Shown: piece after piece, positions 1 to 36,028 of the stretch
How positions within the stretch are numbered: the first letter of the stretch is position 1
How the letters are laid out: each line of letters starts with the position of its first letter
Assembly: GCA_021811585.1 (NCBI GenBank)
Contig: JAJZOG010000015.1
Location: 1-36,028, forward strand
Origin: a bacterium
GTDB lineage: Bacteria > Patescibacteriota > Doudnabacteria > UBA920 > VMFF01
DNA length: 36,028 bases
Direction: 5' to 3'
Notes under the pieces: generated by a model
Databases searched by the model: none
The model's input: only the letters and a program-made list of their open reading frames with translations
Told to the model about the DNA's origin: nothing
Position numbers and translations under genes: made by a program

Positions 1-981
1 AGCAAAGGCATTCTTACCGTGGCAGTGGTTACCAAGCCGTTTACTTTTGAAGGCATGAAAAGAAAAGACGTTGCCGAAGAGGGCTACGCTAATTTGAAAG
101 ATAAAGTCGATGCCATTATCAGCATTTCCAATGACAGAATCCTGCAGATAATTGATAAGAAAACTTCTCTGATTGATGCTTTTAAAACCGTTGACGAGGT
201 CTTGCGGCACGGCATACAGGGCATTTCCGATTTGATTACCACCCATGGCATTGTGAATGCGGATTTTGCCGATGTGCGCACAATTACCCAAAATGCCGGA
301 ACCGCCTTAATGGGCATTGGCATAGCCGAAGGAGATAATCGCGCGGCAGAAGCCGCCAAAGCGGCAATTAATTCGCCTTTGTTGGAATTGGCAATCGACG
401 GCGCCAAAGGCGTGCTCTTTAATGTCACAGGCGGCAAGGACTTGAGCATGTTTGAAATTGACGAGGCAGCCAAAATAATCACCAAGAGCGTTGATCCGGA
501 AGCCAAGATTAAGTGGGGTTCTGTAATTGATGAAAGTATGGGTGATAAGATAAAGGTTACTGTTATTGCAACAGGTTTTGACGAGATGCAAAGGAAAATG
601 AGCAGCATCCGTTCCGTGGAACTGGAAGAAAATAACGGTTCGTTTTACGGCGGGCATTCGTTTGGGCGCGATGTGCATGGCGAGGCGCGCACCGAAGCGC
701 GCACTGACATGCGCAATGACATGCGGGATTTTAATAAGCGCATGGATGATATAAAGCGCGAAGAAAAATTCGAACAGCCGGCAGCGGCAACGCCAAAGCC
801 CGCGATGCCGGCGCACCAGCCGAAGCAATCAAACTCTGTTTTGCCTGACATGAAAAAGCCAAGAAAGCCGCTTTTCTCCGCGTTCGCGGATGATAACGGC
901 GGTTCGGACGATTCTTCGTCCGCGGTTCCTGAAAACGACGAATTGGATATCCCCGCTTTTATCCGCAAAAAAATGAAATAA
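1..981 (+). CDS. ftsZ: Cell division protein FtsZ, 3' portion (5' end lies outside the window)
   Basis: Frame is open from base 1 (SKGILTVAVVTKPFTFEG...). FtsZ-typical DFADVRTI...GTALMGIG and ...KVTVIATGFD; C-terminal conserved peptide LDIPAFIRKKMK. Confidence 0.95.
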   Translation, partial: SKGILTVAVVTKPFTFEGMKRKDVAEEGYANLKDKVDAIISISNDRILQIIDKKTSLIDAFKTVDEVLRHGIQGISDLITTHGIVNADFADVRTITQNAGTALMGIGIAEGDNRAAEAAKAAINSPLLELAIDGAKGVLFNVTGGKDLSMFEIDEAAKIITKSVDPEAKIKWGSVIDESMGDKIKVTVIATGFDEMQRKMSSIRSVELEENNGSFYGGHSFGRDVHGEARTEARTDMRNDMRDFNKRMDDIKREEKFEQPAAATPKPAMPAHQPKQSNSVLPDMKKPRKPLFSAFADDNGGSDDSSSAVPENDELDIPAFIRKKMK

Positions 982-1003
982 TTATTAATTAATTTTTAAT
1001 TGA

Positions 1004-1357
1004 ATGGAAAATCAACAAATGGAAAACCAGCAAGCAAGCGAGCGCTCGGAAAGCAAAGGAGCGTTCCCGACATTTAAGAAATGGGATTGGGATTGGATCT
1101 CGGCGATTTTATCATTGGTGGTGGTTCTTTTGCCAGGCATCCTGGTTCGCATTCTTGCATTTAATCCGAGTTTTGATACCTCCGCGCCTTCGTATCAGTT
1201 TGTGGCATCGTCCGGATTTAACAGCGCTGTCATATTGATTGCTTTCATTTTGGCATTAGTTGCGCTTTATAAAGCAAGGCATTCCGGCGTGCGCACCTTG
1301 GCATTGCTTACGCTCATAGTTTGCATTATAAGATTTTTGGTCCCAACATTGGGATAG
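1004..1357 (+). CDS. Small membrane protein, unknown function
   Basis: 117-aa ORF with three hydrophobic segments, co-directional and close to ftsZ. Confidence 0.6.
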   Translation: MENQQMENQQASERSESKGAFPTFKKWDWDWISAILSLVVVLLPGILVRILAFNPSFDTSAPSYQFVASSGFNSAVILIAFILALVALYKARHSGVRTLALLTLIVCIIRFLVPTLG

Positions 1358-1462
1358 CATTGGGAATCGAGTAGGCCTGATCTCGGAAAAGAAATTAGAT
1401 CTCGAAAAAATTTGGAACACATCGGCGGCAAGGAATAAATTCTTTGCCGCCATTTTATTTTT

Positions 1463-1495
1463 CTATCAGGTTGCACTTTAGATTAGAATTTGCGC
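1463..1495 (+). repeat. Solo copy of the 33-bp repeat found in tandem at 21515-21613
   Basis: ctatcaggttgcactttagattagaatttgcgc; hand alignment to unit 21581-21613 gives 25/33 identical positions, concentrated in the core gcactt[ct]agatt[ga]gaatttg[tc]gc. Confidence 0.75.
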
Positions 1496-1497
1496 CA

Positions 1498-1526
1498 TTT
1501 ACAAAAAAGAAAATTTCTGCTATAAT
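1498..1526 (+). promoter_or_regulatory. Sigma70-type promoter (TTTACA-17-TATAAT)
   Basis: TTTACA at 1498-1503, 17-nt spacer, TATAAT at 1521-1526; immediately downstream of the 33-bp repeat and upstream of CDS 1635. Confidence 0.65.
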
Positions 1527-1634
1527 TTAAATGCATTCGAAACCGAAGGTCGATTCGAAACGCAGGCGCCTTTTGTTTGCACCAGATCTGGCAAGAAAAA
1601 GGCAAGAAACAAAAACAAAACAAAATTTAATAAC

Positions 1635-2036
1635 ATGACTAAAGAACATTATATAGTTCTTCCTTTACTGTCTTTTGTTGTCCTGAATATGGGATTCCTT
1701 TTTGTGGTTTCATATTCCGGGGCAACTTTTAACGGAGCGGCGAAACCGATCCCAACCCCTTTTGCTTTACAAAATATTTCCGAACCGCTTGCACAAGACA
1801 CTGCTGTAATCGGGCAAAATTTCGTCTGGAGCGTGCAAACGGCGTTTGAGGCGGTTAAGGTTCCGGCTTTGGCTTATTTGGGAATTCCTTCAAATTCGGC
1901 AAGCGCAGCCATGGCTGCCAATACCTCGGATGGGCAGGCGAATGTTCACGCGTTTTTCGTGAATCCTGAAGTGCTTGGTGCGGTTTATGCCAACCCGGCT
2001 TATGTAAATTCAACTATTTCCCCGTCCTCGCAATAG
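1635..2036 (+). CDS. Hypothetical secreted or membrane-anchored small protein
   Basis: 133-aa ORF with N-terminal hydrophobic segment; own promoter and downstream terminator-like hairpin. Confidence 0.55.
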   Translation: MTKEHYIVLPLLSFVVLNMGFLFVVSYSGATFNGAAKPIPTPFALQNISEPLAQDTAVIGQNFVWSVQTAFEAVKVPALAYLGIPSNSASAAMAANTSDGQANVHAFFVNPEVLGAVYANPAYVNSTISPSSQ

Positions 2037-2082
2037 CAAGGCAGGGTTTAGAGCTCTTTTAAAGAAAAATAAAACAAAAATG

Positions 2083-2114
2083 ATCCCGGGACAAGCTCTC
2101 GGGATTTAATTTTT
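2083..2114 (+). terminator. Intrinsic terminator-like hairpin
   Basis: ATCCCG...CGGGAT stem followed by T-rich tttaattttt. Confidence 0.5.
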
Positions 2115-2230
2115 ACGTGTTTTTGCGGCTCTCTGCGGGTGCGAAGCAGCGCTTGTGGATAAGAGCCATATTTTGGCACCCGGTTTTCAAAAAAATGGCA
2201 TTATATAGCCGTTTCTTGGAAATTTGCATG

Positions 2231-2278
2231 ACACTATATGTAGTGCTAATATGTTTTTAGACACACCACATATAGTGT
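2231..2278 (+). promoter_or_regulatory. Tandem NrdR-box pair
   Basis: acactatatgtagtgc (2231-2246) and acaccacatatagtgt (2263-2278), 16-bp spacer and 32 bp start to start; matches the known NrdR-box type ACACWAYATMTWGTGT. Confidence 0.85.
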
Positions 2279-2338
2279 CTTATAGAAACAAAAACAAAAG
2301 TAAAAATCTGCCTTATTTCGCGGAAAACATATAAATTT

Positions 2339-2785
2339 ATGCATTGTTTAAATTGCGCCAATGAAGATACAAAAGTGATTGATTCCCGCGTTGCGGGCGA
2401 TGGCGTTGCTATTCGCCGCAGAAGAGAGTGCCCTTCCTGCGGTTTTCGTTTTTCCACTTACGAAGAAATGGAAATTTTAGATCTCTCGGTATTAAAAAGG
2501 GACGGTTCCAAAGAAACTTATTCGCGTGAAAAGCTGGATCGCGGCATCAGGCGCGCTTTCGAGAAAAGGCCCATTAGCGACGAGGATTTCAAAAAGCTTA
2601 TTTCGCAAATAGAGCAGGAGATTCAAAGAAAGGCAGCTTCCAATGAAATTGAAAGCTCGGCCATCGGCGATATTGTTATGAAAAAGATAAAAAAATTCGA
2701 TAAGGTTGCTTATGTCCGTTTTGCCTCGGTTTACAAGCAGTTTGAAGATATAGAAGAATTCAAGGCAGAATTGCAAAGATTATAA
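2339..2785 (+). CDS. nrdR: Transcriptional repressor NrdR
   Basis: MHCLNCANEDTKVIDSRVAGDGVAIRRRRECPSCGFRFSTYE zinc ribbon plus ATP-cone. Confidence 0.96.
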   Translation: MHCLNCANEDTKVIDSRVAGDGVAIRRRRECPSCGFRFSTYEEMEILDLSVLKRDGSKETYSREKLDRGIRRAFEKRPISDEDFKKLISQIEQEIQRKAASNEIESSAIGDIVMKKIKKFDKVAYVRFASVYKQFEDIEEFKAELQRL

Positions 2786-2800
2786 AACAACCGCCACATA

Positions 2801-2903
2801 TTAACTAACTACCAACTACCAACTATTGCCTACCGTCTACCACTTGCCAACCACTACCTACTACCTACCAACTACTATCTACCAACTACCAACTACTAAC
2901 CAT
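2801..2903. repeat. Degenerate heptamer-type array (CTACCAA/ACTACCA)
   Basis: ttaactaactaccaactaccaactattgcctaccg...ctaccaactaccaactactaacc; ~100 nt, in the nrdR-nrdJ gap. Confidence 0.8.
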
Positions 2904-2917
2904 TAAGCAAAACAAAA

Positions 2918-5605
2918 ATGTCCGCAGAAAATCTGCAAGCAAGAAAACGGAATGCCCTATCCGAATTAGGGGAAAAAATATTTTTAGACCGCTACGCGGT
3001 TAAAGATGTTAAAAAAGAGACGCTGAAAATCGGCGATGTTGCCATTATTAACGTTAATTTAAAAACAGGCCAGCGGGAAATAGGCACGGTTGAAAGCATA
3101 AATGCGGAGACAAACGAAGTTTCCGTGCGCTTGCGCGACGGGCGTTTGGAGTTGCGGGCCATGGAGCACGTAGACAAGCCGCTGGAAACAGTTCCCGAAC
3201 AAATGTTCGAGCGCATTGCAAAACATATCGCCAGCGTTGAACCCACGCCTGAGAAGAAAACAGAATGGGAAAACAATTTCCGCAATTTGATGGATGATTG
3301 GAAATACGTTCCCGCCGGAAGAATTTTTACAGGAGCAGGCACAGGACAAAATCTGACTTTTTATAACTGTTATGTGCTTCCTTGCCCGGATGATTCCCGC
3401 GGCGGCATTTTTGAGCGGCTTCAGCAGATGGCGGAAATTATGTCCCGCGGCGGAGGCGCCGGCCTGAACCTTTCAACATTGCGCCCGCGCTACGCCTATG
3501 TTAAGGGCGTCAACGGAAGATCTTCCGGCGCGGTTTCCTGGGGCTCTGTTTACAGCTTTGTCACGGGATTAATTGAGCAGGGCGGTTCAAGGCGCGGAGC
3601 GCTTATGCTGATACTCAATGTCTGGCACCCCGATGTTTTGGAATTTATCAATTCCAAGCGCGAGGCGGGCAAAATAACGAACGCAAACATTTCCATAGGC
3701 ATTACCGATGATTTTATGGATGCGGTAAAAAACGACAGCAATTGGGATTTGGTTTTTCCGGACACTTCCGATCCCCTTTATAAAGAACATTGGCAATCCT
3801 TCCAGGGCGATATTAAAAAATGGAGAGAAGCCGGCGGCAAGGTTTTGAAGTATAAAACCATGAAGGCGCGGGATATTTGGACGCAAATAGTGGAATCGGC
3901 CTGGGCCTCTGCAGAACCGGGAATGTATTTCGTGGATCGCGCCAATTACATGTCCAACTCTTATTATTACGCTCCGCTGCCGTGCACGAATCCATGCGGG
4001 GAACAGCCGCTTGCCCCATGGGCGGTCTGCAACCTCGGACATGTTAATCTTGCCAAACATCTGAACCAGGGCGGCAATGATGTGGATTGGAATCTTTTGC
4101 GCCAAACGGTTCAGCAGGCGGTGCGCTTCCAGGACAATGTCATAGATGCCACTCCGTATTTTTTCGAAGAAAACAAAAAACAGCAAATGTCCGAGCGCCG
4201 CGTGGGCATGGGCACCATCGGCCTTGCGGAAATGCTTATTAAGCTCGGCATAAAATACGGAAGCGCGGAATCGGAAAAATTTATCGGCAAGCTCTACCAA
4301 TTCATAGCGGTTACCGCTTATGAAACTTCCGTTGCTTTGGCGCGGGAGAAAGGCGCGTTTCCGATGTTTGATGCGGAAAAGTTTTTGGAAAGCGGATTCA
4401 TGAAGCAAATGCCGGAATATATCCGCAGCCAGGTGCGCCAATACGGCATCCGCAATGTCACCATCCTGACGCAGGCGCCGACAGGAACAGTGGGCACGAT
4501 GGTAGGCACGAGCACGGGCATTGAACCGTTTTATTCTTGGACATATTTCAGAAAAGCGCGCCTTGGCGTTCATGAGGAAAAAATTCAAATTGCCAAGGAT
4601 TGGCTGGATGCGCATCCTGGCGAAGGCCTTCCGGATTATTTCGTGAATGCCATGCAATTGACTCCCGAAGAGCACGTTCGCGTTCAGGCCGCTGTCCAAA
4701 AATGGACAGATGCCGCAATTTCCAAAACTTGCAACGCCCCTTCGGCTTATACAATCGACCAGACAAAAAAGCTTTACGAGCTTATGTACGACCTCGGCTG
4801 CAAAGGTGGCACAATTTACCGGGACGGTTCGCGCGACGAGCAAATTCTTGCCACTGACGGCGACAAGCTCGGCAAAGATGCTGCCGATCAATTAAAGAAA
4901 ATGGGCAAGCTGGAAACATCCCCGGCTGTTGTTAAGGCCGAAGAGAAATCCGTGATGCAGGTGGATGCCAACAATCCGAACAAGATTATTGTTAAACAAC
5001 TGATGCAAAACGGGACGCGCTATGAAATTATTCCCCGCGAGCGGCCGGATGAAATGCGCGGCACGACTTATAAAGTAAAAACCCCGTACGGCAACCTTTT
5101 CATCACCATAAACGAAGACGAGCACGGGCCTTTTGAGGTTTTCGCCACATTGGGAAAATCCGGCGGATTTTTCGCGGCGCTCACCGAAGCCCTGACGCGC
5201 CTGGTTTCCCTTTCCCTGCGTTCCGGGGTCTCTGTTGAAGCAATCATAAAGCAGCTGAAGGGAATCCGCAGCAGTGAGGTTTCATTTGCCGACGGCGAAA
5301 TTATCTATTCGCTGCCTGATGCCATTGGCAAGGTTTTGGAAAAACATATTAACCGCAGCCAGCAAAAGCTGCAGCTGAATTTTAATGCCGGCAAGGCCCC
5401 GCGGGAAGATATTATTGAGCATGCGGTAGAGACGGTTACAGAGCGCACCAATCAAACCGAAGCCACGGGAACGTATTCGCTCCGGCAAAAAGTTTCTTTG
5501 GCTGATTACGGCCACGCGCCTGTCTGCCCGGATTGTTCGGCAATGCTGAAGTTTGAAGAGGGATGCCTGAAGTGCACTACCTGCGGATATTCAAAATGCG
5601 GCTAA
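2918..5605 (+). CDS. nrdJ: Adenosylcobalamin-dependent (class II) ribonucleotide reductase
   Basis: 895 aa; LPCTNPCGEQPL, NVTILTQAPTGTVGTMVGTSTGIEPFYSW, TSCPD-like domain, C-terminal zinc ribbon CPDCSAMLKFEEGCLKCTTCGYSKCG. Confidence 0.95.
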   Translation: MSAENLQARKRNALSELGEKIFLDRYAVKDVKKETLKIGDVAIINVNLKTGQREIGTVESINAETNEVSVRLRDGRLELRAMEHVDKPLETVPEQMFERIAKHIASVEPTPEKKTEWENNFRNLMDDWKYVPAGRIFTGAGTGQNLTFYNCYVLPCPDDSRGGIFERLQQMAEIMSRGGGAGLNLSTLRPRYAYVKGVNGRSSGAVSWGSVYSFVTGLIEQGGSRRGALMLILNVWHPDVLEFINSKREAGKITNANISIGITDDFMDAVKNDSNWDLVFPDTSDPLYKEHWQSFQGDIKKWREAGGKVLKYKTMKARDIWTQIVESAWASAEPGMYFVDRANYMSNSYYYAPLPCTNPCGEQPLAPWAVCNLGHVNLAKHLNQGGNDVDWNLLRQTVQQAVRFQDNVIDATPYFFEENKKQQMSERRVGMGTIGLAEMLIKLGIKYGSAESEKFIGKLYQFIAVTAYETSVALAREKGAFPMFDAEKFLESGFMKQMPEYIRSQVRQYGIRNVTILTQAPTGTVGTMVGTSTGIEPFYSWTYFRKARLGVHEEKIQIAKDWLDAHPGEGLPDYFVNAMQLTPEEHVRVQAAVQKWTDAAISKTCNAPSAYTIDQTKKLYELMYDLGCKGGTIYRDGSRDEQILATDGDKLGKDAADQLKKMGKLETSPAVVKAEEKSVMQVDANNPNKIIVKQLMQNGTRYEIIPRERPDEMRGTTYKVKTPYGNLFITINEDEHGPFEVFATLGKSGGFFAALTEALTRLVSLSLRSGVSVEAIIKQLKGIRSSEVSFADGEIIYSLPDAIGKVLEKHINRSQQKLQLNFNAGKAPREDIIEHAVETVTERTNQTEATGTYSLRQKVSLADYGHAPVCPDCSAMLKFEEGCLKCTTCGYSKCG

Positions 5606-5620
5606 ACGCCGGGTTTAAAA

Positions 5621-6316
5621 ATGCCGGGAGGCAAAATGCCAGGTTCAGAAATCCTCAAACGCAATAATTTAAAAACTTCCGGTTTCCACGCCCCTGCTCA
5701 GCGCAAGGGGCTTAATATTTATTATTATGGCAAAGGCAAAGGCAAAACCTCGGCTGCCATGGGCTTGGCAGCCCGCGCTGCCGGCGCGGGCATGAATGTC
5801 CTTATTTTGCAGTTTGTGAAAGCGCGAAGGCCGAAAAAAGGAAAACAGCGCCGCAGCGGCGAATGGCCGATTTCTTCCGAAATTGTTTTTTTTGAAAATA
5901 TTGCGGCGAAAAAAAATTTGGGCACAACCCAAAGCGGCAGAAAAATTAAAATCGGGCGCATAAAAACTTTGCAAACAGGCCGCGGGTTTGTGGGCATACT
6001 CGGGGATCGGAAGAAAAAGGCGGTGCATGTTAAGGCGGCAAAGGACGGCCTTGCGCTCGCGCGCAAATTTGCGGCTTCCGGGAGATATGGCCTGATAATT
6101 TTGGATGAGCTTGTTTCCGCCCTGGAGCTCGGGCTTCTTTCGCAGGCGGAAATTATAAATTTAACCAAGGTCAAGCCGGCGCATTTGCACCTGGCCTATA
6201 CGGGGCACGATCTTTTTAAGGGCATCCTTGCTGTTTCGGATTTGGTTTCGGAAATGAATATGATTAAGCACCCTTATTATAAAGGGATACTCGCTCAAAA
6301 GGGGATTGATTTTTAA
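5621..6316 (+). CDS. cobO: Cob(I)alamin/cob(I)yrinic acid a,c-diamide adenosyltransferase, CobA/CobO family
   Basis: YYGKGKGKTSAAMGLAARAAGAGMNVLILQFVK P-loop; LIILDELVSALELGLL; LAYTGHDLFKGILAVSDLVSEM. Confidence 0.88.
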   Translation: MPGGKMPGSEILKRNNLKTSGFHAPAQRKGLNIYYYGKGKGKTSAAMGLAARAAGAGMNVLILQFVKARRPKKGKQRRSGEWPISSEIVFFENIAAKKNLGTTQSGRKIKIGRIKTLQTGRGFVGILGDRKKKAVHVKAAKDGLALARKFAASGRYGLIILDELVSALELGLLSQAEIINLTKVKPAHLHLAYTGHDLFKGILAVSDLVSEMNMIKHPYYKGILAQKGIDF

Positions 6317-6329
6317 TGCGCGGCGGCAT

Positions 6330-6554
6330 ATGAAAATTTTCGTCAAAGCGCATCCGGGATCCAAAAAGAAATCGGTTTTGCGCGTTTCGGAAAATATTTT
6401 GGAGATTTGGCTTGGCGAGCCGGCTATCGAAGGCAGGGCAAACCGCGCCCTGATCCGCATTCTTGCGCATTTTTTTAATGTCAGCCAAAGCGCGGTGCGC
6501 CTGGTGCACGGTGAAAAATCCAAAAGCAAAATGTTTGAAGTTCGGCTTAATTAA
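6330..6554 (+). CDS. DUF167/YggU family protein
   Basis: MKIFVKAHPGSKKKSVLRVSENILEIWLGEPAIEGRANRALIRILAHFFNVSQSAVRLVHGEKSKSKMFEV; ATG at 6330 preferred over the upstream TTG at 6306. Confidence 0.88.
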   Translation: MKIFVKAHPGSKKKSVLRVSENILEIWLGEPAIEGRANRALIRILAHFFNVSQSAVRLVHGEKSKSKMFEVRLN

Positions 6555-6670
6555 AATTAATTTAATTTCACGCGTTCACGCCGCACTTTTGAGCCGCCTT
6601 GGCATCAAATTCCATTTAGGGCGCGATATTAATGGCATCTTTTTCCCAAAAATGGTAAAATTTAGGTATT

Positions 6671-7984
6671 ATGAAGCCCATAGAGCCAAGGACATTAAAA
6701 GGTTTCCGCGATTATTTGCCGCAGGAGCAGATTGCGCGGAGCCGGATGATGGAAAAGATAAAAAGGGTTTTTGAACTCTACGGTTTCGAGCCCCTCGAAA
6801 CCCCGGCGCTTGAATATGAAGACGTCCTCGCGGGAAAGTACGGAGATGAAGGCGAACAGCTGATGTATCGCTTCAAAGACCACGGCAACCGCGATGTGGC
6901 AATGCGCTACGATCTTACAGTGCCGCTTGCTCGCGTGGCCGCCCAGCATAAAAACGATCTTGCCAGGCCTTTTAAACGGTACCAAATTGCCCCTGTTTGG
7001 CGCGCTGAAAATACCCAAAAAGGGCGGCTTCGCGAATTTTACCAGTGCGACGCCGATATTGCAGGTGCGCCCCTGGGAATTTCCGATGCCGAATGCATTG
7101 CGGTCATAGAGGCGGCGATGAAGGATCTTGGCATAAAAAAATTTGTTATCAAGGTAAATAACCGGAAAATTTTAAATGCCATAATGCTGACCGCGAAAGT
7201 GCCGCCTGAAAAAATCATTCACGGCATACGCGCCATTGATAAAATAGAAAAAAACGGCGCCAAAGCCGTTGCCGAGGAGCTGGAAAAAAAATTGGGCATG
7301 GAAAAGCACGAGGCTGAAGGGCTTATCCGCCTGGCATCGACAAAAGTGCCTGATGTCGGCGCCCTGAAAACATTCATGAGCAAATATATTTTGCGCCAGC
7401 CGCAAGGGAAAGAGGGCTTTGACGAGCTTAACAAAGTTTTTTCGGCGTTAAAAGAATTCGGCGTTTCGCATGCGGAAATAGATTTGTCATTGGCGCGCGG
7501 CCTGGATTATTATACCTCGACTATTTTTGAAACAATCCTTACCGAAAACATGGAATCGCGCAGGTTCGGTTCTGTTGCCGGAGGTGGAAGATACGACCAT
7601 CTGCTCCGCCTTTTCACCGGCCAGGATATTCCGGCCATCGGCGTTTCCATCGGCCTTGACCGTCTTTTTTCGGCAATGCAGGACGCAGGGCTTGCGGAAA
7701 AAAGCGGCACGGTTAAGGTTTTGATTTTGAATATGGATAAAAATCTGGAAACGGATTATCTGAATATTTTATCGCAATTGCGCGCCGCGGGAATTAACAG
7801 CGAATTTTATTATGAGAGCGCGGACATGAAAAAGCAGTTTTCCTACGCCGAAAGCAAGCACATTCCTTATGCCGTCCTTTTCGGTGCAAACGAGAAGAAA
7901 AAAAACGAGATCACGGTGCGGGATCTTAAGACCAGAAAGCAAAAAAGTTTAAAAATGAGAGAGCTGATTCGCGGCTTAATTTAG
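6671..7984 (+). CDS. hisS: Histidyl-tRNA synthetase
   Basis: Class II aaRS; MRYDLTVPLARVAAQ, RGLDYYTSTIFE, GGGRYDHL. Confidence 0.97.
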   Translation: MKPIEPRTLKGFRDYLPQEQIARSRMMEKIKRVFELYGFEPLETPALEYEDVLAGKYGDEGEQLMYRFKDHGNRDVAMRYDLTVPLARVAAQHKNDLARPFKRYQIAPVWRAENTQKGRLREFYQCDADIAGAPLGISDAECIAVIEAAMKDLGIKKFVIKVNNRKILNAIMLTAKVPPEKIIHGIRAIDKIEKNGAKAVAEELEKKLGMEKHEAEGLIRLASTKVPDVGALKTFMSKYILRQPQGKEGFDELNKVFSALKEFGVSHAEIDLSLARGLDYYTSTIFETILTENMESRRFGSVAGGGRYDHLLRLFTGQDIPAIGVSIGLDRLFSAMQDAGLAEKSGTVKVLILNMDKNLETDYLNILSQLRAAGINSEFYYESADMKKQFSYAESKHIPYAVLFGANEKKKNEITVRDLKTRKQKSLKMRELIRGLI

Positions 7985-7997
7985 GATTGCGCTTGAT

Positions 7998-8663
7998 TCA
8001 ATTTAGAACAGCGCTTTGTTTTGCGGTTTCCGCGTGGCCGAGAGCCAAAAAGCTCTGCACTAAAATTGCGGAGATTTCTTCGTGGGTCTTGTGTTCGAGA
8101 TTTATCGTGTAAGGATTCCCCGCGATCGCTCCCATTTCTTTTTTGCCGAACAAGAATTTGAAAAGCGAAAGGCCGGGAGTGGTTTTTAAATATACCGGCA
8201 GGATCGTAAGATTTTTGAATTCCGAAACCAGTGCTGCTGCTCCGCGGCCGATGCCGGGACGTTCACTGTCGTCATAAATCCTTTTGCCGTAAGGAAAAAT
8301 AACCGCGGCGCGGTTGTCCGCAAGCGCCGCGCGCAAATCTTTCAGCGAAATATCCAGCCCTTTGCCGCGGATTGCCGGCGACGCTCCGAGAACCTTCATA
8401 ATCAGTCTTGAAAAAGGGTTTTTAAAAAACATCTCCGCGGCTATAAAGCTTAATGGAAACAGTTTGGAAGAAAAAGGGAAAAGCGTGCCTATTATAAAAG
8501 AATCCCAGTAGCTGCGGTGATTGGAAACAATAAGCAGCGGCCCGGAAATTCCCCGGAGTTTTTCCATGCCTTCCCTGTAAAAATTACAAAAAATTTTCAT
8601 GGCCGCAATGGTTGCGAGCCACGCAAGGCGCTGGGCAAAAGATGTAATAAATTTCATAATCAT
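7998..8663 (-). CDS. 1-acyl-sn-glycerol-3-phosphate acyltransferase (PlsC-like)
   Basis: SNHRSYWD (NHx4D motif), AVIFPYGKRIYDDSERPGIGRGAAAL; ORF extends to 8708, start chosen at MIMKFIT. Confidence 0.85.
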   Translation of the reverse strand: MIMKFITSFAQRLAWLATIAAMKIFCNFYREGMEKLRGISGPLLIVSNHRSYWDSFIIGTLFPFSSKLFPLSFIAAEMFFKNPFSRLIMKVLGASPAIRGKGLDISLKDLRAALADNRAAVIFPYGKRIYDDSERPGIGRGAAALVSEFKNLTILPVYLKTTPGLSLFKFLFGKKEMGAIAGNPYTINLEHKTHEEISAILVQSFLALGHAETAKQSAVLN

Positions 8664-8719
8664 ATATAATTGTATCAGAGTTTTTGGTTTAAGAAACCAA
8701 AACAACAAAATTAAAAATT

Positions 8720-9634
8720 GTGGATAAAAAAATGAGCAAAACCGTTGCCAGCCAGTTTCCGGAGGGATTGGAAAGCCAATTTCATCGAGTTTGGTGGTTT
8801 GTTGCCTTGGATTTAATCGCTTTCTGGGTGGTTTGTAAGAAAAAGATTCGTAAATTTTTCGGCTTAAAAGCGCCGAAAGTGAACAGCATGCTTTATGACG
8901 GCTTAAGCAAATATTGCCGCGACGTCAAAGATACCGCGACTTCCTGGCGCGCCCTGGATATTGTCTATAACATGAAGCCCTTTGCAAAGCCGCAAAACAT
9001 GTCCGAACGGCTTTACAATTTGTATTACGGGATGGAAAACGCGCAGGCAGTGCGCAACAGGCGCAAAATTATTGCCGCGGAAATCACGGATGCCATTAAG
9101 CGCGCAGGCGCAGCCGGCCACAGCAAGGTTCGGATTATGTCCGTTGCCGCCGGCTCCGCCCAATCGGTTATGGAAGGCATTGGTTCTGTGCCGGAAAATG
9201 TCGACAAGGTTTTGCTTTTGGATATAGATCCGAAAGCGATCGAACATGCAAAAAATCTCGCCGTTGAATCCGGCATTGGTGCGAAATTCGACGGTGTTGC
9301 GGCGCATTTCAAGGAATATTCGAACCACGCCGAACCGTTCCGGCCGCATGTCGTGGAAGTTGCCGGGCTTTTGGATTATTTGCCCGAAAATGTTGCTGTC
9401 GAGTTTTTCCGGAACATTAAAAAGCGTTTGCCGCGCGGAGGAACCCTGCTTACTTGCAATATCGCGCCGAATAAGGAACAGTATTTTTTGAAGCATGTTA
9501 TTAATTGGGGAAGAATGATTTATAGGGAAGAAAGCGAATTGCGCGGAATTTTGGAGCAGGCCGGATTTTCCGATATCCGAATTTTCCCCGAACCATTGCA
9601 GATTCATCAAATAGCCGTCTGCACGGCAGAATAA
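8720..9634 (+). CDS. Class I SAM-dependent methyltransferase
   Basis: VRIMSVAAGSAQSVMEGI...VLLLDIDPKAIEHAKNLAVESG and GGTLLTCNIAPN. Confidence 0.75.
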   Translation: MDKKMSKTVASQFPEGLESQFHRVWWFVALDLIAFWVVCKKKIRKFFGLKAPKVNSMLYDGLSKYCRDVKDTATSWRALDIVYNMKPFAKPQNMSERLYNLYYGMENAQAVRNRRKIIAAEITDAIKRAGAAGHSKVRIMSVAAGSAQSVMEGIGSVPENVDKVLLLDIDPKAIEHAKNLAVESGIGAKFDGVAAHFKEYSNHAEPFRPHVVEVAGLLDYLPENVAVEFFRNIKKRLPRGGTLLTCNIAPNKEQYFLKHVINWGRMIYREESELRGILEQAGFSDIRIFPEPLQIHQIAVCTAE

Positions 9635-9646
9635 TTTTTAAAAAAT

Positions 9647-9772
9647 ATGAGAGAAAATTTTGAAAAACCGGAAATTGAAAACCGGGAAATTAAAAAAAAC
9701 GATTTTGAAGCGCAATTGTTGATCTTAAAAACAAAGCTGTTCTTAAAAATAAATCTTCCAAATAAAAAATAA
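9647..9772 (+). CDS. Possible 41-aa ORF (MRENFEKPEIENREIKKNDFEAQLLILKTKLFLKINLPNKK)
   Basis: Clean ATG-stop ORF filling the gap between the methyltransferase and the kinase; charged, no recognizable family. Confidence 0.25.
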   Translation: MRENFEKPEIENREIKKNDFEAQLLILKTKLFLKINLPNKK

Positions 9773-9774
9773 AA

Positions 9775-11415
9775 ATGCATTTGTACGCGGTAATCTCATC
9801 CCTGGTTAATTTCGTAACGGCTATTATTTTGTGCCTGGCGATTTTATCCAAGGATAAAAGGACCAAGCTTGATTTGCTCTTTATTGTCTTGGGCCTAAGC
9901 TTGGCTGTCTGGAGCTTTGGGTATTTTTTTTGGCAGATCGCCGACAGCGCTTCCGAGGCCTTGTTTTGGTCGCGGTTTTTGATGGCCGGCGCCATTGGCA
10001 TCGGAATTTTTTACCTCAATTTTATTTTTGAGCTTTTGGGCGAAGCGCGCCCGCGCAGGGCTTTGCTTATTTTTTCAGACGTTCTTTTCGCCCTTTTTTT
10101 GTTTTTTGATTTTACAAAATATTTTATTTCCGGAATAAAGGCGGTGCCCGGCTTTGCTTTTTGGCCGGCACCGGGCCCGGTCTTCAATGTTTTCATTTTC
10201 GCCTGGGTTGTTTACATGTGTTACACCACCTGGATGCTCTATTTGGGGTATAAAAAATCAGACGGAGTTTTTAAGCTGCAAATCAAATACGTATTGGCGG
10301 GGTGCACTATCGGCGTAGCCGGCGGCCTCACAAATTATTTTCTCTGGTATGGAATCAATATCCCGCCGTGGGGAAACATTCTAGCCTCCGTGTTCATCGC
10401 TTCCATTTTTTATTCCATTATCAAATATAAATTTTTCAACGTCAAAGTTATCGGCACGGAAATTTTCGTTTTGGCTTTGATAGTCAACAGCGTTTGGCAG
10501 GCGTTTTCCGGCCCGGCATTGCAAAATATTTATGTTCCTTTTATTTCCATTTCACTGACAATGCTTGTCGGCGGCCTTTTAATCAAGAGCGTGCTTGGAG
10601 AAGTGCGCGCCCGCGAGCAGCTGCAGGTCCTTTCCGCGCGGCTTGAGGACGCAAATAAGCAGTTAAAACAGCTTGATAAGGCAAAAAGCGAATTCCTTTC
10701 CGTTGCCTCCCACCAGTTGCGCACTCCCATGACGGCAATCAAAGGATATGTTTCCATGCTTTTGGAAGGCGATTTTGGCGAGATTCCGGAAACGCAAAAA
10801 GCGCAGCTTCACATTGTTTATGAATCAGCGGAACGTCAATTGCAGCTTGTTGCCGACCTTTTGGATTTATCAAGGATTGAATCCGGAAGAATGGAATTTG
10901 CTTTCGGCCCCGTGAATTTATGCAAGCTGGTGGAAAACGTCCTGGGCGAATTAACTGCCAAAGCAAAATTAAAAGGGTTGTATTTGTATTTTGATAATGT
11001 CAACCGCTTTTGCCCGGATATCCGCGCGGACATGGAGAAACTCATGGAAGTTGTCACCAATTTGGTGGATAACGCCATTAAATATACCAAGCAGGGCGGC
11101 GTTACAGTGCGCCTGCTTCAAGATGGCCAGGAAATACAGCTTTCCGTGGAAGATACGGGCATCGGCATTGCCAAAGAAGACCAGCCGAAGATTTTTGAAA
11201 AGTTTTTCAGGACAGACGCTGCCAACGAAGTTACGCGCGAGGGCACTGGCCTGGGCGTTTATGTTGTTAAAAAAATCGTGGAAGCCCATGGCGGAAAAGT
11301 TTGGTTCACAAGCCAGGGCCTTGGCAAGGGCACAAAATTTGTTGTGAGTTTTCTCGTGCCAAAATTGCCCATAAAAGAAGAAAAAGTTAATATTGCTTCG
11401 CTGGAAGCGCTTTAA
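9775..11415 (+). CDS. Membrane sensor histidine kinase (multi-TM N-terminus, HisKA, HATPase)
   Basis: FLSVASHQLRTPMTAIKGYVSMLLEG H-box; NLVDNAIKYT N-box; VEDTGIGI G1; GTGLGVYVVKKIVEAHGG G2. Confidence 0.93.
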   Translation: MHLYAVISSLVNFVTAIILCLAILSKDKRTKLDLLFIVLGLSLAVWSFGYFFWQIADSASEALFWSRFLMAGAIGIGIFYLNFIFELLGEARPRRALLIFSDVLFALFLFFDFTKYFISGIKAVPGFAFWPAPGPVFNVFIFAWVVYMCYTTWMLYLGYKKSDGVFKLQIKYVLAGCTIGVAGGLTNYFLWYGINIPPWGNILASVFIASIFYSIIKYKFFNVKVIGTEIFVLALIVNSVWQAFSGPALQNIYVPFISISLTMLVGGLLIKSVLGEVRAREQLQVLSARLEDANKQLKQLDKAKSEFLSVASHQLRTPMTAIKGYVSMLLEGDFGEIPETQKAQLHIVYESAERQLQLVADLLDLSRIESGRMEFAFGPVNLCKLVENVLGELTAKAKLKGLYLYFDNVNRFCPDIRADMEKLMEVVTNLVDNAIKYTKQGGVTVRLLQDGQEIQLSVEDTGIGIAKEDQPKIFEKFFRTDAANEVTREGTGLGVYVVKKIVEAHGGKVWFTSQGLGKGTKFVVSFLVPKLPIKEEKVNIASLEAL

Positions 11416-11523
11416 AATGTTTTATTTGGAATTTTAAGCCGCTTCGCAGCGTTTTTAAAAAGCCGTTTTTCGGATAAGATTAATTTTAATTTGAATTTAA
11501 TTTATAAGTGTTAGGGTTTGCCC

Positions 11524-12927
11524 ATGGGCAAACCCGCTATTTTTATTTTGTGCCTCTTGGCATTTGTTTTTGGCGCTTTCTTCGGCGCGATTTTTCCGCT
11601 TGCCTTGCATTTTTCTTTTTTTGCGGCAAGCGCCTGCGCTTGCCCGTTGGCCTCAAGCATTTTATTTTTTTGGCTTACAAAACCCATTCAGCCAATGCCG
11701 GCTAAAATCGCCTTGCTTGCAGTTTGTTTTGCGATCACTGGCCTTGTGCGCGCGGAGTTTGCCCACAAAACAAGCGCCTATATTTCTCTTTACAAGCAAA
11801 AAACTCTTTTTTATGCCCGAGTTGTTTCAGACCCGAAACTTTCCGCGCCGCAATCAAGCAGTAAAAGCCCGAATAAAAAGCCGCGGCTTTCCTTCCAAAC
11901 CCTGCCGCAAGGTTACAAGCAAAAAATATTGGTCTACACTTCCGGCTCTAAAAAAATCTCTTACGGCGATTTTATCTTTTTGCGCGGCAAACCTTCTGCA
12001 GCCAAAAATTTTGCTGGTTTTAATTATATCCAATATCTGGCAGCTAAAAATATTTACGCGCAGATGTATTTCCCAGAAATTTTTTCCTTGCGCCCCGGCG
12101 GCAATTTCGCGATTTCCAAGGCTTTGGCTTTCAAGCACCTTGTTGTTTTCGATCTGCGTAAGAATTTAAGTCCAGCCCAGTCAGGCTTGGAAATCGCAAT
12201 TTTAACAGGCGATAAATCCTTTATGGAGCAATCGGATACAAACGCTTTCAATGGCACGGGCCTTGCGCACATGATTGCCGTTTCCGGCTACAAGCTAACC
12301 ATAGTTTTAATTTGGCTTGAAATAGTGATCCTTCCTTTCGGGAGGCGCAAGGCGGCGTTTGCGAGCGCGGTTTTTTCTTTTCTCTATTTAGCTATTTCGG
12401 GTTTTGCGCCCGCGGTTTTAAGGGCCGCGATAATGTCGCTCGTGTTCGTTTATTCGAGGTTTGCGGGAAAAAAATTTAATCTTTTAACTGCACTGGCGCT
12501 TGCCGCAGCAATTTTGGTTGCAGTGAACCCGCTTATAACAGCTTATGATATCGGTTTTCAGCTCTCGTTCCTGGGTATCGCAGGCATTATTGTTTTCGGC
12601 CCATGGGTGCGCAAAGCGCTTGCCGCAGCCGCGTCTAAGATTAATTTTTTGCGCGCTGCCTTTTCTGCCGATGCGCTCGGAATTAAGGAAATCTTTATCA
12701 CCGGAATATCGGCGCAGGCCGCAACTTTTCCGCTTATTATTTATTATTTCCACCAATTTTCCCCGTTTGCTCCTTTGTTGAACGTTTTGGCAGTGCCATT
12801 GCTTCCTTTTGCGATAATGGGCGGATATTTGTCAGCGGTTCCGGCAGCCGGCAAAATTTTTTCCTGGGCTCTTGCCCCTCTTTTGCAGTATTTGCTTTTG
12901 CTTGCCAGGGCTTTTTATTTTTATTGA
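11524..12927 (+). CDS. comEC: ComEC/Rec2-type DNA-uptake channel protein, without a recognizable C-terminal metallo-beta-lactamase domain
   Basis: GTGLAHMIAVSGYKLTIVLIWLE; AFASAVFSFLYLAISGFAPAVLRAAIMSLVF; ends at Leu/Ala-rich TM region. Confidence 0.88.
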   Translation: MGKPAIFILCLLAFVFGAFFGAIFPLALHFSFFAASACACPLASSILFFWLTKPIQPMPAKIALLAVCFAITGLVRAEFAHKTSAYISLYKQKTLFYARVVSDPKLSAPQSSSKSPNKKPRLSFQTLPQGYKQKILVYTSGSKKISYGDFIFLRGKPSAAKNFAGFNYIQYLAAKNIYAQMYFPEIFSLRPGGNFAISKALAFKHLVVFDLRKNLSPAQSGLEIAILTGDKSFMEQSDTNAFNGTGLAHMIAVSGYKLTIVLIWLEIVILPFGRRKAAFASAVFSFLYLAISGFAPAVLRAAIMSLVFVYSRFAGKKFNLLTALALAAAILVAVNPLITAYDIGFQLSFLGIAGIIVFGPWVRKALAAAASKINFLRAAFSADALGIKEIFITGISAQAATFPLIIYYFHQFSPFAPLLNVLAVPLLPFAIMGGYLSAVPAAGKIFSWALAPLLQYLLLLARAFYFY

Positions 12928-12990
12928 AACAAATCCGGCAATCTGGTAAAATAAAAAGGAATTTATTTTACAATCATTAAAATAGACCAA

Positions 12991-13773
12991 ATGTCAACGA
13001 CCACAAAAATTGTTTATACCGTGGTTGCGCTAATCATAGTTGCTTTTGTCGGCGGTTTGATAGTGCATTACCACAACGCGCGCAACGAAAGCGCGCAATC
13101 AAATTCCCGGTCCTCCGGGCAGCAGCCGCAACCGTCGCAGCAGCCGCAGCAAACGAGTTCCGAAAATTCCGCGGCCACTGCTTATTCCGGGTGTCCCAAC
13201 GGCCAGGACGTCAACAGCATCGATCCCGCAACAGGCAGGTTCAAGCCCACCATAGACGTCAATAATAAAGTTGTTACTTTGCAGACCACTTTCGGGAACA
13301 TAGGAATTCAGCTTTACGGCAACGATGCCCCAAAGACAGTGGAAAATTTTATTTGTTTGGCGCAAAAGGGATATTATAACAACACTTTTTTCCATCGCGT
13401 GGCGCACGGGTTTGTAATTCAGGGCGGCGACCCTACCGGCACGGGCAGCGGAGGGCAAAGCATTTACGGCAAGCCGTTTGCAGACGAGCTTTATCCCGAT
13501 ACTCCTTCATACAAAGCCGGTTATTTGAAAGGCGTTGTTGCCATGGCAAATTCCGGGCCAAATACCAATGGTTCGCAATTCTTTATTCTGCTCGCAGATC
13601 AATCCGGCCTCCCGCATAATTACACCATTTTCGGGAAAGTGATTGCCGGCCAAGATGTTGTCGATAAAATCGGCGCCTTGCCGATAGCTGTGCCTGTGTT
13701 CGGGCCTGATGACGGCACTCCGGCAACCAAGGTCTACATTCGGAATGCGGTGGTCAGCGATTTGAAAAATTAA
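12991..13773 (+). CDS. Cyclophilin-type peptidyl-prolyl cis-trans isomerase with N-terminal TM anchor
   Basis: FFHRVAHGFVIQGGDPTGTGSGG...GVVAMANSGPNTNGSQFFI; N-terminal TM and Gln/Ser-rich linker. Confidence 0.95.
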   Translation: MSTTTKIVYTVVALIIVAFVGGLIVHYHNARNESAQSNSRSSGQQPQPSQQPQQTSSENSAATAYSGCPNGQDVNSIDPATGRFKPTIDVNNKVVTLQTTFGNIGIQLYGNDAPKTVENFICLAQKGYYNNTFFHRVAHGFVIQGGDPTGTGSGGQSIYGKPFADELYPDTPSYKAGYLKGVVAMANSGPNTNGSQFFILLADQSGLPHNYTIFGKVIAGQDVVDKIGALPIAVPVFGPDDGTPATKVYIRNAVVSDLKN

Positions 13774-13802
13774 ATTATATAAGCCAATAGAAGGAGCAAA
13801 GA

Positions 13803-14870
13803 ATGGATTTCCCGATAACCAATACCAAAGTGCCTAATTTGGAAAGAGTTTTCGACCTTGAAGACCCTGCCCAAAGAAAAGAATATTTCCAGGCAAAAGC
13901 CGGCGATGAAATAAAAAAACTTCAAGAATATTTGAAACAGGGCAAGGCCTTCATAGCTTTTTTGATAGGCAAAAAAAATTCCGGCAAAGGCACTTATTCG
14001 AAAATGTTTATGGAATTGATGGGCCCGCAAGCCGCTGTGGGCCACCTTTCGGTGGGCGATATTGTCCGCGACCTGCATGCGAAAATAGACAAAGGCGAAG
14101 ACAAGTCCGACCTCATGGATTTTTTGCAAAAAAATTATCGCGGGTTCAACGGCATTGAAGAAATAGAAAATTTGATCACAGGCAGGAGCCAGGCAAATTT
14201 GATTTCATCAGAGCTTATTGTCGCATTGGTCCGCTATGAAATTAGCAAGCGCCCGCGCCAAGCTCTTTTCATTGACGGTTTTCCGCGCGCGCACGACCAA
14301 ATCAGCTACGCCATGTTTTTAAAAGACCTGGTTGGTTATGAGGGCGAACCTGATTTTTTCGTTTTCATTGATTTGCCCAATACCGTCATCGACGAGCGCA
14401 TTAAATACCGCGTGGTCTGCCCCGTTTGCAAAACGCCGCGCAATTTAAAGCTTTTGGCAACCAAAGACGTCGGTTATGACAAGGCCTCGGGAAAGTTTTA
14501 TTTGAAGTGCGACAACCAGGCGTGCAAAGGCGCGCGCATGGAAGGCAAGCAAGGGGACGAGCTTGGCATTGAGCCGATCCGGGCGCGGCTTGAAGTTGAC
14601 GACCAGATTTTTAAGCGCCTGCTGGAAGTTTCCGGCGTGCAAAAAATTTACCTGCGCAACGCCATACCTGTTTCGGAAAAAGACAAGCTTGACGAATACG
14701 AGCTGACGCCGGAATACGAATACGAATATGATCCCGAAAGCGGCTCCGTGGAAACGAAAAAAAAGTTATGGCTTGTGAACGACGACAACGGCATCCCTTC
14801 GTTCAGTTTGCTCCCGCCTGCTGTCGTGATTTCGCTGATAAGGCAAGTGACAAAGGCCCTGGGCCTTTAA
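13803..14870 (+). CDS. Adenylate-kinase-like nucleoside monophosphate kinase with N- and C-terminal extensions and zinc-type LID
   Basis: FLIGKKNSGKGTYSKMF P-loop; LFIDGFPRAHDQ; CPVCKTPRN...CDNQAC LID cysteines; 355 aa versus ~215 for ordinary Adk. Confidence 0.82.
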   Translation: MDFPITNTKVPNLERVFDLEDPAQRKEYFQAKAGDEIKKLQEYLKQGKAFIAFLIGKKNSGKGTYSKMFMELMGPQAAVGHLSVGDIVRDLHAKIDKGEDKSDLMDFLQKNYRGFNGIEEIENLITGRSQANLISSELIVALVRYEISKRPRQALFIDGFPRAHDQISYAMFLKDLVGYEGEPDFFVFIDLPNTVIDERIKYRVVCPVCKTPRNLKLLATKDVGYDKASGKFYLKCDNQACKGARMEGKQGDELGIEPIRARLEVDDQIFKRLLEVSGVQKIYLRNAIPVSEKDKLDEYELTPEYEYEYDPESGSVETKKKLWLVNDDNGIPSFSLLPPAVVISLIRQVTKALGL

Positions 14871-14875
14871 CCCGC

Positions 14876-16345
14876 TTATTTTTTATTCGCGAGTTTCTTC
14901 AGTAAATTGAAAATTCCGCCTTGCCGTTCCGCGAGGCGGCGTTTTATTCTTGATCGCGCCCCCGAGGTTTTCGCGTAATTCAGCCAGTCCTGCGAAACGG
15001 CAACCGGTTTTTTTGATTTGATGATTTCCACCATGTCGCCGCTTTTCAGCTCATAATCTATTTTCACCATTTTGCCGTTGACTTTTGCGCCCAGCATGTA
15101 AAAGCCCAAGTCAGTATGCACGTCAAAGGCAAAATCCACGGGCGTCGCGCCTTCGGGCAGGTCTTTAACATCGCCTTTGGGCGTGAATACGAAAATTCTG
15201 TCCTTGAAAAAATCTATTTTAAGCGCGCGCAAAAATTCTTCCGGATTTTTTAACTGTTCGTGCGCGTTTTGCAGATCTTTTACCCATTGCAGGTTCATTG
15301 CCGCGCCGCTGGTTTTGCCGCTTTCGTCGTAAAGCCAGTGCGAGGCAATGCCTTTTTCCGCCTGGTCGTGCATCTGTTCCGTGCGGATTTGTATTTCAAA
15401 AACATTTTTATCCGCGTCAAAAACAGTGGTGTGGATCGATCTGTATCCGTTGGGCTTGGGCAGGGCTATAAAATCTTTGACGCGCCCGGGCAAGGGCTGA
15501 AGATGTTTGTGGATGGCGCCCAAGGCAGCGTAGCATTCTGCGGTTGATTTCGTAATCACGCGCAAAGCCACCAAATCGTAAATCCTTTCCATGTCGCCGT
15601 CGTATTTTTTTAATTTTTTAAAAAGCGAATAAACGCGCTTGACCCGCCCGCTTATGTTTTCATATTTGACGCCTTCGGTGTGCAGGATCGCCGCCAGGTC
15701 TTTCTGCAATTTCTTGACGGCGATTTGCTTGCCCTCAAGCGCGCTCTCGAGCATTTTTTTCGTCTCCTCGTATTCTTTCGGATAGGCGATTTTAAAAGCG
15801 CTGTCTTCAAGCTCGTCTTTCCATTCCCCGATGCCCAGGCGGCTGGCAATGGGCGCGTAAATTTCAAGGGTTTCCTCGGCAATGCGCTTTTGTTTTTCTT
15901 TTTTCACGAATTCAATGGTGCGCATGTTGTCGATGCGGTCCGCAAGCTTAATTAAGATAATGCGGATGTCTTTGGATGTTGCCACAAACATTTTGCGCAA
16001 ATTTTCAACATAGTATTCGTCCTTGCTGTTGCGCAGGCGCACTTTGCCGAGCTTGGTTACGCCGTCAACCAGCCGGGAGATTTCTTCGCCGAAAAGCTTT
16101 TTTATGTCCGCGAGCGTTGTTTTGGTATCTTCCGGCACGTCGTGCAAGAGGGTTGCGGCAATGCAGGTGGCCTCCGGCAAGATCTCCGCAAGTATCAGGG
16201 CCGCGCCGATTGGATGCACAATGTAGTCGGCGCCCGAAAAGCGCTTTTGCCCGGCATGGGCCCTTTGCGCCGAACCCAAAGCCCTAAGAATAAGATCCTC
16301 TTCTTTTGCGGTGAATTTATGTTGTATTTTGTCCAGGAAATCCAT
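14876..16345 (-). CDS. RelA/SpoT-family (p)ppGpp synthetase/hydrolase with TGS domain
   Basis: HDVPEDT HD motif, RVKRVYSLFKKLKKYDGDMERIYDLVALRVI, GYRSIHTTVF, TGS VFTPKGDVKDLPEGATPVDFAFDVHTDLG. Start set at MDFLDKIQHKF (16345); the longer ORF to 16756 overlaps mutM. Confidence 0.93.
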   Translation of the reverse strand: MDFLDKIQHKFTAKEEDLILRALGSAQRAHAGQKRFSGADYIVHPIGAALILAEILPEATCIAATLLHDVPEDTKTTLADIKKLFGEEISRLVDGVTKLGKVRLRNSKDEYYVENLRKMFVATSKDIRIILIKLADRIDNMRTIEFVKKEKQKRIAEETLEIYAPIASRLGIGEWKDELEDSAFKIAYPKEYEETKKMLESALEGKQIAVKKLQKDLAAILHTEGVKYENISGRVKRVYSLFKKLKKYDGDMERIYDLVALRVITKSTAECYAALGAIHKHLQPLPGRVKDFIALPKPNGYRSIHTTVFDADKNVFEIQIRTEQMHDQAEKGIASHWLYDESGKTSGAAMNLQWVKDLQNAHEQLKNPEEFLRALKIDFFKDRIFVFTPKGDVKDLPEGATPVDFAFDVHTDLGFYMLGAKVNGKMVKIDYELKSGDMVEIIKSKKPVAVSQDWLNYAKTSGARSRIKRRLAERQGGIFNLLKKLANKK

Positions 16346-16385
16346 ATAATTCAATTTATCAATAAAACGCTTAAAGATAAAGCGC

Positions 16386-17297
16386 ATGCCCGAACTCCCC
16401 GAAGTTGAAACCATAAAGCGGCAGCTTGAGAAAAAACTGAGAGGCAGGACAATCAGGAATGTTTTGGTGCGCTCCCGTGCAATGGTTAAATTCGGCGCAG
16501 GCAAAATCCCGAATGCGAAAAGGGGATCAGCGGCGCAGGCAAAAAAATTTGCGCAAACATTGAGAGGCAAAAAAATAACGGGCTTTGGCCGCAGCGGGAA
16601 ATTTTTAATCATTGAAATCTCCGGCGGCTGGCGGCTGGTTATCCATTTGCGCATGACCGGCCAGCTGATATTTATTGCCGGCGGAAATTTAAAGCGCCCG
16701 CTTTTGCTTTCGCGCGCAAAGCGCGCCCAAAAAGAGCTTTTGCCTTCGAAACACACGCACGTTGAAATCGAATTTTCGGGTGGAGGGAAACTTTTCTATA
16801 ACGACGTCCGCAAATTCGGGCACATGCGCCTGGCAAATAATCGGGACTTTGAAAAAATTATGGCTCGGGCGGGGCACGGCATGGACGCGCTCGAGATAAA
16901 TGCCGCGCACTTTTCGAATTTGCTGAATTTGCGCCCGCAAAAGCGCATCAAGGATTTTTTATTGGACCAAACAGCAATTGCAGGCATCGGAAATATTTAC
17001 GCGGATGAGGCGCTTTTTGCCGCGCGCATTTCCCCGTTGCGCAAAACCGGATCCCTTGCACCTGCCGAATCCCTTATCCTGGCGTCGGCAATCAAGAAAA
17101 TTTTGCGGACAGCAATTAACCACGGCGGATCGTCGCTGAAAAATTACGTAAATGCAAGGGGCGCTGCCGGGAAATTTTCCGCACGCCACAAGGTCTACGG
17201 CAAATCCGGCAAGCCGTGCCGTAATTGCGGCAAGCCCTTGCGCGCGCACAGGATTGGTTCGCGCACGGCAACTTTTTGTCCCAATTGCCAAAGATAA
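16386..17297 (+). CDS. mutM: Formamidopyrimidine-DNA glycosylase
   Basis: MPELPEVETIKRQLEK N-terminus; IAGIGNIYADEALF; C-terminal zinc finger CRNCGKPLRAHRIGSRTATFCPNCQR. Confidence 0.96.
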   Translation: MPELPEVETIKRQLEKKLRGRTIRNVLVRSRAMVKFGAGKIPNAKRGSAAQAKKFAQTLRGKKITGFGRSGKFLIIEISGGWRLVIHLRMTGQLIFIAGGNLKRPLLLSRAKRAQKELLPSKHTHVEIEFSGGGKLFYNDVRKFGHMRLANNRDFEKIMARAGHGMDALEINAAHFSNLLNLRPQKRIKDFLLDQTAIAGIGNIYADEALFAARISPLRKTGSLAPAESLILASAIKKILRTAINHGGSSLKNYVNARGAAGKFSARHKVYGKSGKPCRNCGKPLRAHRIGSRTATFCPNCQR

Positions 17298-17310
17298 AAA
17301 GTTAAGGGAT

Positions 17311-17384
17311 AATAGTTAGTAGTTGGTAGGTGGTAGTTAATAGTTGGTAGTTGGTAGTTGGGAGGGGAGGTGGTAGTTGGTAGT
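17311..17384. repeat. Degenerate TAGTTGG/GTAGTTG heptamer-type array (reverse complement of the 2801-2903 type)
   Basis: ataatagttagtagttggtaggtggtagttaatagttggtagttggtagttgggaggggaggtggtagttggtag. Confidence 0.8.
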
Positions 17385-17411
17385 TTACATTTATAGATTA
17401 TAGATTCTGCT

Positions 17412-17765
17412 ATGACTGATGAAAAATGGAATGAATTAATAGAGCGCGCCAAGCAAAAATTTGCCGATGTTTCCGCATACACCGAAGATCTCCTCGTGGC
17501 AACCGGAGAAGGCGAACAAAAGCAGGGCACCAGGGATGTTTTGGAATTTTCCACGCCCTTGGGGAATTTCCGCATTGTCCGCGAGAATAAGCCCGTGCTT
17601 TTGGAAAAGAAGATGCATTTTTCGCATCGCCAGGGCCAGGCAGCGCACAGCGAATATCTTTTTTCGGACACGGAATTCACGCATAAGGTCTTTATCTACA
17701 AGGAAGATCCTCGTTCGGGAGAATTCGACAAGGTTGATCCGGAAAATATCGGTTTTTTGTTTTAA
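17412..17765 (+). CDS. Hypothetical protein, 117 aa
   Basis: Soluble-looking ORF, co-directional with next gene. Confidence 0.6.
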   Translation: MTDEKWNELIERAKQKFADVSAYTEDLLVATGEGEQKQGTRDVLEFSTPLGNFRIVRENKPVLLEKKMHFSHRQGQAAHSEYLFSDTEFTHKVFIYKEDPRSGEFDKVDPENIGFLF

Positions 17766-17776
17766 AGGGGCATATT

Positions 17777-18754
17777 TTGCGCGAGATTATAAAAACAATA
17801 AAATATTTTGATTTGCAGGACCATTGCCTTACGCTAGTGGAGATTTCAAAGTATTTTTTGCGCGATAATGATTGCGGCGCATCCGCGGGAGCGCCTGCCG
17901 GTTCCGCAGCACATGCCGATTCCGCAGCGGTTGCCGGTTCCGCAGCACATGTTAGTTCCGCAGCACATGCGGACTCCACAGCGCCTGCCGGCCCAGCTGC
18001 CGGCGCGGAAATTCCGTTAAGCGAAATTTTGAATTTTTTGGAAACCAGCCCGGAAATTTCAACCGAATACGGATTTTATTTTTTGAAAGGCAGGGAAGAT
18101 CTCGCGCGCCAGCGCCTGGAAAACAATTTTTTTGCCGCCAAGCGTTTTAAGCGCGCAAAAAAATACCTGCCTTTTCTCCGCCACATGCCTTTTATTCGCG
18201 GCGCTGCGTTAAGCGGATCCGAAGCCATGGGCAATTCGCGCCCTGACAGTGACATAGACCTTTTTATCCTCGCCAAAAAAAATCGCGTTTGGCTGGCGCG
18301 CCTGTTTGCCACCGCATATTTTCAAATTTTGGGCATGCGCAGGCACGGCAAAAAAATCAGCGATAGGTTTTGCCTTAACCATTATGTCGGCGAAGGCAAA
18401 TATTTGGACAAGGATCAAAATCTTTACACAGCGGTTGAATATGTTTCATTGATTCCGTATTTCGGCGGCCGGGCGATTTTCGAGTTTCAAAAGCGGAATA
18501 TCGGCTGGATCCGAAATTATTTGCGCCAGCCGCATATATGCTATTGCGAAACAGCCGAACATTCTATTTTCCAGAAAATTTTTGAATTTTTGCTCGGGGG
18601 CTTTATCGGGAGCGCCCTGGAGCGCTTGGCGCGTTTCTTTGAAAAGGCCCGAATCCGTTCGTTGCCGGGCATTATAATAGAGGAGGATGAGCTCTCTTTT
18701 CATCCTCAAAGCAAAGGGCAGCAGGTTTTAAGGCGTTTTGCCGGCGAATCCTAA
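17777..18754 (+). CDS. Nucleotidyltransferase-domain protein with in-frame Ala-rich hexapeptide repeat insert
   Basis: ALSGSEAMGNSRPDSDIDLFILAKK (GSx..SDxD motif); SAAHAD/SAAVAG/SAAHVS/SAAHAD/STAPAG insert. Start could be a non-ATG codon at 17777. Confidence 0.72.
   Translation: MREIIKTIKYFDLQDHCLTLVEISKYFLRDNDCGASAGAPAGSAAHADSAAVAGSAAHVSSAAHADSTAPAGPAAGAEIPLSEILNFLETSPEISTEYGFYFLKGREDLARQRLENNFFAAKRFKRAKKYLPFLRHMPFIRGAALSGSEAMGNSRPDSDIDLFILAKKNRVWLARLFATAYFQILGMRRHGKKISDRFCLNHYVGEGKYLDKDQNLYTAVEYVSLIPYFGGRAIFEFQKRNIGWIRNYLRQPHICYCETAEHSIFQKIFEFLLGGFIGSALERLARFFEKARIRSLPGIIIEEDELSFHPQSKGQQVLRRFAGES
17908..18003 (+). repeat. In-frame 18-bp minisatellite
   Basis: tccgcagcacatgccgat / tccgcagcggttgccggt / tccgcagcacatgttagt / tccgcagcacatgcggac / tccacagcgcctgccggc. 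Confidence 0.8.
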
Positions 18755-18793
18755 AAAAAAATGCCCGCGGAAAAGAGCCGCCGGCCCGGCTGT

Positions 18794-18821
18794 TTGACAA
18801 ACGGCGTTTTTCGGATAAAAT
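18794..18821 (+). promoter_or_regulatory. Candidate groESL promoter TTGACA-16-TAAAAT
   Basis: TTGACA 18794-18799, TAAAAT 18816-18821. Confidence 0.55.
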
Positions 18822-18832
18822 ATATAATGCAC

Positions 18833-18859
18833 TTAGCAGTCAACCATAAAGAGTGCTAA
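18833..18859 (+). promoter_or_regulatory. CIRCE element (HrcA operator) upstream of groESL
   Basis: TTAGCAGTC-N9-GAGTGCTAA; one mismatch in left arm to the CIRCE consensus TTAGCACTC-N9-GAGTGCTAA. Confidence 0.9.
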
Positions 18860-18871
18860 AGGAGAAAAAAT

Positions 18872-19165
18872 ATGAAAATCAAGCCAATTGGCGATCGCAT
18901 CCTGGTGAAGCAATTCACGGAAGAGGAAGTTACGAAATCCGGAATCGTGCTTCCGGCAACCGCGGAAAAAGAAAAAAAAGCCCAGGGGAAAATAGTGGCC
19001 TTGGGCAATGGCGGAGAAATAAGCCGCCTCGGCCTTAAAGAGGGCGATACGGTTGTTTTCGGCAAATATTCAGGCGAAGAAATAGAAATTGAAAATGAAG
19101 AATACCGGATTTTAAGCGTCAGCAAGGAAAAAGACGACAGCGACGTTCTGGCGCTTGTCGAATAG
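18872..19165 (+). CDS. groS: Co-chaperonin GroES
   Basis: MKIKPIGDRILVKQFTEEEVTKSGIVLPATAEKEKKAQGKIVALG. Confidence 0.96.
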   Translation: MKIKPIGDRILVKQFTEEEVTKSGIVLPATAEKEKKAQGKIVALGNGGEISRLGLKEGDTVVFGKYSGEEIEIENEEYRILSVSKEKDDSDVLALVE

Positions 19166-19214
19166 CGCCCGCTGCGATTTAAACTTATAGTTTATAGAAA
19201 GGAATTTAAATACT

Positions 19215-20861
19215 ATGCCAGCAAAAGACATTAAATTTGGATACGAAGCAAAAAAGGCAATTAAAGCCGGAGTAGACAAGGCCGCAAACGCGGTTAAGGT
19301 TACGCTCGGCCCGACCGGCCGCGCGGTTATTTTGGATCGCGGGTTCGGATCCCCAAGCGTTACGGATGACGGCGTTACCGTGGCGAAAGAAATTGAGCTA
19401 GAAGACAAGTTTGAAAACGTCGGCGCCGCGCTCATAAAAGAAGTTGCCAATAAAACCAACGAAGCCGCGGGCGACGGCACGACAACAGCGACAGTGCTTG
19501 CGCAGAAAATGATAGACGAGGCCTTTGCCATTGTGGCCATGAATTCTTCCAAAGCCAACGATATTAAGCGCGGCATGGATAAGGCCGTGAAGTTTGTTGT
19601 CGAGGAATTAAATAAAGTTAAGAAAGATGTTAAAAACAAAGAGGAGATAGGGCAGGTTGCCACCATTGCATCCCTTGATAGCGAAGTTGGCAAGCTTATT
19701 GCCGAGGCCATGGAAGAAGTCGGACATGACGGTGTTATTACGGTTGAGGAAGGTCAGACAATCGGCATTCAAAAAGAAGTTGTTAAAGGCATGCGCTTTG
19801 ACCGCGGCTTTGTTTCCGCGTACATGGTTACAAATTCCGAGCGCATGGAAGCCGTTTGGGACGACCCGTACATTTTAATAACCGATAAAAAAATCTCTTC
19901 GGTGCAGGACGTCTTGCCGCTTTTGGAAAAAGTTGTGCAGTCGGGGAAGAAGGATCTGGTAATTATTGGCGAAGACGTCGAAGGCGAGGCGCTGGCGACA
20001 TTCGTGCTCAATAAATTGCGGGGTACTTTTAATGTGCTGGCTGTAAAAGCCCCGGGTTTCGGCGACCGCAGGAAAGAAATGCTCCAGGATATCGCCGTGC
20101 TCACAGGCGGCCAGTATATTACGGAGGATCTGGGATTGAAGCTGGATGTCACCGAACTCGCCCAGCTTGGCCGCGCCCGCAAAGTCATCGCCACAAAAGA
20201 GCATACCACAATAGTTGACGGCCAAGGCGAGAAGGCGGCCATAGAAGAAAGGGTTGCGCAAATTCGCACTGCCTTGAAAGAAACGAAATCGGATTTTGAC
20301 AAGGAAAAATTACAGGAACGGCTGGCGCGCCTTTCCGGAGGCGTCGGCGTAATTAAAGTCGGCGCATTTACCGAGACAGAGATGAAGGCAAAAAAGTTTA
20401 AAATTGAGGATGCGTTGAATGCGACAAAAGCAGCTGTTGAAGAAGGAATTGTCGCCGGCGGCGGTTCGGCTTTGGCAAAAATAGCTCCTGCTTTGGATAA
20501 GTTTGCGGCGAAGGTTTCGGAAAACGAAAGAGCCGGCGTTTTGATTGTCCGCAAAGCATTGGAAGCGCCTTTGCGCCAAATCGCAGAAAATACCGGGGTT
20601 GAGCCCTCGGGTATAATTTCATACGTGCAGGCAAGCGGCGCGCATGAAGGTTATGATTTTTCAGCATACAACGAATCTAATTGGGAGGCCGGCCGCGCGG
20701 ATTTATTTGAAAAAGGAATTGTTGACCCTGTAAAAGTTACCCGCCTTGCTCTTGAAAATGCGGTTTCAATCGCTTCTACTTTGGTGACCGCGGAAGCAAT
20801 TGTGGTGGATAGGCCCGAGAAAAAGGAAGGCCCTGCTGTTCCGCCAATGCCAGAATATTAA
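19215..20861 (+). CDS. groL: Chaperonin GroEL
   Basis: [45 protein letters not shown]...[14 protein letters not shown]; lacks a GGM-type C-terminal tail. Confidence 0.98.
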
Positions 20862-20920
20862 TTCAGCCAATGCCTGTAGATAATCTTAGTTAGCCCATAT
20901 TTTTTCAGGATAAAAATACA

Positions 20921-20949
20921 AAAAATTCCCTTAAATAAGGGAATTTTTG
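20921..20949 (+). terminator. Intrinsic terminator of groESL
   Basis: AAAAATTCCCTT-aaat-AAGGGAATTTTTGTT. Confidence 0.85.
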
Positions 20950-20969
20950 TTAATTTGAACCATAAAAGC

Positions 20970-20998
20970 TTGACAAAAAGAATACCATATGATAATAT
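20970..20998 (+). promoter_or_regulatory. Sigma70-type promoter TTGACA-17-TAATAT for the structured-RNA candidate
   Basis: TTGACA 20970-20975, TAATAT 20993-20998, between the groEL terminator and the structured region. Confidence 0.6.
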
Positions 20999-21004
20999 CC
21001 TGAC

Positions 21005-21490
21005 ATAAGTTTTTTAAAAATTTAATTCCCCCACAGCAGCCGCTCGGAACCCATATTTATCCTTGTCGGGTGGGTTCCATTATTAGCGGCTGTGGGAAAG
21101 GTAGTGAGCGCGGGTTTTCGGCAACCAATGGGTTGCCAATCACCTCCCGACCTCCCGCGCTCACGCGGGGCGGATTTACCCGTCCCGCATCATACGTCGC
21201 CAGCCGCCATGCGTGCTGGCTGGCGACGTTAACACCGGAAGGGGGCGCCTTTCAGGCCTCCCCTCACCCGACGTCCCCTTCCGGTCGTCGTCTGCGCTGC
21301 CATGTGGTGGCAGCGCGATTCCGGGTGGTTTTGTTGAACCACCCAAAACCGAGGTCAGGCAGCCCGCCTGCTCCTCTACCGCAAACCCAAGGAGGGTTAT
21401 GCAGAAAAATTTGTACCCTCCCTAGCATAGCGCTAGGGAGGGTACTCCACATAAAGACCGCCCGCGAACTAAGAAGTTCAACGGCGGTCA
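21005..21490 (+). ncRNA. Candidate large structured RNA, unknown class
   Basis: At least 11 strong consecutive or nested stem-loops read by hand between 21030 and 21489. Examples: 21104-21114/21154-21164 (11 bp), 21194-21205/21218-21229 (12 bp), 21234-21244/21275-21285 (11 bp), 21413-21426/21432-21445 (14 bp). GC-rich relative to flanks; no credible ORF; promoter upstream. Confidence 0.65.
21399..21425 (+). CDS. Possible 8-codon mini-ORF (MQKNLYPP) inside the structured region
   Basis: aaggaggg-tt-ATGCAGAAAAATTTGTACCCTCCCTAG; SD-like AAGGAGG just upstream; stop codon lies within the 14-bp stem. Confidence 0.25.
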   Translation: MQKNLYPP

Positions 21491-21514
21491 ATTTTATATA
21501 TTGCAATTACGCCG

Positions 21515-21613
21515 GCCACCGGTTGTACTTCAGATTAGAATTTGTTGGTCATCGGTAGTACTTTAGATTGGAATTTGTGCGTCACCGGTAGCACTTCAGA
21601 TTGGAATTTGTGC
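21515..21613 (+). repeat. Three tandem 33-bp direct repeats
   Basis: Units 21515-21547, 21548-21580, 21581-21613; consensus g[tc]ca[ct]cggt[at]g[ct]actt[ct]agatt[ag]gaatttgt[tg][gc]. Confidence 0.9.
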
Positions 21614-21621
21614 TAAAATTG

Positions 21622-21650
21622 TTGACAATTTTATTAAAATAATGTATAGT
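21622..21650 (+). promoter_or_regulatory. Sigma70-type promoter TTGACA-17-TATAGT
   Basis: TTGACA 21622-21627, TATAGT 21645-21650, 8 nt after the third 33-bp repeat; a GTCATG-caaaa-CATGAC palindrome at 21656-21672 covers the expected start site. Confidence 0.8.
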
Positions 21651-21809
21651 ATTTTGTCATGCAAAACATGACTCATGGCTCCTGATTTCGCTTAAACGGA
21701 TTGGGGGCAACTCTAAGGGTTTGTTTGGGTTTGTTTAAAATGAACCTTTAAAGTTGAAATTTCAAAAGGCCGTAAGGCCGAAATCCAAAAGGAGGGATAA
21801 GGAGGGATT

Positions 21810-22085
21810 ATGAAAAGATTAATGTTTGTGGTTTTGTTCTGGATAGGCATATATATGGTATTAATATATGCCTATGGAAAAGCAACCGATAAAATTTATC
21901 GGTTGCAAGATCAACAGGACGCCGCGGCATCGCGGCAGGTCCAGAAAATTCTGGATAAAAATGCCGCGAAGCGCGCGGTTGAGCGCGCGCTTGACCGGGA
22001 ACATTCCCGGCCGCCGCGGCGGCACGTCCGAGTTGCTCCGTCGGCAACATCAGGCGCTCCGGTGCCTGAGGTTCCGACACGATAA
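21810..22085 (+). CDS. Small single-pass membrane protein with charged C-terminus
   Basis: 91 aa, MKRLMFVVLFWIGIYMVLIYAYGKA...; preceded by aaggagggataaggaggg SD-rich leader and followed by a terminator. Confidence 0.75.
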   Translation: MKRLMFVVLFWIGIYMVLIYAYGKATDKIYRLQDQQDAAASRQVQKILDKNAAKRAVERALDREHSRPPRRHVRVAPSATSGAPVPEVPTR

Positions 22086-22104
22086 TATCTTTTTTTAAGC
22101 CGCC

Positions 22105-22147
22105 ACGGCCGACGCAACATTGTTTTGCGCCGGTCGTCTTTTTTTAT
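22105..22147 (+). terminator. Intrinsic terminator
   Basis: cGGCCGACGCAAcattgttTTGCGCCGGTCGtctttttttatt. Confidence 0.7.
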
Positions 22148-22239
22148 TAAATGCCGTTTTATAATTGAAATGCCGCTGATTCTTGAAAGAACCAGCGGCA
22201 TTTAAAGCTCATTTACCATACCCTTACCCCTCGCCTCGC

Positions 22240-22869
22240 TTACCCCGCCGCCGCTGCTTTTTTGTGGCGGCTATCGCATTTTTTTAAATATACATCAAAT
22301 TCTATATCCCTCCATTCCGGCTTAATTTCTTCAATAATCCAAACCCCGTGCAAAGGGTGGTCCATTTCTTGGATTACGAAGAAAAATAACGCCAAGAGGT
22401 AGGTGCCTACAAAAACGGAAAACAACCCGTCTTGTAGCGTGCGATTCTGCAACATCAAATATGCGATTATAATTGCAGAAATCGCAATCATCAACGTATG
22501 CACCAGAGGGGATATAGTTTCATCGCGCAAGCGCAGGAAAGTATCCATATCGTTTTCACGCACTGCGCGGTTCATTGCCATTCTTTTTTTCCACACCGTG
22601 TCGAATAAAACGGCGGCAAAGATACTGAACACAACTCCTATCATATGGAAGAGTGGTTCAGTTTCCCTGCTGACAAAAAATTGGAATTGGTGCCCAAAGG
22701 CCTCAAATGTCCAATTTCTTTCATAGCATACTTTATACCAGCAAATGTCGGCAAAAGCGCCGACAACCACGGGCCCAAAAGCAACCACGAGGCATTTAAA
22801 AAAATTTCTGAGAAATTTTTTGCATGCCTTTGCCTTTGACCCGCGCCGAACTTTTCGCGTGTAGAGCAT
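22240..22869 (-). CDS. Multi-TM membrane protein, unknown function
   Basis: Start at MLYTRKVRRG (22869) supported by GCAAGGAGGACTGTCATG; four or so hydrophobic segments. Confidence 0.7.
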   Translation of the reverse strand: MLYTRKVRRGSKAKACKKFLRNFFKCLVVAFGPVVVGAFADICWYKVCYERNWTFEAFGHQFQFFVSRETEPLFHMIGVVFSIFAAVLFDTVWKKRMAMNRAVRENDMDTFLRLRDETISPLVHTLMIAISAIIIAYLMLQNRTLQDGLFSVFVGTYLLALFFFVIQEMDHPLHGVWIIEEIKPEWRDIEFDVYLKKCDSRHKKAAAAG

Positions 22870-23053
22870 GACAGTCCTCCTTGCAAAAATTTGGAACGAA
22901 CAGATATTATAAAATAAAAAGATAAAAATGTAAAGGACTTTGGAATTTTGAGAATTCAGAGGCAGCTTGGCTAACTGGAATTGCTTTGACACAAATTGGT
23001 TTTTCCCTTAACATTAACATTGTCATATTTAAAAATCTTTAATATTTTCAAGA

Positions 23054-23224
23054 ATGGCAGTACCAAAAAAGCATAAGACCAGGTCAGGCAGAAACCAGAG
23101 AAGGTCGCACCACGCTCTTAAGATGAAATCGTTTGCGCTTTGCCCGAATTGCAAAGCGCCGGTTAGGCCCCACGAAGTGTGCGCCTCTTGCGGATACTAC
23201 AAAGGCCGGCAAGTAATAAAATAA
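23054..23224 (+). CDS. rpmF: 50S ribosomal protein L32 (absent from the supplied ORF track)
   Basis: MAVPKKHKTRSGRNQRRSHHALKMKSFALCPNCKAPVRPHEVCASCGYYKGRQVIK. Confidence 0.96.
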   Translation: MAVPKKHKTRSGRNQRRSHHALKMKSFALCPNCKAPVRPHEVCASCGYYKGRQVIK

Positions 23225-23253
23225 TTTAAGCGGTTTTTTAAATCGCAAAAACC

Positions 23254-23751
23254 ATGGCAAACAGGCATCTTTCCAGGACAGTGGCAATGCAAACGCTTTA
23301 CGAATGGGATTTCAACGGAAAGAAATCCGCGCTGCGGAATTTGGCGGCAGAGAATAAGAAAAATTTTGCGCCTGGCCTTGAAGACGAAGAGTTTATTTAT
23401 AATCTCCTCGATGGGGTTGAAAAAAATCTTCCGCAGATTGATGCCACGATAGTGGAGACGGCTCCCGAGTGGCCGTTGGACCAAATCACGATTATTGACA
23501 GGAATATTTTGCGGCTTGGAATTTACGAATTGCTTTTTGCCAAAGAGGTGCCGCCCAAAGTTGTCATTAATGAAGCCGTGGAACTTGGTAAGACCTTTGG
23601 CGGAGAATCCTCGGGCAAATTCGTGAACGGGGTTTTGGGCACGCTTTATAAAAAAATGTTTCCGGCAGAAGCGGCCTCGGAGAATCCGGAAGAGAGCGGG
23701 GCAGGAAACCAGGAATCAGATTCGGATAAGCAGGAAGCAAGCGGTTCGTAG
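23254..23751 (+). CDS. nusB: Transcription antitermination factor NusB
   Basis: [16 protein letters not shown]...[51 protein letters not shown]. Confidence 0.95.
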
Positions 23752-23834
23752 GATTCGGGAAGTGGTTGACGGCCGCTTTGCCAAAAATTATTTTTTAAGT
23801 ATAATATTGCTTAGGTTAAAATTTTAAAAAAGAA

Positions 23835-24134
23835 ATGAACAAAAACGAACTAGTTGAATCATTGGCAGCCAAACTTGGGGTCGCCAGATCAGAAGGAGAA
23901 AAGGTTTTAAATTCCTTCGTGGATGTCATAACAGAAGCGCTCCGCAAGGGAGGCGAGGTGAATATAGCGGGTTTCGGACATTTCGAGGTGAGCTCGCGCG
24001 CTCCCAGAGAAGGCGTTAATCCGCAAAATCCCAAAGAGAGGATCCGGATCGGCGCTGTCAAAGTACCCAAATTCAGAGCGGGAAAAAATTTGAAAGACGC
24101 GGTCAGGGCCGGGGGGCCGGGTTCAATTGGTTAG
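23835..24134 (+). CDS. HU/IHF family DNA-binding protein
   Basis: MNKNELVESLAAKLGVARSEGEKVLNSFVDVITEALRKGGEVNIAGFGHFEVSSRAPREGVNPQ. Confidence 0.95.
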   Translation: MNKNELVESLAAKLGVARSEGEKVLNSFVDVITEALRKGGEVNIAGFGHFEVSSRAPREGVNPQNPKERIRIGAVKVPKFRAGKNLKDAVRAGGPGSIG

Positions 24135-24162
24135 GGCTTAAATCCCAATTGAGGAAAATTTG

Positions 24163-24239
24163 CGGGATATGGCTCAATTGGCTAGAGCGCTCGCTTTGGG
24201 AGCGAGAGGTTCCCGGTTCGAGTCCGGGTATCCCGACCA
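24163..24239 (+). tRNA. tRNA-Pro(UGG), CCA encoded
   Basis: Acceptor CGGGATA/TATCCCG, anticodon loop TTTGGGA, GGTTCGAGTCC T-arm, terminal ACCA. Confidence 0.95.
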
Positions 24240-24417
24240 TATTAATTGGCGCATGTAATAGTGCGGCTTTTTTATTTTGCGCGGTTTCAAGCAGGTTTTT
24301 TTTGTTTCTTTATACAATTCTTTTTTTTGCCTCGTCCGGTATCATCAACCTAAGCAGGATTTCCAAACTAAACTGAGCACACGAAAACCAAATTCACGGA
24401 ATCGGAATGGACAGGAA

Positions 24418-24711
24418 ATGGACATACATTCAAATGTTACAAGGCCCTATATTTTTGTTGCCCTAATTTCCTTGGTTGCAGCTGTTTTTCTTTCGGCTCG
24501 AGGACATTTGGAGTATGGGCATACTGCTTTTGCTGCAAGCGGCAAGGCCGTCACAAGCATAACGCGGTCTCCGGGTTATGCCTATTCCCAAAGCACTGCT
24601 TTGGGATTGCAAAAATCAAAACAAATGTATTCGATTTCAGTTTTGCTGGCGATTTTAGGCGCGATTCTCTTGATCTTGCATGCCTGGGGAAACCGGAAAA
24701 ACGATTCGTAA
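24418..24711 (+). CDS. Small two-TM membrane protein
   Basis: MDIHSNVTRPYIFVALISLVAAVFLSARG...ISVLLAILGAILLILHAWG; upstream ORF extension overlaps the tRNA flank and looks spurious. Confidence 0.55.
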   Translation: MDIHSNVTRPYIFVALISLVAAVFLSARGHLEYGHTAFAASGKAVTSITRSPGYAYSQSTALGLQKSKQMYSISVLLAILGAILLILHAWGNRKNDS

Positions 24712-24712
24712 C

Positions 24713-24751
24713 GGCCTTAAGCGGATCCCCAAACAGGATTCGCTTAAGCCG
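24713..24751 (+). repeat. Long imperfect inverted repeat (hairpin)
   Basis: GGCCTTAAGCGGATCC-ccaaaca-GGATTCGCTTAAGCC; no U-tract. Confidence 0.6.
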
Positions 24752-24835
24752 CAGCAGCTGGAAACTTACGTGGCAGCAGCTTGGAAATATGGCAGTAGCT
24801 TAGAAACTTAAATGAAAAGGAAAAGGTCTCGCTGA

Positions 24836-26062
24836 ATGTTAAAAATAACCGGCATTATTCTGCTTATTATATCTTTAGCCCTGGCGGTTTTTGTTTTCTA
24901 TCGCAATAATCCCAGGTCTTCGGAGCCGATAATTTTTTCACCGCGGGAGATTTTGGGCGGCACCTGGCACGCTTATAAATTGAATTATATCGAGGCGTCC
25001 ACAGGCAGAACCGCGGATTTTTCCAAGGGCAATATCAGCACTTCCGAAGCCGAAAGTTATGCCATGCTCCGTTCGGTATGGTGGGATGACCAAAACACGT
25101 TTAACCAAAGCTGGTCCTGGACGCAGAAATTTCTCCAGCATAAAAATGACCATTTATTTTCCTGGCTTTACGGCCAAGAGCCTGGTGGCAGTTACGGCGT
25201 ATTAACCGCGCAAAGCGGGCAGAACAGCGCCAGCGATGCGGATGAGGATATTGCTTTGGCTCTGCTGTTTGCAAGCAAAAGATGGGGCAATGTTGCGTAT
25301 GAAAATGACGCGCGCGCAATCATCCAAGATATTTGGAGCAAAGAAGTCGCCGTGATCCGCGGGCAGCCGTATTTGCTTGCTAACAATATCGAGAAAACTT
25401 CCGGCAAGCAGGATTACATAATGGACCCTTCTTATTTTGCGCCGTACGAATATAGGATTTTCGCGAAAATCGATCCAGCCGACAATTGGAACGGGCTTGT
25501 AGATACCTCGTATCAGGTTCTTGAAAACAGCGCAAAAATGAATCTGGGCTACGGCAGTTCGGACGGGCTTCCGCCGGACTGGATCTTAATTAATAAAAAT
25601 ACGGGTGCGCTTGTGCGCGCCCAAAACCAGAGTTTGGATTCAAATTACGGCTACGATGCCCTGCGCATTCCTTTCCGTTTGGCATTGGACTGGTCTTGGT
25701 TCAAAGACCCGCGCGATAAGCAGGTGCTTGCCGGCTTTTCATTCCTAAATGGGCAATGGCAGGCAAACCATTCTTTATATGCCGATTATGCCCACGACGG
25801 TTCGGTTGTGCAAACGCAGGAAATACCCGCAATGTACGGCGGTGCCATAGCGTATTTTATGCTTGAGCATCCGAACGAGGCCAAGCAGGTATACGCAAGC
25901 AAGCTTGCATCGCTTTATAATCCGGACACGCTTTCCTGGGCTTCCACGCTAAGCTATTACGACGACAATTGGGCATGGTTTGGGATCGGGCTTTACAATA
26001 ATTACCTTATCAATTTGTATGGCGCAGGCAGCAGCGCAGGCAGCAGCTCAGGCAGCAGTTAA
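24836..26062 (+). CDS. Glycoside hydrolase family 8 (endoglucanase/BcsZ-like), membrane-anchored
   Basis: ARSV-type region ISTSEAESYAMLRSVWWDDQNTFNQSWSWTQKFL, ASDADEDIALALLFASKRWG, N-terminal TM; Ser/Gly repeat tail. Confidence 0.88.
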   Translation: MLKITGIILLIISLALAVFVFYRNNPRSSEPIIFSPREILGGTWHAYKLNYIEASTGRTADFSKGNISTSEAESYAMLRSVWWDDQNTFNQSWSWTQKFLQHKNDHLFSWLYGQEPGGSYGVLTAQSGQNSASDADEDIALALLFASKRWGNVAYENDARAIIQDIWSKEVAVIRGQPYLLANNIEKTSGKQDYIMDPSYFAPYEYRIFAKIDPADNWNGLVDTSYQVLENSAKMNLGYGSSDGLPPDWILINKNTGALVRAQNQSLDSNYGYDALRIPFRLALDWSWFKDPRDKQVLAGFSFLNGQWQANHSLYADYAHDGSVVQTQEIPAMYGGAIAYFMLEHPNEAKQVYASKLASLYNPDTLSWASTLSYYDDNWAWFGIGLYNNYLINLYGAGSSAGSSSGSS

Positions 26063-26108
26063 ATAAAATAGGCGGTTGGCAGCACAAATAATTAATCAAA
26101 AAAATTTT

Positions 26109-27614
26109 ATGAGAGAAAAAGATGATTTTCTAAAAACGAATGAGATTCCCGCCATCCTGATTGCCGCAAATTATGTGCTGGCGTCCGTATATTTTTTCCT
26201 TATTGCGTTTTATTTCAAGCCCGGAAATCCGTATCTTTTCGGCTTGCTTGTTTTTACCGAGGTCTTCCATATTTGGCAGGCATTCACTTTTTGGTACACG
26301 ATCTCCGCGCTCAAAGCGCCGGAGCGGAAATTTGATCCAAATTTCAATCCGCCTGTTGACGTGTTTATAACGGTTTGCGGGGAGCCGGTTGAGATAGTTG
26401 AAGAAACCGCGATTGCGGCGCTGAACCTCGATTATCCGAAATTTAAAATTTATCTGCTCAACGACGGCTTTGTCCGGAATAAAAAAAATTGGCAAGAAAT
26501 CGAAGCGCTTGCAGAGCGGCTCAAGATAGGTTGCATTACAAGGAGAGTTCCGGGCGGCGCAAAAGCGGGGAACATAAACAACGGCTTGGCGTTGAGCGGC
26601 GCGGAATTTGTCGCGGTTTTTGATGCCGACCACGTGCCGCGCCCGGATTTTTTGCGCAAAACAGTAGGTTATTTTTCCGATGATAAAGTGGCTTTTGTCC
26701 AGACGCCGCAATATTATAAAAATCACGCGGACAATTATATCACTTCCGGCGCGTGGGACCAGCAGGAATTGTTTTTCGGCCCCATTTGCCGCGGCAAGGA
26801 CAGGATGAATTCGGCGTTCATGTGCGGCACCAACATGGTTTTGCGGCGAAGCGCGATCATGCAAGTTGGAGGCATGTGCGAAGATAACATTGCCGAAGAT
26901 TTTGCCACCTCGGTGTTTGTGCATCAAAAAGGGTGGAAATCCGTGTACGTGCCCGAGCTTCTCGCCGAAGGCCTGGCGCCCGAGGATTTCCGTTCTTATT
27001 CGCGCCAGCAGTACAGGTGGGCGCGCGGCAGCTTGGAGGTTTTGTTTTGGTACAACCCGCTTTTCAGGAAAGGATTAAGCTTTAAACAGCGCCTGCAATA
27101 TTTGGCGTCGGCAAGCTATTATTTTTCCGGCGCGGTTATTTTAATAAACGCAATTTTGCCCGTGATATTTTTCTTTACCGGCCAGGTGCCGCTGGTAATT
27201 TCCACAATGTCATTGGCGGCGATTTTCCTGCCGTATATTTTCCTCACGGTTTATACTCTCGGCGTGGCAACGAATTTCTCGTACTCGTACAAAGCAATCG
27301 CGTTTTCGATCGGATTGTTTGATGCGCATTTGCGCGCCATTGTCTCGGTCTTATTCGGCAAGCGAGATGCCTTTTCCGTAACCGCAAAGCGTTCGGAAGC
27401 GGGCAATTACATTCATATGGTAATACCGCAGCTGATTTACGACGGCATAGTTGTTGCCGGCGTATTTATTGCCGCCGCGCGCGGAGGAATTACGCCCGCG
27501 TTTCTTTCCAACCTGGCTTGGGCATTTTTGAATGTCATAATTTTCTCGGTATTCATGGCAGCGGCGTTTCCGCAGGCGCAAAAAGTCAGGGAGCCGGTCA
27601 GGGTGGCGGCTTGA
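26109..27614 (+). CDS. Processive glycosyltransferase family 2, cellulose-synthase (BcsA)-like
   Basis: DVFITVCGEP, FDADHVPRPDFL, EDNIAEDFATS, QQYRWARGSLEV (QxxRW), flanking TM helices; no PilZ domain apparent. Confidence 0.88.
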   Translation: MREKDDFLKTNEIPAILIAANYVLASVYFFLIAFYFKPGNPYLFGLLVFTEVFHIWQAFTFWYTISALKAPERKFDPNFNPPVDVFITVCGEPVEIVEETAIAALNLDYPKFKIYLLNDGFVRNKKNWQEIEALAERLKIGCITRRVPGGAKAGNINNGLALSGAEFVAVFDADHVPRPDFLRKTVGYFSDDKVAFVQTPQYYKNHADNYITSGAWDQQELFFGPICRGKDRMNSAFMCGTNMVLRRSAIMQVGGMCEDNIAEDFATSVFVHQKGWKSVYVPELLAEGLAPEDFRSYSRQQYRWARGSLEVLFWYNPLFRKGLSFKQRLQYLASASYYFSGAVILINAILPVIFFFTGQVPLVISTMSLAAIFLPYIFLTVYTLGVATNFSYSYKAIAFSIGLFDAHLRAIVSVLFGKRDAFSVTAKRSEAGNYIHMVIPQLIYDGIVVAGVFIAAARGGITPAFLSNLAWAFLNVIIFSVFMAAAFPQAQKVREPVRVAA

Positions 27615-27658
27615 GAAAGAATGCCTGCCAATCAATAAATCTAAAAAATAAATCAGCA

Positions 27659-29278
27659 ATGTTCAGCCAATACGTCAATCAATATATAAGCAGAGTGAAA
27701 GTGCGGATCTCCAGGGACAAATTTTCCAGAGAAGAGCTTGAGTACGAAGAAGACCGCGTCCAGGCCCCTGGGTTGAAGAAGAAGTGGTTTGCGCGAAAGG
27801 GCGCGGTCTTCGCTTTTATATTTTTTTTGATGGCCTTTTGCGGAGCGTTTTCGTATTTCGGCTTGATGGGCCAGAGCTTGCGGCTGGATGAGGCGCAAAG
27901 CATGTGGCAGACGCGCGAAACGCCCCGGGCCATGCTGAATACCATCGCGCAGGACGTGCACGTGCCGCTTTATCATTTAATTTTGCATTATTGGCAGGTA
28001 TTTTTTGGGAATTCCGTTGCCGTTGACCGTTCTCTTTCGTTGATATTTTTTCTGCTGACCATCCCGGCGGCGTACATGCTCGGCAAAGCCGCCTTTGGTG
28101 AAAAGGTCGGAATTTTTACGGCATCCCTCGTGGCGCTTTCTCCGTTTTTAAATTGGTACGGGAGTGAGATACGCATGTACAGCATGCTTTTATTTTTTTG
28201 CGTTTTGAACCAATATTTTTTTGTGAAGATTTTTAGCGCCAAGCCGGAGCACCGGCGCAAAGGCGGCGCATGGGCGGGGTATTTTATCACCGGGCTGCTT
28301 GGAATTTTTGTGCATTACTTTTTTTGGCTTCAGATTTTGGCGCAAGCGGTTTTCTTTTTTTTGAACCGCGCGGAATTTCCGAAAAAGTCGCTGTCTAAAT
28401 TTATCGGCATCACAGTTTTTTATATCCTGGCGCTTTCGCCGTGGCTGTATTATGTTTTTAAGCTCGGGTTTGCCGCGAATACTCAGCCGCTTTTGCCAAG
28501 GCCCACGAGCGTGGATCTGTTTAATACGTTTTCGCAGTTTGTGTACGGATTTCAGGACAATGCCATAAATACGGTTTTCGTTTCTTTGTGGCCGATCGCG
28601 GTTCTGTTTGCATTTTTCTCATTGCGCAGGGATCGGCGGACTGCCGAGCGCCGGAAATTTCCAACCTACGGCGGATATTTTTTATTGGCTTCGTTTTTGC
28701 CGGTTATCCTTGCTTTTGTCGTGAGCTTTGTGATTAAGCCGGTTTACCTGCCGCGCTATTTAATTTTTGCCGTGCCGCCTTTGTATGTTTTTGTGGTTTG
28801 GCTTTTGTTTTCGAAATACCCGCGGCGGCTTTCCATCGCCATAGCTTCACTTCTGGTTTTGATAATGTCCGCAGGTTTGGTGAACCAAACAGTTTCCGCG
28901 GCCACCCCGGTGAAGGAAAATTATAAACAGGTGAGCGCCTATTTGGACGCGCATGCCGCACCCTCGGACATAATTGCAGTAGCAGCACCTTTCACAATTT
29001 ATCCCGTGGAATATTACTACAAAGGAGATTGCCAGATCGTCACTTTGCCAATATGGGACAGGTATGCGCACGGCCCGATTCCCGCGTTCGATGCGTCTAA
29101 ATTGCCTTCGCAAATTTCAGAGATAGCCGCGGGGCACACGGACATCTGGCTGGTTTTGAGCTATGACCAGGGCTATAATTCCAAAATTAAATTTTATTTA
29201 GACACCCATTTCCAACGGTTGTATGACCAGGGTTTTTCGCAAGGACTGAGTTTGATGGAGTATAAGGTGAGGTATTAG
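27659..29278 (+). CDS. PMT/GT39-like lipid-linked-sugar glycosyltransferase, multi-TM
   Basis: LRLDEAQSMWQT, QDVHVPLYHLILHYWQVFFGNS, multiple TM helices. Confidence 0.82.
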   Translation: MFSQYVNQYISRVKVRISRDKFSREELEYEEDRVQAPGLKKKWFARKGAVFAFIFFLMAFCGAFSYFGLMGQSLRLDEAQSMWQTRETPRAMLNTIAQDVHVPLYHLILHYWQVFFGNSVAVDRSLSLIFFLLTIPAAYMLGKAAFGEKVGIFTASLVALSPFLNWYGSEIRMYSMLLFFCVLNQYFFVKIFSAKPEHRRKGGAWAGYFITGLLGIFVHYFFWLQILAQAVFFFLNRAEFPKKSLSKFIGITVFYILALSPWLYYVFKLGFAANTQPLLPRPTSVDLFNTFSQFVYGFQDNAINTVFVSLWPIAVLFAFFSLRRDRRTAERRKFPTYGGYFLLASFLPVILAFVVSFVIKPVYLPRYLIFAVPPLYVFVVWLLFSKYPRRLSIAIASLLVLIMSAGLVNQTVSAATPVKENYKQVSAYLDAHAAPSDIIAVAAPFTIYPVEYYYKGDCQIVTLPIWDRYAHGPIPAFDASKLPSQISEIAAGHTDIWLVLSYDQGYNSKIKFYLDTHFQRLYDQGFSQGLSLMEYKVRY

Positions 29279-29328
29279 GGTCCAACCCAAACCCCCAACC
29301 TAATACCCCAATCTAAACCCCTAATCTA
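29278..29328 (+). repeat. C-rich telomere-like repeat, left copy
   Basis: gggtccaacccaaacccccaacctaataccccaatctaaacccctaatctag; first 40 nt identical to 35902-35941. Confidence 0.95.
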
Positions 29329-29412
29329 GCTTTGTCTCAAACAATTAATTAAAACTTAATGGCATTTGAGTATGTATATTTAGAAGGTACATGAATATTA
29401 ATTTCTAAATAT

Positions 29413-29997
29413 ATGTCTTTTGCTCGGAAATTTAAACCCAATGCGATTTACCATGTATATAATCGCGGAAATAATAAGAGACAGTGCTTTTTTATGCCGT
29501 CCGATTATATTTATTTCATGCAAAAATTAAAAAAATGTTTACTGTCAGAGCAAAAATGCTCTTTGCTTTTTTATTGTTTGATGCCCAATCATTATCATTT
29601 GGCTTTCAAAGCCGAAAAAGGCCTTGACATAAGCAAAATTATGCAGCGTTTAGTGGTTAGCTATACGCAAATGCATAATGCCAAATATAAGCACGCCGGA
29701 CATGTTTTTCAAAGTAAATACAAAAGTAGATTGGTAGAAGATGATGATTATTTTATTTATCTCTCAAAATACATCCATTGCAATCCAGCAAAATTTACCA
29801 ATCCATATGAATACAAATATTCCTCGATAAAGGAATACATAAATGCCAGCAAAGGATGTTGTGATACCAGGCCTTTGCTGGCATTATTCAATTTTTCTAA
29901 TAACGAATATTTGGATTTTCTCAGAGGACGTATTCCCAAACAAAACGAAACTTTGGAGAAAATATTAAAAGAATCTTTATTAGATGATATCTTTTAG
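29413..29997 (+). CDS. Y1 (HUH) transposase, REP-associated tyrosine transposase / IS200-like family
   Basis: YHVYNRGNNKRQCFF; CLMPNHYHLAFKAEKGLDISKIMQRLVVSYTQMHNAKYKHAGHVFQSKYKSRLVEDDDYFIYLSKYIHCNPAKF. Confidence 0.93.
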   Translation: MSFARKFKPNAIYHVYNRGNNKRQCFFMPSDYIYFMQKLKKCLLSEQKCSLLFYCLMPNHYHLAFKAEKGLDISKIMQRLVVSYTQMHNAKYKHAGHVFQSKYKSRLVEDDDYFIYLSKYIHCNPAKFTNPYEYKYSSIKEYINASKGCCDTRPLLALFNFSNNEYLDFLRGRIPKQNETLEKILKESLLDDIF

Positions 29998-30030
29998 TTC
30001 AGGTTTTCGATGATTTTTTAAATCCCGATT

Positions 30031-30082
30031 TTAGATTGGGGGTTTGGATCAGGGGTTTAGGTTGGGGGTTTGGGTTGGACCC
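30031..30082 (-). repeat. C-rich telomere-like repeat, right (inverted) copy
   Basis: ttagattgggggtttggatcaggggtttaggttgggggtttgggttggaccc; reverse complement shares its first 26 nt with the left copy. Confidence 0.9.
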
Positions 30083-32193
30083 TACCACTTCGCGTTTTGA
30101 GCCAACCCCAGCGCGTAGTCGGGCCAGAATGTTCCGGCCGAAGGGCCGCCGTTACATGTGCCGTCGGACGATCCGGGCTCTTTTACCCAGAGGAACGCGT
30201 CCACAAGCGGGTTGCCTGTGTCTGTTGTTGGCAAATATCCAAGCGCCATCCCGGACGGGTTGCACCACTGTCCATTCGAACCATTCCCGTTCCTGCTCCT
30301 ATCAATTACGGCACGCTTCCCGGAAATTCCGTACTGCGATTGTAAAGCCGAAACAATCTGCCCGGCATAATCTATATTTTGCTGGTCAGTATAAAAGTTT
30401 GAAACATTCAGCGAAAACCCATCCGCGCCTGCCACATCCGCCCGCGCCAAATTAGCCGCTGCCTGTTGCGGCGTAAGCCAGTCCGGATGCCCGATGTCCA
30501 GGTACACCGCTGTGTTTGGATTTTGTTTGAAACGGCTTACCGCATAAGAAATTAATTGGAATCTTTGCGCGAGCTGGTCAGCGCTCAAGCAGCTGGTCAG
30601 TGCCAGCGCATCCGGTTCCACGATTACCGCCGCGCGCCGCGCACCTATCGCATTGGCAAAATCATTCACTTCACTTTCGTAATTGGTGCTGTCCGTGCCG
30701 CCCGCGGAATACTGGCCGCAATCGCGGTAAGGTATATCGTAAAGAACCATTACCGGCATTGCGCCCGCGTCTGCCGCGTTTGTCACATAATTATTTACAG
30801 CATCGTAGATATTGCTAATCCAATCTTTGGAAAACCAAGCCGCAGTGGAACCGTCGGCGATTTTTTGCATCAGCGAAATATCGTAAGATCCCGCGCTATT
30901 GTTGTTGCGAATCCAGTTTGCTGCATCGCTATTCGGATCAACCCAAAGTTTTTGTCCACTGAAAAGATTTTGCGATGTTGCGGTTGTGGAATTTGAGGTT
31001 GATGATGATATGGGCGTTGTTGTATTTGATGTCGTTGAGGAAGTGGTTGTTGGTGTTGAGGTTGGTGTTGAGGAAGATGTTGTGGTTGTTGTTGAGGAAG
31101 ATGTATTTGATGGTGATGAGGATGTTGATGTTGTCGTTGAGGAAGGCGTTGTGGTTGATGTTGAGGATGGTGTGGTGGTTGATGTTGCTTGAGGTGTTGT
31201 GGTTGATGTTGAGGATGGTGTTGCGGTTGATGTTGAGGATGGTGTTGCGGTTGATGTTGCCTGCGTTGTTGCTGTTGTTGCGGTTGCTGTTGCGCTGCCG
31301 CCAACCATGATCTGCACAGATGCCTGCGCAATTTCATTCCCGCTCAGATCCTTGGCAACAAACGTGATTGTGTATGGTCCGCTGCCTTTCCATGTCCATC
31401 CGCTGAAATCAATGTTCGCTATTTTTACTTGTTGGCCGCTTGCGGTTTGTCCGTCTGCCATGGAATTAAGTTGGCTGGTATCAACTTGCCAATACATTTG
31501 ATAATTATTGAGCGGCATGCCGGCAACTTGCGCTTGTAATTGTTCTGAACCGGAAACTGTGGTGTTGTTTTGCGGCCAGGTAATATTAACCGAAGGGGCT
31601 GGTGCTGGCGAAGGTGCGGCTGAAACAGTTCCGTATTCGGGCAAGCCGTTTGCAACGGTAATTGCAACTGATTTTTCGCTGAGTACGTTGCTATTGAAAT
31701 CCTCAGCCACAAAATTAATGTTATACGGCCCACTGCCTTTCCATGTCCATCCGCTGAAATCCACCGAGGTTTCCTTATGCGGATATCCATTATAGTTGCT
31801 CGGCATGTAATTTAACTGTCCGCTGTCAACCTGCCAGAACATATTGTATTGATCAACCGAAACGTTTTCAAGCATTGCTTTGAACGGCTGGGTTCCGGAC
31901 ATTGGCTGGGTGCTTACCGGCCACCAAATATCTATTGTTTGCGCGTAAGCGTCGGCTTTGTTCACGCCGAAAGCCGCGGTGCTAAAAGATGCGTTGCCGG
32001 AAGATGCGTTGCCGGAAGCCACGTTGCCAAAACCCATCATGCCGAAAGCTGCGGTGCCAATTGCGCCAAGCGGCGCAAATGAAATGCCGGTTATCATCGC
32101 TACTGCCGCGAATATTGAAAACGCGCGTTTGCTGATAAATTTGTCCAGCTGTTTGCTGCCGGATCTTTTGTTCTCAGAATTGCTCTTGTACAT
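30082..32193 (-). CDS. Secreted glycoside hydrolase family 6 cellulase with two Ig-like modules and Ser/Thr linker
   Basis: LWVDPNSDAANWI, VLYDIPYRDCGQYSAGG, AAVIVEPDALALTSCL, AVYLDIGHPDWL, FSLNVSNFYT, RAVIDRSRNGNG, FLWVKEPGSSDGTC; duplicated (V)DFSGWTWKGSGPYxIxFVA modules; signal-like N-terminus. Confidence 0.93.
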   Translation of the reverse strand: MYKSNSENKRSGSKQLDKFISKRAFSIFAAVAMITGISFAPLGAIGTAAFGMMGFGNVASGNASSGNASFSTAAFGVNKADAYAQTIDIWWPVSTQPMSGTQPFKAMLENVSVDQYNMFWQVDSGQLNYMPSNYNGYPHKETSVDFSGWTWKGSGPYNINFVAEDFNSNVLSEKSVAITVANGLPEYGTVSAAPSPAPAPSVNITWPQNNTTVSGSEQLQAQVAGMPLNNYQMYWQVDTSQLNSMADGQTASGQQVKIANIDFSGWTWKGSGPYTITFVAKDLSGNEIAQASVQIMVGGSATATATTATTQATSTATPSSTSTATPSSTSTTTPQATSTTTPSSTSTTTPSSTTTSTSSSPSNTSSSTTTTTSSSTPTSTPTTTSSTTSNTTTPISSSTSNSTTATSQNLFSGQKLWVDPNSDAANWIRNNNSAGSYDISLMQKIADGSTAAWFSKDWISNIYDAVNNYVTNAADAGAMPVMVLYDIPYRDCGQYSAGGTDSTNYESEVNDFANAIGARRAAVIVEPDALALTSCLSADQLAQRFQLISYAVSRFKQNPNTAVYLDIGHPDWLTPQQAAANLARADVAGADGFSLNVSNFYTDQQNIDYAGQIVSALQSQYGISGKRAVIDRSRNGNGSNGQWCNPSGMALGYLPTTDTGNPLVDAFLWVKEPGSSDGTCNGGPSAGTFWPDYALGLAQNAKW

Positions 32194-32330
32194 ATTATCC
32201 TTTGGTTAACAGTTAAATCAGCGTAAGTTTATAGATGCCGTTCAAACTTGTCAAAAAAAAATCGCAAAAAGCATTTTAAATAAGTTAAAATGGAGAAGAT
32301 TTTTTTAACTTGTGAATAACTCTGCAAAAC

Positions 32331-32382
32331 TTGCACAAAAAAATCGGATTTTGCGCCCTGTGCAAAGCGATTTTTTGTGCAA
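32331..32382. repeat. Long inverted repeat/hairpin in the GH6-KGG intergenic region
   Basis: TTGCACAAAAAAATCG ... CGATTTTTTGTGCAA with inner TTGC/GCAA. Confidence 0.65.
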
Positions 32383-32708
32383 AGATTAAAAAAATTATGG
32401 AAAGCGACCAAGGTTTGTACCTGCTGCCGGAACTGAGATTAAAATTTTATTAAGGTTTCCCGATAAAAAAGCACCTGGTGGGTAAGTTGGGGAAATAATT
32501 TTTGCAAAAACGCATGAATTGTTAGTATTACGGCGGATTCCCGCCTTGTGCTAATGGCCATATGCCCGCGAACAAAAAAACAAATCATTTTGTGGAAAAT
32601 TTTCCATCTTTTTACAGTGCAAATGATTAAACAAGCGGCTATTCTTAAATCGCTTTATTCATTAAGCTCTTAATTTTTCATTAAGGGCCTCGAAAAGAGG
32701 TGATATCA

Positions 32709-32801
32709 ATGAAAAATATCTATGCCGATGCCGCCGAAGATCAAAAGCGAAAAGAAGAAGAGCGCCGGCGCAGGCAGCAGGAAGAGGAAATTGAGGAGTA
32801 A
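32709..32801 (+). CDS. 30-aa highly charged mini-protein (MKNIYADAAEDQKRKEEERRRRQQEEEIEE), absent from ORF track
   Basis: ATG preceded by gagaggtgatatca SD; clean stop. Confidence 0.5.
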   Translation: MKNIYADAAEDQKRKEEERRRRQQEEEIEE

Positions 32802-32827
32802 ATTTTGAATAGGAGGAGGTGATTATA

Positions 32828-32968
32828 ATGGCCAACAAGAAAGAGAATTCCTCGCGCGGCAGGCGTGGATGGTTTGGTGACAGCGAGCGCCATAGAGCCG
32901 CGGGGAGGCAGGGCGGCCGCAGGCGCCACAAGAGGAACACAGAATCTTCGCAAGAACGCAACGAATAG
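32828..32968 (+). CDS. 46-aa basic mini-protein resembling KGG-repeat stress proteins, absent from ORF track
   Basis: MANKKENSSRGRRGWFGDSERHRAAGRQGGRRRHKRNTESSQERNE; AGGAGGTGAT SD 5 nt upstream of the ATG. Confidence 0.65.
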   Translation: MANKKENSSRGRRGWFGDSERHRAAGRQGGRRRHKRNTESSQERNE

Positions 32969-33069
32969 TAATATCGATAATCGAATAATTATCGGTATTG
33001 TTGATTGCGGTTGGTAAAAACAATTGGCACCGGCGATGATTGTGATTGGCAAAATCGGTTGGTGCCGGT

Positions 33070-33145
33070 TTGGTTGCAGTCGGCAAATTTGGTTGCAGTC
33101 GGCAAATTTGGTTGCAGCCGGAAAAATTGGTTGCAGTCGGCAAAA
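33070..33145. repeat. Four tandem 19-bp units (ttggttgcagtcggcaaat)
   Basis: Units 33070-33088, 33089-33107, 33108-33126, 33127-33145, with diverged flanking units. Confidence 0.85.
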
Positions 33146-33230
33146 TCGACTGGTGCCGGTGATGATCGCGATCGGATACTGGGCACAGTGGGTTGTCCAT
33201 GCCGCGCATAGCATGGCACATATCACTATA

Positions 33231-33267
33231 AAACAAACGGGCTTTTTAAAGTCCGTTTGTTTTTTTG
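33231..33267 (+). terminator. Intrinsic terminator
   Basis: AAACAAACGGgctttttaaagtCCGTTTGTTTTTTT. Confidence 0.85.
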
Positions 33268-33369
33268 CACTGCGCAAATTTGATATTTTGTGGCGCCATT
33301 TTTAAGTTGCTAAAAGCATAAGAAATTTGTTAAAATAGTAGAGTAAATTTGGCGCAATTCTCCGCCACT

Positions 33370-33443
33370 TTCGCCTCGCGGGTATCTATTGCATAACCCG
33401 TATTCGTTTCGCGGGCATTTATCGCATAACCCACATTCGCCTC
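33370..33443 (+). repeat. Two 33-bp tandem units plus a partial third merging into tRNA-Gly
   Basis: ttcgcctcgcgggtatctattgcataacccgta (33370-33402), ttcgtttcgcgggcatttatcgcataacccaca (33403-33435), then ttcgcctc-GCGGGTATC... (tRNA). Confidence 0.85.
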
Positions 33444-33518
33444 GCGGGTATCGTATAACGGTTATTATCTCAGTTTTCCAAACTGATGATACGGGTTCGA
33501 CTCCCGTTACCCGCTCCA
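33444..33518 (+). tRNA. tRNA-Gly(UCC), CCA encoded
   Basis: Acceptor GCGGGTA/TACCCGC, anticodon stem-loop TCAGT-TTTCCAA-ACTGA, GGTTCGACTCC T-arm, TCCA end. Confidence 0.94.
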
Positions 33519-33548
33519 AAAATTTTAAATTTTTTTATTGATTTTCGT

Positions 33549-34457
33549 ATGCAGATCATTGTCAACGGTTTGGCTGTAGAATACGCGGATGAGGGTCGCG
33601 GCCGCATTTTGCTTCTGCTCCACGGCTGGGGAGACAATTTGCATACTTTTGATTTTCTGGCAAAAATTTTGTCGCAAAATATGCGCGTGATACGGCTGGA
33701 TTTGCCCGGCTTTGGGAAAAGTGAAACGCCGCCAAACGCGTGGCATGTGGCTGATTATGTTGCATTTGTTGCTGAATTTTTGCGAAAAATCGGAGTTGGC
33801 AGTGCCGGGGTGACCAGCGCCGAGGTTGGTAGTGTTGGTGTGCGCAATACCGGGGTGAGCAGTGTTGGTGTGGGTGATGCCGCGGTTAGCAGCGCCGGGG
33901 TTGGCAGCGTGGATTTTATCGCCGGCCATTCTTTTGGCGGGAGGATCATTATTAAAGGAATCGCATCCCGGGGGTTTTCTGCGGAAAAAATTATTTTAAT
34001 ATCATCTGCCGGAGTTGCCAGACGCGGGAAAATGCGCGCGGCTCTGTGGAAATTTTTTGCGAAAGCCGGATCAGCGGCCATGCGCATGCCGCCGCTAAAT
34101 GCCTGGCGCGGCGCTGCGCGAAAAAAATTATACAGCCGGCTTGGAAGCGATTACGCAAGCTCGGGTGCCGGCGCGCTTAAAGGGACTTATTTGAATATTA
34201 TTAATGAGGATTTGGCCCCTGCCGCAGAGCAAATTAAAACGCCAGCACTTTTGATATGGGGTGAAAAAGATGATGTGACGCCTTTGGAAGAAGGCGAACG
34301 GCTTTCCAAACTTATTTCCGGTTCGCGTCTGAAGGTGCTGCGCGGAGCCGGACATTTTGTGCATCGCGAGCAACCCCGCGAGGTCGCGCAATATATGAGT
34401 GAATTTATCTTTTCATCCGAGGCATCATCCAAGTCATCATCCGAGGCAAAGAAATGA
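33549..34457 (+). CDS. Alpha/beta hydrolase with in-frame pentapeptide-repeat insert before the nucleophile elbow
   Basis: LLLLHGWGDNLHTFDFLAKIL, IAGHSFGG nucleophile elbow, LLIWGEKDDVTPLEEG, GAGHFVHREQP; insert GVGSAGVTSAEVGSVGVRNTGVSSVGVGDAAVSSAGVGSV. Confidence 0.92.
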   Translation: MQIIVNGLAVEYADEGRGRILLLLHGWGDNLHTFDFLAKILSQNMRVIRLDLPGFGKSETPPNAWHVADYVAFVAEFLRKIGVGSAGVTSAEVGSVGVRNTGVSSVGVGDAAVSSAGVGSVDFIAGHSFGGRIIIKGIASRGFSAEKIILISSAGVARRGKMRAALWKFFAKAGSAAMRMPPLNAWRGAARKKLYSRLGSDYASSGAGALKGTYLNIINEDLAPAAEQIKTPALLIWGEKDDVTPLEEGERLSKLISGSRLKVLRGAGHFVHREQPREVAQYMSEFIFSSEASSKSSSEAKK

Positions 34458-35899
34458 GAAATTTTTTTTCACGATTCCATCCGCGCTATCCGCGCATTTT
34501 GGTATACATGCTTCAGCAAAGCGAATACAATATTCGCGATTATTTATCCTGGCTCGCTTCTGTCCGCGATTTTTCCAAAGTCGAGCGCCGCAAAAAGTTC
34601 ACGCCGACATTGAAAGCGGTTTTGCTCCTTTCTTCCGCCTGGGTGATTTTGGCGGTGATAATCGCCCTTGCAATCGGAGGCCTCTTCCTTTTCAAAAAAC
34701 CCGAAAATTTTATTTTCTTTTTTGCGCTTTTCCTGTTGGCGCCGTATTTGCTCGCGTGTTTGATTATAATTCCGCTCCTCGGGCTTAATGCCGCGCAATT
34801 CCCCGTTGAGATGCGCATTATGAATCGTGCGCGAAAAAAGCTCTCCGCGCATCGCGGGTTGAGAATCGCCATCGCCGGAAGTTACGGGAAAACAAGCATG
34901 CGCGAAATTTTGCGCGCGGTTCTATCTGCGGGGAAAAAAGTTGCCGCGCCGCCGCATAGCTATAATACGCCGCTTGGCATTGCGCGATTTATCAATACTT
35001 TAAAAGGGGATGAAGACCTTTTGATTTTTGAGTTTGGCGAATATTATCCCGGCGATGTTAAAAAGTTGTGCCGGATTGTCGCGCCGGAAATAGGAATAAT
35101 TACAGGCGTGAATGAGGCGCATCTGCAAAAATTTAAGGCCTTGCAAAAAACCGCCAAGACGATTTTTGAACTCGCACAATTTGTCGCGCCGCAGAATTTA
35201 TATATAAATGAGGAGAGTGCGGCGGCAAAGGAAAAGGCCGCGCCCGGAAATTTCTTGTACAGCAGAAAAGGGGTGTGGCAAGAGCGCCTTGAATGGAAAA
35301 TCGAGAATGCCGCGAGCGACCTTTCGGGAACATCTTTTAATATTTCCAATCCGATCGCCGGAATAAATTTGCAGCTCCATTCGCATTTGCTTGGCCTGCA
35401 TCAGGTTGGCCCGCTTGCATTGGCAGTTGCGTTGGCCGCGCGCCTGAAAATTTCCCCTGAAAAAATTAAAGAAGGAATTGCTGCCGCACGCCCGTTTGAA
35501 CATCGTTTGGAACCGATTCAGGATGCCCATGGAGCGATTACTTTAGACGATAGTTATAACGGCAATCCTGACGGCGCTGCCGCGGTGATAGATTTTCTGA
35601 GTACGCTTAAAGGCCGCCGCCGTTTTTATGTTACGCCCGGGCTTGTGGAGATGGGCGCGCGCACCGAAGAGGTTCATAAGGAAATAGGCCGCGCGTTGGC
35701 CGTCGCCGGAATAGAAAAAGTTGTTTTGATCCGCGATTCCGTTACTCCATATATAGAGCGAGGATTGAAAGAGAATAATTATAAAGGGGATATAATTTGG
35801 TTTGATGATGCCCTTGCCGCGCTTGCGGCATTGCCGAGCATGAGCGCCGCGGGCGATGTCTTCCTCATTCAAAACGATTGGCCGGACCAATATCGCTAA
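34454..35899 (+). CDS. murF: MurF-type Mur ligase with N-terminal transmembrane region
   Basis: IAIAGSYGKTSMREILRAVLSAGKKV P-loop; GVNEAHLQKF; FEHRLEPIQDAHGAITLDDSYNGNPDG; LVEMGARTEEVHKEIG. Confidence 0.92.
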   Translation: MRNFFSRFHPRYPRILVYMLQQSEYNIRDYLSWLASVRDFSKVERRKKFTPTLKAVLLLSSAWVILAVIIALAIGGLFLFKKPENFIFFFALFLLAPYLLACLIIIPLLGLNAAQFPVEMRIMNRARKKLSAHRGLRIAIAGSYGKTSMREILRAVLSAGKKVAAPPHSYNTPLGIARFINTLKGDEDLLIFEFGEYYPGDVKKLCRIVAPEIGIITGVNEAHLQKFKALQKTAKTIFELAQFVAPQNLYINEESAAAKEKAAPGNFLYSRKGVWQERLEWKIENAASDLSGTSFNISNPIAGINLQLHSHLLGLHQVGPLALAVALAARLKISPEKIKEGIAAARPFEHRLEPIQDAHGAITLDDSYNGNPDGAAAVIDFLSTLKGRRRFYVTPGLVEMGARTEEVHKEIGRALAVAGIEKVVLIRDSVTPYIERGLKENNYKGDIIWFDDALAALAALPSMSAAGDVFLIQNDWPDQYR

Positions 35900-35901
35900 A
35901 T

Positions 35902-35961
35902 GGGTCCAACCCAAACCCCCAACCTAATACCCCAATCTAAAACCCTAATCCAGGGTTTTTT
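35902..35961 (+). repeat. C-rich telomere-like repeat, third copy, ending in a terminator-like hairpin
   Basis: gggtccaacccaaacccccaacctaataccccaatctaaaaccctaatccagggtttttt; AAAACCCT-aatcc-AGGGTTTTTT at 35939-35961. Confidence 0.92.
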
Positions 35962-36016
35962 GTTAAGTATTTAAGAAGAAGTTAATAAAAAGTCCTTTAA
36001 AAGTGCATTATTTTTT

Positions 36017-36028
36017 AGGTTAGGGTTT
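36017..36028 (-). repeat. Probable start of a fourth, inverted copy, cut by the window end
   Basis: aggttagggttt at the last bases; reverse complement aaaccctaacct resembles the C-rich repeat. Confidence 0.45.

Follow-up and report, generated by a model that had tools for sequence, protein, structure and literature searches.

Y1 transposase genes enclosed by long terminal inverted repeats, and accompanied by moderately abundant families of the same ends, are described as TIRYTs and TIRtrons by De Nocera et al. 2013 (PMC3733652), and Quentin et al. 2018 (PMC6006769) place most TIRYTs in subclass 2.1, with the motifs NH[YF]H, FQ and Y[IV]H.NP. A GGGGWSAS motif is common to some, but not all, TIRYT/TIRtron repeats. 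By the account in PMC8266576, it is not settled how repeats of the REP type are propagated, and tnpA-REP genes have not been shown to be mobile.

The element reported here is a variant of the known TIRtron type, which is thereby extended to the reduced genome of a candidate phylum: a RAYT-like Y1 gene lies within long terminal inverted repeats that bear no relation to GTAG REPs, and the same ends are dispersed in the genome as singles, dimers and clusters in moderate abundance. It departs from that type in that GGGGWSAS is absent from its ends (the three matches in the window all lie outside the element), in that its arms are arrays of 13-nt G-rich units with a mini-hairpin at the tip, and in that it is accompanied by complete miniature elements whose target is directional and lies at start codons. 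The conserved tip mini-hairpin, the 13-nt array and the CATAY-targeted miniature elements are not described in the accessible parts of PMC3733652 or PMC6006769.

The locus also resembles the REPtrons and REPINs, as exemplified by E. coli TnpA-REP (4er8), which gave the best structural match: there is one chromosomal Y1 gene, there are many dispersed ends in inverted pairs, and the ends bear a short hairpin. Unlike those of REPtrons, the tips have no GTAG/GTGG foot (a variable sequence precedes them), the elements are 178-194 bp long with long complementary arms, the NCBIfam RAYT cut-off was missed, and the stem is of 4 bp; stems of 5 bp are found in Marinomonas REPs (PMC8266576).

The Y1 element and its transposase

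The window, that is, the whole stretch of 36,028 nucleotides analysed, is contig C2 of a host genome of 748,701 bp in 19 contigs, ~91% complete. The Y1 element extends tip to tip over 805 bp (positions 29278..30082, plus strand), with exact tips on both sides and inverted arms, its exact boundaries being putative and read from copies in one genome; it was the sole full-length match in the host genome and the sole transposase-bearing copy. The left tip, GGGTCCAACCC (29278..29288, plus strand), has a 4-bp stem GGGT/ACCC and a loop CCA, and the right tip (30072..30082, minus strand) is an exact match to GGGTCCAACCC. Both arms keep a 13-nt register: the left arm (29284..29322, plus strand; its G-rich strand is the minus strand) is composed of the three 13-nt units AACCCAAACCCCC AACCTAATACCCC AATCTAAACCCCT, and the right arm (30038..30076, minus strand; its G-rich strand is the plus strand) of the three units AACCCAAACCCCC AACCTAAACCCCT GATCCAAACCCCC, read inward from the right tip. 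Along 65 nt (29264-29328 and 30032-30096) the inverted arms were 83% complementary, and their aligned 53-nt core showed 89% identity.

The original prediction of a Y1 reading frame between inverted C/G-rich repeats was confirmed by these exact tips and complementary arms. The G-strand sequence that it quoted is present on the minus strand of the left arm, and the self-complementary GGGT-cca-ACCC that it placed at the termini was found at both tips; it also suggested that the ends may be other than classic REP hairpins, and no GTAG REP palindromes occur at the tips. No Rfam family matched at the Y1 locus. The TAG stop codons of the convergent neighbour genes (29276-29278 and 30082-30084) share their final G with the terminal G of the element tips. 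Between positions 24836 and 32193 of the window, genes for GH8, a cellulose-synthase-like GT2, PMT_2 and GH6 are grouped as a cellulose-type polysaccharide cluster in this candidate-phylum genome.

The Y1/HUH transposase gene (29413..29997, plus strand, 194 aa) was recognised by Pfam, conserved residues and fold. The reading frame matched Pfam Y1_Tnp (PF01797) with an E-value of 8.5e-13 and 48.9 bits, for a cut-off of 23, and the Y1 motifs N59-H60-Y-H62 (HUH) and Y120-IHCNP were located, with H60, H62, Y120, N124 and P125 invariant across 48 homologs. By homology, Y120 is the predicted catalytic tyrosine; Y84 was considered for this role and dropped, as the published class-2 motif Y...NP points to Y120. 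An AlphaFold model of the protein (pLDDT 91) had as its top PDB fold match 4er8, E. coli TnpA-REP with a REP hairpin (E 6.7e-7), followed by ISDra2 and then IS608; the matches were by fold only, the sequence-profile search of the PDB with this protein giving no match. The HUH motif, the predicted catalytic tyrosine and the Y1_Tnp fold place the protein in the Y1/HUH superfamily. Its motifs agree with the published table for subclass 2.1, to which it is likened by motifs alone, and its score against the NCBIfam RAYT equivalog NF047646 (48.9 bits) was below the cut-off of 80.

Dispersed ends and miniature elements

The exact tip GGGTCCAACCC occurred 31 times in the 748,701-bp genome, compared with once for a reversed-pattern control, and at most once per genome in 60 relatives. 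The host genome carries one Y1 gene, and the combination typical of RAYTs and REPtrons, a single Y1 gene with dispersed cognate repeats, was thus present, with 31 exact tips. The tie between the repeat family and Y1 that had been foreseen was borne out by these counts, and the finding named beforehand as speaking against it, repeats unrelated to Y1, did not come about.

The tips bound about 11 gene-less elements of 178-194 bp, many of them as inward tip pairs: five of a 178-bp type (six with one whose two parts are on contigs C14 and C17), three of 181 bp and a single one of 194 bp, with two further elements cut at contig ends. At 35902..36028 of the window (plus strand) lies the left part of a gene-less element of 178 bp, truncated after 127 nt where the contig stops; it carries the third exact tip of the window, and its sequence is the same as in the complete copies C13:8333-8510 and C6:9847-10024. 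Contigs C2, C14 and C17 break off 119-127 nt into 178-bp elements, which makes the copy count a lower bound, and the end of C14 and the start of C17 are probably adjacent in the genome. Copies within a size class were 97-99% alike and the complete ones differed by 1-6 nt, suggesting that the spread of the miniature elements was recent. Some copies sit between convergent genes. For two complete miniature elements, the predicted fold of the single strand was a long hairpin that pairs left with right (z -10.1 and -8.6). Exact GGGTCCAACCCAAWMCCCC had no match in genome and viral contig collections, from which records very near the host genome may be absent.

Other arrangements of the ends were also observed. 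At C14:50939-51030 a solo right end is followed by tandem 27-bp units, GGGGGTTTGGGTTGGACCC-TACTGCAT, with a complete tip in each. Larger inward pairs of ends surround a prepilin-like gene (C14:46438-47309) and a methyltransferase-like ORF together with a 6-phosphogluconolactonase gene (C7:13341-15993); these two pairs were considered as possible composite elements that had captured genes, but, with unlike arms and a second copy absent, they may instead be independent insertions.

Insertion sites

The orientation of each element was assigned by the similarity of its arm and core to the transposase element, independently of the flanks. The flank was exactly CATAY at 6 of 12 left ends and at none of the 10 right ends; for the left flanks the binomial P against local frequency was 7.7e-15, and none of 3000 random flank sets equalled the observed CATAY count. 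The remaining left ends (6/12) comprise that of the transposase copy, with the flank GGTATTA, and five others. No target duplication common to the flanks was seen when occupied sites alone were compared, and sampling at species level yielded no empty site in a sister strain.

On the complementary strand CATAY reads RTATG, and at each of the six sites it corresponds to the start codon of a gene that is transcribed outward from the left end. The products of these genes are SmpB, an EF-Tu/EF-G-type GTPase (BipA-like), a T2SS-F family protein, an M3 peptidase, a tRNA-binding domain protein and that of a short ORF; in a seventh case the left end lies directly against the ATG of a phosphoglucose isomerase-like gene. 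In SmpB, the tRNA-binding protein and the EF-like GTPase, the Pfam match sets in at residues 4-9, and, as judged from the predicted proteins, genuine genes start at the CATAY sites. At two left flanks (C17:8619 and C7:23114) the RTATG target is contained in 12 nt that are duplicated in tandem, which is seen on the left-end side alone, the duplications at these sites being GTATGCAAAGAC GTATGCAAAG and GTATGACGACCC GTATGACCAG.

That the six CATAY sites and the further left end at an ATG all adjoin start codons would also be expected if there were no target preference and random insertions survived before start codons, since the tip would give a usable ribosome-binding context (GGACCC-RT-ATG); in a compact genome, insertions within genes would be lost. 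However, six of these seven ends have exactly two bases before the ATG, all six of them RT, whereas RT preceded ATG in 19% of the ordinary long ORFs (30 of 157; ~5e-5 for 6/6), and the right ends have no such pattern. The survival of harmless insertions alone is therefore insufficient for the motif, and we consider random insertion quite unlikely, although much of the start-codon position may be due to survival.

The reading that we regard as probable is that of a TIRtron/REPtron-like Y1 transposon, whose one Y1 mobilises miniature non-autonomous elements by directional, site-specific single-strand insertion. The Y1 would most likely recognise the minimal hairpin GGGT-CCA-ACCC at the tips on single-stranded DNA, with the iterated 13-nt arms assisting recognition, and would cut exactly at the tips; the element would be inserted 3' of the CATAY pentamer in one orientation and with no target duplication, as IS200/IS605 enzymes do, and the empty C10 site is expected as TTTTTTCATAC joined to TTATTTTG. 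Since the complement of CATAY is RTATG and gene-breaking insertions are lost, survivors would cluster just upstream of start codons. We infer that the miniature elements are moved by this Y1, that the substrate is single-stranded and where the cuts fall; the 13-nt arms may act as binding sites or in left-right annealing. Because the family has exact ends, near-identical copies of recent origin, a single candidate enzyme (194 residues) and a directional target of five bases, it yields base-by-base predictions of cleavage and insertion that are testable in vitro.

The locus shares with IS200/IS605 elements (IS608, ISDra2) the HUH/Y1 fold and, from occupied sites only, insertion 3' of a short fixed one-sided sequence with no target duplication. 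It differs from them in its single-copy gene, with no tnpB seen inside the element, in its class-2 tyrosine motif (YIHCNP) and in its hairpin, which lies at the very tip and is not subterminal; a guide sequence was not identified, inspection by eye having revealed no convincing complement of CATAY beside the hairpins, as in IS608-type guides. For IS200/IS605 elements, a preference for the lagging strand is expected; here the orientations were 7 vs 6 relative to GC skew, with no bias to either the lagging or the leading strand.

Gene-less elements of 70-300 bp with inverted repeats are also typical of bacterial MITEs, and the miniature elements could be ordinary MITEs of a DDE-type transposase whose gene the assembly lacks, with the Y1 gene between two of their ends by coincidence. 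DDE elements typically have inverted repeats that are long and perfect; another transposase could be missing because the assembly is 91% complete, and contigs break inside elements. Nevertheless, the elements are tied to a Y1 and not to a DDE transposase by several observations: the Y1 copy has the same ends, tip to tip, related Y1 genes in other genomes have their own form of the tip on either side, together with cognate repeat families, no target duplication was seen, and the target motif is one-sided and directional. An origin as DDE-type MITEs is thus very unlikely.

If the start-codon targeting of the favoured Y1 reading is true, the elements become 5' leaders of housekeeping genes. The repeats might even be host regulatory modules now (5' leader elements), kept by selection and no longer mobile DNA, as elements lie directly upstream of the smpB, BipA-like GTPase and T2SS-F protein genes, and in other families REPs have documented physiological functions in the host (PMC8266576). 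We find this highly unlikely, since near-identical copies at unrelated genes and the copies between convergent genes point to recent spread, and scans of two miniature elements for outward promoters and terminators gave results no better than shuffles.

Arms, tips and related Y1 loci

Every arm (29/29) could be parsed as GGGTCC followed by two to five 13-nt units, RAYYYRAWMCCCY; the 29 arms contained 93 units of 17 kinds, and the 13-nt register was kept without a single slip. The repeat unit had been proposed to be a heptamer, which was not the case. The two-unit arm pattern was found 51 times in the host genome and never in the 60 relatives, all of which lacked G-rich arms.

The proposal that the ends are recognised as G-quadruplexes of the G-rich strand, replacing REP hairpins, held in part as to potential: the arms had the highest G4Hunter score in the window (~+/-1.96 per 25 nt), and every right arm contained four G3 tracts when loops of up to 12 nt were allowed. 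Against it, the strict G3N1-7 motif was present in only one of nine full elements, and four of nine left arms did not reach four G3 tracts even when loops could be as long as 12 nt, so that four tracts at both ends in all copies, as in a G-quadruplex-ended element, were not found. G-run length was not maintained beyond column composition (column-shuffle test, P 0.27), the array is absent from relatives with the same tip type, the nearest one included, and the unslipping 13-nt register better suits protein binding or unit-wise recombination. A G-quadruplex is possible in the longer right arms, but is not needed at both ends, and as the common recognition feature we hold it to be most improbable. 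Nor are the ends an alternative to hairpins, as had been suggested, for the tip is itself a minimal hairpin, compensated at other Y1 loci and amplified in two genomes.

A broader scenario for this Patescibacteria Y1 lineage, in which a 4-bp tip is all that is left of the REP hairpin, recognition has moved to the iterated 13-nt G-rich array (as protein-bound iterons or as a folded G-strand) and miniature elements have spread into the RT-ATG starts of housekeeping genes, with their arms as mRNA leaders, seems to us unlikely as a whole. The preferred reading, recognition of the tip hairpin by its Y1, can be set beside the ends of other Y1 genes. Compensated forms of the GGGT-CCA-ACCC hairpin were found at other Y1 loci (AGGT-TCA-ACCT, AGGT-CSG-ACCT and GGGT-CSG-ACCC), and RGGT-NNN-ACCY tips occurred on both sides of 6 distinct Y1 loci of ~105 and never in shuffled flanks. 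Numerous further Y1 loci in the order had ordinary longer palindromes. The closest Y1 (~41% identity), from a Candidatus Doudnabacteria of the same GTDB family, which makes the host too a probable member of the Doudnabacteria (Patescibacteria), is flanked by inverted repeats of 56-68 bp with the tip AGGT-TCA-ACCT; no further copies of its ends were found in that genome, and the G-rich array is absent from them. In the tree, the window Y1 joined the Doudnabacteria Y1 weakly (SH-aLRT 80). Tip type required at least several changes on the Y1 tree, and common ancestry of the tip is therefore not supported; the tip hairpins are shown to have changed along with their Y1 genes.

The two genomes with amplified tips were CG2_30_37_16 (L110), with 13 copies of GGGTCSGACCC vs 1 in the control, and the Patescibacteria genome L099 (G061, ~600 kb), with 143 copies of AGGTCSGACCT vs 1 in the control. 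The 143 hairpins of the latter are arranged in REPIN-like groups, making it unusually repeat-dense for a reduced genome.
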